Origin: Hydrogenophaga taeniospiralis CCUG 15921
GTDB lineage: Bacteria > Pseudomonadota > Gammaproteobacteria > Burkholderiales > Burkholderiaceae_C
Direction: 5' to 3'
Length of the DNA: 64,000 nucleotides
NCBI RefSeq assembly: GCF_001592305.1
Contig: NZ_BCWR01000010.1
Coordinates: 1 to 64,000, forward strand
The notes under the pieces are model-generated. The model ran no database searches. It was given only the letters and a program-made list of their open reading frames with translations, and was not told the origin of the DNA. Positions 1 to 64,000 of this stretch are shown here, piece after piece. Position 1 is the first letter of the stretch. Each line of letters starts with the position of its first letter. A program made the translations under genes and the position numbers.

Positions 1-84
1 TCCAGGGCACCGCCGGACCGGCTTTGCCGGACGGCCAGTGCCGCCCCCCTTGAGGGGGGTGACGCGAAGCGGCGCGGGGGGTGT
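1..84. repeat. GC-rich intergenic repeat, copy A
   Basis: The stretch before the first gene carries CCGCCGG(A)CCGGCTTTGCCGGACGGC, a C6 run facing a G6 run, and a GCGAAGCGGCGC segment. The reverse complement of positions 15326-15405 has the same elements in the same order with scattered differences. CCGGCTTTGCCGG can form a short hairpin. It is probably a dispersed intergenic element of this lineage. Its role is unknown; it could act as a bidirectional terminator-like structure next to the amidohydrolase end. Confidence 0.6.
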
Positions 85-1722
85 TCATCGTTCGTGCACA
101 CAGCGGCCTTCGAACCAGGTCTGCAGCACTCGGGTCTGGCCCAGCTCGGTCGGGTCGATGTCGAAGACCCGTCGGTCCAGCACCGCGAGGTCGGCGGACT
201 TGCCGGGGGTCAGCGACCCGGCGCGGTCCCCCAGGCCGGTGGCCTGGGCGGCGTTGAGGGTGTAGGCGCGCAGCGCGTCCTGCACGCCGATGGCCTGTTC
301 GGGCGCGAGCGCACCGTCCAGCCGGCTCGAGGGGTCGCGCCGCGTGACCATGCCCTGTATGGCGGGCCATGGGTTGGGGTCGGGCACCACGGGCCAGTCC
401 GAACCGCCGGCGATGAGCGCGCCGGCCTCGACCAGCGAGCGGATGGGCGCCATGCGGTCGACGATGGGCTTGGCCACGGTGCAGCGGATGGCGTCGATGA
501 TCACGCTCGGAAACCACAGCGGTGGCGACAGGTCGGCCACCACGTCCAGCGCGGCAAAGCGCGGGATCTCGGCGGGGTCGATGAAGGTCGCGTGCGCGAT
601 GTGGTGCTGCAGCCCGGGGCCGTTGAAGCTGCGCAGCACGTCGATGGCGTCCAGTGCCGCGCGCGTGGAGGCGTCGCCCGTGCAGTGGATCTTGACCCGG
701 ATGTTCTTCTGTTCGCAGTCGGACAGCACGCGCGCCAGCTGCGGCACGGTCAGTGTGGTACCGCCGCGGAAGCAGCAGCCGTGCACCGCGTCGGGCAGGT
801 AAGGCTCCAGCATGGCGGCGGTGCGCGAGGTGGGCACACCGTCGAGGAATATCTTGCCGGCGTCGGGCAGGAAGTGCCGGGTGCGGAACTGGTCGCGCAA
901 GGCCTGCAGCTCGTCCGGCATCTCGCCGGGCGCCAGCGGGGCTTCGGTCATGGGCAGCGAACCCATCACCCAGGCGCTCAGGCGGCCCTCGTCGTCCAGG
1001 GTCTTGAGGGCGCGCATCACGGCGCGCGTCGTCAGCGCCTCCTGCATGCCGGTGACACCGACGGTGTTGAGCCGTTTCACCGCGTGCGCCGCAGCCTCGA
1101 CATCCAGTTGCGGTGCCGCATCCAGAGCACGCGCCACCGCCATCTCCACCAGGCTGCAGGCGGCCTCCAGCAGCAGGCCGGTGGCCTCGCCGGTGGTCGC
1201 ATCGCGCACGATGCGGCCGTTGACGGGGTCGGGTGTGTCCTCGCCGATGCCCGCGGCGGCCAGCGCCGCACTGCTCACGAAGCGGTTGTGGTGGGAGTCG
1301 TCGCGCAGCATCACCGGGCGGCCGCCCGCGGCCTCGTCCAGGCGCCGCCGGGCCTGGCCATCGATCTCGCCGATCAGCGCCGAGCCCCAGATGCCGCCCA
1401 CGATCCATTCGCCGGGGGCCTTGCCCGCGGCGGCGGCGCGCACCGCGTCCAGCACCTGGTCGAGGCTGAAGACGGGGGGCACGAACACCTCGTACAGCTC
1501 GGCCCGGCCGGCCCACACGAAGTGGTTGTGCACGTCGATCAGGCCGGGCGTCACCATCTCGCCGGGCAGGTGCATGACGGCGGCCTGGGGCAGCGCCTGG
1601 CGGGCCTCGTCCAGCGACCCCACCGCGACGATGCGGCCGTCGCGGACAGCGATGGCCTGGGCCCATGGCCGTTCGGGGTCCATGGTGCAGATCAGGGGGT
1701 GGTGCAGGATGGTTTCTGGCAT
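85..1722 (-). CDS. YtcJ-like metal-dependent amidohydrolase
   Basis: A 545-residue amidohydrolase of the Amidohydro_3/YtcJ type, expected to hydrolyse an amide or related C-N bond in the cytoplasm; the substrate cannot be told. The N-terminal beta-sandwich strand reads IAVRDGRIVAVGSLDEA, followed by the metal-binding DVHNHF motif near residue 65, HCTGDASTRAALDAI near 350, and the catalytic Asp in GGSDWPVVP near 440. The C-terminal LTPGKSADLAVLD is the usual end of the composite domain. Length is normal for the family and there is no signal peptide. It diverges from the LuxR-type gene at 1818, with 95 bp between them, so the two may share a control region. Confidence 0.85.
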   Translation of the reverse strand: MPETILHHPLICTMDPERPWAQAIAVRDGRIVAVGSLDEARQALPQAAVMHLPGEMVTPGLIDVHNHFVWAGRAELYEVFVPPVFSLDQVLDAVRAAAAGKAPGEWIVGGIWGSALIGEIDGQARRRLDEAAGGRPVMLRDDSHHNRFVSSAALAAAGIGEDTPDPVNGRIVRDATTGEATGLLLEAACSLVEMAVARALDAAPQLDVEAAAHAVKRLNTVGVTGMQEALTTRAVMRALKTLDDEGRLSAWVMGSLPMTEAPLAPGEMPDELQALRDQFRTRHFLPDAGKIFLDGVPTSRTAAMLEPYLPDAVHGCCFRGGTTLTVPQLARVLSDCEQKNIRVKIHCTGDASTRAALDAIDVLRSFNGPGLQHHIAHATFIDPAEIPRFAALDVVADLSPPLWFPSVIIDAIRCTVAKPIVDRMAPIRSLVEAGALIAGGSDWPVVPDPNPWPAIQGMVTRRDPSSRLDGALAPEQAIGVQDALRAYTLNAAQATGLGDRAGSLTPGKSADLAVLDRRVFDIDPTELGQTRVLQTWFEGRCVHER

Positions 1723-1817
1723 GGCGATTGCTGTGAAGTTCGGGTGAATGAAAAGGGGCGCATGGGCAGGGAATCCACCCTTGCGGTGCGCCGGTTGCTC
1801 GCTAATCTCTGCCCACC

Positions 1818-2951
1818 ATGTCGAACGCCCCCGCCGCCTTCCTGAGAAAACCGGACGAACTGATGCTGGACCTGTACGCGGGTGCCGCGCAGCCGGCGCG
1901 CTGGGTGCAGTCGATGGACCGGCTGTGCAGCCTCACCGGCGCGCAGTCGGCCGTGGTGCAGGCCTTCCGTTTCGAGGGCGGCCAGGCGCAGGTGCTGTGG
2001 TCCGCGCAGGACTCGCGCACCCGGGCGGTCACCTCGGTGCAGTCGCCCGAACTCAACACCGGCGACAACCCGCGGCTGGAGCAGCGGCGCGTGCTGCGCG
2101 GGCTGGACCGCGTGGCCAGCGACGAGCTGCTGTTCGACCCCGACGACGAGGCCCGGCCCCGGCTGCAGCAGCGGCTGGCCATGCTGGGCCTGGGCCGTTT
2201 CATCGGCACGCTGCAGGACGTGGGCCGTGGCGTGTACCTGGGCCTGGCCCTGCACCGCCCGGTGCACGACAGCAGCGACTTTTCGGTCGAACACATCAAC
2301 CGGCTGGCCGACCTGGCGCCGCACATCGGACAGGCGTTCCTGCTGACCGACCAGCTGCAGGCGACCATGGAGCGCGACGAGCGCCTGCGTGGCCTGATGG
2401 ACAGCCTGTGCTTCGGCATCGTGCTGTGCGGCGAGGACGGCCGCGTGCAGTGGGTGAACCGGCAGGCCACGGCCTTGCTGGCGCCCGGCGCGGCCCTGTG
2501 TCTGCAGGGCGAGCACCTGTACGGCCGCTCGGCCCAGGACACCCTGGCGCTGCTCGCGGCGCTGTCGGCGGCCCGGCGCGCGGGGCCGCAGCGGGTGGGT
2601 TACCTGCGGCTGGGCGAGGGCGCGCAGGCCCTGCACCTGGCCATCCGGCCCGGCGACGACCCCGGCGCGCTGATGCTGGTGCTGTCCTCGGCCGCGGTGG
2701 CGCTGGAGCTGCCCGCCGGGGCGCTGGAGAACCTGTTCGGGCTCACCCCCACCGAGGCACGCCTGCTGGGCGCCATCGCCACCGGCAGCACGGTCGAGGA
2801 ATACGCGCAGCTGCGCGGGGTCTCGGTGGGCACGGCGCGGGTGCAGCTCAAGCAAATTCAGGCCAAGACCGGCCAGCACCGGCAGTCCGACCTGGTGCGC
2901 CTGGTGTTGTCGTCCGCCGCAGCCCATCTCTCGGTCCCCCGCCCGTCCTGA
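1818..2951 (+). CDS. LuxR-type helix-turn-helix regulator
   Basis: A 377-residue transcription factor with a LuxR/GerE-type DNA-binding domain at its C-terminus (about residues 305-370, core LTPTEARLLGAIATGSTVEEYA followed by VGTARVQLKQIQAKTG). The long N-terminal part is poorly conserved. It has a PAS-like middle (SLCFGIVLCGEDGRVQWVNRQA, near residue 195), so it may sense a small ligand. It lies between the divergent amidohydrolase and the convergent MetA-type porin, 2 bp from the latter's end. By position it may control either neighbour; the signal is unknown. Confidence 0.8.
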   Translation: MSNAPAAFLRKPDELMLDLYAGAAQPARWVQSMDRLCSLTGAQSAVVQAFRFEGGQAQVLWSAQDSRTRAVTSVQSPELNTGDNPRLEQRRVLRGLDRVASDELLFDPDDEARPRLQQRLAMLGLGRFIGTLQDVGRGVYLGLALHRPVHDSSDFSVEHINRLADLAPHIGQAFLLTDQLQATMERDERLRGLMDSLCFGIVLCGEDGRVQWVNRQATALLAPGAALCLQGEHLYGRSAQDTLALLAALSAARRAGPQRVGYLRLGEGAQALHLAIRPGDDPGALMLVLSSAAVALELPAGALENLFGLTPTEARLLGAIATGSTVEEYAQLRGVSVGTARVQLKQIQAKTGQHRQSDLVRLVLSSAAAHLSVPRPS

Positions 2952-2953
2952 GT

Positions 2954-3892
2954 TCAGAACGTCCAGGCCGCGCGCACGGCGACCTGGGTGCCCTGGCTGC
3001 GGTTGCGCGCACCGAATTCCTTGTAGGCGTGGGCCCAGATCAGCGGCCAGTCCGAGCCGAGGTCGAAGAAGCTGATCGCCGGGCCCAGCGCCATCACGCG
3101 CGAGCGGTTGCCGTCCTGGAACTTGGCGCCGTTGACCTTGTCGTCGCTGAGTTGCTGGTACAGGTAGCCGCCGACGCCCAGCGTCCAGGGACCGACGTGC
3201 TGGCCAATGGCGAACTCGTGCTGGTATTCCACGCCGGACTGGTACTGCGTGTCCTTGTTCTTGCCGTGGAAGTTGATCTGGATGTTGGAGGACAACTCCA
3301 GTCCGCTCGGGCCGATCCAGGTGAAGGCCACGGCGGGCGACGCGGTCCAGTGGTTGGAACCGGTGTTGATCAGGCGCTCGGCTTTGTAAGAGCCGGTGGG
3401 CAGTTGCAGCTCCAGCCGGCCATTGACGAACAGACCGGGCGAAGGGGTCCACTTCACCATCACGGGAGCGATGGTCACGTCGCCCACCGCAGCGTTGGTT
3501 CCCTTGAGCGGCATGGGGTCGCCCGGGGTGGGGATCGTCAAGCGGTTGCTCATGTCCAGGTAGGGCACCACCGCGCTGAAGCCGTAGGTACCGCCCAGCA
3601 GCGGGATGTCGGTGGTCTTGACGATGGCCAGCGCCGCGCTGTTGACCTTGAGCTTGATGCCGACCGGCGAGACCTTGCCGTTCGTGTCGCGCAGTTCGCT
3701 CGCGCTGTAGAACGCGGCACGCACACCCACGGTGGCCACGTCCGATGGCGGCGGCAACATGCCGGCCCCGAAATCAAAGACGCCGAAGGGCGTGATGGGG
3801 GCGCCGTTTTCGACACAGTGCGCCGCGCCGGCCAGGGTGAGGGCCGCGGCCGACACCAGAAGTTTCGGGATGCAGAAGGACGTGGGGGACAT
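2954..3892 (-). CDS. MetA-type outer-membrane protein (phenol-degradation porin family)
   Basis: A 312-residue protein of the family named for the phenol meta-pathway gene (Phenol_MetA_deg, SphA-like), a predicted beta-barrel for hydrophobic compounds. It starts with a clear signal peptide (MSPTSFCIPKLLVSAAALTLAGAAHC, cleavage near residue 26). The family opening NGAPITPFGVFDFGAGMLPP follows, and alternating strands end in an aromatic residue (AWTF). I place the start at the Met just before the signal peptide rather than 17 codons upstream. No aromatic-degradation enzymes are adjacent, so the substrate is open; the amidohydrolase at 85-1722 is the nearest candidate partner. Confidence 0.8.
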   Translation of the reverse strand: MSPTSFCIPKLLVSAAALTLAGAAHCVENGAPITPFGVFDFGAGMLPPPSDVATVGVRAAFYSASELRDTNGKVSPVGIKLKVNSAALAIVKTTDIPLLGGTYGFSAVVPYLDMSNRLTIPTPGDPMPLKGTNAAVGDVTIAPVMVKWTPSPGLFVNGRLELQLPTGSYKAERLINTGSNHWTASPAVAFTWIGPSGLELSSNIQINFHGKNKDTQYQSGVEYQHEFAIGQHVGPWTLGVGGYLYQQLSDDKVNGAKFQDGNRSRVMALGPAISFFDLGSDWPLIWAHAYKEFGARNRSQGTQVAVRAAWTF

Positions 3893-4034
3893 GAAAGGCC
3901 TCTCGTGGGTCAGGGGTTGGAAGAACCGGAATCTGAGCCACAAGCGTAGGGATCGGCCTGCGTTGCCTCGCCTCCCAAACGGGATAGAGACCCATGGGGG
4001 TTTGTGCGGATGCCGCGCGCGCTATGCTGGCGCG

Positions 4035-4733
4035 ATGAACGCTTCCGACCGCATCGAACTTCGTGAACTCGTCACCGGTGGTGACCCCGCCGCCCAGCCC
4101 GTGGCCAGCATCGTGGTGCTGCACGGCCTGGGGGCCGACGGTGGCGACTTCGTGCCCATCGCGCAGGAACTGGACCTGTCCGCCGTCGGCCCGGTGCGCT
4201 TTGTCTTTCCCAGCGCGCCGGTGCGCCCGGTCACGATCAACGGTGGCTACGAGATGCGCGCCTGGTACGACATCTACCCGCCCGGCCCCGACGGCTCACG
4301 CCGCGAAGACGAAGCCGGCCTGCGCGCGTCACAGGCCATCGTGCAGCAGCTGCTGGACCGCGAAGCCGCGCGCGGCGTGCCGCCCGAGCGCACCGTGCTC
4401 ATGGGGTTTTCGCAGGGTTGCGCCATGACCCTGCTGGCCGGCCTTCGCGCGCCGCAGCGCCTGGCGGGGCTGGTGGGCCTGTCGGGCTACCTGCCGCTGG
4501 CCGAGGCCACCGACGCCGAGCGCAGCGCCGCCAGCGCGGACGTGCCGCTTTTCCTGGCCCATGGCGAGTACGACGATGTGGTGGTGATCGAGCGGGGGCT
4601 CGGTGCGCGTGACGTGCTCACCACCCTGGGCCACGTGGTGGACTGGCACCGCTACCCCATGGCGCACGAGGTCTGCGGGCAAGAGGTGGCCGATCTCAAC
4701 CGCTGGCTGGTGGCTCGCCTGGGTCACCGCTGA
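4035..4733 (+). CDS. Carboxylesterase/phospholipase, alpha/beta hydrolase
   Basis: A 232-residue hydrolase of the acyl-protein-thioesterase/carboxylesterase family (Abhydrolase_2). It shows the oxyanion-side motif VVLHGLGADGGDF, the nucleophile elbow GFSQG with Ser near residue 126, the acid in HGEYDDVV and the catalytic His in YPMAHEV near the end. No signal peptide is seen, so it should be cytoplasmic and act on short acyl esters. The start was set at MNASDR because the longer reading frame upstream lacks family similarity. Its 3' end overlaps the oppositely oriented Crp/Fnr gene by 38 bp. Confidence 0.85.
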   Translation: MNASDRIELRELVTGGDPAAQPVASIVVLHGLGADGGDFVPIAQELDLSAVGPVRFVFPSAPVRPVTINGGYEMRAWYDIYPPGPDGSRREDEAGLRASQAIVQQLLDREAARGVPPERTVLMGFSQGCAMTLLAGLRAPQRLAGLVGLSGYLPLAEATDAERSAASADVPLFLAHGEYDDVVVIERGLGARDVLTTLGHVVDWHRYPMAHEVCGQEVADLNRWLVARLGHR

Positions 4734-5400
4734 GCCTGTGCGCTCCGGTGTGCAGCTCCACCATTCCGTAGCAGCGTGAAATCAGCCCCACTTCCTCCAG
4801 CGACTTCAGCGCCTTGTTGGCGCTCTGCCGGCTCACGCCCATCATCTGGGCGATCACTTCCTGGGGAACATTGACCCGCCGGCAGGGGGTCACCCGGCTT
4901 CCGTAGCCCGTGGCGATGCGCTCCAGGCGCTTGAGGATGCGTTGCTCCAGCGACAGGAAAGACGTCTCCTGGATCGAGTCCAGCATCACCCGCAGCTTGT
5001 TGCACGCCAGGATGCCGATGTCCCGCCAGCACAGCGGATGCTGGTTGAGCCAGGGCACCAGCGCGTCTCCCGGCACAAACAACACCTCGGTGCTGCCGTT
5101 GGCGTGGGCAGAAAAATGCCGCGTACCGCGGTCCAGGGTCGCGATCTCGCCAAACCACTGGCAGGGCTCGAACTGGGACAACACGGCCACCCGGCCGTCT
5201 TCGTTCACGTTGCTGATCAGCAGCGCCCCGTCCAGCACGCAGTACATGCCGCTTTCCGTCTCCCCGCGCTGAAAGAGTTCCTGCCCGTCGCTCAACCGGA
5301 TGGGGCGCGACAACCGCACCAGGGCCGCCTGCAGCTCGGGAGGGCAGGCCCGGTACCACTTGTCGGTCCCGAGTTTGAGGTGCAACGGGTTGGATTTCAT
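4696..5400 (-). CDS. Crp/Fnr-family transcriptional regulator
   Basis: A 234-residue regulator with an N-terminal cyclic-nucleotide-binding-like jelly roll (LFQRGETESGMYCVLDGALLI; CQWFGEIATLD) and a C-terminal winged helix (VPQEVIAQMMGVSRQSANKALKSLEE). It lacks the N-terminal cysteine cluster of true FNR, so it probably senses something other than oxygen through iron-sulphur, or binds a nucleotide. The start is ambiguous: ATG at 5400, or GTG at 5460 adding 20 residues; I prefer 5400. Two copies of TGGGTGAATAT and a perfect inverted repeat lie just upstream and could be its own control sites. Its gene end runs 38 bp into the convergent esterase. Confidence 0.85.
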   Translation of the reverse strand: MKSNPLHLKLGTDKWYRACPPELQAALVRLSRPIRLSDGQELFQRGETESGMYCVLDGALLISNVNEDGRVAVLSQFEPCQWFGEIATLDRGTRHFSAHANGSTEVLFVPGDALVPWLNQHPLCWRDIGILACNKLRVMLDSIQETSFLSLEQRILKRLERIATGYGSRVTPCRRVNVPQEVIAQMMGVSRQSANKALKSLEEVGLISRCYGMVELHTGAHRLSGDPGEPPASG

Positions 5401-5446
5401 GGGCGGGCGGGTGGATGGGCTCGGACCGGTGGGCGTGCGCAAATCA

Positions 5447-5477
5447 TGGGTGAATATCACGGATTGTGGGTGAATAT
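5447..5477. promoter_or_regulatory. Direct repeat TGGGTGAATAT x2
   Basis: TGGGTGAATAT occurs at 5447-5457 and again at 5467-5477, exactly 20 bp apart, so both copies lie on nearly the same DNA face. They sit just upstream of the chosen Crp/Fnr start, in the divergent region shared with the ketopantoate-reductase-like gene. This spacing suits tandem binding of a regulator, but the factor is unknown. Confidence 0.4.
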
Positions 5478-5503
5478 GAATATTAATGAATAGTTATCCA
5501 CAG

Positions 5504-5523
5504 ACTGTCAATTGTTTGACAGT
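5504..5523. promoter_or_regulatory. Perfect 8-bp inverted repeat (possible operator)
   Basis: ACTGTCAA-TTGT-TTGACAGT has fully matching 8-bp arms around a 4-bp spacer. It lies between the divergent Crp/Fnr and reductase-like genes. The arm order (TCAA..TTGA) is opposite to a canonical FNR box (TTGA..TCAA), so it is not simply an FNR site. The TTGACA within it could also serve as a -35 element. Binding factor unknown. Confidence 0.4.
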
Positions 5524-5694
5524 CGCACAAATAAAGTCAAGGCACAGTCGGCCCGCCTGAAGCGGGTGCGAGGCGACGTTTCAGGCCGTGTGACAGCCTC
5601 GGAATCCGGCCGGACGAAGTCCCGCTGGCCTGGTGGTCGCGATGTAACGCCGCATCCAGCCCACAAACCCTTGCCACCTGACGGACTTCAATCC

Positions 5695-6639
5695 ATGGAA
5701 GAACCCATTCCCATCGTGCTGGTCATTGGCACCGGAGCGCCGGCGCGCCATATCGGGGAAGCGCTGCGCCACTGCGGGGTCCGCGTCGACTTCGTGCAGG
5801 AGCTGAAAAGCCTGCTGGGCGATGGCGCGCCGTGTCCGGCCGGCTCCCGCATCGCCGGCAGCGCCGACCTCGTGCTGTTCGCGGTGGACCCGGACGACAC
5901 CCTGGAGTCGGCCATGCTGCTCCAGCGCCTGTTGCCGAAAGGCACGCCCGTGGTGGCGCTGCAGCCAGGCATCCGCCGCCTGGCCTGGGCCGCCCACGCG
6001 GCTCCCCAGCTGCGATGGATACGCTGCGTCATGGCCTTCGACCCGGCGCAGCTCTCGCAACCCCAGGGCTCGACCAGAAGGCGTCGCAAGCTCTACCTGA
6101 GCGACACTCCGCAGATGCGCCACTGGCAGTCGCGCTTCGAATGCGCTGGTTTCGAGGTGGAGCTGTGCGCGGACATGCAGTCCGTGCAGTGGGGGCACCT
6201 GTTGCTGCAGCTCAGCGCCCTGCTGGTGCTGGCCTCGGGTCTTGAATACAAGCAGATGCTGGCCGTGCGCGCCTGGCGGCTGCGTTATGCCCGTCTGCTG
6301 GACGAGGCCCTGGGGCTGCTGGCGGGCACGGCCATCGAGCCCCGGAACCTGCTGGGCGTGCCGTGGCGCACGGTGCCAATGATGCTTCGCCTGAACGACG
6401 CCCTGTTTTCCTGGCTGGCGGCGCGCCATTTGTCGGGCCGTGGCGAAGGGCTGCCCGACCTGTCCTGCGCCGACGACAAGTCGCTGGAGCTGGCCGTCGA
6501 CGCCACCTGCGGGGAAATCATGCGCCTGGCGGTGGGCCTGGGGGCCGACGCGCCGCGCACGGTCGATCTCGCCGAGCAGCTCATGGTGATCGCTCGCCAG
6601 CAGACCGAAGACCGCCGACTGGTGACGACGGAATGGTGA
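5695..6639 (+). CDS. Ketopantoate-reductase-like (PanE/ApbA fold) protein, degenerate active site
   Basis: A 314-residue protein with a Rossmann-like N-terminus (IVLVIGTGAPARHIGEAL, then LVLFAV near residue 62) and an all-helical C-terminal half, the layout of 2-dehydropantoate 2-reductases. The C-terminal helix that normally carries the catalytic Lys and Asn (W-x-KL-x-x-N) reads QWGHLLLQLSALLVLASGLE, so both residues seem absent. It is therefore probably not a working pantoate enzyme. The start is ATG at 5695; the frame stays open to 5512 but that part has no family features. The downstream gene overlaps its stop, suggesting translational coupling. Confidence 0.6.
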   Translation: MEEPIPIVLVIGTGAPARHIGEALRHCGVRVDFVQELKSLLGDGAPCPAGSRIAGSADLVLFAVDPDDTLESAMLLQRLLPKGTPVVALQPGIRRLAWAAHAAPQLRWIRCVMAFDPAQLSQPQGSTRRRRKLYLSDTPQMRHWQSRFECAGFEVELCADMQSVQWGHLLLQLSALLVLASGLEYKQMLAVRAWRLRYARLLDEALGLLAGTAIEPRNLLGVPWRTVPMMLRLNDALFSWLAARHLSGRGEGLPDLSCADDKSLELAVDATCGEIMRLAVGLGADAPRTVDLAEQLMVIARQQTEDRRLVTTEW

Positions 6640-7046
6640 TGCGGGTCGGCCTGTTCAAAGCCCTCAGAGGGCCGGCGCATTTCCGCAGGCACCCCATGGC
6701 CACGCCCCGCGAAATGCTGGACCGGCTCAAGGGGGACGTCGACAGCCTGGTGGTGGGTGTGCTCGACGACCTCACCTTCGAGGTCATCCGCGCCTATAAA
6801 AACCGGCCTCCCCCGGGGTACCTGGAATGGGTGTCCACCACGGCCACGCACCGGATCAGAAGACTGGCCCAGACCATCTTCCACGACCGGGCCAGGGCCA
6901 GACCCCTCGGCCAGGCACCGACCGTCCATGACGAGCCCGAGGCGATACGGTCGCTGGTGGTCAACTGGCTGCAGCCGCAGATGGAGCAGAGCTTCGGCCC
7001 ACTGCCCGACGCGGTCAAAAAGGTGTTCTCCGCCAAGGTTTCCTGA
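6633..7046 (+). CDS. Unknown protein coupled to the reductase-like gene
   Basis: A 137-residue protein I do not recognise. It is predicted soluble, basic near the N-terminus, and mostly helical, with a central segment DSLVVGVLDDLTFEVIRAYKNRPPPGYLEWV. There is no signal peptide or membrane segment. ATG codons at 6633 and 6639 both overlap the stop of the preceding gene; an internal ATG at 6696 (MATPREM) is another option. The overlap implies co-expression with the PanE-like protein. After it, 7047-7204 holds no gene I can support. Confidence 0.55.
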   Translation: MVMRVGLFKALRGPAHFRRHPMATPREMLDRLKGDVDSLVVGVLDDLTFEVIRAYKNRPPPGYLEWVSTTATHRIRRLAQTIFHDRARARPLGQAPTVHDEPEAIRSLVVNWLQPQMEQSFGPLPDAVKKVFSAKVS

Positions 7047-7204
7047 TGCCCTGACGCGGGGCAGTTTCCCCCTCTGCGGCGGTGGGTGGGCGGGCCGTTG
7101 CCACCCGCATCGCCGGCCGTGCTCCTGCATCGCTATGCACACAAAGCATTGGCTGTTGCTCTGACTCATACCTACCATCTGGCGCATCTTGAACAGGTGC
7201 TCAT

Positions 7205-7936
7205 ATGGCTTTGGTGATGCGTCAGACGTTGGGGGTTCTTGGTGGCATGGGTCCCATGGCCACGGTCGATTTCCTGAGGAAACTGACCCAGGCCACGCCG
7301 GCCTCTTGCGACCAGGAACACATTCCCCTGGTGGTCCACTTTTCCTCGCAGACGCCCGACCGCTCGGACGCGCTCAGCGGTGTGGGGCCGTCGCCGCTGC
7401 CCGCGCTGATCGAGTCGGCGCTGATGATCCAGCGCTCGGGTGCCCGGGGTCTGGTCATTCCGTGCAACACCGCCCATGCGTGGTACGACGACGTGGCCAG
7501 CGCCATCCACATTCCCGTGCTGCACATCGTGGATGCCGCGGTGGAGCAGCTCCCGCCCGCGCTGCGCGGCCAGCCGGTGGGGCTGCTCGCCACCAGCGGC
7601 ACCCTGAACAGCGGCATCTACGCCGCGCGCCATCCCGAAATCCATTGGGTGCTGCCGTCCGCGCACGTGGTGGACCTGTTCGTGATGCCCGCGATCCGCT
7701 GCGTCAAGAGCGACGACATGACCCGCGCCAGCCAGTTGCTCGACGCAGCGGTGTATTCGCTGGTGGAGCAGGGCGCCCGGGCCATCGTTCTGGGTTGCAC
7801 CGAGCTGCCGCTGGCCCGCTCGGACCGGAACTTGCGTGTGCCTCTGATCGATGCCACCGATGCCTTGGCGCACATGGCGGTCCGCTGGGCCCTGAGCGGC
7901 CTGCCCCCAGCGTCTGAACACATGAAAGGTCTTTGA
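7205..7936 (+). CDS. Aspartate/glutamate racemase
   Basis: A 243-residue member of the Asp/Glu/hydantoin racemase family, which interconverts L- and D-forms by a two-cysteine mechanism without cofactor. The sequence shows GVLGGMGPMATVDF at the start, the first catalytic Cys in VIPCNTAH (near residue 84) and the second in VLGCTELPL (near residue 199). Length is typical for aspartate racemases. It runs into the LysR gene with a 2-bp gap and is followed by a glutamate/aspartate ABC transporter. This suggests it handles D-acidic amino acids brought in by that system, which is inference. Confidence 0.9.
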   Translation: MALVMRQTLGVLGGMGPMATVDFLRKLTQATPASCDQEHIPLVVHFSSQTPDRSDALSGVGPSPLPALIESALMIQRSGARGLVIPCNTAHAWYDDVASAIHIPVLHIVDAAVEQLPPALRGQPVGLLATSGTLNSGIYAARHPEIHWVLPSAHVVDLFVMPAIRCVKSDDMTRASQLLDAAVYSLVEQGARAIVLGCTELPLARSDRNLRVPLIDATDALAHMAVRWALSGLPPASEHMKGL

Positions 7937-7938
7937 TC

Positions 7939-8982
7939 ATGGAAACCACCTGGCTGGAAGACTTCGTCGTGCTGGCGGAAACGCGCAGCTTCTCGCGCGC
8001 CGCGCAGCAGCGCCACGTGACCCAGCCGGCGTTCTCGCGCCGCGTGCAGGCGCTGGAGGCCTGGGTGGGCATGGACCTGCTGGACCGCACCACCTATCCC
8101 CCGTCCTTGACCCAGGCGGGCGAACATTTCTACACCCAGGCGCAGGACCTGCTCAACCGCATCGGCCATCTGCGGCTGAGCTCCAACGAACTGCCTGGCC
8201 AGAAGCAGGAAACCATCGGGTTCGCCATTCCGCACACGCTCTCGCTGAGCTTCTTCCCCGAATGGCTCGGGCGGGCCCAGGCCGCCGTGGGTGGCATCGA
8301 AAGCCGCTTGCGCGCGGGCAATGTGCTCGACGTGGTGCTGTGGCTGGTGGAGGGGGGCTGCGACATTCTCTTCTGCTACCACCACCCCCAGCAACCCGTT
8401 CAGCTCGATCCCGAGCGCTACGAGATCCTGACTCTGGGCACCGAATCGCTGGCGCCGTATTCCCTGCGTGGCGAGAACGGCAGGCCCCGGCACGACTGGC
8501 CGGGCAAACCGCAGAAGCCCGTGCCGTTCCTGGCCTACACCTCCAGTGCCTACCTCTCGCGCATGACCGACATCGCGCTGAGCCAGGGCCGGGCCTCACC
8601 CTATGTCAAACGCGTCTTCGACACCGACATGGCCGAGGGCCTGCGCCGCATGGCGCTCGCCGGCCACGGTGTGGCCTTTCTACCGGCGAGCCTCGCGTCG
8701 GCCGACGTGGAGCGGGGCGACTTGTGCAAGCTCGAAGGTGGGTGGGAGCTGGAGATGCACATCCGCGCCTACCGCGAACGCCCCACGCTGAGCCGCCCGG
8801 CGCGGCCCCGTGTTGAACAACTCTGGAAGTGGATGGAGCTGCACAGCATCCCCACCCCCTCCGTCGCGCTGGGCAGCCACGCGCCGGCACCGAATCTGCG
8901 AAGCGCCAGGCCCGCCAGCCGCCGCGCTTCCGCAGTGTCCCCGTCGCCCAAGGCCGGCAGTGCCCGAACGCGCAACCGCTAA
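7939..8982 (+). CDS. LysR-family transcriptional regulator
   Basis: A 347-residue LysR regulator. The N-terminal winged helix is clear (FVVLAETRSFSRAAQQRHVT then QPAFSRRVQALE), followed by the periplasmic-binding-like effector domain. The ATG at 7939 is used; a TTG two codons earlier is less likely. The last 40 or so residues are rich in Ala, Arg, Ser and Pro and look like a non-conserved tail. Lying between the racemase and gltI in the same orientation, it probably controls this acidic amino-acid module. Its transcription in the same direction as its likely targets is less common than the divergent LysR layout. Confidence 0.88.
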   Translation: METTWLEDFVVLAETRSFSRAAQQRHVTQPAFSRRVQALEAWVGMDLLDRTTYPPSLTQAGEHFYTQAQDLLNRIGHLRLSSNELPGQKQETIGFAIPHTLSLSFFPEWLGRAQAAVGGIESRLRAGNVLDVVLWLVEGGCDILFCYHHPQQPVQLDPERYEILTLGTESLAPYSLRGENGRPRHDWPGKPQKPVPFLAYTSSAYLSRMTDIALSQGRASPYVKRVFDTDMAEGLRRMALAGHGVAFLPASLASADVERGDLCKLEGGWELEMHIRAYRERPTLSRPARPRVEQLWKWMELHSIPTPSVALGSHAPAPNLRSARPASRRASAVSPSPKAGSARTRNR

Positions 8983-9021
8983 CCCGTCCCGCCACCCTCA
9001 CCACCGGACAAGGAGTCCTTC

Positions 9022-9918
9022 ATGAAAACTCGCCACGTTGTTGCCCTGTTGACCCTGGGCCTCTGCGCCACCACCGCCTTTGCCGAAGGCACGCTGGACA
9101 AGATCCGCGCCAGCGGCACCATCACGCTGGGCCACCGGGACGCGTCGATCCCCTTCTCTTACCTGGACGACAAGCAGCAACCCATCGGCTACGCCATGGA
9201 CCTGTGCCTGAAAGTGGTCGATGCCGTGAAGGCCGAACTCAAGCTGCCGGCGCTGAAGGTGAGCTACCAGCCCGTGACCTCCGCCACCCGCATCCCGCTC
9301 ATGGCCAACGGCACCATCGACCTCGAATGCGGCTCGACCACCAACAACACCGAGCGCCAGAAGCAGGTGTCGTACACCATGTCTCACTTCATCACCGCCA
9401 ACCGCTTCGTGGCGAAGAAGGCCGACAAGCTCAGCAAGCTCGACGACCTCAAGGGCAAGACCGTGGTCTCCACCTCGGGCACGACCAACATCCGCCAGCT
9501 CACCGAGCTCAACGCCTCGCGCAACCTGGGCATCAACATCCTCGCCGCCAAGGACCACGCCGAGGCTTTCCTGATGGTGGACACCGGCCGCGCCGTGGCC
9601 TTCGTCATGGACGACATTCTGCTGGCCGGTCTGGTGGCCAACCACAGCAACCCCGGGCAGTTCGCCATCTCCAGCGAGCAGCTATCGGTGGAGCCCTACG
9701 GGATCATGCTGCGCAAGGACGACCCGGCGTTCAAGAAGGTGGTGGACGACGCCATGACCCAGGTCTACAAGAGCGGCCAGCTCACCGCGATCTACGACAA
9801 GTGGTTCATGGCGGCCATTCCCCCGCGCGGCATCAAGCTGAACATCCCCATGGGCGACGCGATGAAGAAGGTGATGAACGCGCCCACCGACTCGGCCGAC
9901 CCGGCCCTGTACCGCTGA
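9022..9918 (+). CDS. gltI: Glutamate/aspartate ABC transporter, periplasmic binding protein
   Basis: A 298-residue solute-binding protein. A signal peptide (MKTRHVVALLTLGLCATTAFA) is followed by the SBP_bac_3 fold: ITLGHRDASIPFSYLD, a ligand-contact stretch IDLECGSTTNNTERQKQV and VVSTSGTTNIRQL. These features match the GltI/DEBP group, which binds glutamate and aspartate. An AAGGAG ribosome site precedes the ATG. It is the first gene of gltIJKL; the two permeases and the ATPase follow at short spacing. A second protein of the same type is encoded at 12267-13184. Confidence 0.92.
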   Translation: MKTRHVVALLTLGLCATTAFAEGTLDKIRASGTITLGHRDASIPFSYLDDKQQPIGYAMDLCLKVVDAVKAELKLPALKVSYQPVTSATRIPLMANGTIDLECGSTTNNTERQKQVSYTMSHFITANRFVAKKADKLSKLDDLKGKTVVSTSGTTNIRQLTELNASRNLGINILAAKDHAEAFLMVDTGRAVAFVMDDILLAGLVANHSNPGQFAISSEQLSVEPYGIMLRKDDPAFKKVVDDAMTQVYKSGQLTAIYDKWFMAAIPPRGIKLNIPMGDAMKKVMNAPTDSADPALYR

Positions 9919-9996
9919 GTGTTTTCCGCAGGGCCCACGCGGCGTCGCGTGGGCCCATCCACACCATGACCTGGCCGCCGGGCTGAGGAGTACCGC

Positions 9997-10749
9997 TTGA
10001 ACTACAACTGGAACTGGGGCATCTTCTGGGAGCTGTCGCCCGATGCGACGGGCACCTATCTGGCCACCCTGCTGCAAGGCCTGCGATGGACCGTGGCCAC
10101 CGGCCTGAGCGCCTGGGTGATTGCGCTGCTGCTGGGGCTGGTGGTGGGCACCTTGCGCACCGTGCCCTCGCGACGGATCGTCATGCTGGCCAACGGCTAC
10201 GTGGAACTGTTCCGCAACGTGCCCCTGCTGGTCCAGATGTTCCTGTGGTTCTTCGTCGTGCCGGAGCTGCTGCCGGTGGCCTGGGGCACCTGGATCAAGC
10301 AGATGCCCAACGCGTCGTTCTGGACGGCCGTGGTCGCGCTGGCGTTCTTCACCTCGGCGCGGGTCGCCGAACAGGTCAAAGCGGGCATCCAGTCGCAGCC
10401 CCGCGGCCAGTTGATGGCCGCCACCGCGCTGGGCATGACGCTGTCGCAGAGCTACCGCCATGTGCTGTTGCCCATGGCGGTGCGCCTCATCCTGCCGCCC
10501 TTGACGTCTGAGTTCATGAATGTGCTGAAGAACAGCGCGGTGGCCCTGACCATCGGTCTCATGGAACTCACCGCGCAAGCGCGTTCGATGCAGGAGTTCA
10601 GCTTTCAGGTGTTCGAGGCCTTCACGGCCGCCACGCTGCTCTACCTGCTGATGAACCTGGTGGTGGTGCTGGGCATGCGCGCCGTGGAGCGCGCCCTGGC
10701 CGTGCCGGGTTTCACCGGCAATCGCACGTCCGCATCCGCCACGCATTGA
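9997..10749 (+). CDS. gltJ: Glutamate/aspartate ABC transporter permease GltJ
   Basis: A 250-residue inner-membrane permease of the HisMQ type. It begins MNYNWNWGIFWELSPD, close to the usual GltJ opening, and contains several hydrophobic segments and the EAA loop (AGIQSQPRGQLMAATALGM near residue 128). The start codon is TTG at 9997: GAGGAG at 9985-9990 is well placed 6 bp upstream, and the family N-terminus begins exactly here. It should pair with GltK to form the channel for acidic amino acids. Confidence 0.92.
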   Translation: MNYNWNWGIFWELSPDATGTYLATLLQGLRWTVATGLSAWVIALLLGLVVGTLRTVPSRRIVMLANGYVELFRNVPLLVQMFLWFFVVPELLPVAWGTWIKQMPNASFWTAVVALAFFTSARVAEQVKAGIQSQPRGQLMAATALGMTLSQSYRHVLLPMAVRLILPPLTSEFMNVLKNSAVALTIGLMELTAQARSMQEFSFQVFEAFTAATLLYLLMNLVVVLGMRAVERALAVPGFTGNRTSASATH

Positions 10750-10767
10750 GTCCAGAAAGCCGCTCCC

Positions 10768-11460
10768 ATGTTCAATACGTTCGACTTCGACACCATCACC
10801 CGCTCCTGGCACACCCTGATCTTTCAGGGGCTGGCCTTCACGCTGGAAGTCACCGCGCTGTCGATGCTCGGTGGCATCGTGCTGGGCACCTTGCTGGCCA
10901 TGATGCGACTGTCCTCCTTCAAGCCGCTGGCGTGGTTCGCCGGGGGCTACGTCAACCTGGTGCGCTCGATTCCGCTGGTGCTGGTGATCTTCTGGTTCTA
11001 TTTCTTGGTGCCCTACATCGGGGCCTGGATCATCGGCGCGAACCAGCCGATCCGGGTGGGGGCCTTTGCCTCCGCCCTCATCACCTTCGTCATGTTCGAA
11101 GCCTGCTACTACTGCGAGATCATGCGCGCCGGCATCCAGAGCATTCCCCGCGGGCAGCTCAACGCGGGCTACGCCCTGGGCTTCAACTACTGGCAGGTCA
11201 TGGGCCACGTGGTCCTGCCCCAGGCGTTTCGCAACATGCTGCCGGTGCTCTTCACCCAGACCATCGTGCTGTTCCAGGACGTCTCGCTGGTCTACATCAT
11301 TTCCCTGCCCGACTTCGTCACGCTGGCCAGCAAGATCGCGCAACGCGACGGCCGTCTGGTCGAGATGTACCTCTTCGTGGCGGTGGTGTATTTCGCCATC
11401 TGCCTCACGCTCTCCTACGGCGTGAAAAAGCTGCAGTCCCGTCTGGCCGTGATCCGCTGA
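10768..11460 (+). CDS. gltK: Glutamate/aspartate ABC transporter permease GltK
   Basis: A 230-residue permease homologous to GltJ and of normal GltK length. Hydrophobic helices include IVLGTLLAMMRLSSFKPLAW and LVLVIFWFYFLVPYIGAWII. The ATPase-contacting EAA loop reads AGIQSIPRGQLNAGYALGF near residue 125. It lies 18 bp after gltJ and 54 bp before gltL in one apparent operon. It forms the second half of the membrane channel. Confidence 0.92.
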   Translation: MFNTFDFDTITRSWHTLIFQGLAFTLEVTALSMLGGIVLGTLLAMMRLSSFKPLAWFAGGYVNLVRSIPLVLVIFWFYFLVPYIGAWIIGANQPIRVGAFASALITFVMFEACYYCEIMRAGIQSIPRGQLNAGYALGFNYWQVMGHVVLPQAFRNMLPVLFTQTIVLFQDVSLVYIISLPDFVTLASKIAQRDGRLVEMYLFVAVVYFAICLTLSYGVKKLQSRLAVIR

Positions 11461-11514
11461 ATCACCGGCCCGCACCCCCTTCACCGCAAACACCGAGTTG
11501 AAAGAAAGACCCCC

Positions 11515-12249
11515 ATGGCCATGATTGAGATCCGAGACGTGAACAAGTGGTTTGGCCCGTTCCACGCACTGAAGAACTGCAGCACCCAGGTAGAGAAGGG
11601 GGAGGTGGTGGTGGTCTGTGGCCCCTCCGGGTCGGGCAAGTCCACCCTGATCAAGACCGTCAACGCGCTGGAGCCCATCCAGCAGGGCGAGATCGTTGTG
11701 GACGGGCACAGCGTGCACGGCGGCAAGACCCATCTGCCGCGCTTGCGCTCGCGCATCGGCATGGTGTTCCAGAACTTCGAGCTGTTCCCCCACCTGTCCA
11801 TCACCAGCAACCTGGCCATTGCCCAGGTCAAGGTGTTGGGGCGCGAGCCGGACGAAGCTCGGGAGCGCGGCCTGCGCTTGCTGGAGCGCGTCGGTCTGCT
11901 GGCGCACAAGGACAAGTTCCCCGGCCAGCTGTCAGGAGGCCAGCAGCAGCGCGTGGCCATTGCCCGCGCGTTGTCCATGGACCCGATCGCCATGCTGTTC
12001 GACGAACCCACGTCGGCGCTCGACCCGGAGATGATCAACGAGGTGCTGGACGTGATGGTGGAGCTGGCCCTGGAGGGCATGACCATGATGGTGGTGACCC
12101 ACGAAATGGGCTTCGCCAAGAAGGTGGCCGACCGGGTGATCTTCATGGACGCCGGGGAGATCGTCGAAGACGCGAAGAAGGACGAGTTCTTCGGCAACCC
12201 GCGCTCGGAGCGGGCCCAGGCCTTTCTCTCCAAGATCCTTCAGCACTGA
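11515..12249 (+). CDS. gltL: Glutamate/aspartate ABC transporter ATPase GltL
   Basis: A 244-residue nucleotide-binding subunit powering GltJK. It shows Walker [10 protein letters not shown] near residue 36, the Q-loop in [11 protein letters not shown], the ABC signature [15 protein letters not shown], Walker [14 protein letters not shown] and the switch His in [12 protein letters not shown]. This is a standard polar amino-acid type ATPase with no regulatory extension. An ATG two codons downstream (11521) is an alternative start. It ends 17 bp before the convergent second binding-protein gene. Confidence 0.93.
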
Positions 12250-12266
12250 GAGGCTGTGAGAGTCTT

Positions 12267-13184
12267 TCAGTCCTTGTACCAGTCGTCCACCCGGTCGCTG
12301 GGGTACTTGAAGCTGTCGCGCAGGAAGAAAGGCATGGGCAGTTTCAGGTTGGTGCCCCGGGGCGGGATGGGCGATTCAAACCAGCGCTGGTAGATCGGGT
12401 AGATCTCGCGGTCCAGGATGATCCGGCGCATGGCTTCATTGATGAGCCTTTTGAACGCCGGCTCGTTCTTGGGCAGCATGATGGCGTAGGGTTCGATGCT
12501 CATCACCTTGCCCACCACGGCGTAGTCGTCGGGCCGTTCCGCGGTGGCGATGAGGCCGTACAACAGCACATCGTCCATGGCGAAGGCAGCGGCGCGTCCG
12601 TCGGCCACCATGGTGAAACCCTCGGCGTGGCCTTCGGCCTCCAGGATGTCGAGCCGCAGCGCCTGTTCGGCGTTCAGGCGCTTCAAGGTCTTGAGATTGG
12701 TGGAGCCTTTGGTGGACACCACCTTCTGGCCCGCGAGGTCGGTCAGGGCTGTCACGCCCGAACGCTTGCGCACCACCAGCCGCGATGACGACACGAAGTG
12801 GGCCACCGTGTAGTCGACTTGTTTGCGGCGCTCGGCGTTGTTGGTGGTGGAGCCGCACTCCAGGTCGGCCTGGCGTTGCGCGATCGCGGTGATGCGGGTG
12901 CTCGAAGTCACGGGCAGGTACTTCACGTCCAGCGCGGGCAGAGCCAGGTGCACGCGCACGGCTTCCACCAGCCGGTGGCAGATGTCGATGGAATAGCCCA
13001 TGACCCGGCCTTGCCCGTCCACGTAGGAAAAGGGGATCGAGGCATCGCGGTGCGCCAGCACCATGTGCTTGCGCGCCTTGATCTCATCGAGCAGGTCGGC
13101 GTGCACCGCCGGAGCGAGCACCAGCGCACAGGCCACCGCCGCAGTCTGTGTTGCACGGCGGCTGAAAAACAAGCCCAGGTTCAT
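12267..13184 (-). CDS. Second GltI-like amino-acid binding protein
   Basis: A 305-residue periplasmic binding protein clearly related to the GltI at 9022: MVLAHRDASIPFSYVDGQGR, ADLECGSTTNNAERRKQVDY and a shared IPPRG(T/I)(N/K)LK near the end. The signal peptide spans residues 1-29 (ending APAVHA). The start at 13184 is chosen because AAAGGA sits about 8 bp upstream and it directly precedes the signal peptide. No permease genes accompany it. It may deliver a related ligand to the GltJK channel, an inference from convergent adjacency and similarity. The C-terminal tail (SFKYPSDRVDDWYKD) is longer than in GltI. Confidence 0.87.
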   Translation of the reverse strand: MNLGLFFSRRATQTAAVACALVLAPAVHADLLDEIKARKHMVLAHRDASIPFSYVDGQGRVMGYSIDICHRLVEAVRVHLALPALDVKYLPVTSSTRITAIAQRQADLECGSTTNNAERRKQVDYTVAHFVSSSRLVVRKRSGVTALTDLAGQKVVSTKGSTNLKTLKRLNAEQALRLDILEAEGHAEGFTMVADGRAAAFAMDDVLLYGLIATAERPDDYAVVGKVMSIEPYAIMLPKNEPAFKRLINEAMRRIILDREIYPIYQRWFESPIPPRGTNLKLPMPFFLRDSFKYPSDRVDDWYKD

Positions 13185-13484
13185 CCGGATTCCTTTGGCA
13201 AGACAACACAGGCGGGAGGCTCCACGCACTTTGCGTCAGACCATGCTACTGAGATCGATCACGGAATTCTTGACGGGCAGGGGGTGATGCCGAGCGCGCA
13301 TGGAGCGCCGCAACAGCCAGGCATTTCGTGGCGGCATGAGGACGGCGCCGCAGATTCAATGGCCCGCAGGCGGGGCGGCGTTGTTCCGCGGGCAGACCGG
13401 CTCTGGCGGACCGTGCCGCTGTGCCCCTCGCATGCGCGAAGGGCATCGGGGTACGCAGAACCTGCCTGCGGTGTCAGCCGGCGC
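13185..13484. other. 300-bp intergenic stretch, nothing recognised
   Basis: This stretch lies upstream of the second binding-protein gene and downstream of the exporter gene. It must contain the promoter of the former. I see no convincing gene, RNA or repeat; short reading frames here lack family features and their codon use looks like noise. Confidence 0.5.
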
Positions 13485-14450
13485 TCAAGCCTTCGCCGAA
13501 GAGCGGGGCGCCTTGAAGGCACCGCGCAACGCCCCCACCCAGGCCAGCGCCTCGCGCCCGTACAGGATCAGCGCCAGCGCCGCCAGGATCAGCGGCATCG
13601 CCACGAACACCCAGCCGGTGAGCTGTTCGCCCCCGAGCAGCACGCCCACACACAGGGCCACCACCGGGTTGACGAACGAGTAGCTGCCGGCCAGCGCGGC
13701 CGAGCTGTTTTTCAGCAGCCACAGGTAGGCGTTGAGCGTGACCAGGGTGCCCATCACCACCAGGTAGAGCCATGCCGCGCCCGATGCGGCCGTGACCTGG
13801 CTCCACTGGAACTGCTGCGCGCCCGGCTCCCACAGCGCCGCCACCCCCAGGCCCAGCAGGCCGCCCAGCAGCCACTGCGCGCCCGAGGCCATGGCGGGCG
13901 CGGGCAGGGCCATCTTGCGCGAGGCGTAGGAGCCCAGGCTCCAGGCCAGCGGCGCACCGAAGGCGCACAGCGTGCCCAGCAAGGTGGCGGAAAAGTCGCC
14001 TTCCAGCGCCAGCACCAGCGCGCCCGTGGCGCCCAGCACCAGGCCGATCCAGCTGGTCAGCGGCACCGGCTCGCCGCCCCAGCGGGTCCACAGCGCGAGC
14101 CACATGGGCATGGTGGTCACCACCGTGGCCATCAGCCCCGAGCCGATGCCCAGCCGCTGCGCCAGCACCACCAGGGCCATGGCGACGAAGGCCATGAGCG
14201 AGCCGATGAGCGCGCTGCCGCGCCATTGCGTCGCCGTGGGCCAGGCCTGGCCCTGCCAGCGCGCATACGCCAGCATCACCACGCCGGCCAGCACGAAACG
14301 CGCGCCGTTCATGAGCAGCGGCGGCAGGCTCTGCACCGCCACGCTGATCGCGAAATAGGTGGTGCCCCACACCAGGTAGACAATCAGCAGGGCGCCGGCC
14401 AGGCGCATGGTCTGGCCTTCAAGCCCTGGGCTCTTGAGAATGGCTGGCAT
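13485..14450 (-). CDS. EamA/DMT-family transporter, probable exporter
   Basis: A 321-residue inner-membrane protein with two EamA repeats and about ten hydrophobic helices. Examples are GALLIVYLVWGTTYFAISVAVQ at the N-terminus, and GAPLAWSLGSYASRKM followed by VALCVGVLLGGEQLTGWVF in the second half. The family includes amino-acid and metabolite exporters such as YdcZ/RhtA-like proteins. AGGAG lies 8 bp upstream of the ATG at 14450. It diverges from an Lrp/AsnC regulator across a 70-bp gap carrying an inverted repeat. This is the usual arrangement for an amino-acid-responsive exporter and its regulator. Confidence 0.88.
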   Translation of the reverse strand: MPAILKSPGLEGQTMRLAGALLIVYLVWGTTYFAISVAVQSLPPLLMNGARFVLAGVVMLAYARWQGQAWPTATQWRGSALIGSLMAFVAMALVVLAQRLGIGSGLMATVVTTMPMWLALWTRWGGEPVPLTSWIGLVLGATGALVLALEGDFSATLLGTLCAFGAPLAWSLGSYASRKMALPAPAMASGAQWLLGGLLGLGVAALWEPGAQQFQWSQVTAASGAAWLYLVVMGTLVTLNAYLWLLKNSSAALAGSYSFVNPVVALCVGVLLGGEQLTGWVFVAMPLILAALALILYGREALAWVGALRGAFKAPRSSAKA

Positions 14451-14454
14451 TTTG

Positions 14455-14496
14455 TGGCTCCTGGAAGATAATTTCCGGTGAAAATCGCAGGAGCCA
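14455..14496. promoter_or_regulatory. Inverted repeat in the exporter/Lrp divergent promoter
   Basis: TGGCTCCTG (14455-14463) and CAGGAGCCA (14488-14496) are perfect 9-bp arms around a 24-bp A/T-richer centre that also contains GGAAGATAATTTCC. The left arm covers the ribosome site of the exporter gene. It sits in the only control region shared by exporter and Lrp-type regulator, so it is a good candidate operator for that regulator. A hairpin role is the alternative. Confidence 0.45.
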
Positions 14497-14520
14497 GATT
14501 TTGAACAGAATTGGGTCGGT

Positions 14521-14985
14521 ATGCAAGCAAATATTCAGCTCGATGACGTGGACTCAAGAATTTTGACGGCCTTGGGCGCGGATAGCCGTCGTTCTTACGC
14601 CGACGTGGCCTCCGAGGTGGGCCTGTCCACCGCCGCTGTGCACGAGCGGGTGAAGAAGATGGTGGAGCGTGGGGTGATCGAGCGTTTTTCGTTGCGCGTC
14701 GACCCGGAGCGCGTGGGCCTGCGTTTCACCGCCTTCGTGGCCGTGCGCAACGACGGCGGCATCCACTGCCGCGAGGTGGCGCCGCTGCTGCGCGAGATGC
14801 CCGAGGTGCTGGAGCTGCACAGCGTGGCGGGCGAATACGACTTTCTGGCCAAGATCCGCACCACCCATGCCCGCGCGTTGGAAGAGGTGCTCTACAAGAT
14901 CAAGGCCATCCCCGGCGTGGCGCGCACCACCAGCACCGTGGTGCTGAACACCGAGTTCGAAGACCGGCCGCTGCGCCTGCCATGA
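14521..14985 (+). CDS. Lrp/AsnC-family transcriptional regulator
   Basis: A 154-residue regulator with an N-terminal helix-turn-helix (DDVDSRILTALGADSRRSYAD, then VASEVGLSTAAVHERVKKM) and a C-terminal RAM ligand-binding domain (VLELHSVAGEYDFLAKIRTT). Length and layout are standard. It probably forms octamers and responds to an amino acid. The divergent EamA exporter is the likely main target. It is followed by a small membrane-protein gene that begins 37 bp after its stop. Confidence 0.9.
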   Translation: MQANIQLDDVDSRILTALGADSRRSYADVASEVGLSTAAVHERVKKMVERGVIERFSLRVDPERVGLRFTAFVAVRNDGGIHCREVAPLLREMPEVLELHSVAGEYDFLAKIRTTHARALEEVLYKIKAIPGVARTTSTVVLNTEFEDRPLRLP

Positions 14986-15022
14986 ACCGCGTTGAAACGC
15001 TGGAGCGCGCCGGTCCGGGCGC

Positions 15023-15319
15023 GTGGGGGCGGTCACCGTGTTGAGCTTCCTGGCGCGCCGCTGGCGGGGCGAGGTGCCGGTGCTCACGCTGTTCTGGCGC
15101 GACACGCTGCTGGTGGGCAGCATCGTCAATGTGCTGGCCACCTTCGTGGCGCTGGCGATCGTCTCGCAGGACGGCCCGGCTGGCCTGGCCGCCGCCCTGC
15201 ATTTCCTGCCCTTGCCCTACAACCTGTTCCTGGTGGCCGCGCTCTGGCGTGCGCCCGAGCGCAGTCCCGCGCTGCGCTGGGCTTCGTGTGTGTGGCTGTT
15301 CGTGGCGACCCTGGTGTAG
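15023..15319 (+). CDS. Small predicted membrane protein
   Basis: A 98-residue protein with three hydrophobic segments (LLVGSIVNVLATFVALAIVS, LPYNLFLVAALW and ASCVWLFVATLV). I do not recognise a family. The frame has no ATG near its beginning: GTG at 15023 is the first option, GTG at 15038 the second, and a stop at 14993 limits it upstream. The codon pattern matches the GC-rich neighbours. It probably reads through from the Lrp-type gene; function unknown. Confidence 0.6.
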   Translation: MGAVTVLSFLARRWRGEVPVLTLFWRDTLLVGSIVNVLATFVALAIVSQDGPAGLAAALHFLPLPYNLFLVAALWRAPERSPALRWASCVWLFVATLV

Positions 15320-15325
15320 GAAAGG

Positions 15326-15405
15326 CCCCCCCCGCAGCGCTGCGCGCTACCCCCCAGGGGGCGACACCAGCCGTCCGGCAAAGCCGGCCCGGCGGTGTCC
15401 TGGGC
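15326..15405. repeat. GC-rich intergenic repeat, copy B
   Basis: This is the inverted counterpart of positions 1-84: a run of C, GCAGCGCTGCGCGC, CCCCCCAGGGGGCG, then CCGTCCGGCAAAGCCGG and CCGGCGGTG. It lies downstream of the small membrane-protein gene and of the convergent deaminase gene. Two copies in one window suggest a dispersed chromosomal repeat, perhaps a terminator-like or REP-type element. Confidence 0.6.
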
Positions 15406-15465
15406 TGCATCGTTTCATGCGTTGCGGGTCGCGCTCCGTGTGGCAGAGCAGCCGAAAATATCTTT

Positions 15466-16914
15466 TCAACGCGCCGCTTCGACCAGTGCCAGCGCGAGCC
15501 GGTTGTGGCGCTCCACCAGCGGCCCCAGGTCCACGGTGGTGAGCTGGCCTTCGCGCACCACCACCCGGCCGTTCACCACGGTGTAGGCCGCCTGCGGGCT
15601 GGCGCAGAGCAGCAGGCTGGCCACGGGGTCGTGCACGGCGCCGCCGGCGAAGCCCAGCGTGCGCAGGTCGAACAGCGCGAAGTCGGCGCACATGCCCACC
15701 GCGAGGTGGCCGATGTCCTGGCGCCCCAGTACCTGCGCACCGCCGCGCGTGGCGATGTGCAGCGCGTCGCGCGCGGTCATCTCGGCCGGGCCGAGGTCGC
15801 AGCCGAAGAAGGTTTGGCCATTGCGGGTTTCGGGCGGCATCAATGCTCGGCCCACGCGGGCCAGCAGCAGCGCCTGGCGCGCTTCGTTCACCATGTGCGC
15901 GCCGTCGTTGCTGGCGCTGCCGTCCACGCCCAGGCCCACGGGAACGCCCGCGTTCAGCATGCGGCGCACCGGCGCGATGCCGGAGGCGAGTCGCATGTTG
16001 CTGCAGGGGCAATGCGCCGCGCCGGTGCGGCTCGCGGCAAAGAGCGAAATGCCTTCGTCGTCCAGCTTCACGCAGTGCGCGTGCCATACGTCGTCACCCA
16101 GCCAGCCCAGCGCCTGCGCGTACTGCGCGGGCGTCTTGTTGAATTTTTCGCGGCTGTAGGCGATGTCGTGGTCGTTTTCGGCCAGGTGGGTGTGCAGGCG
16201 CACGCCCTGGCCCTGGAAGCTGCGCGCGAGCAGGGCGCTTTGGCGCATCAGATCGGGGCTCACCGAAAACGGCGAACACGGTGCCAGCGCCACCTGCAGC
16301 ATGGCGCCGTGCGCGGCGCTGTGCCAGGTCTCGATCAGGCGCTGGCTGTCTTTCAGGATCGCGTCTTCGCGCTCCACCATGCTGTCCGGCGGCAGGCCGC
16401 CCGCGCTCTGGCCCACGCTCATGCTGCCGCGCGTGGCGAGGAAGCGCATGCCGATCTGCTGCGCCGCCTCGATGCTGTCTTCCAGTCGCACCCCGTTCGG
16501 GTAGATATACAGGTGGTCGCTGCTGGTGGTGCAGCCGCTCAGCAGCAGCTCGGCCATCGCAACCTGGGTGGACACCCGCACCATCTCGGGCGTGAGCCCG
16601 GCCCAGATCGGGTACAGCCCGCGCAGCCAGCCGAACAGCTCGGCGTCCTGCACGCCGGGAACCGCTCGTGTGAGCGACTGGAACATGTGGTGGTGTGTGT
16701 TCACCAGTCCGGGCGTGACGAGGTGGCCTCGTGCGTCGATGGTGTCAGCCGCCTCTTCGCGCAATGCAGGTGGCAGCGCGGCGGCGGGGCCGATCCATTC
16801 GATGCGGTTGTCGCGCACGAAGAGCGAGGCGTCCGCCAGCTCGCGGCCCTTGGCCGGGTCGGTGTGGTCGAAGCAGGCGATGCAGGTGGCGTGGTGGATC
16901 AGCAGGCTGGACAT
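15466..16914 (-). CDS. 8-oxoguanine deaminase-like amidohydrolase
   Basis: A 482-residue cytosine-deaminase/atrazine-chlorohydrolase-type amidohydrolase. It has the metal ligands HTHHHMF (the family HxH, near residue 73), a His in LHTHLAEND, a His in DVWHAHCVKL and the Asp in VGLGVDGSASND. The extended N-terminal fold and the SGCTTSSDHLY segment resemble bacterial 8-oxoguanine deaminases, which convert 8-oxoguanine to urate plus ammonia. Related enzymes act on guanine or triazines, so the substrate is likely rather than certain. It diverges from the glycerate kinase gene with an 84-bp gap. No other purine genes are adjacent. Confidence 0.82.
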   Translation of the reverse strand: MSSLLIHHATCIACFDHTDPAKGRELADASLFVRDNRIEWIGPAAALPPALREEAADTIDARGHLVTPGLVNTHHHMFQSLTRAVPGVQDAELFGWLRGLYPIWAGLTPEMVRVSTQVAMAELLLSGCTTSSDHLYIYPNGVRLEDSIEAAQQIGMRFLATRGSMSVGQSAGGLPPDSMVEREDAILKDSQRLIETWHSAAHGAMLQVALAPCSPFSVSPDLMRQSALLARSFQGQGVRLHTHLAENDHDIAYSREKFNKTPAQYAQALGWLGDDVWHAHCVKLDDEGISLFAASRTGAAHCPCSNMRLASGIAPVRRMLNAGVPVGLGVDGSASNDGAHMVNEARQALLLARVGRALMPPETRNGQTFFGCDLGPAEMTARDALHIATRGGAQVLGRQDIGHLAVGMCADFALFDLRTLGFAGGAVHDPVASLLLCASPQAAYTVVNGRVVVREGQLTTVDLGPLVERHNRLALALVEAAR

Positions 16915-16998
16915 GGCGGGCGCGTGGGGAGTGTGGCGACAATGGCGGGCAGACGCCCATTCTCAACCCAGTCCTGTCAACCCAGCCCGGCCCCACCC

Positions 16999-18309
<1,311 letters not shown>

Positions 18310-18321
18310 CAGCGGGCCGGA

Positions 18322-18343
18322 CCGGCGGTTACAAACCCGCCGG
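18322..18343 (+). terminator. Possible hairpin terminator after the glycerate kinase
   Basis: CCGGCGG (18322-18328) pairs with CCGCCGG (18337-18343) across an 8-base loop shortly after the stop codon. There is no T run, so factor-independent termination would be weak. The 279-bp gap 18310-18588 otherwise holds only this and the leader of the DUF3348 gene. Confidence 0.3.
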
Positions 18344-18588
18344 CCGAATGGTTTCTAATGACGGCCTGCCGCCCCGGGCCGCCTCCAGAGGACGAACCCC
18401 GTGGCGGCACCGCGTGCCCAGGCACGCAAAAAACCCCACTGACCTGCGCCGATGGCCCGACAGGGCCGGCGCCAGGGGGCTGCCGCAGGCGGCCCGGGCC
18501 GTGTCAGTGCCGGTGCAGGCCCCGTGGCCCGCACCCCAACCCATGTCGTGATGTGAATGGCGCCCCTGGGGGCGCGAAGGAATTTTTT

Positions 18589-19278
18589 TTGCGCAGCAAC
18601 CTCCACCGTTCCACCCTGGTGCGCCAGCTTGAGGGCTGCCTGCCCACGGGAGCGGCTGCGCCCGGCGACGTGGCGCGGCAGGACGTGGCCGAGCGCCTGG
18701 GACAGTGGCTCAACGTGGCCGATGCCATCAGTCTGAGTTCGGCGCACGCCACCATCGCCGCCGCCGGCCGGCAGGCCGCCCGCGTTTCCGGCCAGCCGGC
18801 CACCGCCGCCGCCACGCTGCAGGCCGAGCTGGAGCGCGTGCGCGCCGTGCTCAGCCAGTCCATCAGCACGCGCGACGCCAAGCACAAGCCCGACCCGGAC
18901 GACCTCGACACCGAGTTCGCCCTCTGCCTGCAGCGTTACCAGGACCAGCAGCGCCGTCTGGAAATGAGCGTGGACGCGCTGCGCGGCCACGTGCGCCAGA
19001 CGCTCGCCCAAGGCTCGCCCCGCCTGGCCCAGCTCGCCGCGCTCGACGCCGTGCTGGACGACATGCTCGGTGGGCGCGAGCAGCGCCTGCTGAACAACGT
19101 GCCCGCCTTACTGAAGGCGCGGTTCACGGCGCTGCGCCAGGCCGCCGCCGCGTCCGACACCCCGCGTGACTTGCACTGGCTGCAGGGCTTCAACACCGAG
19201 CTGGAGCAGACCCTGCTCGCCGAACTCGACCACCGCCTGCAACCGGTCGTCGGAATGATCGAGGCCGTGGACTCATGA
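18589..19278 (+). CDS. DUF3348-family protein, first gene of a MotAB/Zorya-like cluster
   Basis: A 229-residue soluble protein of the DUF3348 family, recognised from its opening RSNLHRSTLVRQLEG and DVAERLGQWLNVADAISLSS. It is mainly helical, and its middle (TLQAELERVRAVLSQSI) may form a coiled coil. There is no signal peptide. The start is TTG at 18589: GAAGGAA at 18576-18582 is spaced 6 bp away and the family N-terminus begins exactly there, while upstream in-frame sequence is unlike any protein. It begins a four-gene run with DUF802, OmpA and DUF2894 genes. Function is unknown; by context it is a cytoplasmic partner of the envelope complex. Confidence 0.8.
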   Translation: MRSNLHRSTLVRQLEGCLPTGAAAPGDVARQDVAERLGQWLNVADAISLSSAHATIAAAGRQAARVSGQPATAAATLQAELERVRAVLSQSISTRDAKHKPDPDDLDTEFALCLQRYQDQQRRLEMSVDALRGHVRQTLAQGSPRLAQLAALDAVLDDMLGGREQRLLNNVPALLKARFTALRQAAAASDTPRDLHWLQGFNTELEQTLLAELDHRLQPVVGMIEAVDS

Positions 19279-19342
19279 ATCCCCCGCCCAAAGCGCCAGG
19301 CCAACGCCCCACACCGAATTTGAGCCTTTGAAAACACAAGCC

Positions 19343-21793
19343 ATGTCTTCTTCCTCCTTTTCCAGCCGCGCCCTGCTCGTCGGCGCCTTCCTGCTCGGCC
19401 TGTTCGCCATCGCCTGGGTGGGCGTGGGCTTCATCGGCACCGCCAGCTGGCTCGCCCTGGGCATGACGGTGGCCATCGCCGCCGCCTACCTGGTGGGCGC
19501 ACTCGAAATCCAGCGCTTCCGCAGCGCCAGCGGCGGCCTGGCCGATGCGCTGGCCCACATCCCACAGCCGCTGAGCAGCCTCGCCGACTGGCTCGCCCGC
19601 GTACCCGCGCCGCTGCAGAACGCCGTGCGCCAGCGCGTGGAAAGCGGGCGCGGCGCGCTGCCGGGCCTGGCGCTCACGCCCTACCTCATCGGCCTGCTGG
19701 TCATGCTCGGCATGCTGGGCACCTTCCTGGGCATGGTGGTCACTTTCAAGGGCGCCGTGTTCGCGCTCGAAGGCTCGGCCGATCTGGGCGCCATCCGCGG
19801 CGCGCTCGCCGCGCCCATCAAAGGCCTGGGCATTTCCTTCGGCACCTCGGTGGCCGGTGTGGCCAGCTCGGCCATGCTGGGCCTCATGTCCGCCATCGCC
19901 CGCCGCGAGCGTTTGGATGTGGCCCGCCAGCTGGAGCAACACACCGCCGGCGCGCTGCGCCCCTTCACCGCCACCCAGCGCAGCGACGACACCTTCGCCG
20001 CCCTGCAGCGCCAGGCCGACGCGCTGCCCCAGGTGGTCACGCAGCTACAGGCGCTGATGGAGAAGGTGGAGCGCCGCCATGCGCAGCTGGACGAACAGCT
20101 CACCGCGCGCCAGGACCAGTTCCACCGCGAAGCCGCCGCTGCGTACACGGGCCTGGGCCAGTCGGTGGCGCAGGCGTTGAACGAGAGCCTCACCACCAGC
20201 GCGCGCGTGGCTGGCGAGAGCATCCAGCCCGTGGTGGAAAACGCCATGGCCGCGATCGCGCAGGAGTCCACCCGCCTGCACGAGCGCGTGAGCGCGGCCG
20301 TGCAGACGCAGCTGACCGGTCTGTCCACCCAGTTCGCCGCCACCACCGGCAGCGTGGCCGAGGGCTGGCAGTCCGCGCTGCAGAACCACGCACGCACCAG
20401 CGAGCAGCTCGTCAGCGGCCTGGGCAATGCCTTGGAACAGTTCAACGCCAGCTTCGAAGCCCGCGCCGCCCAGCTGCTGGCCAACGTGCAGCAGGCCACG
20501 GCGCAACAACACAGCGAGCAGGCCCAGGCCGAAGCGCAGAAGCTGGCGGTGTGGACCACCGCGCTGCAAGGCATGGCCAGCGGCCTGCAAGCCGAGTGGC
20601 AGCAGGTGGGCGCGCAGAACCTCGCGCAGCAGCAGGCCGTGTGCCAGACGCTGGAGCACACCGCCAGTGCCCTGCAACAGAGCGCCAGCGAACAGGCCAC
20701 ACGCAGCATGGAAAGCGTCGCCCGCCTGCTCGACAAGAGCGAAGCCCTGGTGCAAGCCCGCACCGAAGCCGAAGCGCAGTGGGCGCAGCAGCACGGCCAG
20801 CGCATGGACGAGCTGGCCGCCCTCTGGCGCAGCGAACTCAGCGCCCTGCGCGCGGAGGAAAGCACGCACCTGCAAGCCCTGCGCAGCGAAGAAGCCGCGC
20901 GCGGCCAGGCCGCGGTGGAGCGTCTCGCCAGCCTGCAAACCGAGCTGGCCACACAGCTGCAAGCTCTGCGCGCCGACGAAGCGAGCCGCCAGCGGGCCAC
21001 CGCCGAACAAGCCGTCGCGCTGCACACCGTCATCAGCACCGAGTTGCAAGCGCTGCGCACCGAAGAAGCCACCCACCTGCAGACCCTGCGGAGCGAAGAG
21101 GCCGCGCGTGGCCAGGCCGCCGTGCAGCGTCTGGGCGAGCTGCAGGCCGCCGTCACCGAACACCTTGCCACGCTCGGCACTTCGCTCGAAGCGCCCATGT
21201 CGCGCCTGTTGGAAACGGCGTCCGAGGCGCCCAAGGCCGCGGCCGAAGTCATTGGCCAGCTGCGCGGCGAAATGAGTCGCCTCACCGAGCGCGACAACCT
21301 GGCCCTGCAGGAGCGCACCGAGCTGGTGGCGCACATCAGCAGCCTGCTGCAGAACGTGCAGCAGACCACCGGCGAGCAGCGCGCCGCCATCGAATCGCTG
21401 GTCGCTTCCGCCACCACCGTGCTCAACCAGACCGGCGCGCAGTTCGCGCAGACCCTGGGCGCGCAGGCGGGCCGGGCCGACGAGCAGACCGCGCAACTCG
21501 CCACCAGCGCCGCCGAGCTCGCCGCCCTCGGCCAGGCCTTTCAGCAGGGCGTGGCGCTGTTCAGCAGCACCAATGAAAAGCTGGTGGACGGTCTGCAGCG
21601 CGTCGAAGGCGCCATCGGCCAGCACATGGCGCGCAGCGACGAACAGCTCGCCTACTACGTCGCGCAGGCGCGCGAGGTGATCGACCTCAGCATCAGCGCG
21701 CAGCAAGGCATCGTGGAAGACATGCGCAGCCTGCGCGCGGCCAAGCCCGCCACCGCCAAAGCCGCCGCGCCTGCGGTGCAGGGGGTCGCCTGA
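19343..21793 (+). CDS. DUF802 protein: MotA/ExbB-like membrane domain with long coiled-coil tail
   Basis: An 816-residue inner-membrane protein. Two N-terminal helices are followed by a MotA/TolQ/ExbB-like pair: PYLIGLLVMLGMLGTFLGMV near residue 115 and GISFGTSVAGVASSAMLGLM near 165. The remaining 600 residues are a Gln/Ala/Glu-rich coiled coil with an internal repeat: THLQALRSEEAARGQAAVER and THLQTLRSEEAARGQAAVQR, 69 codons apart. A DUF802 segment follows (about 650-700). This plan (MotA-like core plus long cytoplasmic tail) is that of ZorA of the Zorya defence system. ATG at 19343 is preferred; TTG at 19328 is possible. With the OmpA protein it should form a proton- or sodium-driven stator-like complex. 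Confidence 0.82.
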   Translation: MSSSSFSSRALLVGAFLLGLFAIAWVGVGFIGTASWLALGMTVAIAAAYLVGALEIQRFRSASGGLADALAHIPQPLSSLADWLARVPAPLQNAVRQRVESGRGALPGLALTPYLIGLLVMLGMLGTFLGMVVTFKGAVFALEGSADLGAIRGALAAPIKGLGISFGTSVAGVASSAMLGLMSAIARRERLDVARQLEQHTAGALRPFTATQRSDDTFAALQRQADALPQVVTQLQALMEKVERRHAQLDEQLTARQDQFHREAAAAYTGLGQSVAQALNESLTTSARVAGESIQPVVENAMAAIAQESTRLHERVSAAVQTQLTGLSTQFAATTGSVAEGWQSALQNHARTSEQLVSGLGNALEQFNASFEARAAQLLANVQQATAQQHSEQAQAEAQKLAVWTTALQGMASGLQAEWQQVGAQNLAQQQAVCQTLEHTASALQQSASEQATRSMESVARLLDKSEALVQARTEAEAQWAQQHGQRMDELAALWRSELSALRAEESTHLQALRSEEAARGQAAVERLASLQTELATQLQALRADEASRQRATAEQAVALHTVISTELQALRTEEATHLQTLRSEEAARGQAAVQRLGELQAAVTEHLATLGTSLEAPMSRLLETASEAPKAAAEVIGQLRGEMSRLTERDNLALQERTELVAHISSLLQNVQQTTGEQRAAIESLVASATTVLNQTGAQFAQTLGAQAGRADEQTAQLATSAAELAALGQAFQQGVALFSSTNEKLVDGLQRVEGAIGQHMARSDEQLAYYVAQAREVIDLSISAQQGIVEDMRSLRAAKPATAKAAAPAVQGVA

Positions 21794-21857
21794 TGAGCGC
21801 CGCACGGCCGTTCCGAAGGCGCTCAGCCCCGCAGTGCGCAGCACGGAGGGTTGTCCG

Positions 21858-22556
21858 ATGAACTTCAGCGTGGACGACACCGCGATCGACGACGGCCTCG
21901 GCGAGACCGCGCCCGTCTGGGCCGTGTTCGGCGACCTCATGTCCGGCGTGGTCGGCGCGTTCGTGCTCATCCTCATCGGCGTGCTGCTGGTGCAGGTGGA
22001 CCTGGTCAACAGCCTGCAGTCCGAGATCGCCAAGCGCCAGCAGGAAGAAGCCCGCCGCATGGCGCTGGAAAAAGCGCTCGCCATTCCGCTGCAGAGCGGC
22101 CGCGTCACGCTCAACAACGGCCGCATCGGCATCAGCGGCAGCGTGCTGTTCGACTTCAACTCCGACGAGCTGCGCCCCGAAGGCCAGCAACTGCTCAAGA
22201 GCCTGGTGCCGCCGCTGGAGGTGTACCTCGGCGAGCGCGACGAGGTGCTCATGGTGAGCGGCTTCACCGACGACAAGCCCATCGTCAAAGGCCCCCACCA
22301 GCGCTTTGAAGACAACCTGGAGCTCTCGGCCCAGCGCGCGCTCACCGTGACGCGCACGCTCGTCAAGGAAGGCATGCCGCGCCAGCGCGTGTTCAGCGCC
22401 GCCTTCGGCGCCGAACAACCCGTGGCCAGCAACGCCGATGAGGCAGGCCGCGCCCTGAACAGGCGCGTGGAAATGGCCCCCGTGCCCCGCGCCGCGCCCG
22501 CGCCCAGCACGGCCGCGCCGGCACAGTCTGCAACGGCCACCACCGCCAGGCCATGA
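21858..22556 (+). CDS. OmpA-family protein, MotB/ZorB-like partner
   Basis: A 232-residue protein with one N-terminal membrane helix (GDLMSGVVGAFVLILIGVLL). It carries an Asp at residue 26, the position of the ion-binding Asp in MotB/ZorB proteins. A short helical linker leads to a periplasmic OmpA-like peptidoglycan-binding domain (SGSVLFDFNSDELRPEG, SGFTDD, NLELSAQRALTVTRTLV, NRRVEM). A GGAGG site sits 8 bp before the ATG. It lies 64 bp after the MotA-like gene and overlaps the DUF2894 gene by 4 bp. The pair is expected to form an ion-conducting complex anchored to the cell wall. Confidence 0.85.
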   Translation: MNFSVDDTAIDDGLGETAPVWAVFGDLMSGVVGAFVLILIGVLLVQVDLVNSLQSEIAKRQQEEARRMALEKALAIPLQSGRVTLNNGRIGISGSVLFDFNSDELRPEGQQLLKSLVPPLEVYLGERDEVLMVSGFTDDKPIVKGPHQRFEDNLELSAQRALTVTRTLVKEGMPRQRVFSAAFGAEQPVASNADEAGRALNRRVEMAPVPRAAPAPSTAAPAQSATATTARP

Positions 22557-22936
22557 GCACCCAACCCTCACCCTTGGCGGCCCTCAACGCCCACATCGCC
22601 CAAGCCAGCCAGGCCGCGGCGGGCGGGCAAAGACCCAGCGCAGGCCAGTGGCCCGAACTGCGCAGCGCCCAGCGCTTCCGCGAAACCTGGGAGCGCCTGG
22701 GCGCCGAAGCCGCCGTGGTGCAGGCCACGCAGCGCGCGCCCGAAAACGCCGGCCCGCTCAACTCCCACATGCTCGTGCTGCGCACCCTCGGCCTCATGCG
22801 CGAGCTGTCGCCGCACTACCTGCGGCGCTTCCTCTCGCACACCGAAACCCTGCTCTGGCTGGAGCAGGCGCAGGTGCAGCTCAAGGCACCGGCGGGCAAG
22901 GGCAAGGCGGTGAAGGTGGGGCGGCAGAAGAGTTGA
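22553..22936 (+). CDS. DUF2894-family protein, last gene of the cluster
   Basis: A 127-residue protein of the DUF2894 family, identified by ENAGPLNSHMLVLRTLGLMR followed by ELSPHYLRRFLSHTETLLWLEQ. It is shorter at the N-terminus than many members. It is soluble and helical with a basic tail. Its ATG overlaps the stop of the OmpA gene (ATGA), showing tight coupling. DUF2894 is typically found beside DUF3348/DUF802/OmpA genes, but its role is unknown. A 28-codon fragment of the same family lies at 25866-25949. Confidence 0.8.
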   Translation: MSTQPSPLAALNAHIAQASQAAAGGQRPSAGQWPELRSAQRFRETWERLGAEAAVVQATQRAPENAGPLNSHMLVLRTLGLMRELSPHYLRRFLSHTETLLWLEQAQVQLKAPAGKGKAVKVGRQKS

Positions 22937-22984
22937 CCGCTGGCAACACAGTGATCAGTGGCGATTGGCCAAGAGGCGCCGTTC

Positions 22985-23145
22985 ACGACCGACCACGCTG
23001 GAGAAGCGGAATGCAGGCAAATGCACCGCGTTGATGTGGCCCAGTGCGCCAACTGAAGGCAGGCCAGACTGTGCGCCACCAGCACGACGGGCGGCTCGCT
23101 ACCGCGCACCGCAGCTTCGAGCGCTGCGACCCATAGGCAGGGCAT
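22985..23145 (-). pseudogene. Remnant of an RBBP9/YdeN-type serine hydrolase
   Basis: Reading the minus strand from 23145 gives WVAALEAAVRGSEPPVVLVA followed by HSLACLQLAHWA. This matches the nucleophile region of the RBBP9/YdeN alpha/beta hydrolases, including the H-S-L-x-C-L elbow. After HWA the frame is lost, and the next frame reads LPAFRFSSVV, like the following conserved strand. The N-terminal third and the C-terminus with Asp and His are absent. It is a decayed piece in the gap after the DUF2894 gene. Confidence 0.6.
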
Positions 23146-23172
23146 CGGAAAACGCGCTGCGAAACACTGAAG

Positions 23173-23565
23173 TCATCGGTTCTTGCGGTAGGAGTTCTTC
23201 AGCGCGATCTTGCCGTCTCTGAAGGTGAAGAGATCACAACCATGGACTTCGACTTGAGTGCCGTCTGCCCGCGTTCCCGTGAATGTCCACTCGGACACGC
23301 CCCTGTCCCCATGGACAAAATGGCGTGCGTTTCCCCAGTGAGCATCGGGGAAGGTCGCCCAGACTTCGGCGAAGCCAGCCCGCACCGCCTCACGGCCCGC
23401 GTACCGGGTGCCACAGATGTCCGGGCCTGCGGAGGCCTCGAAGAGACAGTCATCGCACATGTACGACATGAGGGCATCGATATCGTGGCGATTCCAAGCA
23501 TCGGCAAAGGCTTGCAGAACCTCGGTGGTGACCTCTCCAATCACGTTCATGTTCACGTTTGGCAT
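23173..23565 (-). CDS. SnoaL/NTF2-like protein
   Basis: A 130-residue protein of the SnoaL-like polyketide-cyclase/NTF2 fold. It opens VLQAFADAWNRHDIDALMSY, followed by MCDDCLFEASAG, GREAVRAGFAEVWATFPDAHW and a C-terminal DLFTFRDGKIALKNSYRKNR. Members form a cone-shaped pocket and include enzymes and ligand carriers; no specific activity can be claimed. The start is Met at 23565 (MPNVNMNV), preceded by an A/G-rich stretch. It is divergently placed to the FNR-box promoter at 23766. Confidence 0.8.
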   Translation of the reverse strand: MPNVNMNVIGEVTTEVLQAFADAWNRHDIDALMSYMCDDCLFEASAGPDICGTRYAGREAVRAGFAEVWATFPDAHWGNARHFVHGDRGVSEWTFTGTRADGTQVEVHGCDLFTFRDGKIALKNSYRKNR

Positions 23566-23765
23566 GACTTGAACCCCTTTCCGTGTGCCCGCTGGCAATT
23601 ATGCTTCTGACACCCAGCGTTTGACGGAATACGAAGGGACTCCCACTTCCGGGCGACGGCATCGAAGTGCCAGGATTGGTTTTGGAAGTCAATCTGAAAC
23701 CCATGCCGGAAGGAGCAGTCCCATGACTCCGCCCAGCAGCGTGGAGCCGTCGCTCTCGGGTCCGC

Positions 23766-23807
23766 TTGATTTGAATCAACGGACTTGGGCCGTGCAGCCC
23801 AAAAAAT
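23766..23807 (+). promoter_or_regulatory. FNR-type promoter, copy 1 (perfect TTGAT-N4-ATCAA box)
   Basis: TTGAT-TTGA-ATCAA at 23766-23779 matches the FNR/ANR consensus exactly. AAAAAT at 23802-23807 lies where the -10 element should be if the box is centred at -41.5, the class II activator position. The transcript would start near 23814, about 50 bases before the nitroreductase start. The same arrangement recurs at 33617 with identical spacing. Confidence 0.65.
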
Positions 23808-23865
23808 GGCGTGCGGGCTGACCCAGAAGGTCTGGGCGAAGCAGACGACATGCTTGGGGGAAACG

Positions 23866-24978
23866 ATGATGAACAAGCTGACACGCAGGGCGTTGCTGGC
23901 GACCACACCAGGGGTTCTCGGGGGCGCTGCCACGTTCGGAGCAAGTCCGTCGGCCTGGGCCTCGGAGAGTTACGAAGCGGCGACGGCGCGCATCTGGCGC
24001 GCGGGGCCTTTGCAGGGCCTGTCGGGCGTCGCGCTGAGCCAGGAGCTGGTGCGCTACGCGACCCTGGCGCCGTCGAGCCACAACACGCAGTGCTGGAAGT
24101 TCGCGCTGGACGGACGGAGCGTCACCATCCTGCCCGACCTTTCACGCAGGTGCCCTGTGGTGGACCCGGACGACCACCATCTCTACGTCTCGCTGGGCTG
24201 TGCCGCCGAGAACCTGGTGCAGGCGGGGCTGGCGCTGGGCCTGGCCAGCGAGGTCCATTTCGATGCGGCGCGCGACGCGGTGGTCGTCAACCTGTCACCC
24301 ACGCCCGCCGTCGTCACGTCGTTGTTCAAGGCGATACCCGAACGCCAGTGCACGCGTGGCGAATACGACGGCAAACCCCTGAGCGCCCAGGACCTGGGCC
24401 TGCTCGAACGCGCCGGCAGCAACGACGGGGTGCGCCTGCTCCTGCTCACCGAGCGGGCCGCCATTGGCAGGGTGCTGGATTTCGTCGTGCAGGGCAACAC
24501 CGCGCAACTGAACGACAAGGCCTTCGTCAAGGAACTGAAGTCCTGGATCCGCTTCAGTGCCTCGGACGCGGTGGCGCGGGGCGACGGGCTGTTCGGCAAG
24601 TCGTCGGGCAGCCCCACGCTGCCGTCCTGGCTGGGCAATCTGCTGTTCGACTTCGTGGTCACGGCCAAGTCGGAAAACGAGAAATACACCCGGCAGTTGC
24701 ACAGCTCGGCTGGCGTCGCGGTGTTCGTGGCCGCCAAGGAAGACAAAGCCCATTGGGTGGAGGTGGGCCGGGCCTATGAGCGCTTCGCGCTGCAGGGCAC
24801 CGTCATGGGTGTGCGCAACGCACACGTCAACATGCCGGTCGAACTCGCGGCGTTGCGTCCCCGGTTCGCGAACGCCATCGGCCCGGGCCACCAGCGGCCG
24901 GACCTGGTGGTCCGGTTCGGACGCGGACCAACCCTGCCGCCCTCGCTGCGCCGCCCGGTGCAGGCTGTGCTGGTGTGA
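23866..24978 (+). CDS. Tat-exported nitroreductase-family (Acg-like) flavoprotein
   Basis: A 370-residue protein that begins with a twin-arginine type signal (MMNKLTRRALLATTPGVLGG). The body fits the Acg-like nitroreductase group: LAPSSHNTQCWKFALDG near residue 65 is the FMN-binding start, with a second half-domain towards the C-terminus. It probably binds FMN and reduces quinones, nitro-compounds or an unknown partner in the periplasm. ATG at 23866 or 23869 could be used, both after GGGGGAAAC. The FNR box upstream suggests induction when oxygen is low. The gene for an unknown membrane-anchored protein follows after 20 bp. Confidence 0.78.
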   Translation: MMNKLTRRALLATTPGVLGGAATFGASPSAWASESYEAATARIWRAGPLQGLSGVALSQELVRYATLAPSSHNTQCWKFALDGRSVTILPDLSRRCPVVDPDDHHLYVSLGCAAENLVQAGLALGLASEVHFDAARDAVVVNLSPTPAVVTSLFKAIPERQCTRGEYDGKPLSAQDLGLLERAGSNDGVRLLLLTERAAIGRVLDFVVQGNTAQLNDKAFVKELKSWIRFSASDAVARGDGLFGKSSGSPTLPSWLGNLLFDFVVTAKSENEKYTRQLHSSAGVAVFVAAKEDKAHWVEVGRAYERFALQGTVMGVRNAHVNMPVELAALRPRFANAIGPGHQRPDLVVRFGRGPTLPPSLRRPVQAVLV

Positions 24979-24998
24979 GTGCTGCGCCGGGAAGACGG

Positions 24999-25862
24999 AT
25001 GAAGATCGCACTGGCCACCATCTTGGTCGTTGCCCTGGCATTCGCCGCGCTCACCGCATGGGGCGCGTGGAAATGGCGTGGCTTGACCCAGTCTCTGGTG
25101 GACCGGCTGGAGGCCAGCCGTGTGGCGCCGAGCCCTGCGCGCTTCGATGCGCAAGAGCTCGCGGGGTTGCCACCGGTGGTGCAGCGCTACTTCCGGGTGA
25201 CGATGCCCGACGGCGCGCCCATCGTCGCCGCGGTCACGGTGGAACACACCGGCACCTTCAACCTGGGCGAGACCGTCGACAACTGGACGCCGTTCAGCTC
25301 CTACCAGCGTGTGGTGACGCGGCGGCCGGGCTTCGTGTGGGACGGCCGCATGAACCTGTTGCCGGGGCTGGGCGTGCGGGTGCACGACGCCTATGTCGCG
25401 GGCGAAGGCGTTCTGCACCCCACCGTTCTCGGCCTGTTCACGTTGATGGAGCTGCGGGGCACCGGGGCGGTGGCGGAAGGCGAGTTCATGCGCTTCTTTG
25501 CCGAAGCGGCGTGGTACCCCACCGCCTTGCTGCCGAGCCAGGGTGTGCGCTGGGAAGCGGTGGACGAGCGATCGGCCCGAGCCACGATGACCGACGGCGG
25601 GCTGTCGCTCACGCTGACGTTCACCTTCGACGCACAAGGGCTGATGGAGTCGGTGCGTGCCGATGCGCGCGGGCGCACAGAGAGCGGCAAGATCGTCATG
25701 CGGCCATGGGAAGGCCGCTGGTCGAACCACCAGTGGCGCGAAGGCATGCGCGTCCCCCTGTCGGGTGAAGTGGCCTGGCTGCTGCCGCCCGAAGAGGGTG
25801 GGCGCAAGCCCTATTGGCGTGGAACGATCCGCTCACTGAGCTACGAGTGGGCGCCCTATTGA
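24999..25862 (+). CDS. Membrane-anchored protein of an uncharacterised family (DUF6544/DUF6920 type)
   Basis: A 287-residue protein with one N-terminal membrane helix (ALATILVVALAFAALTAWGA) and a large extracytoplasmic domain. The domain features LAGLPPVVQRYFRVTMPDG, VWDGRMNLLPGLGVRVHDAY and FAEAAWYPTALLPSQGVRW, then a C-terminal SGEVAWLLPPEEG. From memory this resembles the DUF6544/DUF6920 group; no activity is known. It lies 20 bp after the nitroreductase gene, probably in the FNR-box transcript. A truncated, frame-broken second copy occurs at 34751-34911 behind the second FNR-type promoter. Confidence 0.7.
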   Translation: MKIALATILVVALAFAALTAWGAWKWRGLTQSLVDRLEASRVAPSPARFDAQELAGLPPVVQRYFRVTMPDGAPIVAAVTVEHTGTFNLGETVDNWTPFSSYQRVVTRRPGFVWDGRMNLLPGLGVRVHDAYVAGEGVLHPTVLGLFTLMELRGTGAVAEGEFMRFFAEAAWYPTALLPSQGVRWEAVDERSARATMTDGGLSLTLTFTFDAQGLMESVRADARGRTESGKIVMRPWEGRWSNHQWREGMRVPLSGEVAWLLPPEEGGRKPYWRGTIRSLSYEWAPY

Positions 25863-25865
25863 TCC

Positions 25866-25949
25866 GGCCCGCACAACGCCCACATGCTCGTGCGGCGCAC
25901 CTTCGGCCTCATGCGCGAGCTCTCGGCGCACCACCTGCGGCGCTTTCTC
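25866..25949 (+). pseudogene. DUF2894 gene fragment
   Basis: Twenty-eight codons here read GPHNAHMLVRRTFGLMRELS then AHHLRRFL. They align without gaps to the conserved block of the DUF2894 gene at 22553 (GPLNSHMLVLRTLGLMRELS, PHYLRRFL). DNA identity is high and there is no start or remaining gene. It is a displaced partial copy in the 165-bp gap before the DUF1428 gene. Confidence 0.65.
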
Positions 25950-26027
25950 GTTGGTGTGGTAGCGCACAGTTCTGCATCCGGGGGCGAGAGAAACTGAGCG
26001 CCGCTCAACCCCAACCGGAGAACCACC

Positions 26028-26768
26028 ATGTCTTACATCGACGGCTTCGTGATCGCGGTCCCGACCGGGAACCAGCAGCAGTTCATGGCCCACGCCAAGC
26101 AGGTTGACAGCGCTTTCATCGACCACGGCGCGACGCGGGTGGTCGAGTGCTGGGGGGCCGATGTGCCCAAAGGCAAGACCACCGACTTCCAGGGCGCGGT
26201 GGCGGCGCAGGACGACGAGACGGTGGCGTTCTCGTGGATTGAATGGCCCGACAAGGCCACACGCGACGGCGTGATGGGCCGGATGGAAGAACTGGGCAAG
26301 ACCGACAAGCGCTTCGACCCGGCGAAGAACCCGATGCCTTTCGACGGCAAGCGGATGATCTACGGCGGCTTCGAGCCGATCGTCGAACAAGGCCGCGAGG
26401 CCGCCGACAGCTACGTCCAGGGCTTCGTCATCCCGGTACCCGCGGGCAAACGCGAGGACTACCGCAAGATGGCCGAAGAGGCCTGGGCGATGTTCAAGGA
26501 CTACGGTGCGCTGCGGGTGGTCGAAGCCTGGGGCGACGATGTGCCCGACGGCAAGCTCACCGACTTTCGCCGCGCCGTGAAGGCCGAGCCGGGCGAGACG
26601 ATCGTGTTCTCTTTCATGGAATGGCCCTCACGCGAAGTCTGCGGCGCCGCGCAGGACAAGATGATGAAAGACGAACGCATGAAGCCACCCGAGGGTACGG
26701 ACTGGCCGTTCGACCCCCAGCGGATGATTTTTGGCGGTTTCAACCGCGTCGTGACACTGGAGAAGTGA
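26028..26768 (+). CDS. Tandem DUF1428 (YbaA-like) fusion protein
   Basis: A 246-residue soluble protein made of two DUF1428 domains, which normally exist as single proteins of about 117 residues. Domain 1 (2-116) starts SYIDGFVIAVPTGNQQQF and ends FDGKRMIYGGFEPI. Domain 2 (about 125-243) starts SYVQGFVIPVPAGKREDY and ends FDPQRMIFGGFNRV. The halves share VVE(C/A)WGxDVP and WP-containing motifs. DUF1428 proteins adopt a dimeric alpha/beta-barrel; the fusion may mimic the dimer in one chain. Function unknown. A GGAG site precedes the ATG, and the VOC gene follows after 1 bp. Confidence 0.85.
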   Translation: MSYIDGFVIAVPTGNQQQFMAHAKQVDSAFIDHGATRVVECWGADVPKGKTTDFQGAVAAQDDETVAFSWIEWPDKATRDGVMGRMEELGKTDKRFDPAKNPMPFDGKRMIYGGFEPIVEQGREAADSYVQGFVIPVPAGKREDYRKMAEEAWAMFKDYGALRVVEAWGDDVPDGKLTDFRRAVKAEPGETIVFSFMEWPSREVCGAAQDKMMKDERMKPPEGTDWPFDPQRMIFGGFNRVVTLEK

Positions 26769-26769
26769 C

Positions 26770-27543
26770 ATGGGCAACCCCAAGGGCGATTTCATCTGGT
26801 ACGAGTTGCTGACCACCGACGCCGACGCCGCACAGCGCTTCTATGGTGCTGTCGTCGGCTGGAAGGCGAGCGACAGCGGCCAGCCGGGCATGGACTACCG
26901 CATCCTCGACGCCGGTGACGGCCAGGCGGGCGGCCTGATGCAGATCAACGAACAGATGCCCGGCGCCAAACCGGTCTGGCTCGGCTACGTCGCGGTGCCC
27001 GACGTCGACGCCGCAGTCACCGACTGGACCGCAGCCGGTGGCAGCGTGCAGATGCCCATGATGGACATCCCGAACGTGGGGCGCATGGCCATGCTCGCCG
27101 ATCCGGACGGCGTGCCGCTGTACGTGATGCGCGGCGCAAGCGATGAGGTCAGCACGGCCTTTCGCGTCGCCGATGCGCGCCATGTGCGCTGGAACGAAGT
27201 CGCCGTGAAGGACGACAAGGCATCCCTCGCGTTCTACCAGGCGCGCTTCGGCTGGACGGTGGTCGACACCATGCCGATGGGCGAGCTGGGCGACTACCAC
27301 CTGCTGGCCGCCAACGGCGTGCGCATGGGCGCATTGATGCGCAGCCCGGCCGGTAAGGAACCGCGCTGGCTCTACTACTTCGGGGTAGACGACATCGATG
27401 CGGCGGTGGAGCAGATCAAGGCCGGCGGAGGCCAGGTGCTCAACGGCCCCGACCAGATTCCCGGTGGCGAATACAGCCTCCAGGCGCGCGACCCGCAAGG
27501 CGCTGCCTTCGGCCTCGCCGGCCCGCGGATTGCGTCGCGGTGA
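26770..27543 (+). CDS. Two-domain VOC (glyoxalase/bleomycin-resistance fold) protein
   Basis: A 257-residue protein with two vicinal-oxygen-chelate domains. The first opens GDFIWYELLTTDADAAQRFY and ends VPLYVMRG; the second opens RWNEVAVKDDKASLAFYQAR and ends QDPQ-like ARDPQGAAFGLAGPR. This pattern matches the VOC proteins often named 27-kDa antigen CFP30B-like. Possible metal-dependent activity cannot be assigned. It begins 1 bp after the DUF1428 fusion gene, so both are surely co-transcribed. Confidence 0.85.
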   Translation: MGNPKGDFIWYELLTTDADAAQRFYGAVVGWKASDSGQPGMDYRILDAGDGQAGGLMQINEQMPGAKPVWLGYVAVPDVDAAVTDWTAAGGSVQMPMMDIPNVGRMAMLADPDGVPLYVMRGASDEVSTAFRVADARHVRWNEVAVKDDKASLAFYQARFGWTVVDTMPMGELGDYHLLAANGVRMGALMRSPAGKEPRWLYYFGVDDIDAAVEQIKAGGGQVLNGPDQIPGGEYSLQARDPQGAAFGLAGPRIASR

Positions 27544-27554
27544 GTTGACGCGCG

Positions 27555-27615
27555 GCGGCGATTGTGCGCCATATTCACCGCACATAAAGCGGTGAATATG
27601 GCGCACAATCGCCGC
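27555..27615. promoter_or_regulatory. Perfect 27-bp inverted repeat over the Fic gene start
   Basis: Positions 27555-27581 and 27589-27615 are perfect inverted copies with a 7-bp loop (ACATAAA). The inner part is ATATTCACCGC/GCGGTGAATAT. The right arm includes the ATG at 27598 and ends directly before the ATG at 27616. Such a structure could be an operator for the Fic protein's own C-terminal winged helix, a translation-blocking hairpin, or both. The exactness of the arms implies strong selection or recent origin. Confidence 0.75.
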
Positions 27616-28743
27616 ATGTTCCCCGAAAAACCCCAACCCCGCCGCACGTACATCTGGCAGCGCCCCGACTGGCCGCAGTGGCGGTTTGACGCCGCAGCGC
27701 TGGCCGCGCCGCTGGCCCAGGTACACCGTGCCCAGGGTCATCTGGCGGGCCGCATGGCCGAGCTCGGGTTGGCCCAGCGCGACCAGGCCACGCTGCAAGC
27801 CCTGACGCAAGAAGTCATCACCACCAGCGCCATCGAGGGCGAGGCGCTCAACCTCGACGCCGTGCGCTCCTCCATCGCCCGCCGGCTGGGCGTGGACATT
27901 GGCGCGCTGGCCCCCGCCGACCGCCATGTGGACGGCGTGGTGGACATGGTGCTCGACGCCACCCAGCACCACGCCCAGCCGCTCACAGCCGAGCGCCTGT
28001 TTGGCTGGCACGCGGCCCTGTTCCCCACCGGCTTCAGCGGCCGCGTCCGCATACAGGTGGGCGCATGGCGCAACGACGCAGCCGGCCCCATGCAAGTGGT
28101 GTCCGGCCCCGTGGGCAGAGAGAAGGTGCATTACCAGGCCCCGCCCGCCGCCGCGCTGTCCGCAGAGACCGCCACCTTCCTGCAATGGTTCAACGCCGCC
28201 CCGGCAGGCGACGCCCTCATCCACGCCGGGCTGGCCCACCTGTGGCTCGTCACCCTGCACCCGTTCGACGACGGCAACGGCCGCATCAGCCGCGCCGTGG
28301 GCGACATGGCCCTGGCCCGCGCGGAAGGGTCAGCCCAACGCTTCTTCAGCCTCAGCGCCCAGCTGCAGCGCGAGCGAAAACAGTATTACGACCAGCTCGA
28401 AACCACCCAGCGCGGCACGCTGGACGTCACGCCCTGGCTCAGCTGGTTTCTGGCCTGCCTGCTGCGCGCCGTGCAGGGCGCCGACGGCTTGCTGGCGGGC
28501 GTGCTGGACAAGGCCCAGTTCTGGCAGCGCTGGGCGGGCACGCCCATGAACCCGCGGCAAACCCTGGTGTTGAACCATGTGCTGGACGGCATGGAAGGCA
28601 AGCTCACCAACGCGAAGTGGACCGCGCTGGGTAAATGCTCGGCCGACACCGCTTTGCGCGACATCAACGACCTGCTGGCACGGGGCGTGCTGCGCAGGCT
28701 GGAGGGTGGGGGGCGGAGCACGGGGTATGTTTTGGTCAGATAG
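27598..28743 (+). CDS. Fic-family AMPylase with DUF4172 N-terminus and C-terminal winged helix
   Basis: A protein of 381 residues (375 if the ATG at 27616 is used). The N-terminal DUF4172-like part has YIWQRPDWPQWRFD. An inhibitory-helix motif of the class with the helix before the Fic core reads TTSAIEGEALN near residue 77. The catalytic motif HPFDDGNGRISR lies near residue 221, and the C-terminus is a helix-turn-helix (CSADTALRDINDLLARGVLRR). Fic enzymes transfer AMP from ATP to protein hydroxyls, and the Glu in the inhibitory motif restrains ATP binding. The winged helix suggests autoregulation through the inverted repeat at its start. It stands at the edge of the accessory region. Confidence 0.9.
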   Translation: MAHNRRMFPEKPQPRRTYIWQRPDWPQWRFDAAALAAPLAQVHRAQGHLAGRMAELGLAQRDQATLQALTQEVITTSAIEGEALNLDAVRSSIARRLGVDIGALAPADRHVDGVVDMVLDATQHHAQPLTAERLFGWHAALFPTGFSGRVRIQVGAWRNDAAGPMQVVSGPVGREKVHYQAPPAAALSAETATFLQWFNAAPAGDALIHAGLAHLWLVTLHPFDDGNGRISRAVGDMALARAEGSAQRFFSLSAQLQRERKQYYDQLETTQRGTLDVTPWLSWFLACLLRAVQGADGLLAGVLDKAQFWQRWAGTPMNPRQTLVLNHVLDGMEGKLTNAKWTALGKCSADTALRDINDLLARGVLRRLEGGGRSTGYVLVR

Positions 28744-28837
28744 GCCAGATGGCGGCGGCATTCACATGCCGATGTGCGATCTTTTCATGGGCATACATCG
28801 AGTAAGCTCAAATGCGTGATTGGGAGGTCATAGGTAC

Positions 28838-29701
28838 ATGCAAACAGAAACCGATACTGAGTGGTTTGTCCCTGATACGTCAGTGGAGGTACGCCAAGGT
28901 GATCTGCTGGTGGCAAGGTCACTGCAAACGGGCAAGGTCGAGGAGATCTGCCTCGTTATTACAGCCGACTGTGACATCAGCAAAGGCAAGTTTGGTCGTC
29001 AACTCGCCTGCCTTAGAGTGCTGCCGATTGATCGGTATGTTCGGACGAACTGGGCAACAAAAAAGCTAGACAAGCTGAAATTGAGTGAACGCATCAAGTT
29101 GCGTGGCCAAGTTGCAAAATGGCATACGCAGTTTTTGGGCTCGGAGAGTTCAATTACTGCGGATGCCGCTACGGACTGGGTGATGCGCGAGGAACCTGAG
29201 GCAATTTGTGAAGCCTTGCAGGTTCCTGAGAAGGAGCGCAAAAAATTCAATGCTGCATTGAGCGCCTTTCGAGGTGCAATTGATGCTTTGGATGCGAACG
29301 CATCACGCGACAAGCTTGCTCAATTCGTCGCCTATAGAGCTGCTGTTCTCCGACGTGATATAGAGCAGAGTCGACAGGAAGTGTTGGCAGACGCGCAGAA
29401 GGAGTCTGAGGCCTTGCCCGAGGATGCCTTCCTACTTACGAGCCTTCCTCAAGTCTCGGAGGATGGTGCTGTAGTTCTGCTCCGAGAGATTGTTGGTATT
29501 CCGTATGAGGCAGTTTGCTATCGCGTGACGGACGCAGAGGCTGAGACTTCACTGCTACGCGTAGGGCGGCTGCATCCCACATTTAAATATGCAGTCTCGC
29601 AGGCGTTCGGGGCTTTGTACTCAAAGATCGGACTTCCCCCTACGTACGAAAAACGCTGTAAAGATGTCACTATGAGCTTGACGAGCATTACTTTGGAATA
29701 A
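28838..29701 (+). CDS. Unknown protein paired with an SF1 helicase (candidate defence cassette)
   Basis: A 287-residue protein I do not recognise. An early motif VRQGDLLVARSL followed by ICLVITADCDISKGKFGRQL resembles the QDCDI-type motif seen in small proteins of multi-gene defence cassettes, though I cannot name the family. A charged helical middle (RKKFNAALSAFRGAIDALD) and a C-terminal alpha/beta part follow. No membrane segments are seen. GGGAGGT lies 9 bp before the ATG. Base composition drops sharply compared with both flanks, so it is probably transferred DNA. The helicase gene starts 2 bp after its stop, so the two proteins likely work together. Confidence 0.7.
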   Translation: MQTETDTEWFVPDTSVEVRQGDLLVARSLQTGKVEEICLVITADCDISKGKFGRQLACLRVLPIDRYVRTNWATKKLDKLKLSERIKLRGQVAKWHTQFLGSESSITADAATDWVMREEPEAICEALQVPEKERKKFNAALSAFRGAIDALDANASRDKLAQFVAYRAAVLRRDIEQSRQEVLADAQKESEALPEDAFLLTSLPQVSEDGAVVLLREIVGIPYEAVCYRVTDAEAETSLLRVGRLHPTFKYAVSQAFGALYSKIGLPPTYEKRCKDVTMSLTSITLE

Positions 29702-29703
29702 GC

Positions 29704-31974
29704 ATGAAAAGCATCACGATTGACCAAAAGTCGATGTCTGCCGCTGCCGCGGGCCAGATAGATTTAGACAGTGTTTGTGACGCGCTGAAATTGCCGGTGT
29801 CAGATGATCAGATGAAGTGCGTCGAGGTTGGCGAGCATGGTTTCATTTTGTCGCGTTCGTTTCAACCTACTGACGCACTATTGACGATTAGTCTTGCTGC
29901 GGAGGGCCCGTTGACATGCCTGTCTACGCAGGGGCGCCAAGAGGCGCTCGGACGAGTCATGCGATGTGCAACGATGCTCGTGAACGGAAGAACTAGGTCG
30001 ATACCAGTCACATGGCGTGCCTATCACTCGAAGAACAGATTATCTTTCCAGGCTGACCGCTACCTCCGAACTTCGAATGGCGGTCGCACCGAGGTAGGTC
30101 GAGTCATTTTGGAGCTTACCCATGGTGGTGGACAGCGCGTCTTTGCGTTCCACCTTGATAGGACTGGTACCCGTGATCTATCCGCGTTTCAGCCTCCGCT
30201 TGAGTTGCAAAATGCAGCACTCGAAAATCTGGGGACGGCTCTATCGGTTGTTGTACCGCCGGCAACACCTGACAGCATTGGTCGTGCAGTTGCGCTCGAT
30301 GCGTCGTTGCCGATGAAGGCGAAGGGTCAACTGACTGTCGATGATTGGTACCGAACGCGACTTACTGCCCCGCAGCGTCGGTTCGTAGAGCACCCGCACG
30401 ATGGCAGTATTCGACTTATCGGGCCTGCAGGTACAGGTAAAACCGTTGCACTCGTTGTTAAGTGCTTGCGTGACTTGAAGCGGGCAGCGGCCAAAAATGA
30501 GATCAAGCGTTTCTTGTTTCTGACGCATGCCTCGGCCACAGCAGAAGCCATCGAAAATCTTGTCATTGAGATGGAGCCGGAAGCCGGTCTAGAGTTTCTC
30601 TCTTCGGAGCGTCCAAGCTTGGTGGTCTCGACGTTGTACTCCCTAGCGAATCGTCAGATGCGATATGACCTCGACGAACTTACGCCAGTTTCGCTTGATG
30701 GTCATGAAGGGCGCCTATTTCAGGCCGACGTGTTGAATGATGTCATTGAGGAGTACAAGCGTGGCGACTGGGTTGCCTACAAGTCGGGATGTTCACAACC
30801 GTTTGTAGCCTATATGGCCGCTGAGCGAGACTCTATGGAGCGGCGCTTCTTCCTATGGGAGATGTTGAATGAATTCGCCTGCGTTTTGGATGCGGAGGGG
30901 ATTCGAGGTGGAAATGCGCGACGTGAGCAGTATCTTTCGGAGAGGCGAAAAGGCTGGATGATGTTTCTTCAGACCAAGGAGGAGCGAGAGGTAACATTGG
31001 CGCTGTATGACAGATTCCGACTAATGCTTCGAGAGATGAAAGCGATTGGTGGAGATCAAATGGTGACGGATTTCCTAAATCACCTCGACAGTTTCCGATG
31101 GGAGGCGACTCGGGAGACAGAAGGGTTTGATGCAGTTTTTGTGGATGAGTTACACCTTTTTAATCGGCAGGAGCGAATGATTTTTAGGCATTTGCTTAGA
31201 TCGCCGACACAGAACCCGGCAGTCTTTATGGCGTATGACGCAAAGCAGTCCCCGCGGGATACCTTTCTGAAACTTCCCAGTGCCGAGACCAAGCAGCTTG
31301 ATTTTTGGAGGGATGCCAAACTCGGAAAAGTGGAAAAGATTGAACTGGTCGAGGTCTTCAGGTACACGCCACAGATTGCCCAAACTCTTGCTCGAATTGA
31401 TGAGTCTTTTCCCGGGCAAGATCTCGACGAAGAGTGGCCTAAGTACAGTGGCGTTTCCAAGATTGAAGATGGACAGATCCCAACAGTCTGTACGACAAGA
31501 TCCACGGTTGCAACTTACACGCTGGTATTTCAACGTGCTCGCTTGTTGCAGCGCGAGCTTGGAAAGGATGGACGAGTCGCAGTGCTATGTGCAAGCAATG
31601 AGCTCTTCAAACGTTATCTTGATTTTTCTGAACTTAGAGATTCATTTGTTGCCATTACCTCCCGCGACGAAGCATCTAGCATTTCTCACAGTACGCGCAA
31701 GTTCTTGTTCAGTATGCCCGAGTTCGTTGCAGGCCTTCAGTTCGACACGGTCCTTTTGATTGATGTGAATCAGGGAGAAGTACCTGATGGCCCATATTCC
31801 GCCGCGGCCCTCAGGAAGTTTGTATCGCAGGTTTATCTTGGTGCAAGCAGGGCAGAACGCCGACTTGAGTTCTATGCCGCTACGGAGCACGGCGGCATTG
31901 CTGCATTGCTGTCTCGCGCTGTTCATGAAAAGGCGGTGGAGGTCGTTGGAGAAGCTAGTTTGTCTAAAGGATGA
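29704..31974 (+). CDS. UvrD-like superfamily 1 helicase (candidate defence effector)
   Basis: A 756-residue protein. The first 220 residues are unrelated to standard UvrD/Rep and form a private domain. The SF1 motor follows: Walker A GPAGTGKT at 240-247, an AHT-like FLFLTHASATAEAIENL, Walker B DAVFVDELHLF near 476-486, motif III-like AVFMAYDAKQSPRD, motif V around FVAGLQFDTVLLIDVNQGEV and motif VI VYLGASRAERRLEFY. It should translocate on DNA or RNA using ATP. With the preceding unknown gene it forms a two-gene, low-GC, transferred unit beside Fic and toxin-antitoxin genes, which is typical of antiphage modules. No nuclease motif was seen. Confidence 0.82.
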   Translation: MKSITIDQKSMSAAAAGQIDLDSVCDALKLPVSDDQMKCVEVGEHGFILSRSFQPTDALLTISLAAEGPLTCLSTQGRQEALGRVMRCATMLVNGRTRSIPVTWRAYHSKNRLSFQADRYLRTSNGGRTEVGRVILELTHGGGQRVFAFHLDRTGTRDLSAFQPPLELQNAALENLGTALSVVVPPATPDSIGRAVALDASLPMKAKGQLTVDDWYRTRLTAPQRRFVEHPHDGSIRLIGPAGTGKTVALVVKCLRDLKRAAAKNEIKRFLFLTHASATAEAIENLVIEMEPEAGLEFLSSERPSLVVSTLYSLANRQMRYDLDELTPVSLDGHEGRLFQADVLNDVIEEYKRGDWVAYKSGCSQPFVAYMAAERDSMERRFFLWEMLNEFACVLDAEGIRGGNARREQYLSERRKGWMMFLQTKEEREVTLALYDRFRLMLREMKAIGGDQMVTDFLNHLDSFRWEATRETEGFDAVFVDELHLFNRQERMIFRHLLRSPTQNPAVFMAYDAKQSPRDTFLKLPSAETKQLDFWRDAKLGKVEKIELVEVFRYTPQIAQTLARIDESFPGQDLDEEWPKYSGVSKIEDGQIPTVCTTRSTVATYTLVFQRARLLQRELGKDGRVAVLCASNELFKRYLDFSELRDSFVAITSRDEASSISHSTRKFLFSMPEFVAGLQFDTVLLIDVNQGEVPDGPYSAAALRKFVSQVYLGASRAERRLEFYAATEHGGIAALLSRAVHEKAVEVVGEASLSKG

Positions 31975-32000
31975 TTTAGCCTTGGAGCTTCGGAATAAAA

Positions 32001-32017
32001 GCCAAATCGCTTTTGGC
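32001..32017. terminator. Weak hairpin after the helicase gene
   Basis: GCCAAA-TCGCT-TTTGGC is a 6-bp stem just after the helicase stop and before the convergent GST gene. The U run is only partial and sits in the stem. It may serve as a bidirectional terminator at the boundary of the low-GC cassette. Confidence 0.3.
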
Positions 32018-32052
32018 CGAGTGCAATATCTGACCCGAAATTATCGATGGGT

Positions 32053-32691
32053 TCAAGGGTGGTGATCCATCTTCCTGTTAGGTAGCTTGGCCATGGTGGA
32101 CACAAAATGGAGATGCTTCAGCCATTCATCCAGCCACCTCTTCAACGCCAATAACGGCAGCCCTTCAAACCACCCCGGCTCCACCGCCGCGAACTGCCGC
32201 ACAAACGGAAAGATGGCGATGTCGGCAGCGCAGGGGGCGGGGCCACCCAGTTGGCCGGTGCGTTGCAACTGCGCGTCCAGCGGCTTCAGCAACACTTCCA
32301 CCGCCTGCTCGCGGTGGTGCGCTCTGGAATCCACGCCATCGAAGCGCTCGGGGTATTTGTACCTATCCAGATGGTGTTTGAACGCGCCATCGCAGACCGC
32401 CAGCAGCTCCAGGTTCACCGGATTTTGTGCACGCGCCCACCAGCCTTCGGTGTCGCCGGTTTCAACAAAGGCCCAGCGCATGATGTCCAGGCTCTGCTCC
32501 AGCACCTGCCCGTCTGGCAGCCGCAGCACGGGCACCGTGCCCTTGGGTGACAGGGCCAGCATCTGCTTGGGTTTGTCGCGCAAACTGATCTCGAACGTAT
32601 CAAACGCCACGCGCGCGTGCAGCAGGGCCATCCGTGCGCGCATGGCGTAGGGACAGCGCCGGTAGGAGTAGAGCAGCGGGGCGGGTGTCAT
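32053..32691 (-). CDS. Glutathione S-transferase family protein, paralogue 1
   Basis: A 212-residue GST-fold protein. The N-terminal thioredoxin-like domain has RRCPYAMRARMALL (a Cys-containing active-site start) and the cis-Pro region GTVPVLRLPDGQVLEQS. The helical C-terminal domain ends FPFVRQFAAVEPGWFEG then LPLLALKRWLDEWL. It is strikingly similar to the GST at 48274-48924 over nearly its full length. Its start overlaps the yhaV stop by 4 bp, so it seems to be read from the prlF-yhaV transcript. Substrate unknown. Confidence 0.85.
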   Translation of the reverse strand: MTPAPLLYSYRRCPYAMRARMALLHARVAFDTFEISLRDKPKQMLALSPKGTVPVLRLPDGQVLEQSLDIMRWAFVETGDTEGWWARAQNPVNLELLAVCDGAFKHHLDRYKYPERFDGVDSRAHHREQAVEVLLKPLDAQLQRTGQLGGPAPCAADIAIFPFVRQFAAVEPGWFEGLPLLALKRWLDEWLKHLHFVSTMAKLPNRKMDHHP

Positions 32692-33194
32692 GGCGGGACG
32701 ACCTGTGACGCGCTCAACAACTCCGCCCAGTCCCCCGGCGGATGCCCGCTCGCCAGCATCCTGGCGAACACGCGGTAGGCGTCGGTGTGGCTCTCGTAGG
32801 CGCGCTTGCTGTCTTCGTCGTTGACCCAGACGTAGACGATGGTCTGGCTGGGTGCGTGGAAGCGGAAGAACAGCCGGTATTGCTGAAAGAACTTGGCGCG
32901 GAACCAGTGTTTGTTGCCGTCGCCGAGGGTGTTGCCCTGGCGGTATTCGGACCGGGTGGGGTCTTGCGGAATGACTTCAAACGCGAGCTGCCGGATGGCG
33001 GCGAGGCGTTTGGTGGCGTTCTTCTTCTGGTAGCCCTTGGGGTCCTTGCGCTGGAGTTCGGCGACCTGGGCTGTGAGCGCGTTGAGCTGCTGCAGGAAAA
33101 GAGGGTGGGCAAACAGCGTCCAGCCGTTGACGACGAGGGGCGCGCCGGCGGGTGGGGTGCCTGGCGCATCGGCCCGTTTGCGGGCCGCGCTCAT
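32688..33194 (-). CDS. yhaV: YhaV-family toxin (RelE-like ribonuclease)
   Basis: A 168-residue toxin of the YhaV family, which cleaves mRNA in a ribosome-linked way when not bound by PrlF. Family features visible are VVNGWTLFAHPLFLQQL, NATKRLAAIRQLAFEVIPQD, WFRAKFFQQYRLFFRF and IVYVWVNDEDSKRAYES. Length is typical. It overlaps the antitoxin gene by 4 bp (ATGA) and the downstream GST gene by 4 bp. It lies directly next to the low-GC helicase cassette, in the opposite orientation. Confidence 0.92.
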   Translation of the reverse strand: MSAARKRADAPGTPPAGAPLVVNGWTLFAHPLFLQQLNALTAQVAELQRKDPKGYQKKNATKRLAAIRQLAFEVIPQDPTRSEYRQGNTLGDGNKHWFRAKFFQQYRLFFRFHAPSQTIVYVWVNDEDSKRAYESHTDAYRVFARMLASGHPPGDWAELLSASQVVPP

Positions 33195-33520
33195 TCATCG
33201 TCGGCCGAGAGCGGCGCGTCCAGGTCCACCACCATGCCCTGGGTGAGCGCTTGCACGCGCTGGAGCAGGCTGGCGTCGAGCGCTTGCAGGTGCTCGGGGT
33301 GCTGGGCGATGTCTTGTGCAAGGAAGTGCAGGAACGGCTCAAGTGCGGGGTCGCCTTCGGCCTCAGGCTGGGCACGGGTGAGAACGACTTCGCCGTCGCT
33401 GCGGATGACGTAGCTGATCTTGTCGCGCTTGGTCAGGCCCAGCGCCTTGCGCACGGGCTCGGGCACGGTGGTCTGGTAGCGGTCGGTGAGGGTGGATTCG
33501 GCGGCGATCAGGGCGGGCAT
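33191..33520 (-). CDS. prlF: PrlF-family antitoxin (AbrB-like)
   Basis: A 109-residue antitoxin with an AbrB/SpoVT-like swapped-hairpin DNA-binding domain at the N-terminus (LTDRYQTTVPEPVRKALGLT, RDKISYVIRSDGEVVL). A C-terminal helical tail should wrap the YhaV toxin. The start at 33520 (MPALIAAES) fits the family; a longer reading begins at 33589 but runs through the operators. Two palindromic sites immediately upstream are probable autorepression targets. First gene of prlF-yhaV-GST. Confidence 0.9.
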   Translation of the reverse strand: MPALIAAESTLTDRYQTTVPEPVRKALGLTKRDKISYVIRSDGEVVLTRAQPEAEGDPALEPFLHFLAQDIAQHPEHLQALDASLLQRVQALTQGMVVDLDAPLSADDE

Positions 33521-33554
33521 GGGGTGCTCCGACGGTGGGACAGGCTTGCATGGT

Positions 33555-33590
33555 AATGCAGGTGCATTGTCATGGCAATGCGGGTGCATT
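33555..33590. promoter_or_regulatory. Two tandem operators upstream of prlF
   Basis: AATGCAGGTGCATT (33555-33568, perfect AATGCA/TGCATT arms) and AATGCGGGTGCATT (33577-33590, one mismatch) lie 22 bp apart, two helical turns. They are 35-70 bp before the prlF start. Toxin-antitoxin complexes usually repress through such paired palindromes, so these are likely PrlF/YhaV binding sites. Confidence 0.6.
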
Positions 33591-33616
33591 GCTCGGGGTC
33601 AACAGATTCGAGCCGC

Positions 33617-33658
33617 TTGATGTGAGTCAACGGGATTGGGCCGCGCAACCCAAAAAAT
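33617..33658 (+). promoter_or_regulatory. FNR-type promoter, copy 2 (TTGAT-N4-GTCAA box)
   Basis: TTGAT-GTGA-GTCAA at 33617-33630 differs from the FNR consensus at one base. AAAAAT at 33653-33658 is at the same distance from the box centre (29.5 bp) as in copy 1. The flanking leader through GGGGGAAACGATGATG is also shared with 23757-23871. The transcript would lead into the alpha/beta hydrolase at 33717. Confidence 0.6.
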
Positions 33659-33716
33659 GGCCTGTGGACCGAACTGGCAGGGCCGGGCGAAGCAGACCAC
33701 TTACTTGGGGGAAACG

Positions 33717-34706
33717 ATGATGCGCAGCGCCAGGAAGACCATGAAAGCGACGGCCTGGGGTGCCGTCGCCTTGGGCCTGCTGGTCGTGGCCCTGTGGACC
33801 GGCTGGCGCTTCCGGCAGGACATCGGGCGGGCCGGCGTGTTGTCGGCCGCGGGCAGCGAGCTGGTGAACACCCGGTGCGGCCCTATCGAGGTGCAGCAGG
33901 CGGGGCAAGGCATTCCGCTGCTGGTGATCCACGGCAGCGGAGGCGGCCACGACCAGGGCATGGCGTGGGCGCGACCCTTGACACAACACGGTGTGCGGGT
34001 GATCGCGATGTCGCGCTTTGGCTATCTGCGCACGCCCCGGCCGGCGGACGCCTCGCCCGAGGCGCAGGCCGATGCGCATGTGTGCCTGCTCGATGCGCTG
34101 GGGCTCCAGCGCGCGGCGGTGATGGGCGTGTCGGTGGGTGGCCCGTCGGCCATGCAGACCGCCATCCGCCACCCGGACCGCTTGAGCGCGCTGGTGCTGG
34201 TGGTGCCGATTGCCTGGAAGCCCGGCGACGTCGCGGCCACGGCGCCGCCCGTTTCCGACCGCAAAGACGCGCTGCTGCTGCGCCTGCTGGGTTCGGACTT
34301 TCTGTTCTGGGCCGGCCTGCAGCTGGCCCGCGATCAGGTGGTCCGCCACGTGCTGGCCACGCCGCCCGAGCAGGTGGCCGCGGCCAGCGAAACCGAGCGT
34401 GCGCGCGTGAACGATCTGGCCGACCGCATCCTGCCGGTGTCGGCCAGGGTGGCGGGGCTGCGCGACGACACCCGGCTGGGCAAGGGGCTCAAGGCCTATG
34501 CGCTGGCGCGCATCCAGGCGCCCACGCTCGTGGTGAGCGCGCGTGACGATGGCTTTGGCACCTACGCGCCCGCCGAGTACACGGCCAGCCAGATCGCTGG
34601 TGCGAGGTTTCTCGGTTTTGAGCAAGGGGGCCACCTGCTGGTGGGGCACGATGGCACCGTGCGCGATGCCGTGCTGGCTCTGCTGAGATCGGCTCACCGG
34701 CCCTGA
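33717..34706 (+). CDS. Membrane-anchored or exported alpha/beta hydrolase
   Basis: A 329-residue alpha/beta hydrolase. The N-terminus MMRSARKTMKATAWGAVALG continues LLVVALWTGW, a signal anchor. It has the oxyanion motif LLVIHGSGGGHDQGM, the nucleophile in GVSVGGPSA (Ser near residue 138), an acid candidate in SARDDGFGT and the His in GGHLLVGHDG. Substrate unknown. The start pair ATGATG after GGGGGAAAC is copied exactly from the nitroreductase leader, although the protein is unrelated. The FNR-type box upstream suggests the same oxygen-linked control. Downstream lies a broken copy of the 24999 gene. Confidence 0.8.
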   Translation: MMRSARKTMKATAWGAVALGLLVVALWTGWRFRQDIGRAGVLSAAGSELVNTRCGPIEVQQAGQGIPLLVIHGSGGGHDQGMAWARPLTQHGVRVIAMSRFGYLRTPRPADASPEAQADAHVCLLDALGLQRAAVMGVSVGGPSAMQTAIRHPDRLSALVLVVPIAWKPGDVAATAPPVSDRKDALLLRLLGSDFLFWAGLQLARDQVVRHVLATPPEQVAAASETERARVNDLADRILPVSARVAGLRDDTRLGKGLKAYALARIQAPTLVVSARDDGFGTYAPAEYTASQIAGARFLGFEQGGHLLVGHDGTVRDAVLALLRSAHRP

Positions 34707-34750
34707 GCCCGGTCCACACCTTTCACTCGACCCCGCAGCGGAGAACGGAC

Positions 34751-34911
34751 ATGGGACTTCTGAAGATCGCACTGGCCACTGCCCTGGGAAGCGGTGGACG
34801 AGCGATCGGCCCGAGCCGCTATGACCGACGGCGAGCTGTCGCTCACGCTGACGTTCACCTTTGACGCACAAGGGCTGATGGAGTCGGTGCGTGCCGATGC
34901 GCGCGCCAAGA
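34751..34911 (+). pseudogene. Internally deleted, frame-broken copy of the 24999-25862 gene
   Basis: The first codons after ATG at 34751 (LLKIALATAL) match the parent's start. The sequence then jumps to the parent's later part: EAVDERSARAAMTDGELSLT and LTFTFDAQGLMESVRADARA, near identical to residues about 186-225 at 24999. Around 500 bp of parent sequence are missing and the two pieces are in different frames. Everything after ARA is also lost. It follows the hydrolase gene exactly as the intact gene follows the nitroreductase, so it is the end of a duplicated FNR-controlled unit. Confidence 0.8.
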
Positions 34912-35045
34912 TGGTGGAGCAGGATCGCGCCGCTCTCGAAGATCAAGATATGCAGTTCGTCGATCAGGCCGTGGACCAGAAGGTCGTTCCACAACACATG
35001 GCTGCCGAAAACGAGAACGTCGCTCAGCGTGCTCGCCTGGTGCTG
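34908..35045 (-). pseudogene. Fragment of a dihydrofolate-reductase-family (RibD C-domain-like) gene
   Basis: The minus strand reads STLSDVLVFGSHVLWNDLLV then HGLIDELHILIFE. This is the conserved C-terminal block of DHFR/RibD-type proteins (D-x-x-V-x-G-S-x-x-L, GL-x-DEL). There is no start, no N-terminal half, and the end merges with the preceding pseudogene fragment. It fills the gap between the broken duplicate and the lacI-type gene. Confidence 0.6.
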
Positions 35046-35056
35046 CAGCGGCCCGG

Positions 35057-36079
35057 TCAGGCGGCGCCGCTGCGCGCCGGGCCGGTGGAGGTGCGCACCA
35101 CCAGCACCGGGTCGGGCACCTGCACAATGGTGGGCTCGTGCGTCGGGTTTTCTATCAGGTCCAGCAGCAGGTTGATGGAGATGGTGGCCACCTGCTCAAT
35201 GCCCAGAGCCACCGTGGTGAGAGCGGGCCGCATGTCCTTGGCCAACTGGATGTCGGTGATACCGATAAGCGAGATGTCTTGCGGAATGCGGATGCCCCGG
35301 TCGGCCAGCGCCTGCGAGGCGCCATAGGCCATCAAGTCGTTGGTGCAAAAAATGGCGGTGAGATCGGGGTGCTGCTCCAGCAGCGACACCGCCGCGTCGT
35401 GGCCACCGGCCACGGTGTCACTCACGTTGCGGATGACCGCGTCCGGCAGCGCCACGCCAGCCGCGTGCAGCGCATCGCGAAAACCTTCGAGCCGCCCGAC
35501 CTGCATGCCTTCCAGGCCACAACCCACAATCACGCCAATGCGCCGGTGGCCCAGCGTCAGCAGGTGCTGGCCGGCAATCTCACCAGCGCGGTGGAAGTTC
35601 ACCACCACATGCGGGATCTGGTCGGCCAGGTCCACCTTTTCTTCGGACGCCAGCACGATGGGGGAGCGGCGCGTTTTCAGCGCGTTGATATCGTCGGCAC
35701 TGATACCGGTGTGCAGCACCAGCACGCCGTCGGCCAGCGTGCCGGCGATCTGGTGCAGGTAGGCGCGGCCAATGTCGGGGCGCTCGTCGGTGTTGCACAC
35801 CATCAGGAAGTAGTTGCGGTGCCGCGCCACGCGCTCGGCCACGCGCACGAACTCGGGGTAAAACGGATTGTTGATGTCGGGCAGCACCAGCGCCACCATG
35901 GACGACTTGCCCTCGGCCAGCGCACGCGCCATCAGGTTGGGCCGGTAGCCGGTGGCGGCGATGGCTTCCTGCACCTTTTGCACGGTGGCAGGCTTCACCT
36001 TCTGCGTGTTGCGCAGCACGTTGGAGACGGTGGCGGTGGTGACACCGGCCAGGCGGGCGACTTCACTCAGGGTGGCCAT
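35057..36079 (-). CDS. LacI-family transcriptional repressor of the galactoside locus
   Basis: A 340-residue LacI/GalR repressor. The N-terminal HTH (ATLSEVARLAGVTTATVSNV) and hinge region (VLRNTQKVKPATVQKVQEAI) are clear, followed by the sugar-binding domain (VALVLPDINNPFYPEFVRVA; FCTNDLMAYGASQALADRGI). It is divergent from the ABC transporter and glycosidase operon. Two long palindromes in between are probable operators, and a third lies just upstream of its own start. It should release DNA on binding a galactoside or derived sugar. The ligand is inferred from the neighbouring GH2 and GH36 genes. Confidence 0.9.
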   Translation of the reverse strand: MATLSEVARLAGVTTATVSNVLRNTQKVKPATVQKVQEAIAATGYRPNLMARALAEGKSSMVALVLPDINNPFYPEFVRVAERVARHRNYFLMVCNTDERPDIGRAYLHQIAGTLADGVLVLHTGISADDINALKTRRSPIVLASEEKVDLADQIPHVVVNFHRAGEIAGQHLLTLGHRRIGVIVGCGLEGMQVGRLEGFRDALHAAGVALPDAVIRNVSDTVAGGHDAAVSLLEQHPDLTAIFCTNDLMAYGASQALADRGIRIPQDISLIGITDIQLAKDMRPALTTVALGIEQVATISINLLLDLIENPTHEPTIVQVPDPVLVVRTSTGPARSGAA

Positions 36080-36104
36080 GTGCGCTGCGACTTCATGTGA
36101 ATGG

Positions 36105-36118
36105 GCATCAATTGATGC
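36105..36118. promoter_or_regulatory. 14-bp palindrome GCATCAATTGATGC before lacI-type gene
   Basis: GCATCAATTGATGC is a perfect palindrome 26 bp upstream of the repressor start, followed by a T7 run. It may be an autoregulatory operator, but its sequence differs from the two sites at 36195 and 36295, so another regulator is possible. Confidence 0.4.
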
Positions 36119-36194
36119 GTTTTTTTGAACCCTGGGACTTACCCTAGGACGCAGTCTATTTGTCTGTACCCGTAGATATACTCCAAAAATGGCT

Positions 36195-36214
36195 GAATTT
36201 AACCGCTTAAATTC
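36195..36214. promoter_or_regulatory. LacI-type operator 1
   Basis: GAATTTAA-CCGC-TTAAATTC, with perfect 8-bp arms around the centre. It shares the core ATTTAACCGCTTAAAT with the second site. It lies in the 360-bp region between the divergent repressor and transporter genes, whose remainder holds promoters and no gene. Confidence 0.65.
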
Positions 36215-36294
36215 TAATTTTTAGAGTGTTTCAGAGGAGCTTCCGGGATGTCGCTCTCTTGGTCAGTCAGCAAACGCGGGCCTGAGTCGGCTTG

Positions 36295-36316
36295 AAAATT
36301 TAACCGCTTAAATTTT
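36295..36316. promoter_or_regulatory. LacI-type operator 2
   Basis: AAAATTTAA-CCGC-TTAAATTTT has perfect 9-bp arms around the same CCGC centre as operator 1. The two centres are 101 bp apart, suitable for repression by DNA looping between repressor dimers. Confidence 0.65.
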
Positions 36317-36439
36317 GGAAAGGATGCCCGTCGCACCACCGTCATCACACGCTTACCGGAGACAACAAGCCAGGCTGCCCATGTTCTACCGGCCGCCACT
36401 TGCCACCAATTCATTGACACAGAGACAGGAAAACAAACC

Positions 36440-37714
36440 ATGAATTTCGCGAAACGCAGCACCCTCAGCGCCATGATCGGCCTGGCCCTGAGCACCTCCG
36501 GCCTGATGGCCAGCCACGCCGCCCACGCGGGTGAAGTCACCATCTGGGCCTGGGACCCCAACTTCAACATCGCCATCATGCAAGAGGCCGCCAAGCGCTA
36601 CACCGCCAAGCACCCCGGCGTGACCTTCAAGATCGTCGACATGGCCAAGGCCGATCTGGAGCAGAAGCTGCAGACCACCCTGGCCTCCGGCGTGACCAAA
36701 AACCTGCCCGACATCGTGCTGGTGGAAGACTACAACGCACCCAAGTACCTGCGCTCATTCCCCGGCGCGTTCGAATCCCTGTCCGGCAAGGTGGACCACA
36801 AGGGTTTTGCCAACTACAAGGTCAACCTCATGACCCTGGGTGGCAAGGTGTACGGCCTGCCTTTTGACACCGGCACCACCGGCATGTACTACCGCACCGA
36901 TCTGATCAAGCAGGCCGGCTTCAGCGACAAGGACATGCAGAACATCACCTGGGACCGCTTCATCGAAATCGGCAAGCAGGTTGAAGCCAAGACCGGCAAG
37001 AAGATGTTTGCCATGGACCCGCAGGACGGTGGCCTCATCCGCGTGATGATGCAGGGTGCCGGCCGTTGGTACTTTGACAAGGACGGCAAACTCGACATCA
37101 AGAGCAACCCCGCGCTCAGGGCCGCCCTGGAAACACAGGCCAAGTTCCTCAAGACCGGCATCTACAAACCCACCTCCGGTTGGGGCGAGTGGGTGGGCGC
37201 TTTGAACAAGGGTGACGTGGCATCCATCACCACCGGCGTGTGGATCACCGGCTCGGTCAAGGCCGAAGCCAGCCAATCCGGCAAATGGGCCGTGGCACCC
37301 ACGCCCCGTTTGGACCTGCCGGGCGCAGTGAACGCCTCCAATCTGGGCGGCTCCAGCTGGTATGTGCTGTCCAGCGGCAAGGAGAAGGCCGCGGCGGCCG
37401 ACTTCCTGAATGAGATCTACGCCAAGGATGTGGATTTCTACCAGACCATCCTGCAGTCCCGCGGCGCCGTGGGTTCGCTGCTGGCTTCCCGCAGTGGCAA
37501 AGCCTACTCTGAAGGCGATGCTTTCTTTGGCGGCGACAAGGTGTGGCAGAAGTTCAGCGACTGGATGGGCAAGGTGCCTTCCGTGAACTATGGCATGTAC
37601 ACCTACGAGGGTGACGCCGCCGTGGCCGCCCAGCTGCAGGGCCTGGCCCAGGGCATGCCGGTGGACAAGGTGCTGGAGAACATCCACAACCAGCTCGCCT
37701 CGCAAGTCAAATAA
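36440..37714 (+). CDS. Sugar ABC transporter substrate-binding protein (CUT1)
   Basis: A 424-residue extracellular binding protein (SBP_bac_1). The signal peptide ends about residue 30 (LMASHAAHAGEV). Typical features are EVTIWAWDPNFNIAIMQEAA, the DIVLVEDYN stretch near 95, YGLPFDTGTTGMYYRTDLIK near 142, and a C-terminal domain with TTGVWITGS. It should deliver a mono- or oligosaccharide to the two permeases that follow. The context with beta- and alpha-galactosidase-type enzymes points to galactosides. It is the first gene of the operon controlled by the LacI-type protein. Confidence 0.9.
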   Translation: MNFAKRSTLSAMIGLALSTSGLMASHAAHAGEVTIWAWDPNFNIAIMQEAAKRYTAKHPGVTFKIVDMAKADLEQKLQTTLASGVTKNLPDIVLVEDYNAPKYLRSFPGAFESLSGKVDHKGFANYKVNLMTLGGKVYGLPFDTGTTGMYYRTDLIKQAGFSDKDMQNITWDRFIEIGKQVEAKTGKKMFAMDPQDGGLIRVMMQGAGRWYFDKDGKLDIKSNPALRAALETQAKFLKTGIYKPTSGWGEWVGALNKGDVASITTGVWITGSVKAEASQSGKWAVAPTPRLDLPGAVNASNLGGSSWYVLSSGKEKAAAADFLNEIYAKDVDFYQTILQSRGAVGSLLASRSGKAYSEGDAFFGGDKVWQKFSDWMGKVPSVNYGMYTYEGDAAVAAQLQGLAQGMPVDKVLENIHNQLASQVK

Positions 37715-37733
37715 GCCGAACCGGAAGACCACC

Positions 37734-38630
37734 ATGGGGCCCACGCCTGCGACCAGCTACCGGCGTTTTTACGACGTCAACGGCTGGCTCTTTGTGTCCA
37801 CCGCGCTGGCGCTGATCGGGGTCTTCATGGCCTACCCGATTGCCAAGTCGCTGTGGATGTCCCTGCACGCCGGGCAGGGGACCGTCATCGAATTCGTAGG
37901 CACCGGCAACATGGTGCGTCTGGCCAGCGACCCGATCTTTCTTCGGGCGCTGCAGAACACTTTTATCTTCCTGATCATCCAGGTGCCGCTCATGATCGTG
38001 CTGGCCCTGGTCATGGCGAGCTGCCTGAACATGCCGAACCTGCGCTTTCGCGGGCTGCTGCGCACGGCGGTGTTTCTGCCCTGCGTGACCTCGCTGGTGG
38101 CGTATTCGGTGCTGTTCAAGAGCATGTTTTCGTACGACGGCCTGATCAACCATGCGCTCGCATGGCTGGGCCTTATCAGTGAGCCAATTCCTTGGCTCAA
38201 CGACCCATTCTGGTCCAAGGTGGTCATCATCACCGCCATCACCTGGCGCTGGACCGGCTACAACATGATCTTTTATCTGGCGGCCATGCAGAACATCGAC
38301 AAGTCGATCTACGAAGCCGCCCGCATTGACGGCATCTCGGCCTACCGCCGCTTTGTCTCCATCACCATCCCCATGCTCAAGCCGGTGATCCTGTTCACCA
38401 CGGTCACCTCCACCATCGGCACGCTGCAGCTGTTTGACGAGCCCATGAACATCACCTCCGTCAGCGGCGTGGTGTCCGACAGCACGCTCACGCTCTCGCT
38501 CTACATCTACAACCTGTCGTTCAAGTTTGTGCCCAACTTCGGCTACGCCGCCACGGTGTCCTACGTCATCGTGCTGCTGGTGGCCCTGCTGGCATCCATC
38601 CAGTTCTATGCCGCCCGAGAGCGAAAGTGA
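37734..38630 (+). CDS. Sugar ABC transporter permease 1 (MalF/UgpA type)
   Basis: A 298-residue CUT1 permease with six hydrophobic helices, starting WLFVSTALALIGVFMAYPIA. The EAA motif for ATPase contact reads YEAARIDGISAYRRFVSITI near residue 193. The start was set at MGPTPATS (37734), 19 bp after the binding-protein stop, with GGAAGA upstream; the longer open frame overlaps the previous gene. It pairs with the permease at 38641. Confidence 0.9.
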   Translation: MGPTPATSYRRFYDVNGWLFVSTALALIGVFMAYPIAKSLWMSLHAGQGTVIEFVGTGNMVRLASDPIFLRALQNTFIFLIIQVPLMIVLALVMASCLNMPNLRFRGLLRTAVFLPCVTSLVAYSVLFKSMFSYDGLINHALAWLGLISEPIPWLNDPFWSKVVIITAITWRWTGYNMIFYLAAMQNIDKSIYEAARIDGISAYRRFVSITIPMLKPVILFTTVTSTIGTLQLFDEPMNITSVSGVVSDSTLTLSLYIYNLSFKFVPNFGYAATVSYVIVLLVALLASIQFYAARERK

Positions 38631-38640
38631 GGAACACAGG

Positions 38641-39459
38641 ATGACCAACTGGACTGAAAAATTTCGCATGGCCGGCGTCTACCTCTTTCTGGGGGTGATG
38701 GCCTTTCTCTCGCTCTTCCCCTTTGCCTGGATGGTGATTGGTGCCACCAACACGTCGGTGGACGTGACCAAGGGCAAGTTTTCGCTGGGCACAGCCCTGT
38801 TGGACAACGTGGCCAAGCTCAACAAGACCTTCGACATGGCGCAGATCTTCTGGAACTCCGGAAAGATCGCCCTCCTGGGCGGCTTCGCCACGCTGATGAT
38901 CTCGTCCATGGCCGGCTATGGCTTTGAAGTGTTCAGCTCCAAAGCCCGCGAACGCGTCTACAACGGCCTGCTGCTCACGCTGATGATTCCGTTTGCCGCA
39001 CTGATGATTCCGCTGTTCATCCTGATGGCGCAGTTCGACCTGCTGGACACGCACATGGGTGTCATCCTGCCCGCGCTGGCCTCGGCCTACATCGTTTTCT
39101 ACTTCCGCCAGAGCACCAAGGCCTTCCCGTCCGAGCTGCGCGAGGCAGCGCGGCTGGATGGCCTCAAGGAGTGGCAGATCTTTCTGTTCGTCTACATGCC
39201 GGTGATGCGCTCCACCTACGCGGCGGCTTTCGTCATCATTTTCATGACGGCGTGGAACAACTTCCTCTGGCCCCTCATCGTGCTGCAGTCGACAGAGCTC
39301 AAGACCATCACCCTGGTGTTGTCCTCGCTGGGCTCAGCCTACTTCCCGGACTTCGGCGTGATCATGGTCGCCGCCGTGCTCGCCACCTTGCCCACCCTCG
39401 TGGTGTTTTTTGCAATGCAACGGCAGTTCGTACAGGGCATGCTGGGCTCCGTCAAATAG
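38641..39459 (+). CDS. Sugar ABC transporter permease 2 (MalG/UgpE type)
   Basis: A 272-residue CUT1 permease starting MTNWTEKFRMAGVYLFLGVM. It has the characteristic FPFAWMVIGATNTSVDV segment and the EAA loop LREAARLDGLKEWQIFLFVY near residue 165. Ten base pairs separate it from permease 1. Together they form the membrane channel of the galactoside importer. Confidence 0.9.
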   Translation: MTNWTEKFRMAGVYLFLGVMAFLSLFPFAWMVIGATNTSVDVTKGKFSLGTALLDNVAKLNKTFDMAQIFWNSGKIALLGGFATLMISSMAGYGFEVFSSKARERVYNGLLLTLMIPFAALMIPLFILMAQFDLLDTHMGVILPALASAYIVFYFRQSTKAFPSELREAARLDGLKEWQIFLFVYMPVMRSTYAAAFVIIFMTAWNNFLWPLIVLQSTELKTITLVLSSLGSAYFPDFGVIMVAAVLATLPTLVVFFAMQRQFVQGMLGSVK

Positions 39460-39470
39460 GGTTTTTCTTC

Positions 39471-41708
39471 ATGCGAACCGTTACCAAGCTCGTCTCGGGC
39501 TGGACCTTTCACACTTCTTTTTCGTCTGAACACACCACCAAGGCCCTGCCCGGCGTCGCCGTGCGCCTGCCACACAACGCAGTGGACCTGGAACTGACCT
39601 ACCTGGACGAGCACAGTTACCAGAAGGAATTTGCCTACCAGTACACCCTGGCCTGGGAGCCCGCCTTGGCGGGCCGCGAAGTCAGCCTGCGCTTTGACGG
39701 CGCCATGGCCAACAGCGTGGTCTGGGTCAACGGCCAGCAAGTCGCCGCGCACAAGGATGGCTACACCCCCTTCAGCGCCCGCCTCACCGGCCTGCTCAAG
39801 GAAGGCGACAACCTCATCACCGTCAAGATCGACGGGAGCGAGAACCCCGAGATCCCGCCCTTTGGCGGCCAGATCGACTACCTGACCTATGCCGGCATCT
39901 ACCGCGATGTGTGGCTGCAGGTGAACGACGCCGTATCGATTGCCAACCTCAAGGTGGAAACCTCGCAGGAATTGACGGACACCAAGGGTGTGCTGGTCAA
40001 GGGCTTCCTGGCCAACCCCGCGAACGCCCCCGTCAGTGGCAAGGCCCTGGTCGAACTCTGCAGCGTGGACGGCACCGTGCTGCACCAGCAGACCGTCAGC
40101 CTGGGTGCCACGGGTTTTGAAGCCGCATTTGCATCACTCGCAGGTCTCAAACTCTGGGAGCTCGACGCGCCTCAGCTCTACCTGGTGCGCGCCACGTTGG
40201 ACAACGGCGACCAGCTCAGCACGCGCTTCGGTTTCCGCACCGCCCGCTTCACCACCGAGGGCTTTTTCCTCAATGGCAAACACCTCAAGATCCGCGGCCT
40301 CAACCGCCACCAGAGCTACCCCTACGTAGGCTACGCCATGGGCCAGCGCGCCCAGGCCAAAGATGCCGACGTGGTGAAGCACTCGCTCAAGTGCAACCTG
40401 GTGCGCACCTCGCACTACCCGCAGTCCACCTACTTTCTGGACCGCTGCGACGAGATTGGCCTCTTGGTGTTTGAAGAAATTCCAGGCTGGCAGCACATTG
40501 GTGGCCAGACCTGGCAGGACGAGTCGGTGGAGAACGTGCGCCGCATGGTGGAGCGCGACTGGAACCACCCCTCCATCATCATCTGGGGCGTGCGCATCAA
40601 CGAGTCGCAGGACCACCACGACTTCTACACCCGCACCAACGCCATGGCGCGCAGCCTGGACACTACACGCCAGACCGGCGGCGTGCGCTACATCGAAAAC
40701 AGCGAGCTGCTCGAAGACGTGTACACCGTCAACGACTTCTGCCACGTCGCCACTCCCGAATGGATGAAGGGCATTGCCCCCACACCCCTGCGCCAGCCGC
40801 GCCAGGTGACCGGCCTGGACCATGAGGTGCCGTATCTCATCACCGAGTTCAACGGCCACATGTACCCCACCAAGCGCATCGACCCCGAAGACCGCCAGGC
40901 CGAACACGTGATCCGCCACCTGCAGGTGCTGGACAAGGCGTATGAAAACCCGGTCATCAGCGGCGCCATTGGCTGGTGCATGTACGACTACAACACGCAC
41001 AAGGACTTTGGCGCGGGTGATCGCATCTGCCACCACGGCGTGCTGGACATCTTCCGCGAGCCCAAGTTCGCCGCCTGGGGCTACACCAGCCAGTGCAGCC
41101 CAGCCGAACAGGTGGTGCTGCAGCCCGTGACCTATTGGGCCCGTGGCGAGAAAGACCGCTGCGAGGTGCTGCCCCTCATCGTGCTGACCAACTGCGACCA
41201 TGTGGAACTGAAGGTGGGCGACTTTGCCGCCAAGCGCGCCGAGCCCGACCGCGAACGCTACCCCCACCTGCCGCATGCGCCCGTCATCTTCGACAGCCGC
41301 CACGTCAACATGAGTGACCTGGGCGCCTGGGGCATGCTGTGGCGCGACGCCACCGTCACCGGCTACATCGATGGCAAGGCCGTGGCTACCGTGAAGCTCT
41401 CCGGCAACCCGCTGCCCACCACACTGCAGGTGCAGGTGGACGACACGGTGCTGCGCGCCGACGAGAAAGACGCCACCCGCGTGATCGTGCGTGCGCTGGA
41501 CCAGGCCGGGCGCTTGTTGCCTTTCCTGGACGAGGTGGTGCATGTACAGGTGGCCGGTGCGGCCAGGCTGCTGGGGCCCGACACGCTCACGCTCAAGGGC
41601 GGAGTGACCGGCTTCTGGGTCGAGACCACCGGCGCGGTGGGCGACATCACCGTGCGCGTCTCCACACGCCGCATGGGCGAGCAAGTCCTGACACTACGCG
41701 CAGAATAA
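39471..41708 (+). CDS. Glycoside hydrolase family 2 enzyme (beta-galactosidase/glucuronidase type)
   Basis: A 745-residue GH2 protein. It has an N-terminal sugar-binding jelly roll (YQYTLAWEPALAGREVSLRF, SVVWVNGQQVAAHKDGYTPF), an Ig-like domain and a TIM barrel (LKIRGLNRHQSYPYVGYAMG). The acid/base is Glu378 in IIIWGVRINESQDHHDFY and the nucleophile probably Glu459 in LITEFNGHMYP. A further beta domain follows to the end. No signal peptide is seen, so it acts on imported sugar in the cytoplasm. It is shorter than LacZ and lacks the five-domain LacZ layout. The specific glycone (galactose, glucuronate or mannose) is not certain. Confidence 0.87.
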   Translation: MRTVTKLVSGWTFHTSFSSEHTTKALPGVAVRLPHNAVDLELTYLDEHSYQKEFAYQYTLAWEPALAGREVSLRFDGAMANSVVWVNGQQVAAHKDGYTPFSARLTGLLKEGDNLITVKIDGSENPEIPPFGGQIDYLTYAGIYRDVWLQVNDAVSIANLKVETSQELTDTKGVLVKGFLANPANAPVSGKALVELCSVDGTVLHQQTVSLGATGFEAAFASLAGLKLWELDAPQLYLVRATLDNGDQLSTRFGFRTARFTTEGFFLNGKHLKIRGLNRHQSYPYVGYAMGQRAQAKDADVVKHSLKCNLVRTSHYPQSTYFLDRCDEIGLLVFEEIPGWQHIGGQTWQDESVENVRRMVERDWNHPSIIIWGVRINESQDHHDFYTRTNAMARSLDTTRQTGGVRYIENSELLEDVYTVNDFCHVATPEWMKGIAPTPLRQPRQVTGLDHEVPYLITEFNGHMYPTKRIDPEDRQAEHVIRHLQVLDKAYENPVISGAIGWCMYDYNTHKDFGAGDRICHHGVLDIFREPKFAAWGYTSQCSPAEQVVLQPVTYWARGEKDRCEVLPLIVLTNCDHVELKVGDFAAKRAEPDRERYPHLPHAPVIFDSRHVNMSDLGAWGMLWRDATVTGYIDGKAVATVKLSGNPLPTTLQVQVDDTVLRADEKDATRVIVRALDQAGRLLPFLDEVVHVQVAGAARLLGPDTLTLKGGVTGFWVETTGAVGDITVRVSTRRMGEQVLTLRAE

Positions 41709-41723
41709 AACGAGGAGAACCGC

Positions 41724-42824
41724 ATGGCAGACGTCAAACTCACCCAGGTCCGCAAATCGTTCGGCGATGTCGATGTCATCCGGGGCGTGGACCTGGACAT
41801 CAAACACGGCGAGTTCGTGGTGTTTGTCGGCCCCTCGGGCTGTGGCAAGTCCACGCTGTTGCGCGCCATCTCGGGCCTGGAAGACATCACCAGCGGCGAG
41901 CTGCGCATCGGTGAACAGGTGATGAACCACGTGGACCCGTCCAAACGCGGTATTGCCATGGTGTTCCAGAGCTACGCGCTGTACCCCCACATGACGGTGC
42001 GCGAGAACATGGGCTTTGCGCTCAAACACGCCGGTGTGGCCAAGGCGGAGGTCGCCACCAAGGTGGACGCCGCCGCCAACATCCTGGGCCTGGGCCCGCT
42101 GATGGAGCGCAAGCCCAAGGCCCTGTCGGGCGGGCAGCGCCAACGCGTGGCCATCGGCCGTGCCATCGTGCGCGACCCGCAGGTGTTTCTGTTTGACGAA
42201 CCCCTCTCCAATCTGGACGCCGAGCTGCGCGTGCACATGCGCATCGAGATTGCGCGCCTGCACCGCGAACTGGGCAGCACCATCATCTATGTGACGCACG
42301 ACCAGGTGGAGGCCATGACGCTGGCCGACAAAATCGTGGTGCTGCGCGCCGGTGTGGTGGAGCAGGTGGGCGCGCCGCTGGAGCTGTATGACAACCCAGC
42401 CAACACCTTTGTGGCGGGCTTCATCGGCTCGCCCCGCATGAACTTCTTCGACGGCACAGTGACGGGCCACAACCGATTCAACGGCGTGAACCAGTGCCAA
42501 GTGGCCCTGGCCGGCTTTGACAACACCGTGGTGACCCTGCCGCTGGACGGCAACCTGCCCGCTGTGGGCACCGAGGTGTCGGTGGGCGTGCGGCCCGAAC
42601 ATTTCCAAGAAGACGGCAGCGCCACGCTGCCCGTCAGCATCGACATGCTGGAGCATTTGGGCGGCGAGACCTTTGTGTACGCACGCTCGGCCAGTGGTGT
42701 GATGGTGGTCATGGAAAGCAAACACGGTCGCAGCCTGCGCTCGGGCCAGACAATGGACGCCCACTTTGACGCGGCCAAGGCCCTGCTGTTTGACAAGAGC
42801 GGCCAGCGCATCTACTGCAACTGA
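41724..42824 (+). CDS. Sugar ABC transporter ATPase (MalK/UgpC type)
   Basis: A 366-residue ATPase. Walker A GPSGCGKST near residue 37, Q-loop VFQSYALYPHM, signature LSGGQRQRVAIGRAI, Walker B FLFDEPLSNLD, and His in VTHDQVEAMTLAD. The C-terminal TOBE/regulatory domain (VGVRPEHFQ) is present, as usual for CUT1 systems. It energises the two permeases upstream. It lies between the two glycosidase genes, 15 bp after the GH2 gene and 2 bp before the GH36 gene. Confidence 0.93.
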   Translation: MADVKLTQVRKSFGDVDVIRGVDLDIKHGEFVVFVGPSGCGKSTLLRAISGLEDITSGELRIGEQVMNHVDPSKRGIAMVFQSYALYPHMTVRENMGFALKHAGVAKAEVATKVDAAANILGLGPLMERKPKALSGGQRQRVAIGRAIVRDPQVFLFDEPLSNLDAELRVHMRIEIARLHRELGSTIIYVTHDQVEAMTLADKIVVLRAGVVEQVGAPLELYDNPANTFVAGFIGSPRMNFFDGTVTGHNRFNGVNQCQVALAGFDNTVVTLPLDGNLPAVGTEVSVGVRPEHFQEDGSATLPVSIDMLEHLGGETFVYARSASGVMVVMESKHGRSLRSGQTMDAHFDAAKALLFDKSGQRIYCN

Positions 42825-42826
42825 AC

Positions 42827-45001
42827 ATGCCCACCCACGCACCCGAGGCCTCTGCCGCATTCACCGTTTTGCACGGCACCCACAGCAGTGTGGTGCTGGA
42901 GGTGCGCCCGGACGAGGCACCGCTGTGGCGCTATTGGGGCCCGCGCCTGCCGGACCACTGTGTGCCGCTGGCGCCGCTGCGGGATGGCCGGGCCATCCCG
43001 CCCAGCAGCATGGAGTTGGACCAGCCGCTGACCGTGGCGCCCACCTTTGGCGTCGGCTGGTACGGCCAGAGCGCGCTGCTGGCACACCGCAGCGGACGGC
43101 AGTTTGCTCAGCAGTTCACCGCCTGCCGTATCGAGACCCTGGTGCCCGGCCAAAGCATTGCCATCCACCTGACAGACAGCGTGGCCCAGCTGCGCCTGGT
43201 GCTGCACCTGGCGCTGGACGCTAACGACGTGCTGCAGCTGCGCTGCGAGTTGTTCAATGACGGTGCCGACGTGCTGGACGTGCACTGGCTGGCCGCGGGC
43301 ACCGTGCCGCTGCCGGGCGATGCGCAGGGCGTGCGCTCCTACACGGGCCAATGGGCCAATGAATTCCAGCTGCAGGTGGATGCCCTCTCGCGCAGCCTGT
43401 GGCAGCGCGAGAACCGGCGTGGCCGCACCTCGCACGACAGCTTTCCGGGCGCCGTGGTCACCACGCCGGGCGCCACGCAGCACACGGGCACCGTGTATGG
43501 CGCGCACCTGGCCTGGTCGGGCAACCACCGCCAGGCCATTGAATGGCTGCACGACGGCCAGTACCAATGGCAAATGGGCGAATGGCTGGCGCCGGGCGAA
43601 GTGCGCCTGGCTGCGGGTGAATCGCTGCAGACGCCCACGCTGTTTGCCAGCTGCTCCACGCAGGGTCTGAACGGCCTGGCCGCCAACTTCCACGCCACGG
43701 TGCGCAGCCGCCTGCCCTGGCCCGGCGGGCGCATGCGCCCGCGCCCCGTGCACCTGAACACTTGGGAGGCGGTCTACTTTGACCACCGTACCGAGGACAT
43801 CCGCGCGCTGGCCGCTGCCGCCGCCAGCGTGGGCGTGGAGCGCTTTGTGCTGGACGACGGCTGGTTCCAGGGCCGGCACAGCGACCAGGCCGCGCTGGGC
43901 GACTGGTGGCCCGACCCCGGCAAGTACCCGCACGGTCTGCAGCCGCTGGCGAACCATGTGAACGAGCTGGGCATGGAGTTTGGCCTGTGGGTGGAGCCCG
44001 AGATGGTGAATCCCGACAGCCAGCTCTTTCGCACCCACCCCGACTGGGCGCTGCAGCTCGAAGGCCGCCCGCTGCTCACCATGCGCAACCAGCTGGTGCT
44101 GGACGTGGCCCGCCCCGAGGTGGCGGACTACCTGTTCACCCAGCTGGACACCCTGCTGCAGAACGTGCCCATTGCCTACCTGAAGTGGGACATGAACCGC
44201 GACCTGACCACGGCGGGCGATGCGTTGGGGCGCCCGGCCTACCGCAGCTTTGTGCACGCGCTGTACGCCCTTCTGGACCGGGTGCGCGCCGCCCACCCGC
44301 AGTTGGAGATTGAAAGCTGTGCCTCTGGCGGCGCCCGGCTGGACATGGGCGTGCTGGTCCACACCCACCGCGTGTGGACCAGCGACTGCAACGATGCGCT
44401 GTCGCGCGTGAGCATCCAGCGCGGTGCGCTGCAGTTTTTGCCACCCGAGATTCTGGGCGCCCACATTGGCCCCGCGCCCGTGCACACCACGGGCCGCAGC
44501 CAAAGCCTCAACTTCCGCGCCGGCGTGGCACTCAGCGGCCACCTGGGCATAGAGGCCGATGTGCGCCACCTGAGCGACGAGGAGCGCATGGCGCTGGGCC
44601 GCTGGGTGGGCCTGTACAAACAGCTGCGCAACCGCCTGCATACCGGCCAGGTGTGGCTGGGCGAGGCCGGCGACGGCGTGCTGTGGCAAGCGCATGGTGA
44701 CGCCCATGCCAGCGAGGTACTGCTGCTGGTTTACCGCACCACGCCCACCAGCCACCGCAACACGCCCCCGCTGCGCCTGTCCATGCTGCGCACGGCCGCG
44801 CACTACACCATCGAACGGCTGGACCCCACGCCGCCCGACTGGACCAGCAGCCCGCTGAACGACGCGGCCCTGGCCGCCGGGGCCCAGCAGGCCCTGCCGC
44901 CCACCGCGCACGGCGCCTGGCTGGCGGCCGTGGGCCTACCGCTGCCGCGCATGAACGCGGAGAGTGCGTTGATCTACCGGTTGCGGCTTGTCCCACCGTA
45001 A
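42827..45001 (+). CDS. Alpha-galactosidase, glycoside hydrolase family 36
   Basis: A 724-residue GH36 enzyme. An N-terminal beta-supersandwich is followed by the barrel with FVLDDGWFQGRHSDQAALGD and WVEPEMVNPDS. The nucleophile is probably Asp455 in YLKWDMNRDLT, followed by SCASGGARLDMG and the acid/base Asp520 in WTSDCNDALSR. It is expected to remove alpha-linked galactose from imported oligosaccharides such as melibiose or raffinose. Being cytoplasmic and co-transcribed with the importer and GH2 enzyme, it completes the galactoside locus. It starts 2 bp after the ATPase gene. Confidence 0.9.
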   Translation: MPTHAPEASAAFTVLHGTHSSVVLEVRPDEAPLWRYWGPRLPDHCVPLAPLRDGRAIPPSSMELDQPLTVAPTFGVGWYGQSALLAHRSGRQFAQQFTACRIETLVPGQSIAIHLTDSVAQLRLVLHLALDANDVLQLRCELFNDGADVLDVHWLAAGTVPLPGDAQGVRSYTGQWANEFQLQVDALSRSLWQRENRRGRTSHDSFPGAVVTTPGATQHTGTVYGAHLAWSGNHRQAIEWLHDGQYQWQMGEWLAPGEVRLAAGESLQTPTLFASCSTQGLNGLAANFHATVRSRLPWPGGRMRPRPVHLNTWEAVYFDHRTEDIRALAAAAASVGVERFVLDDGWFQGRHSDQAALGDWWPDPGKYPHGLQPLANHVNELGMEFGLWVEPEMVNPDSQLFRTHPDWALQLEGRPLLTMRNQLVLDVARPEVADYLFTQLDTLLQNVPIAYLKWDMNRDLTTAGDALGRPAYRSFVHALYALLDRVRAAHPQLEIESCASGGARLDMGVLVHTHRVWTSDCNDALSRVSIQRGALQFLPPEILGAHIGPAPVHTTGRSQSLNFRAGVALSGHLGIEADVRHLSDEERMALGRWVGLYKQLRNRLHTGQVWLGEAGDGVLWQAHGDAHASEVLLLVYRTTPTSHRNTPPLRLSMLRTAAHYTIERLDPTPPDWTSSPLNDAALAAGAQQALPPTAHGAWLAAVGLPLPRMNAESALIYRLRLVPP

Positions 45002-45073
45002 AAGTCGCGGCAATTTTCAAAACTTGTTATAGGCCATGCACCTGATGCATCAACACGCAAGTTTCGGAACGAG

Positions 45074-45345
45074 GCGTCGACTGAGCTTCTGATCCGCGTC
45101 CTGACGCGTGAACGTCCACCCGATGGTTCGCTGAGCAGCGTTGCGGGCCTGCTGCCAAGCTTCAGCCTCGCGTTGCAGTCGGCGTCGGCATTCAACACGC
45201 CGGTCCAGGCATTGACGACTGAGGATGCCGATCTTGAGTGGATGTTCAGGTTGTCGATCACCAGATGAACGCGGCGAGCCTTGGCATGCGTGTGGGTCAG
45301 CAGGTCGTCGACGAGGGTCACAAAGTCGGCCTTGCAGGCTGATGA
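45074..45345 (-). pseudogene. IS630-family transposase remnant
   Basis: From 45333 the minus strand reads KADFVTLVDDLLTHTHAKAR then RVHLVIDNLNIHS. This is the catalytic-domain strand of IS630-type transposases with its Asp and DN-x-x-IH motif. At about 45238 the frame changes, and the text continues IGILSRQCLDRR and TIGWTFTRQDADQKLSR, the usual C-terminus. The part with the YTP-x-x-x-SWLNQ-E motif is deleted. There are no clear terminal repeats. The 538-bp gap 45002-45539 otherwise holds only the promoter of the next operon. Confidence 0.65.
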
Positions 45346-45539
45346 CACGCGGCCTGCCTTGTATCCGCATGTAAAACCCCGCAAAAGCAGACCGTTGGCT
45401 CTCCCAAACAGGGGATGGCGCTCTCCCATGTGGGGGATGCCACCCGCGCAGGCGACTCGCAGACTGAACGCGGTCGTTTCCCATGACGCATCGGGCCTCA
45501 TGCGGATCGATCGCCCACCCCAATCACCGAGGAGTCGCC

Positions 45540-47711
45540 ATGGCCAAGTCACCCAACCCAGGTGCGGGCAGCAATGCCCGCACCACTCCGTCCCCTGATC
45601 GCGCCGCTGTTGCCGCAGCGCGCCTGTCCGCCGACTTTGACGCCGCCGAGTCGGCGGTGGTCGGCAAGCTGGGCGCCGCGCGCCTGGCGGCCTTGAGCGG
45701 TGCGCCGATCAAACGCCTGGCCGGTCAGCCGGTGGCCGAGCTGAAGGCCAAGCTGGGCCATGTGCTGGACCCGCGCTGGCTCTTCATGCAGCGGGTGTGC
45801 GGCAAGGTGGTGCGCACTGACGCGACCACGGGTCGCCAGATGCCGGTGCCGCTGGCCACCGTGCAGGTGGAAGACACCGACTGTTCGCTGTTCGCTTTCC
45901 ACCCCGTGGGTTCGCCGTGGAGCTGGCTGTTTCCGTTCAACTGCCGGCGCGAGGTGATCGCCACCGTGAAGACGGACGCGTGCGGCAACTTCTGCGTCTG
46001 GATTCCACGCTTCGACATCGACTGGGTGCTGCGCTGGCGCACGCTGCGGCTGTGTTTCCCGGTGCTCTTCGAGCGGCCGAACTGGCGCGAGCTGCTGGAC
46101 GATCTGCGGGAGCGCATCCCGGTGCTCACCGAGCGCGACCCGCGCGGGCCCATCCCGGGGCCGGATCCGGCGCCCGACTTCGCGGCACTGCGGCGCATCG
46201 CCGCGATGGGCGATACGCGCGCGGCCGAGGCACTGGCCCGCTTCGAGACCCTGCCCGGCGCCGCGTTTGGCGAAGACACTTCCGCGCTGGACCAGGCGCT
46301 GGACGCACCGGCGGCGCTGCGCATGGCGCCGCCGCTGCCGGCCGACTTCATGGTCGACACCGGTGGCAAGAAGGGCGTGCTGTCGCGCGTGGCGCTGGAC
46401 AGCGTGGCCGCACAGCTGCGGCTGGACCCCAAGGCGTTCGAGGGTTTTGACCCGCAGCACTGGATCGGCCCGATGCGGCGCTGCGTGAACATTCATGTGC
46501 CCGAGTGGGTGCCCATCATCGACGTGCCCGACATCACCTTCCGCGTGCTGCAGGACGTGGACGGCGACGGCGTGGAAGAGGTGATCTATGGCGAGAGCCA
46601 CTTCGACGTGCGCTGGAACGCCGGGAACCTGCCCTTCGTGACGCTGGAGGCGGACCCGAGCGCGCGCGTGGCGCCCGACTGTTTCCCCGACGAGCAGATA
46701 CCTTGCGGCAACGCGCCCGCCATCGTCATGGCCGGGCGCCTGCCGCTCACGGGTGACCCGACTACCTTTGACGGTGCCACCGGCTACAACCTGCGCACCA
46801 ACCGCCCGCACCCCTCGGGCACCAGCGTCGATGCCTTGCCCAACCCGACCGCGCGTTCCCCGGCCTACGGCAAGCTGTCGCTGCTGGGCTGCCACCGCAC
46901 GCACCCGGCGGCCACGCACTACCGCGTGCTGTACCGCCACCGCGCGCCGGGCAGCGCGGTCTTTGGCCCGCAGACGCCTTTTGTGGGCGTGAGCTGGTGG
47001 CTCTACCGGCTCAACGGCGTCGGCGTGGGCGAGTGGCACGCGCCCACCAGCGATGCCAACGGCTGGTACCCGATCAACCTGCCCGCCGGGCCCAACAACT
47101 GGCTGCCCAGCGAGCAACTGCTGCTCGACTGGCCCACGGGAGGCGCCTACCCCGACGGCACTTACGAGCTGGTGCTGCAGGTGGGCACGCTGCCAAGCAA
47201 CGTGTTGTCCAGCGCGGCGCCGGTGGCGGTGGTGGTGGACAACCACGCACCCGGCTTCGTGTTCGACATCGCGTGGCGCAAGGCCGGCGATGCCGCCTGG
47301 CTGCCCATCGGCGGCAACTGCCCGGTGGTGCACCGTGGGGCTGTGCCGGTGGCGGTGGAGTTCCGCGTCACGATGGACGTGCACAGTGAGCACTTCCGCA
47401 ACGCCTACTTCCACCCGACCGTCTGCGGCAACGTGGGCATGGTGCGCACGGGCGGCAGCGGTGGTGCGGACGGGCCGCTCGGCTTTGAGCACTGGCACAC
47501 CACGGTGGGCGACCAAGGCGGGCTGATGCAGGCGGTGTACACACTGCCGGCCGCCGCCGCCCAGGGCTCCTACGGCTTCTTTGCCCGCAGCGTCTCGCGC
47601 GCCTTTGACACCAACCAGGTGATGGCGCCGCCGACACCGGCCTTCGAATACGAGGCCACACGTGTGTACCAGGACGCGAGCCGCCTGTTCGCGGTGTTCA
47701 ACGCCGATTGA
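45540..47711 (+). CDS. Large unrecognised protein, first of a three-gene operon
   Basis: A 723-residue protein I do not recognise. The first 60 residues are low-complexity and Ala-rich without a signal peptide. Residues about 85-165 look like a carboxypeptidase-regulatory-type beta-sandwich (CGKVVRTDATTGRQMPVPLA ... VIATVKTDACGNFCVWIPRF). The middle has PDITFRVLQDVDGDGVEEVI, a Ca-site-like Asp-rich loop, and SHFDVRW. The C-terminal third carries beta-rich Ig-like stretches (YELVLQVG; VVVDNHAPGF). About eight cysteines are visible. GAGGAG precedes ATG 45540. It looks structural or surface-related rather than enzymatic, but that is only an impression. GC matches the chromosome. Confidence 0.7.
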   Translation: MAKSPNPGAGSNARTTPSPDRAAVAAARLSADFDAAESAVVGKLGAARLAALSGAPIKRLAGQPVAELKAKLGHVLDPRWLFMQRVCGKVVRTDATTGRQMPVPLATVQVEDTDCSLFAFHPVGSPWSWLFPFNCRREVIATVKTDACGNFCVWIPRFDIDWVLRWRTLRLCFPVLFERPNWRELLDDLRERIPVLTERDPRGPIPGPDPAPDFAALRRIAAMGDTRAAEALARFETLPGAAFGEDTSALDQALDAPAALRMAPPLPADFMVDTGGKKGVLSRVALDSVAAQLRLDPKAFEGFDPQHWIGPMRRCVNIHVPEWVPIIDVPDITFRVLQDVDGDGVEEVIYGESHFDVRWNAGNLPFVTLEADPSARVAPDCFPDEQIPCGNAPAIVMAGRLPLTGDPTTFDGATGYNLRTNRPHPSGTSVDALPNPTARSPAYGKLSLLGCHRTHPAATHYRVLYRHRAPGSAVFGPQTPFVGVSWWLYRLNGVGVGEWHAPTSDANGWYPINLPAGPNNWLPSEQLLLDWPTGGAYPDGTYELVLQVGTLPSNVLSSAAPVAVVVDNHAPGFVFDIAWRKAGDAAWLPIGGNCPVVHRGAVPVAVEFRVTMDVHSEHFRNAYFHPTVCGNVGMVRTGGSGGADGPLGFEHWHTTVGDQGGLMQAVYTLPAAAAQGSYGFFARSVSRAFDTNQVMAPPTPAFEYEATRVYQDASRLFAVFNAD

Positions 47712-47719
47712 GCCCGCCC

Positions 47720-48025
47720 ATGGACCTCGGCTTTGGCTCCGAGCCACCGTGGTTTGAAGCGGTGCTCTCGGTGCTGGCCGTGTGGCGGCTGGCCCGGCTG
47801 GTGGCGCGTGAGCGGGGCCCGTTCGACCTCGTCTCGCGCCTGCACGTGGCCGCGGCCGGCACGCCGCTGGCCGACGGCCTGGCCTGCGTGCACTGCCTAG
47901 GCGTCTGGCTGGCGGTGCTGCCCGCGGCCCTGCTGGCGCCGGGGTGGGTGGCGGGGTTGCTGCTGTGGCTGGCCGTGGCCGGCGGCGCGAGCGCAATCGA
48001 ATTGGCTGTGGGAGAACGATCATGA
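47720..48025 (+). CDS. Small membrane protein, DUF1360-like
   Basis: A 101-residue protein with about three hydrophobic helices. The pattern WRLARLVARERGPFDLVSRL followed by ACVHCLGVWLAVLPAALLAP fits the DUF1360 group (R-L-x-x-L-V, GPFD, C-x-x-C-x-G-V-W). This group includes phage and spore-related membrane proteins of unknown role. It starts 9 bp after the 723-residue protein's stop and overlaps the next gene by 4 bp, so all three are co-translated. Confidence 0.65.
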   Translation: MDLGFGSEPPWFEAVLSVLAVWRLARLVARERGPFDLVSRLHVAAAGTPLADGLACVHCLGVWLAVLPAALLAPGWVAGLLLWLAVAGGASAIELAVGERS

Positions 48026-48264
48026 GCTGTTGTCAACGACCCTCGGCGCTGGTACCCGACCGCTGGGCCGCTGCCGGTTCGCCGCAGCCGCCCGCTGCAA
48101 TGGCGGCTGTGCCCGGGCGCCTGCGTTTCAACGGTGGCCGGGCGCTCAGCCTCCCGGTGGGTCATCGCCGGGTACTGGCCCGGCCGGGTGAGGAACTGTT
48201 GGGTTTGAGCGAAGCAGAGCGCGAGGTGCTGTGGCGCACCGGTCTGTTCGGGCCGGTGGTCTGA
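48022..48264 (+). CDS. 80-residue unknown protein of the same operon
   Basis: A short protein starting MSCCQRPSALVPDRWAAAGS and ending EAEREVLWRTGLFGPVV. It has a pair of cysteines near the start, a Pro/Ala-rich linker and a C-terminal part RRVLARPGEELLGLSEAERE. No membrane segment or known family. The ATGA overlap with the DUF1360-like gene and GGGAG upstream support it as a real gene. It ends 9 bp before the convergent GST gene. Confidence 0.55.
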   Translation: MSCCQRPSALVPDRWAAAGSPQPPAAMAAVPGRLRFNGGRALSLPVGHRRVLARPGEELLGLSEAEREVLWRTGLFGPVV

Positions 48265-48273
48265 GCGACCGCC

Positions 48274-48924
48274 TCACGCCGTGGGGAAAGCGGTCGTCTG
48301 GTTGGCCGGCAGCTTTGTCATCGCCGTGTTGAACAGGGTGGTTGACAGCCAGCCGTGCAGCCAGTCCTTGAGCGCAGGCAGCGGCAGTGCTTCAAACCAT
48401 GCGGGATCCACCGCAGCGAACTGCCGCACGAACGGAAAGATGGCGATGTCGGTGGCGCAGGGGGCCTGACCACCCAAATGGCCGGTACTTTGCAACTGCG
48501 CGTCCAGCGGACTCAGCAACACGTCCACCGCCTGCTCGCGGTGGTGTGCCTTGGAATCCACGCCGTCGAAGCGCTCGGGGTATTTGTACTGGTCCAGGTG
48601 GTGTTTGAATCCGCCGTCGCAGGCCGACAGCAGCGCCAGGTTTGTGTCGCTCTGCCCACGCGCCCACCAGCCGTCGACGTCACCGGTTTCCAGGAAGGCC
48701 CAGCGCACGATGTCCAGGCTCTGCTCCAGCACCTGGCCGTCAGGCAGCCGCAGCACAGGCACCGTGCCCTTGGGTGATAGGGCCAGCATCTGGGCGGGTT
48801 TGTCGCGCAACACGATCTCGAACGCGTCAAACGCCACGCCCGCCTGCAGCAGGGCCAAACGCGCACGTATGGCGTAGGGGCAGCGGCGGTAGGTATAGAG
48901 CAGCGGGGCGGATTCTGACCTCAT
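48274..48924 (-). CDS. Glutathione S-transferase family protein, paralogue 2
   Basis: A 216-residue GST-fold protein with RRCPYAIRARLALLQAGVAF, GTVPVLRLPDGQVLEQSLDI, KHHLDQYKYPERFDGVDSKA and IAIFPFVRQFAAVDPAWFEA. Roughly four fifths of positions match the GST at 32053-32691, including the whole active-site region; divergence is greatest at the C-terminus. This suggests a duplication within the lineage. Here it is a single gene, while paralogue 1 is attached to a toxin-antitoxin transcript. Substrate unknown. Confidence 0.85.
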   Translation of the reverse strand: MRSESAPLLYTYRRCPYAIRARLALLQAGVAFDAFEIVLRDKPAQMLALSPKGTVPVLRLPDGQVLEQSLDIVRWAFLETGDVDGWWARGQSDTNLALLSACDGGFKHHLDQYKYPERFDGVDSKAHHREQAVDVLLSPLDAQLQSTGHLGGQAPCATDIAIFPFVRQFAAVDPAWFEALPLPALKDWLHGWLSTTLFNTAMTKLPANQTTAFPTA

Positions 48925-48982
48925 GGCTGGGCATTACATCGCAAACCCCTGTGCTGCGGGCGCCGCCGTTTACCATCCCCCC

Positions 48983-49462
48983 ATGACCCAAGACACCCAA
49001 GACCCGATCCACGAAGACCGCGTGTGGAGCGACGAGCACTGGACCGCGCGCGTGATCAAGAACGAAGACGACGATGGCTGGGCGGTGGCCATGTTTCTGG
49101 ACGGCCAGACCGAGCCCGCGCTGGTCGGCCCCTGGACCATGGGGCGCAACAAAAAGGACCCCAAGCCGCTGGACACCAGTGCGTTCAACACGCTGGTGAA
49201 AACGGCGAAAGAGGTGATCCGCCGCTCGGAGCAGCAGCGCTTTGCCGAGCTGAACAAGAACGTGAGCATCACGGTGGGTGGCCAGCGCATCCGCGTGGAG
49301 CTGGCCATCGTGCCGGACGAAGAGGGCGCCACCGCCACGCTGCGCGCGCTCAACGAGTTCGACGAAGAGCTGGCCCTGGTGTCCGCGCCGCCAAACTTTA
49401 AACTCAACGCGAACAGCGCCGAGGCCTGGGTGGTCTCGGGTTTCGAGAAGCCGCGCTCATGA
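48983..49462 (+). CDS. Conserved protein coupled to an SSB-like gene
   Basis: A 159-residue acidic protein, not assigned to a named family by me. It opens MTQDTQDPIHEDRVWSDEHW and has WAVAMFLDGQTEPALVGPW, then GRNKKDPKPLDTSAFNTLVK and a helical KEVIRRSEQQRF. It has no membrane segment. Its stop overlaps the start of the SSB-like gene (ATGA), which suggests a joint role in DNA handling. It is divergent from GST paralogue 2 across 58 bp. Confidence 0.7.
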   Translation: MTQDTQDPIHEDRVWSDEHWTARVIKNEDDDGWAVAMFLDGQTEPALVGPWTMGRNKKDPKPLDTSAFNTLVKTAKEVIRRSEQQRFAELNKNVSITVGGQRIRVELAIVPDEEGATATLRALNEFDEELALVSAPPNFKLNANSAEAWVVSGFEKPRS

Positions 49463-49800
49463 TCGACGGACTCATTGCCGGCCGCCTGATGGGCGACGCT
49501 TCCCGCCGCGTGGACAAGGCGGGCCGCGGCTACATCGTGGCGCGCGTGCTGGCGCGTAACAAGGCGGACGAAGAGTTCATCGTCAACGTGATCGCCTTCG
49601 ACGAGGCGCCCTGCGCGGCGTTGCTGGCGCTGGCCGATGGCGAGGCGCTCACGCTCTCGGGCGCGCTCACGCCCAAGGTGTGGACCGACAAACAGGGCAT
49701 CGTCCGCCCGAGCCTGGACCTGATTGCCGCACAGGTGATGACGGCCTACCACGTGAGCCGCAAGCAGGCTGCGCTGGGTGGTGGGTCGGTGTCTGAATAG
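49459..49800 (+). CDS. SSB-like OB-fold single-stranded DNA-binding protein
   Basis: A 113-residue protein with an OB-fold pattern: LIAGRLMGDASRRVDKAGRG, YIVARVLARNKADEEFIVNV, then ALADGEALTLSGALTPKVWT. It is shorter than housekeeping SSB and lacks the acidic C-terminal tip used to recruit partners, ending in SVSE. It is probably an accessory or plasmid-type SSB. It overlaps the preceding gene by 4 bp. Confidence 0.72.
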   Translation: MIDGLIAGRLMGDASRRVDKAGRGYIVARVLARNKADEEFIVNVIAFDEAPCAALLALADGEALTLSGALTPKVWTDKQGIVRPSLDLIAAQVMTAYHVSRKQAALGGGSVSE

Positions 49801-49886
49801 TGGCGAACTGACACGCGACCTTCATACGCCTGACATCGAAACCCCGAAGACTGCAGCGCTGTTGCAACTGTCTTTGGAGTGTTTCG

Positions 49887-51473
49887 ATGGATCGTCGTCT
49901 TTTCATGGCCCAAGGGGCCTTACTTGGTGGTGCCGTGGTGGCGCCAGCGTCGCGTGTGTGGGCGCAGGGCGCCGCAGCCCCCGCCATCATCACGCGCGAT
50001 GGCGCGCGCCCGCAAATGGCGCATGGCATCCAGAGTGGTGACCCGAAGGCCGATGGCGCGGTGATCTGGACGCGCAGCGACCGCCCGGCACGCCTGTGGC
50101 TGGAGTGGGCCACCACCGCGAGCTTTGCCAATGCCACCCGCGTGCGTGGCCCGCACATGCTGGAAGACTCCGACTTCACCGGTCGCGTCGACCTTACCCG
50201 GCTGCCCGCCGGCCAGGAGATTTTTTACCGCGTGGTGCTGCAGGACCTGCACAACGAGCGCGTGCTCTCGGAACCCCTGCTAGGGCATCTGCGCCTGCCA
50301 CCGGCGGCCACCCAGGGCCGGGCCACGCGCGACGTGCGCTTTGTCTGGAGCGGTGACACGGCCGGGCAGGGCTGGGGCATCAACGAGGCCTGGGGCGGCA
50401 TGAAGATCTACGAGCAGATGCGCAAGACCAACCCCGACTTCTTCCTGCACTGCGGCGACACCATTTACGCCGACGGTCCGATCAGCGCACAGGTGAAGCT
50501 GGCCGACGGCAGCCTGTGGAACAACGTGGTGACCGAAGAGGTGAGCAAGGTCGCTGAAACACTGAACGAGTTCCGTGGCCGCTACCGCTACAACCTGATG
50601 GACGCCAACGTGCGCCGCATGGCGGCCGATGTGCCCCAGATCTGGCAGTGGGACGACCACGAGGTGGTCAACAACTACTCGGATGCCAAGGACCTGAGCG
50701 ACGACAAGCGCTACACCGAGAAGAACGTCCCGCTGCTGGTGGCGCGGGCCACCAAGGCTTTCAACGAGTTCGCACCGATGCGCCGCACGGCCGATGTGGA
50801 GTCCGAGCGGGTGTACCGCCACCTGCCGCAAGGCCCGTTGCTCGATCTGTTCGTGGTGGACATGCGCAGCTACCGCGGCCCCAACACCGCGAACCTGCAG
50901 ACCAGTGAAAGCGCCGAGACCGTCTTCATGGGCAGGCCCCAGCTGGACTGGCTGCTGGACGGGCTCAAGCGCTCGAAGGCGGTCTGGAAAGTGATCGCCG
51001 CCGACATGCCACTCAGCCTGCATGTGGCCGATGGCAAGGAAAAATGGGAAGCCATCGCCAACGGCGAAGACGGCGCACCCAAGGGCCGGGAGCTGGAACT
51101 GGCCGGTCTGCTGCGCGCGATCAAGAAGGCGGGGATCAAGAACTTGGTGTGGCTCACCGCCGACGTGCACTACACCGCGGCCCATTACTTTGATCCGGCC
51201 AAGGCGCAGTTCAGCGACTTCTCGCCGTTCTGGGAATTTGTCTCCGGCCCGCTCAACGCCGGCGGCTTCGGCCCCAACAAGACCGACGCCACCTTCGGCA
51301 TGCAGGTGGTGTACCAGAAGGCGCCCACCGAGGTGAACGCGCCGCCCACCAATGGCCTGCAGTTCTTCGGCCAGGTCGACATCGACGCCCGGACGCGCGC
51401 GTTGACGGTGACGCTGAAAGACCTCGCGGGGGATTCGCTCTACAGCAAGACGCTGGTGCCGCAACGGGGATAA
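49887..51473 (+). CDS. phoD: PhoD-type alkaline phosphatase, Tat-exported
   Basis: A 528-residue PhoD-family phosphatase/phosphodiesterase. The twin-arginine signal is MDRRLFMAQGALLGGAVVAP with cleavage after VWAQ. An N-terminal beta domain (HGIQSGDPKADGAVIWTRSD) precedes the metallophosphatase core: VWSGDTAGQGWGINE, FFLHCGDTIYADGP, WDDHEVVNNY and LVWLTADVHYTAAHYFD. It should release phosphate from esters in the periplasm using Fe/Ca. GGAG lies before the ATG. No Pho box was recognised upstream; the gene stands alone. Confidence 0.88.
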   Translation: MDRRLFMAQGALLGGAVVAPASRVWAQGAAAPAIITRDGARPQMAHGIQSGDPKADGAVIWTRSDRPARLWLEWATTASFANATRVRGPHMLEDSDFTGRVDLTRLPAGQEIFYRVVLQDLHNERVLSEPLLGHLRLPPAATQGRATRDVRFVWSGDTAGQGWGINEAWGGMKIYEQMRKTNPDFFLHCGDTIYADGPISAQVKLADGSLWNNVVTEEVSKVAETLNEFRGRYRYNLMDANVRRMAADVPQIWQWDDHEVVNNYSDAKDLSDDKRYTEKNVPLLVARATKAFNEFAPMRRTADVESERVYRHLPQGPLLDLFVVDMRSYRGPNTANLQTSESAETVFMGRPQLDWLLDGLKRSKAVWKVIAADMPLSLHVADGKEKWEAIANGEDGAPKGRELELAGLLRAIKKAGIKNLVWLTADVHYTAAHYFDPAKAQFSDFSPFWEFVSGPLNAGGFGPNKTDATFGMQVVYQKAPTEVNAPPTNGLQFFGQVDIDARTRALTVTLKDLAGDSLYSKTLVPQRG

Positions 51474-51586
51474 GCGCCGCTTCGCCGCGCCTGGGAGCCG
51501 GGACGTTCGGGTCAACGTCCACGCCTCCCTGGAAATGCTTGAGCCAGCGCAAGCAAGGCTCCCACGGCATCGGCGAAACTGTGTCC

Positions 51587-52651
51587 ATGGAACTCAGTGA
51601 ACTGGGCATGGATGCATGGCTCGCCCCCAGCATCAGCGAACTGGCGGCGCTGGACCTGTGTGCCGCCCGGGTGACGGCGGTGGACCGGGGCCGTTACCTG
51701 GTGCGCAACGAGGCGGGCGAGGTGCCCGCCGAGCTCACGGGCAAGCTGCTGCACCTGGCCGAGAGTTCGGCCGATCTGCCTTGCGTGGGCGACTGGGTGG
51801 GCGTGCGTTACCGCGATGGCGGCACGCAGGCGAGCATCCACACGGTGCTGCCGCGGCGCTCGTTCCTGCGGCGCAAGGCAGCGGGCCGCGACGTTGAATT
51901 CCAGATGATCGCCGCCAACATCGACGCGGCGTTCATCGTGATGTCGTGCCACTTCGATTTCAACATCCCCCGGCTGGAGCGTTACCTGGTGATGGCGCAC
52001 GACGGGCATATCGAGCCCGTGGTGGTGCTGACCAAGACGGACCTGATCAGCCAGGAGGTACTGGAGCAGCTGATCGGGCAAATCCGGCGCGTGGGCGTGG
52101 AGGCCCGGATCGTCTGCGTCAGCAGCGTGACCGGCGCGGGCGTGGAGCAGGTGCGCGAGCTCATGACACCGGGCAAGACGTACTGCCTGCTGGGCTCATC
52201 GGGCGTGGGCAAGACGACGCTGATCAACCGCCTGCTGGGCGACGGCGATCTGGAAACCCGCGAGGTCAGCCACACTGGCGAGGGTCGCCACACCACCACG
52301 CGGCGCCACCTCATCGTGCTGGCGCACGGCGCGCTGTTGGTCGACATGCCCGGCATGCGCGAGCTGGGCCTGCTGGGTGCGGGCGAAGGCATCGAAGACA
52401 GCTTCGCCGACATCGCCGAGCTGGCGGGCCAGTGCCGTTTTCCCGATTGCACGCATGGCAGCGAACCGGGCTGTGCGGTGCGTGCCGCGATCGACCGGAA
52501 CGAGGTCAGCGAAGCGCACCTGCGCAACTACCTGAAGTTGCGCAAGGAGTCCGAGTTTCACGAGCTGTCGCTCACCGAGCGGCGCAACAAGGACCGCGCG
52601 TTCGGCCGCTTCATGCACAACTACAAGAAGCGGAAGGGCAACCGGGACTGA
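51587..52651 (+). CDS. rsgA: RsgA, ribosome small-subunit-dependent GTPase
   Basis: A 354-residue circularly permuted GTPase that helps mature the 30S subunit. An N-terminal OB domain (ARVTAVDRGRYLVRNEAGEV) precedes the permuted motifs: G4 LTKTDL, G5-like VSSVTG, G1 GSSGVGKTTL near residue 205, and G3 DMPGMRELG. The zinc finger follows (CRFPDCTHGSEPGC). The C-terminal extension ends with a basic KKRKGNRD tail. Start options are ATG 51587 (chosen) and 51608. A Burkholderiales genome often has a shorter RsgA elsewhere, so this may be a second form. Confidence 0.9.
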   Translation: MELSELGMDAWLAPSISELAALDLCAARVTAVDRGRYLVRNEAGEVPAELTGKLLHLAESSADLPCVGDWVGVRYRDGGTQASIHTVLPRRSFLRRKAAGRDVEFQMIAANIDAAFIVMSCHFDFNIPRLERYLVMAHDGHIEPVVVLTKTDLISQEVLEQLIGQIRRVGVEARIVCVSSVTGAGVEQVRELMTPGKTYCLLGSSGVGKTTLINRLLGDGDLETREVSHTGEGRHTTTRRHLIVLAHGALLVDMPGMRELGLLGAGEGIEDSFADIAELAGQCRFPDCTHGSEPGCAVRAAIDRNEVSEAHLRNYLKLRKESEFHELSLTERRNKDRAFGRFMHNYKKRKGNRD

Positions 52652-52857
52652 TGGCGCCAGGCGCAGGCGGGATGCGGGAACACGGTTCACAAATAAAAAC
52701 CGCCCGTCGCGCCCAGAGGCGCATAATGCCTTGGCGTAGGCGTCAAGCCTGCGCATTCAGGTGATCGGTCAGTTTCGCGCGCTACGGCGGCACTCTAGGG
52801 TTTGTTGAGCTTTCGGGACCCCATCGCTTTTGTGTATCTGTTTTTTCTGGAGTCCCT

Positions 52858-53223
52858 ATGGGCAATAAACTTTACGTCGGCAACCTGCCGTACACCGTCC
52901 GTGACGAAGACCTGCAACAGTCTTTCAGCGAGTTCGGCTCGGTCACCAGCGCCAAGGTCATGATGGAACGCGACACCGGTCGCTCCAAGGGCTTTGGTTT
53001 CGTCGAAATGGGCAGCGATGCCGAGGCGCAAGCCGCCATCAATGGCATGAACGGTCAGTCGCTGGGTGGCCGCAGCGTCACGGTGAACGAAGCCCGTCCG
53101 ATGGAGGCACGTCCTCCCCGCACCGGCGGCTACGGCGGCGGCGGTGACCGCTCGGGTGGCGGTGGCTACGGCGGTGGTGGCGATCGCTCCGGCGGTGGCG
53201 GCTACGGCCGCGGCGGCTACTAA
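52858..53223 (+). CDS. Glycine-rich RNA-recognition-motif protein
   Basis: A 121-residue RNA-binding protein. One RRM (residues 3-80) has RNP2 KLYVGNLPY and RNP1 SKGFGFVEM. The tail from residue 90 is made of repeated GYGGGGDRSGGG units, as in plant and cyanobacterial cold-shock RNA-binding proteins. The gene has a long leader: CATAAT at 52722 could be the -10 element, which would give a 5' leader of about 120 nt, fitting cold or post-transcriptional control. The gap 52652-52857 holds only this leader. A strong terminator follows at 53270. Confidence 0.9.
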   Translation: MGNKLYVGNLPYTVRDEDLQQSFSEFGSVTSAKVMMERDTGRSKGFGFVEMGSDAEAQAAINGMNGQSLGGRSVTVNEARPMEARPPRTGGYGGGGDRSGGGGYGGGGDRSGGGGYGRGGY

Positions 53224-53269
53224 GCCCTGCGCATCTACCGTCTTAGCCCAGCGCTGAGACCAGCCAAGA

Positions 53270-53303
53270 GGCTTCGGAACTCCGGTTCCGAAGCCTTTTT
53301 TTT
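53270..53303 (+). terminator. Rho-independent terminator of the RRM gene
   Basis: GGCTTCGGAAC-TCCG-GTTCCGAAGCC is a perfect 11-bp stem with a 4-base loop, followed directly by eight T. It is the clearest terminator in the window and ends transcription 47 bp after the RRM gene stop. Confidence 0.93.
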
Positions 53304-53431
53304 GGGACGCGTGCCGTTGGGGCGTCCGTTCACACCGGTCGTCAGGGGGCTGAGCGGGGCCAGGTCGGTGGCGAAGGGCCGGTGGGGTACGGTCCGTAGA
53401 ATCCGCGCTTTGTCAAAAAGCAGGATTCGAG

Positions 53432-55750
53432 ATGCCGTCCATGCCGCGTTCCTCCGCCGCCCAACCGATGGTCCACGACACCCTGTCGCGCAGGACGCTG
53501 ATGTACCGCCTGGGAGCGGGGCTGCTGTTGCCCGCGCTGCAGGCCTGCGGTGGTGGTGACGATGCGGGTTTGGGCGGAGACAGCGAAGCCAGCGGCGGTG
53601 ACGTGACATTCAAAAGCACCAGCGATCGCGGGCTGGCGACCCCGGCGTCCACCGGCAGTTTTGTCCACCCCGGTGTCATGCACAGTGCGGCCGATTTCAC
53701 GCGCATGAAAACCCAGAAGGACAATGGCGTGTCACCCTGGACGAGTGGCTGGGATGCGCTCACCGCCAGCGGACGCTCGCAACTGGGGCGGGCTCCGGTG
53801 CCCTTGGTCACGGTGATTCGCGGTGGCGAAGGTGAGAACTTCCGCGCCATCGTGGAAGACGTGCAGCGCGCCTACCAGTTCGCGTTGCGCTGGAAGGTCT
53901 CGGGTGACACGCGTTATGCCGATGCATCGGTCGCGTATCTGGATGCCTGGTCGTCCACCATGACCACGCTCACGGGCAACGCAGACCGCTTTCTCGCGGC
54001 CGGTCTGTATGGCTACCAATGGGCCATGGCCGGTGAAATGATGCGCGGCTACGCCGGCTGGTCCAGCGCGGGTCTGGAGGCGATGCAGGACCTGTTGCTG
54101 AAGGAGTTCCAGTCCAAGTGCTCGGACTTCCTGGACAACCACAACGGCTCCAACATCACCAACTACTGGGCCAACTGGGACCTGATTGCCCTGTGCGGCC
54201 AGATGGCCATCGGCATCTTCTGTGACCGTCGCGACATTTACGACAAGGCCCTGAACTACTACCTGACCGGTCGCGGCAACGGTGCCGCGGACCACAACGT
54301 CTACTGCATCCACCCTGGTTATCTGGGCCAGTGGCAGGAGCTCGCGCGCGACAACGGGCATGCCACCCTGAGCGTGGGCCTGAGCGGCCTGCTGTGTGAA
54401 ATGGCCTGGCAGCAAGGCGATGACCTGTACAGCTACCGCAACAACCGGCTGCTGGCGGGGGCGGAGTACGTGGCCAAGGCGCAGCTGACCGATAGCAACG
54501 GCATTTACTACACGCTGCCTTTTTCCCGGTATGCCAACCGGCAGGGCGTGTTCACCCAGGTCTCCGAGTCGGGCCGGCCGCATCTGCGGCCCATCTGGGA
54601 ATGCCTCTACAACCACTACGCCAACCGCAAGGGCCTGTCCGCGCCATACGTGCGCCGCATGGCGGAGCGGCTGCGCCCGGAAATGAACCAGTGGGGCGGC
54701 GACACCCCCAGTTTTGGCACGCTGACCTTCTCCCTCCCACCCGCCAGCGCCGCCGTGGCGCCCAGCGGGCTCACGGCCTACGTTACCAACGGTGTGGTGC
54801 TGCTGTCCTGGTGGGGCAGCGCCGTGGCCACCTCGTACCTGGTTCAACGCAGCGCATCGGCCAATGGCTCATTCACCACCATTGCCACCCTCGCCAGCGA
54901 CGCCACACGCACCTGGACCGACAACCCGGGCACTGGCCAGTGGTTCTACAGGGTGTGCACGGTGCACGGCGGCCAGACCCTGGTGGGCACCGACCGCGCG
55001 CGGGTGCAGCTGGCCATCGAACTGCGCCTGGACATGCCACTGAACCAGACCTCGGGCACAAGCGCCACCGACAACAGCAGCAGCGCCCGCCACGGCAGCC
55101 TGGTGGGCAACGCCAGCTGGACCACAGGGCGCACCGCCGGCAATGCGCTGGCCTTCAACGGCAGCACCAGCCATCTCGCCCTGAGCAAAGGGGTGGTGGA
55201 GGACTTGGGCGACTTCACCATCGCGCTCTGGGTGTACTGGAACACCGCCGTGACCAACACCCGCATCTTCGATTTCGGCAGCAGCGACATCAGCTACATG
55301 TGTCTTATCCCCAGAGACAGCGCCGGCAAGCTGAGCTTTCGCGTCACCGGCACCACCTACTTTGGCGAGCAAGCCATCTCCCACACGGCGGCCTTGAGCA
55401 CCGGAACCTGGGTGCACGTGGCCGTGACGCTCAAGGGCCGGCTGGGCACGCTGTACGTCAACGGCGTGGCGGTGGGCTCCAACCCGGACATCGACCTGGC
55501 GCCCTTCCAGCTGGGTTCGACGCACCAGAACTGGCTGGGGCGCTCGCAGTATTCGGGAGATCCCTATTTCAACGGCAAGATGCAGGACCTGCGCATCTAC
55601 AGCGGCGCGTTCAGCAGCAGCGCCATCGGTGCGTTGATGACGGGCCTGCCTGAGCGTACCTGCACCGAGACCCGGGTCCCGGCGCAAACGACAGCGCGGA
55701 AGGACCTGACGCCCAGCCCCAGCCGGTGTGCGGGTGGCTCTGGCGGTTGA
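53432..55750 (+). CDS. Alginate-lyase-like lipoprotein with Fn3-like and LamG domains
   Basis: A 772-residue secreted protein. The N-terminus has SRRTLMYRLGAGLLLPALQACGGG: a twin-Arg stretch and a lipobox (LQAC), so it may be lipidated. A low-complexity linker leads to an alpha/alpha-barrel like the alginate-lyase family (FVHPGVMHSAADFTRMKTQK, GLYGYQWAMAGEMMRGY, NNHN-like DNHNGSNITNYWANWDLI). An Fn3-like segment (near 450-540) and a LamG/concanavalin domain (FTIALWVYWNTA, LGTLYVNGVAVGSNPDIDL, ending KMQDLRIYSGAF) follow. It probably binds and cleaves an acidic polysaccharide outside the cell. No other polysaccharide genes adjoin it. Confidence 0.75.
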   Translation: MPSMPRSSAAQPMVHDTLSRRTLMYRLGAGLLLPALQACGGGDDAGLGGDSEASGGDVTFKSTSDRGLATPASTGSFVHPGVMHSAADFTRMKTQKDNGVSPWTSGWDALTASGRSQLGRAPVPLVTVIRGGEGENFRAIVEDVQRAYQFALRWKVSGDTRYADASVAYLDAWSSTMTTLTGNADRFLAAGLYGYQWAMAGEMMRGYAGWSSAGLEAMQDLLLKEFQSKCSDFLDNHNGSNITNYWANWDLIALCGQMAIGIFCDRRDIYDKALNYYLTGRGNGAADHNVYCIHPGYLGQWQELARDNGHATLSVGLSGLLCEMAWQQGDDLYSYRNNRLLAGAEYVAKAQLTDSNGIYYTLPFSRYANRQGVFTQVSESGRPHLRPIWECLYNHYANRKGLSAPYVRRMAERLRPEMNQWGGDTPSFGTLTFSLPPASAAVAPSGLTAYVTNGVVLLSWWGSAVATSYLVQRSASANGSFTTIATLASDATRTWTDNPGTGQWFYRVCTVHGGQTLVGTDRARVQLAIELRLDMPLNQTSGTSATDNSSSARHGSLVGNASWTTGRTAGNALAFNGSTSHLALSKGVVEDLGDFTIALWVYWNTAVTNTRIFDFGSSDISYMCLIPRDSAGKLSFRVTGTTYFGEQAISHTAALSTGTWVHVAVTLKGRLGTLYVNGVAVGSNPDIDLAPFQLGSTHQNWLGRSQYSGDPYFNGKMQDLRIYSGAFSSSAIGALMTGLPERTCTETRVPAQTTARKDLTPSPSRCAGGSGG

Positions 55751-55823
55751 GGCGCCTGCACAGGCATGTGTAGCTCCAGCCGATGAGAGCGGTCGTCGAG
55801 CGGAGCGAGCGACGCCGTGGGTT

Positions 55824-56948
55824 TCAGCTCGGCTTCGCCAGGGCTTTCCTGAGCCGCCCGGGTGCGACGCCATAACACTGCTGAAAGTGCCGGATGAAGT
55901 GCGCGGCATCTGAGAAGCCACTCTCGAACGCAATGTCGTTCACCGTCGAATCGGTCGTGGTCAACAACCAGCGGCCGTATTTCAACCGGGAGTTCCGGTA
56001 GAACTCCGAAGGTGATGCCCCCGTCTCGGCCAGGAACACGCGCTCCAGCTGGCGGCTGCTGGAGTCCACCAGTCGGGCGATGACGCCGATTTCGAGCGGG
56101 GTGGACAAGTTCTTTTCCATCAGGACGATGGCCTGGCGCAGCTTCTCGCTGTCCACCGAGGCATAGCCCAGGGCATGCCGGCGGGCAATGTGCGACGAGG
56201 AGGACCGTTGTGACACGGTCATCTGGTGCACCACCTTGGCGGCGCGGTCCGGCCCGCAGTGGATGCGGATCAGCTCGGCCGCCAGTTCGATGATCGACAT
56301 GCCTCCAGCGCAACTGATGCGGTTGCCGTCGAACACATAGTCGCAGTTGGTGGTGTACCGCTCCTTGGGGAACATCCGTTTCCAGTCGTCGACGTGGAAG
56401 GGGTGCACGCAGGCCAGCTTGCCTTTCATGAGGCCGGCGCCGGCCAGGGCAAAGGTGCCGGTGCAGATGCCGATGAGGGGCGTGCCCGCTGCATCGACCT
56501 GTCGCAGGTAGTCCAGATACCGGCGGTCAACGCTGCCCATGAACGGCAGCAAACCCCCGATGACGGCGACGTAGTCGAACTTCTCACCGGGCCGAAGCGC
56601 TTCCTGCACCGGAATCTCCACCCCCGAGCTCGCGGTGATGCTGGTACCGGGCAGCCCCAGCACGCTCCACGAGCAACGCACCTGCCGGCTTTGGTCGCCC
56701 ACGTCGGCGGCATGCCGGAGCGCATCGCACAAACCCGCGAGCGAGAGCAGCGGAAAACGGGGCCACAGAAGGATGCCGATGCGCAGTTCCACGGCGCCGT
56801 CCTGGGCGTGTCGGCCGGTCGCCGCGTCCAGGCGGTGAATCAGATCCCCGCTGTCCGCCTCACCGCGAGCGCCGGTGTTGGGCTCCGTCGGGCTGGAGGC
56901 GGGATGGCTGGGTTTGTTATCCATGGGGTTTAGGGGTTTCCCCTGCAT
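55824..56948 (-). CDS. GlxA-type AraC-family regulator
   Basis: A 374-residue regulator of the GlxA/ArgR-like group: a DJ-1/PfpI-like domain (RIGILLWPRFPLLSLAGLCD near residue 55, GICTGTFALAGAGLM near 160) followed by an AraC double HTH (IGVIARLVDSSSRQLERVFL, VNDIAFESGFSDAAHFIRHF). Such proteins control arginine, carnitine, glycine-betaine or similar catabolic genes. The Cys in GICTGT is at the DJ-1 nucleophile position. The start is uncertain (56948, 56924 or 56990). It is divergent from the amino-acid transporter operon and so is its likely activator. Confidence 0.88.
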   Translation of the reverse strand: MQGKPLNPMDNKPSHPASSPTEPNTGARGEADSGDLIHRLDAATGRHAQDGAVELRIGILLWPRFPLLSLAGLCDALRHAADVGDQSRQVRCSWSVLGLPGTSITASSGVEIPVQEALRPGEKFDYVAVIGGLLPFMGSVDRRYLDYLRQVDAAGTPLIGICTGTFALAGAGLMKGKLACVHPFHVDDWKRMFPKERYTTNCDYVFDGNRISCAGGMSIIELAAELIRIHCGPDRAAKVVHQMTVSQRSSSSHIARRHALGYASVDSEKLRQAIVLMEKNLSTPLEIGVIARLVDSSSRQLERVFLAETGASPSEFYRNSRLKYGRWLLTTTDSTVNDIAFESGFSDAAHFIRHFQQCYGVAPGRLRKALAKPS

Positions 56949-57077
56949 GTCGCATACGTTCAATTTAACAGCGGTCCCCTGCAACCACAAAACCGGGGTG
57001 CAAACCGATGATCCATTTCACGCCTCGTCGGCGTTCTTCCTCAACTTTTCACCAACCATTTTTCCCCTGGAGTCGAT

Positions 57078-57947
57078 ATGAAACGCTCGTTTCTGGTGCG
57101 CGCCATGTGCGCCGTTTTTGGTGCCGCGGTTTACATGCCGCTGGCCATTGCCCAGCCGTCTCCCCAAACGATCGAGAAGGGGTTCTTCACCGTAGCGTTC
57201 ACGGGCGACATGCCGGGCACCGGCTACCAGGACGGCAGCATGATCGGCTACGACGGCGAGATCCTGCAGCGTGTGGCCGACGCCCTCAAGCTCAAGGTCA
57301 AGCCCGCGCTGATGGAGTGGTCGGGCACCATCGCCTCGGTGCAATCCAAGCGCGTGGACGTGATGGCCGGCACCATGGGCTGGACCGAGCAGCGCTCGAA
57401 GATCATGACGCTCTCCGACCCGATCCACTACTTCAAGAACGGGATCATGCAGTCGTCCAAGACGAACTGGTCCACCCTGAAGGACCTGGAAGGCAAGAAG
57501 GTCGGCACCATCACCGGCTTCTCTTTCATCCCCGAGCTGCGCAAGATCAGCGGTCTGCAGCTGAGCCAGTACGACACCTCGGACGCCGCCGTGCGCGACC
57601 TGCTGGCCGGTCGTGTGGACGCCGTGATCGGCGATCCGCCGGTGGTGCAGTACGCCATCTCCCGCAATGCGCAGTGGAACCTGCGCTTCAACGCCTTCAC
57701 CGACAACAACCCCGATTTCCCGCTGTTGACCGGGCTGGGCCAGGTGGTGTTTGGCCTGAGCAAGGACAACCCCGAGCTGGCCGCTGCGGTGAACGCCGAG
57801 ATCGCCAAGCTGTGGCAGAAGTGCGAGCTCAAGAAGATCGGCGAGCGCTACGGCCTGGTGCAGGACGTCTGGTACGTGCCGGCGGGCAAGAACTTCCGCG
57901 CCGGCGTTGACCGCCCGGCCAACTGGCAACTCCCCGGCTGCAAGTGA
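57078..57947 (+). CDS. Polar amino-acid ABC transporter binding protein
   Basis: A 289-residue SBP_bac_3 protein with a signal peptide (MKRSFLVRAMCAVFGAAVYM, cleavage near AIAQP). Features include VAFTGDMPGTGYQDGSMIGY, VMAGTMGWTEQRSKIMTLSD, GKKVGTITGFSFIPELR and RVDAVIGDPPVVQYAI. It is only distantly related to the GltI proteins. CTGGAG lies upstream of the ATG. It is the first gene of an eight-gene operon; its ligand should be the substrate of the amidase and oxidoreductases downstream. Confidence 0.87.
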   Translation: MKRSFLVRAMCAVFGAAVYMPLAIAQPSPQTIEKGFFTVAFTGDMPGTGYQDGSMIGYDGEILQRVADALKLKVKPALMEWSGTIASVQSKRVDVMAGTMGWTEQRSKIMTLSDPIHYFKNGIMQSSKTNWSTLKDLEGKKVGTITGFSFIPELRKISGLQLSQYDTSDAAVRDLLAGRVDAVIGDPPVVQYAISRNAQWNLRFNAFTDNNPDFPLLTGLGQVVFGLSKDNPELAAAVNAEIAKLWQKCELKKIGERYGLVQDVWYVPAGKNFRAGVDRPANWQLPGCK

Positions 57948-57957
57948 GACCGCGCCC

Positions 57958-58746
57958 ATGAACCAGCACCTCCTGCGCGTCGAAGGGCTCCAGAAGAGCT
58001 ACGGCCCGCTCCAAGTCCTCAAGGGCATTTCCCTGGACCTGCGCAAAGGCGAGACCTTGTCGCTGATCGGGCCGAGCGGGTCGGGCAAGTCCACCTGCCT
58101 GCGATGCATCAACTTCCTGGAACGCCCCACGGGGGGCTCCATCTTTCTGGAAGACGAGCGCATCGGGCAGTTGCCCGACGGGCGCGGGGGGCTGCGCCTG
58201 ATGTCCGACCGTGAACTGGCCCCGCAGCGCGCCGAGATCGGCATGGTGTTTCAAGGCTTCTACTTATGGCCGCACTTGAACGTTCGCGACAACGTCGCGC
58301 TCGGATCCATCCGGGCCGGTGGCATGGCGCGGGCCGAGGCCTACGAAATGGCCGAGGAGATGCTGGACAAGGTGCACCTGCGCCACAAGGCCGACGAATA
58401 CCCGGAGCGGCTCTCGGGTGGCCAACAACAGCGTGTGGCCATTGCCCGGGCGCTGGCGCAGCGGCCCAAGCTGATCCTGTTCGATGAGCCCACGTCGGCG
58501 CTGGACCCGGAGCTGGTGGGTGAGGTGCTGGGGGTGATCCGCGAGCTGGCGGAAGAGGGGCGCTCCATGGTCCTGGTGACGCACGAGATCCGGTTTGCCC
58601 GCGACGTGGCCGACCGGGTCATCTTCATGGACCAGGGGCACATCGTGGAACAAGGCAGCGCTGCGGAGGTCATCGACACCCCGCGCGTGGACCGCACGCG
58701 CAGCTTTCTCGGTCAAGTCGGCGCCAGCGCCGGCCACATCAAATGA
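57958..58746 (+). CDS. Polar amino-acid ABC transporter ATPase
   Basis: A 262-residue ATPase. Walker [10 protein letters not shown] near residue 39, Q-loop [11 protein letters not shown], signature [15 protein letters not shown], Walker [14 protein letters not shown] and His in [11 protein letters not shown]. An insert near residue 65 ([20 protein letters not shown]) is typical of the GlnQ/HisP group. It starts 10 bp after the binding-protein stop and overlaps the first permease gene by 4 bp. Confidence 0.93.
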
Positions 58747-59402
58747 CGCCGGCCATGGGGACCTTTGCCAGCATTCTGGGCACCCTGGCGGCCGGTGCGG
58801 CCACCGCGCTCCAGGTGGCCGTGGGCGCTTTCGTGATCGCCAGCCTGCTGGGCCTTGGCCTGGCGGTGCTGCGCGTCTTCTCGCGCAACCGCCTGGTGCA
58901 GCTGGGCCTGGCGGCCTACATCGAGTGGATGCGCAACGTCCCGGCGCTGGCGCATTTGTTCCTGCTGTATTTCGGCGTGGCCACGGTCGGTGTGCGCCTG
59001 TCGCCGCTGCTCGCGGCCGTGGTCGGGCTGGGTCTGGTGGGCGCGGCGGTGCTGTGTGACGTGTTTGCCGCGGGCTTGAAGTCGCTGCATGTGGGGCAAC
59101 GTGAAGCGGCCCTGGCGGTGGGTCTCACGCCAGGTCAGACGCTGCGCTACGTGCTCGTGCCGCAGATGTTTCGCGCCACGTTTCCGTCGCTGGCGAACTA
59201 CACCACCGCGCTGATCAAGGACACCTCGATCGCCTCGGCCATTGCCGCGCCCGAGATCATGTTCTATGCGAGAAACCTGGTGACATCGACTTTCGAAACC
59301 ACGCTGATCTACCTGGCGGCCATGCTGCTGTACGCGGCCATGGTGTTGCCCGTGGCCTGGGGTTTCAAACGGGTCGAACGGACCATGGAGAAGGCGCGAT
59401 GA
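58743..59402 (+). CDS. Polar amino-acid ABC transporter permease 1
   Basis: A 219-residue HisMQ-type permease. Hydrophobic helices begin LGTLAAGAATALQVAVGAFV. The EAA loop reads LHVGQREAALAVGLTPGQTL near residue 117. It overlaps both neighbours by 4 bp (ATGA), so translation is coupled. It forms the channel with the next gene product. Confidence 0.9.
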   Translation: MTPAMGTFASILGTLAAGAATALQVAVGAFVIASLLGLGLAVLRVFSRNRLVQLGLAAYIEWMRNVPALAHLFLLYFGVATVGVRLSPLLAAVVGLGLVGAAVLCDVFAAGLKSLHVGQREAALAVGLTPGQTLRYVLVPQMFRATFPSLANYTTALIKDTSIASAIAAPEIMFYARNLVTSTFETTLIYLAAMLLYAAMVLPVAWGFKRVERTMEKAR

Positions 59403-60085
59403 CAGAGTTTTTCCTGACCTACCTCGAGTACCTGCCCGACTGGGGGCCACGGCTGGTGGACGGCGCCCTCGTGACAGCCCGTCTCTCGCTGGTGGGCTTC
59501 GTTCTGGCCCTGGGCCTGGGGGCCTTGCTGGTCGCCATGCAGTGCAGCGGTGCCGCCTTGTTGGCGGTGGCGGCCAATGCCTATGTGCAGTTCGTGCGAA
59601 CCGTGCCTTTGCTGGCGCTGCTGCTGGCGCTGTACTTCGCGCTCCCGCCGCTGGGGCTGACGCTGTCGGGCTATTGGGCCGGCGCGCTCGGTCTGGGGCT
59701 GCATGGTTCGGCCTATGTGGCCGAGATCCTTCGGGGCGGCTTGACGGCCATTCACCGGGGCCAGCGGGAGTCTGCGCTGGCGGTGGGGCTCTCGCCGTTG
59801 CAGGTGTTCGTCCACGTGGTGTTTCCCCAGGCGCTGCGCATCATGCTGCCGCCCTTGCTCAACACCTACGTGGCCTTGCTGAAGGACAGTTCCTTGTGTG
59901 CGCTCATTGCCACCGACGAACTCATGCTGGCGGCCCGGGCCATTTCGAGCGAGTCCTTCCTGCCGCTGCACATCTTCCTGCTGGTGGGGCTGTTCTATTT
60001 CGGGATCGCGTTTCCGCTGTCGATGCTCTCGCGGCTGCTGGAGCGGCGGTTGAACCGTGGTCGACGTGTGTTGGGGGTTGCATGA
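59399..60085 (+). CDS. Polar amino-acid ABC transporter permease 2
   Basis: A 228-residue HisMQ-type permease, similar to permease 1. The EAA loop is IHRGQRESALAVGLSPLQVF near residue 117, with helices such as LSLVGFVLALGLGALLVAMQ. The start and stop both overlap adjacent genes by 4 bp. The ABC system is complete with this gene. Confidence 0.9.
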   Translation: MTEFFLTYLEYLPDWGPRLVDGALVTARLSLVGFVLALGLGALLVAMQCSGAALLAVAANAYVQFVRTVPLLALLLALYFALPPLGLTLSGYWAGALGLGLHGSAYVAEILRGGLTAIHRGQRESALAVGLSPLQVFVHVVFPQALRIMLPPLLNTYVALLKDSSLCALIATDELMLAARAISSESFLPLHIFLLVGLFYFGIAFPLSMLSRLLERRLNRGRRVLGVA

Positions 60086-61491
60086 GCGTTATTCAGTTCG
60101 ATCCCGCTTTCGCTTCCATCGAGGAGGTCGTCAGTGCCCTGGATGCGGGCGAGCTCACCAGCGTATCTCTGGTGGAGCAGCAACTGGATCGCATCCAGCG
60201 GCTGGACCATCAGCTGCACGCCTTCGTCGACGTCTATGCCGAGGAAGCCCGCGAAGCTGCGCACGCCATGGACGGCTTGCGCCGCGCCGGAGTCCGTCTG
60301 GGCCCGCTGCACGGTGTCACCGTGGCGGTAAAAGACCTGTTTCACATCGGCGGCAAGCCCATCACCGGCGGCTCGGTGGCCCTGCCGGCCAGGATTTCAA
60401 CCACCACGGCCACGGTGGTGGAGCGCCTGCGCAGCGCGGGCGCCATCGTGATCGGCAAGACCCACACGGTGGAATACGCCTTTGGGGGCTGGGGAACCAA
60501 CGAGGTCATGGGCACGCCCTGGAATCCCTGGGACTTGCAGACGCACCGGGTCCCCGGTGGGTCCAGCAGCGGGTCCGCGGTGGCGGTGGCCGCGGGCCTG
60601 GCCTGCGCCGCCATCGGCACCGATACCGGTGGATCGGTGCGCATACCCGCCGGGCTGTGTGGCCTGGTGGGGCTGAAGACCACGCACGGCCTGATCAGTC
60701 GGCACGGCCTGATCGAGCTGTGCCCCACCCACGACACGGTGGGCCCGCTGGCGCGCAGCGTGCGGGATTGCGCCCTTCTGCTGGACGTGATGGCCGGTGC
60801 CGATCCGCGCGATCCGGTGTCGCAAGACGCGCCTGTCCGGCGGGTCATCGACGGTGTGAACGCGATGCCGCGTGGTGCCCGTCTCTGGGTATTGCCGGTG
60901 CAGGAGCGGGAGGGGGTGGAAGCGGCGGTGCTGGCGGCGTACGACGAGGCCCTGGCCATGCTCAAGGGCCTGGGCATGCAACTGGTGGAGAAGCCGCTTC
61001 CTCAAAGCTGCGCCGATTCCATGCGCATCGCCGGCCAGCTGATGAGCGCCGAGGGATACGACAACCTGGGGGCGCTCTTTGAACGTTCGGATCTGAGGTT
61101 CGACGCCAACATCCGCCGGCGCGTCCTGCTGGGGCGCGATACGGCGGCGGGGGAATACCTGCGGCTGCTGCGGGCGCGCGATCTGGCCAGAAACGACATG
61201 CTGGCGGCCATGGATGGCATCGAGGCCTGTGTGTTTCCCACCAACGCGATATCGGCGATTCCGGTGGCCGATGTGGACGAACTCGCCACGCCCCTCTCGC
61301 GCTTCGGTCGCTTCGTCAACCTCATGAACCTGTGCTCGCTGGCCGTGCCCGCTGGCCTTTCGCCCGAGGGCATGCCGATCTCCATCCAGTTCATTGGACG
61401 CCCTTGGGACGAACCGCTGGTGTTCCGCCTGGGCCATGCCTTCGAGCAGGCCACGCCCTGGCACGGGCTGCGTCCCGGTGGTCTGGACTGA
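60082..61491 (+). CDS. Amidase signature family enzyme
   Basis: A 469-residue amidase. The Ser-cisSer-Lys triad is visible: Lys in VTVAVKDLF (near residue 80), cis-Ser in GGSSSGSAVAVAAG (near 157) and the nucleophile Ser in DTGGSVRIPAGLCG (near 181). It hydrolyses a carboxamide to acid and ammonia. It is about the length of GatA but stands in a transporter operon without gatC/gatB, so a catabolic role is likely. Its start overlaps the permease stop by 4 bp. The C-terminus LGHAFEQATPWHGLRP is the usual family ending. Confidence 0.9.
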   Translation: MSVIQFDPAFASIEEVVSALDAGELTSVSLVEQQLDRIQRLDHQLHAFVDVYAEEAREAAHAMDGLRRAGVRLGPLHGVTVAVKDLFHIGGKPITGGSVALPARISTTTATVVERLRSAGAIVIGKTHTVEYAFGGWGTNEVMGTPWNPWDLQTHRVPGGSSSGSAVAVAAGLACAAIGTDTGGSVRIPAGLCGLVGLKTTHGLISRHGLIELCPTHDTVGPLARSVRDCALLLDVMAGADPRDPVSQDAPVRRVIDGVNAMPRGARLWVLPVQEREGVEAAVLAAYDEALAMLKGLGMQLVEKPLPQSCADSMRIAGQLMSAEGYDNLGALFERSDLRFDANIRRRVLLGRDTAAGEYLRLLRARDLARNDMLAAMDGIEACVFPTNAISAIPVADVDELATPLSRFGRFVNLMNLCSLAVPAGLSPEGMPISIQFIGRPWDEPLVFRLGHAFEQATPWHGLRPGGLD

Positions 61492-61505
61492 AGGCGGGGT
61501 GACAC

Positions 61506-62408
61506 GTGAACCCGATCCTTCGCCGGTCAGGCCGGCGCCTGTTGACCGCTTGGCTGCTGGGCTCATCGCTGGCCGCAGGTGCCGCGGACGCCGTGCCTTC
61601 GCCTCACGAGAGCCCGGCCTTGTCTCGCATGGCCCAAAGCGGTCGCATCCGGGTGGGGTACATACCCACGCCCGGTACGTTCGCGTTTCAGGACGCGCAA
61701 GGTCAAACCGTGGGGTATTCGATCGATATCTGCAGACGGGTGATCGACAGACTCCGGCTGCGGCTGGCTCGCCCCGACCTGACCCCGGAGTTCCTGCCCA
61801 TCCAGGCATCGGATCGCATCCCGATGCTCAAGGCCGGAGCGATCGATCTGGAGTGCGGGGGCAACACCAACACCCTGGCCCGGCAAAAGGACGTGGATTT
61901 TTCCCACACGTTCTTTAACACCGGCCTTCGACTGCTCGCAAGGAAAACGCTGCGGGTGGACAGGGTCAACGATCTCGCGCGCAAGCGCATCGCGGTCACG
62001 CGTGGCACCACGGCAGAAGCCCGCTTCAGGAAACTGCAGCTGGAGCAGGGCGTTCAGGTGGTCATGGTCGGGTCCGATGCCGAGGGGTTGAAGTTGCTGG
62101 AAGACGGCTCGGTGGACGCCTACGCCCAGGACGACGTGCTGCTCTATGGACTGATGGTGCTTTCACAGCTTAAAGACGAGCTGGTGGTGAGCGGGCCGTT
62201 CATGACGGTGGAGCCCTACGCCTTCATGTTGCCCAAGGGAGATCTTGCATTGAGAGAGGTGGTGGATCGCAGCTTGCTGGACCTGATGCATTCGGGGGAG
62301 CTTCTGTCCATCTACCGGAAGTGGTTCGACGGTGAACGTCTGCGCATCCCCATGAGCATCTACATGAAAGAGAACATCCGGTTTCCCAACAAGTACGGCA
62401 TTCCATGA
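61506..62408 (+). CDS. Second binding protein of the operon, GltI-like
   Basis: A 300-residue SBP_bac_3 protein with a signal peptide (RLLTAWLLGSSLAAGAADA). It resembles GltI and the 12267 protein more than the operon's own first binding protein: SIDICRRVIDRLRLRLARPD, AIDLECGGNTNTLARQKDVD, DGSVDAYAQDDVLLYGLMVL. The start is GTG at 61506 after an AAGGCGGGG stretch, 14 bp downstream of the amidase stop. It may give the same transporter a second ligand or serve as a sensor; no separate permease is present. Confidence 0.82.
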   Translation: MNPILRRSGRRLLTAWLLGSSLAAGAADAVPSPHESPALSRMAQSGRIRVGYIPTPGTFAFQDAQGQTVGYSIDICRRVIDRLRLRLARPDLTPEFLPIQASDRIPMLKAGAIDLECGGNTNTLARQKDVDFSHTFFNTGLRLLARKTLRVDRVNDLARKRIAVTRGTTAEARFRKLQLEQGVQVVMVGSDAEGLKLLEDGSVDAYAQDDVLLYGLMVLSQLKDELVVSGPFMTVEPYAFMLPKGDLALREVVDRSLLDLMHSGELLSIYRKWFDGERLRIPMSIYMKENIRFPNKYGIP

Positions 62409-62445
62409 TCCGTCTTCTTTTCAACCCGCTCACTTCTGTTGACCC

Positions 62446-63402
62446 ATGAACCCATCCTTCATCAGCGACGCCGACATCGCCAAGCTCCTCGACTATGAGA
62501 GCGTGGCCGAGGTGCTGGACCAGGCCTACCAGGACTTTGGCGCCGGGCGTGCCAGCGTGCACCCGAGAACCCGCAGTGAGTGTGCCAATGCGCGGCTCAG
62601 TTCGATGGGCGGCATCTGGACCGGCCGCGGCGTGGCGGCGGTCAAGGTGTATCCCACGATGGCCGGTCGCTTCAGTTTTCTCGTCAATCTGTTTGATCTG
62701 GACACCAACACGGCGCTCGCCGTGCTGGAGGGCAACGAGCTCACCCGCTTTCGCACGGCGGCACAGACGGCCCTGATCGCCCGCAAGGTGGTTCCGGCGG
62801 GCGCCAGCAAGCTGGCGCTGTTCGGCGCCGGCCTGCAGGGCCGTGCGCAAGCCGATGCGCTCTGTGGTGTGTTCCGGTTTCAGGAAATCGCGGTGGTCGA
62901 TCCCTTGTGTGATGAGGACTGGTGTCGACAACTCGCGCAACGCACCGGCGCCAGCGTGCATGCCTGTTTGGCGGAAGAGGCCGTGCGGGGCGCAGACGTC
63001 GTGGTGACCGCCACCCGTTCGACGGAGCCGGTGTTCCTCGGCCATTGGCTCAAACCCAGGGCGTTCGTGGCTGCGATCGGCATCAGTGCACCGAAAGGGC
63101 GGGAGCTGGACGACGCGACGCTGGACCGGGCTTCGCGCGTGATCGTGGAGTGGTTGCCCCAAAGCATGGAGGAGGCGGGCGACATCGTCCTGTGGAACGC
63201 GTCACAAGCGACGAAGCTGGACAAGACGCTGGACCTGCCCACGCTGTACGGTGGCCTGGCTCCGTGGCCGAGCTCAGGCTCGTGCATCACCGTGTTCAAG
63301 TCCGTGGGAACGGGGCTTGCCGATACCGCGTGCGCCTACCTGGCCTACCAGCGTTCGCATGCCTCGGAACGCATGAGTGAGAGGTGGGAGGTCTGCGCAT
63401 GA
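62446..63402 (+). CDS. Ornithine cyclodeaminase/mu-crystallin family protein
   Basis: A 318-residue NAD(P)-dependent enzyme of the OCD/mu-crystallin family. It has GIWTGRGVAAVKVYPTMAGR near residue 60, LTRFRTAAQTALIARKV near 100, the Rossmann loop LALFGAGLQGRAQADAL near 125 and DVVVTATRSTEPVFLG near 185. Members are ornithine cyclodeaminases, ketimine reductases or N-alkyl amino-acid dehydrogenases, so the exact reaction is open. Its last bases overlap the DadA-like gene (ATGA). It probably acts on the product of the amidase or with the DadA-like oxidase. Confidence 0.87.
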   Translation: MNPSFISDADIAKLLDYESVAEVLDQAYQDFGAGRASVHPRTRSECANARLSSMGGIWTGRGVAAVKVYPTMAGRFSFLVNLFDLDTNTALAVLEGNELTRFRTAAQTALIARKVVPAGASKLALFGAGLQGRAQADALCGVFRFQEIAVVDPLCDEDWCRQLAQRTGASVHACLAEEAVRGADVVVTATRSTEPVFLGHWLKPRAFVAAIGISAPKGRELDDATLDRASRVIVEWLPQSMEEAGDIVLWNASQATKLDKTLDLPTLYGGLAPWPSSGSCITVFKSVGTGLADTACAYLAYQRSHASERMSERWEVCA

Positions 63403-64000
63403 AGGTCTGCGTCGTCGGTGCCGGCATCGTGGGTTGCGCCACCGCCTATCAGCTCGCACGGCAAGGGTTTGAGGTGATGCTGGTCGACAGCGACAAGGGG
63501 CCAGGCCGTGGCACCAGTTTTGCAAACGGTGCCCAGCTCAGCTACAGCTATGTCGAGCCGCTGGCGTCTCCGGCGACCCTGCTGGGGCTTCCATCGATGT
63601 TGCTCTCGCCCGACTCGCCGCTGCGCTTTCGCCTGCGACCGGACCTGCGCCAGTGGTGGTGGTGCCTGCAGTTCCTGAGCGCCTGCAACGCCCGGCAATC
63701 GCGCCAGGGCACCCGGGAGCTGCTCATGCTGGCCCAGCTCAGCCGTGCCACGCTGGAGCAATGGATGGCGCAGGAGGCTTGGGGGTTTTCCTTTCAGCAG
63801 AACGGCAAACTCGTGCTGTGCCCGGACGCCGAGACGCTGCGGCGGCAGGCCGCTCAAGTGCGGTTCCAGTCCGAGCTGGGGTGCCAGCAGGCCGTGTTGA
63901 ACCCACAGGCCTGTGTGGACAAGGAACCCGCCCTGAGTGGGTACCAGGAGCGGTTTGCGGGTGGGGTCTGGACGGCCGATGAATGTGTCGGGGACCCGCA
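63399..64000 (+). CDS. DadA-like FAD-dependent D-amino-acid dehydrogenase (partial)
   Basis: The first 200 residues of a DAO/DadA-type flavoprotein; the gene runs off the window. The FAD-binding loop is VCVVGAGIVGCATAYQLARQ, followed by the Glu/Asp-ended strand VMLVDSDKGPGRGTSFANGA and QLSYSYVEPLASP, very like DadA. It probably oxidises a D- or N-substituted amino acid to the keto acid and passes electrons to the chain. Its ATG overlaps the OCD-like gene stop, so it belongs to the same operon. Confidence 0.88.
   Translation, partial: MKVCVVGAGIVGCATAYQLARQGFEVMLVDSDKGPGRGTSFANGAQLSYSYVEPLASPATLLGLPSMLLSPDSPLRFRLRPDLRQWWWCLQFLSACNARQSRQGTRELLMLAQLSRATLEQWMAQEAWGFSFQQNGKLVLCPDAETLRRQAAQVRFQSELGCQQAVLNPQACVDKEPALSGYQERFAGGVWTADECVGDP

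Follow-up and report, generated by a model that had tools for sequence, protein, structure and literature searches.

The window, a 64,000-nucleotide stretch of the Hydrogenophaga taeniospiralis CCUG 15921 genome, contains two adjacent genes on the plus strand, which we call A and B. Both ORFs are intact. The features of the locus, in window positions, are as follows:

27562-28743, Fic gene (PF02661 and DUF4172), upstream of A
28838..29701, plus strand, gene A (ATG start at 28838), encoding a 287-aa protein of an unnamed family with a predicted MazF/Kid fold and a helical insertion
28892..28903, plus strand, RQGD motif of A (residues 19-22), with Q20 and G21 invariant in the widest alignment
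28961..28975, plus strand, TADCD motif of A (residues 42-46), with A43, C45 and D46 invariant and D44 changed to R in three distant members
29027..29425, plus strand, helical insertion in the predicted MazF-like barrel of A (residues 64-196, from the secondary structure of the model)
29702..29703, plus strand, 2-bp gap between A and B
29704..31974, plus strand, gene B (ATG start at 29704), encoding a 756-aa SF1 (UvrD/Rep-type) helicase
29704..30327, plus strand, N-terminal domain of B (residues 1-208), conserved and matching no family
30421..30444, plus strand, Walker A motif of B, GPAGTGKT (residues 240-247), with G240, G243, G245, K246 and T247 invariant
31141..31155, plus strand, motif II of B, VDELH (residues 480-484), with D481 and E482 invariant
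32053-32691, minus strand, glutathione S-transferase (GST) gene, downstream of B
32688-33589, minus strand, YhaV/PrlF toxin-antitoxin pair

The A ORF ends at 29701 and the B ORF starts at 29704, as the original prediction, made from the sequence, had it, and from this 2-bp gap we infer that the two genes are translationally coupled. The prediction also described both genes as lower in GC than the DNA around them, and this was confirmed: 1-kb windows between 28.5 and 32.5 kb have a GC of 0.49-0.55, against 0.62-0.71 in the flanks, and GC3 is 0.521 for A and 0.526 for B (overall GC 0.515 and 0.519), compared with 0.789-0.873 for nine flanking genes. The pair had been placed between a Fic gene and a toxin-antitoxin pair. 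The Fic gene is indeed upstream, but the toxin-antitoxin pair YhaV/PrlF does not adjoin B: the GST gene separates the two. A scan for consensus promoters and terminators found no more sites than in shuffled sequences.

Several repeats occur in this part of the window. A perfect 27-bp inverted repeat with a 7-bp loop (27555-27615) sits at the start of the Fic gene, of which a second copy, 92% identical, is present on contig C11 of the same genome. The GST gene occurs twice within the window (32053-32691 and 48346-48911; 84% DNA identity over 566 bp). Two pairs of direct repeats (23762-23871 and 33613-33722, 83% identity; 25546-25671 and 34780-34905, 96% identity), the members of each about 9-10 kb apart, lie around the Fic, A-B, GST and YhaV/PrlF genes. 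They suggest an old duplication or rearrangement, and the direct repeats around the region do not neatly bracket the A-B pair.

B is an SF1 helicase of the UvrD/Rep type with a complete set of SF1 motor motifs. It matches PF00580 (E = 5.3e-9; 36.6 bits against a cut-off of 23), and its structural model has a UvrD-like fold, with Foldseek E values down to 2.5e-15 against UvrD, PcrA and Rep in the PDB; the VIA rows for B cover residues 209-755. As predicted, the SF1 motor motifs are all present and are invariant across an alignment of 66 sequences, in Walker A (G240, G243, G245, K246 and T247), in motif II (D481, E482 and H484) and at D512, K514, Q515, F552, R553, G677, Q679, R716 and A717. The unrelated N-terminal domain of about 220 residues that had been proposed was likewise borne out: residues 1-209 had no Pfam match up to E = 5, and neither had the equivalent parts of six relatives; the domain also had no PDB sequence match below E = 1.

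The TADCDIS motif previously noticed in the partner protein corresponds to residues 42-48 of A, and TADCDI is invariant in an alignment of 75 sequences. Among 24 diverse A members, the invariant residues are R19, Q20, G21, D22, T42, A43, D44, C45, D46, K51, R244, Q255 and G265. In our widest set (18 members picked for more diversity, 17-54% identical to the A of the window), the start Met, Q20, G21, A43, C45, D46, Q255 and G265 are invariant, K51 and R216 are nearly so, and TARCD replaces TADCD in three members.

A is predicted to form a MazF/Kid barrel that covers nearly the whole MazF chain. The VIA alignment of the A model with MazF pairs only 104 residues, spread over 17..263 of the model. 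Foldseek searches with the model gave no match at E <= 0.001, nor did a viral Foldseek library at the same threshold. Comparison of two A alignments with five PemK proteins by hhalign gave a probability below 1%, with a thin PemK alignment (five of nine fetched PemK loci were used) and with the insertion, which splits the domain, left in. One pairwise BLASTP of A gave no signal, sequence-profile searches of the PDB with A found no MazF chain, and A had no match to Pfam PF02452 up to E = 1. The MazF assignment of A therefore rests on the predicted fold.

MazF binds single-stranded nucleic acid in a groove, and the Arg conserved in PemK is catalytic in MazF. This Arg, just before the second strand, is invariant in the five PemK proteins. 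Our register, set by our own reading of the GD motif and of the strand after it and not by a tool-printed structural alignment, places E36 of A at this position; residue 36 is E in 59 of 75 sequences and mixed in the wider set. Because the fold is predicted to be that of MazF and the PemK Arg is not kept, A seems to have the fold in common with MazF, but not the site. In our judgement, the invariant C45-D46 and Q20, together with the nearly invariant K51, resemble an active site more than a general binding surface.

We searched for A elsewhere and obtained 20 loci, the window included: nine genome contigs, one viral contig, two loci in the window genome, one each in G268, G718 and G552, four plasmids, and a locus in G863 that is a fragment of A at a contig edge, where the contig ends before B could show. 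B lies directly downstream of A in 17 of the 20; among these, A is split in two in one locus (L009) and B in another (L029), and B extends past the stored stretch in three (L008, L022 and L023). At two loci (L004 and L031) A is cut to ORFs of 146 and 200 aa, and no B was found. Of 91 plasmid records matching B, seven were opened, and all seven had an A-like ORF upstream by HMM (three of these loci are also among the 20). In the order sample of 399 genomes, A and B occur in the same two genomes. The co-occurrence of the two families in other genomes, on which the original prediction depended, thus holds: A precedes B on chromosomes, on plasmids and on one viral contig, even where A is only 17% identical to that of the window. 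Of 15 complete pairs, 14 are spaced by -8 to +8 bp, and the fifteenth value (-65) depends on the chosen start.

In the same 15 pairs the protein distances of A and B are closely correlated (r = 0.971; none of 5000 permutations was as high), which shows joint inheritance of A and B, though shared ancestry alone could give such a correlation. The pair is under purifying selection: in three locus pairs dN/dS of A was 0.13-0.14 and that of B 0.07-0.12. One E. coli pair gave 0.24 for B, and synonymous sites were saturated in a fourth locus pair.

The second A-B pair of the window genome is on contig C15 (L018 8406-11283) and encodes a 253-aa A and a 707-aa B, with an 8-bp overlap between the genes. 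The two proteins are 21% (A) and 24% (B) identical to those of the window, and the GC of the pair is 0.47, in a locus of 0.61. Directly upstream is a 256-aa ORF (L018 7321-8091) with a Cys-rich start, followed by what we take, from resemblance, to be a possible HNH-like stretch. In E. coli plasmid p_dm874_NDM5 (L025 4569-7620), A is interrupted (ORFs of 77 and 146 aa match) and the helicase gene is open; tet(B) lies at the edge of the same stretch.

The A-B family is rare and scattered, and its distribution is transfer-like. In the genus, A was present in one of 67 genomes, that of the window (44 of the 67 were at least 90% complete and at most 5% contaminated); the other 66 genomes searched lacked it, which places the pair outside the core genome, as anticipated. 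In wider samples, with the window genome counted in each, A occurred in 2 of 399 genomes of the order, 2 of 369 of the class and 3 of 398 of the phylum. Contigs with the A family come from Pseudomonas, Salinicola, Altererythrobacter, Rhodoferax and Burkholderiales MAGs, and plasmids from Agrobacterium, Undibacterium, Azoarcus, Paraburkholderia, Shewanella and E. coli. Among 5426 complete E. coli genomes, 113 have DNA like the pAPEC-O2-ColV pair, with all places on plasmids, and 109 of the 113 genomes cover at least 80% of the pAPEC-O2-ColV query. In RefSeq, nearly all of the 40 matches listed carry the labels 'hypothetical protein' and 'UvrD-helicase domain-containing protein' for the two genes. 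A tblastn search of phage records with A gave no match at E = 1e-3, and one IMG/VR contig encodes a relative of A. Low GC is clear in the window and in 7 of 15 pairs overall, where both genes are at least 0.04 below locus GC (the window, L003, L010, L018, L026, L030 and L032), but in the other 8 pairs GC is near that of the locus.

We searched both flanks of the pair in 30 relatives each and found no empty insertion site. Only G777, of the same genus, joins pieces of both flanks. Much of window 19.4-27.5 kb is collinear in G777, with DNA 75-98% identical, but A is absent from the whole genome. On its contig C45 (L069 1-6000), a GST piece of 127 bp comes after the match to 19.4-27.5 kb and a Fic piece of 250 bp after that, the opposite order to the window, and the contig ends before the expected A-B place. 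The swapped GST and Fic pieces indicate that the site was rearranged among relatives, and we read contig C45 as a sign of repeated rearrangement there.

We scanned the surroundings of 11 pair loci (L004 excluded) with PADLOC and Pfam, using 127 neighbouring ORFs of at least 120 aa, picked by length and not by a gene finder. Suggestive neighbours occur near some copies. A multiubiquitin/ThiF/DUF6527 operon adjoins the pair or lies within about 3 kb of it in three plasmid copies (L028 11309-13636, L029 2803-5427 and L030 5600-7927), one of which also has Fic and integrase genes. A Tmn ATPase is immediately upstream of the pair in L009, type I methylase and specificity genes are about 5 kb away in L011, and an LmuA-like ORF is about 9.5 kb away in L003. 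The matches listed for the 127 ORFs, which run to the first 25 families, include five phage integrases, two DUF927 proteins, RmrA/RmrT and PDC-M05. Ten neighbours were tested singly with PADLOC at 1e-20; three matched (Tmn in L009, methylase and specificity in L011) and seven did not. Because the scan covered the pair loci alone, and L006 and L008 look to us like ordinary chromosome, we take the neighbours as suggestive only. L028 and L030 also carry a further UvrD-helicase gene (1133 aa), preceded by a gene for a 191-aa hypothetical protein.

In PADLOC 2023 and NCBIfam June 2026 there is no named system into which A or B fits. No PADLOC model matches A well, and B matches helicase models weakly, the best match of the window B being GajB (E = 1e-4). 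For an E. coli relative of B the GajB match reaches E = 3.5e-14, over parts of the shared motor, and AbiO ranks above GajB for the B of L010 and L028. Among the papers that our searches of open-licence PMC literature listed, no title or abstract opening describes a pair of a MazF-fold protein and a UvrD helicase. The E. coli ColV-type plasmid pair WP_001610297/WP_001610298, which is distantly homologous to A and B and keeps their order (A 17% identical to the window A), is likewise unnamed. Within these two libraries, then, the lack of a named match, the co-occurrence of the families and their non-core presence leave the original prediction standing on these points. Its larger claim, an undescribed two-component defense system, is upheld for an unnamed, co-occurring, non-core pair; the antiphage part still draws on analogy and on the suggestive neighbours.

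Four known systems invite comparison. Gabija, like A-B, has two genes, a UvrD-like SF1 helicase and a partner, and GajB models are the nearest PADLOC models of B. However, B has an N-terminal domain of about 208 residues with no family match, and A is small with a predicted MazF fold, whereas the Gabija partner is an OLD-family nuclease. GajA combines an OLD-type ATPase with a TOPRIM nuclease; A has no match of this type in Pfam or PADLOC and its model is a MazF fold, so we rejected membership in Gabija. In MazF/PemK/Kid toxins the likeness is the predicted barrel over almost the whole MazF chain, but A has an insertion of about 130 residues and no detectable sequence similarity, does not keep the PemK Arg, and is partnered by a helicase instead of an antitoxin. 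For Hachiman, HamB is an SF2 enzyme and DUF1837 is PF08878. The helicase HamB restrains the nuclease HamA, a DUF1837 protein, senses DNA damage and activates HamA upon it (PMC12278908). A-B resembles Hachiman in joining a sensor helicase to a partner whose function was previously unknown, and differs in that HamA has DUF1837 and HamB is SF2, whereas A lacks DUF1837 and B is SF1; neither Pfam nor PADLOC gave A a DUF1837 match up to E = 1, and membership was rejected. Helicase + DUF2290 is described as a two-gene antiphage system with PF00580/PF13361 helicase domains (PMC10952713). It is similar in having a PF00580-type helicase in a two-gene system, but A has no PF10053 match and the A and B HMMs scored at most 3.6 bits on ORFs of six DUF2290 loci, and we rejected this membership as well.

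We propose, with moderate confidence, that A and B are the two subunits of a horizontally transferred genetic-conflict system, directed most likely against phages or plasmids, in which B is the sensor and motor and A the controlled partner. Its direct support is a gene pair kept together under purifying selection, a patchy, transfer-like distribution, the helicase motifs of B, and the signature and predicted fold of A; contact between A and B, DNA sensing, the chemistry of A and the antiphage outcome are the parts that we infer. B would load on single-stranded or damaged DNA, for example phage replication or recombination intermediates, and burn ATP. A, under the control of B, may carry on its predicted MazF-like barrel a replacement active or binding site made up of Q20-G21-D22, T42-A43-D44-C45-D46, K51 and Q255. 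The helical insertion of A, the N-terminal domain of B, or both, probably keep the two proteins together. Motor activity of B would then release or deliver A, which would cut or block nucleic acid; by analogy with Hachiman, the effector set free by B would have a MazF fold and a Cys-Asp site. An antiphage role is plausible, from analogy with Gabija and Hachiman and from the suggestive neighbours near some copies. The best-supported description is of a helicase-sensor and effector module that is like Gabija and Hachiman in outline and, by the features tested, a member of neither.

Other explanations account for parts of these data. A could be an adaptor that binds nucleic acid without catalysis and loads or regulates B in mobile-element maintenance, replication or repair, with no immune role. 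The complete UvrD-type motor, the loss of the PemK-conserved Arg, and the presence of the pair on plasmids and one viral contig, with integrases among the neighbours, all fit such an adaptor; the active-site-like conservation of C45-D46, Q20 and K51 (in our judgement) and an occurrence too sporadic for a core replication function in the samples of genus, order, class and phylum speak against it, and we regard it as doubtful. The missing Arg counts the other way for an addiction module resembling toxin-antitoxin systems, in which A would be a MazF-type toxin restrained by B or by its N-terminal domain. The predicted fold, the gene order and coupling, and the plasmid copies would suit this arrangement, but no MazE-type third gene was seen in the A-B unit and a 756-aa helicase is an unusual antitoxin; truncated A where B is absent (L004 and L031) fits addiction and the decay of an unused gene equally. 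We consider it improbable. Still less probable is a module for transcription or RNA-polymerase rescue, with B acting like HelD. A diverged Gabija variant, in which B would be GajB and A would replace GajA, could draw on the GajB models being the best PADLOC matches of the window B and several relatives, and on GajB structures in the VIA list of B. We think it very unlikely, as A, a protein of 287 aa with a predicted MazF fold, matches neither ATPase nor TOPRIM domains, and the GajB matches are weak and over parts of the shared motor, with AbiO first for L010 and L028.

Returning to the sensor-and-effector reading, our analysis adds two results: the partner is predicted to have a MazF-like fold, and the family reaches E. 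coli plasmids, where the homologous pair offers a direct route to testing with standard coliphages. The MazF fold is mainly familiar from toxin-antitoxin ribonucleases. A more ambitious, tentative possibility is that the family is a new, widespread class of two-component immunity, reaching E. coli ColV-type plasmids. Its SF1 helicase would recognize DNA that is foreign or damaged and activate a MazF-fold effector with a rebuilt Cys-Asp (TA[DR]CD) centre and a possible non-mRNA substrate. If true, this would be a new helicase-plus-effector defense class with a MazF-fold effector, and a link between the folds of toxin-antitoxin systems and immunity based on helicase sensors.
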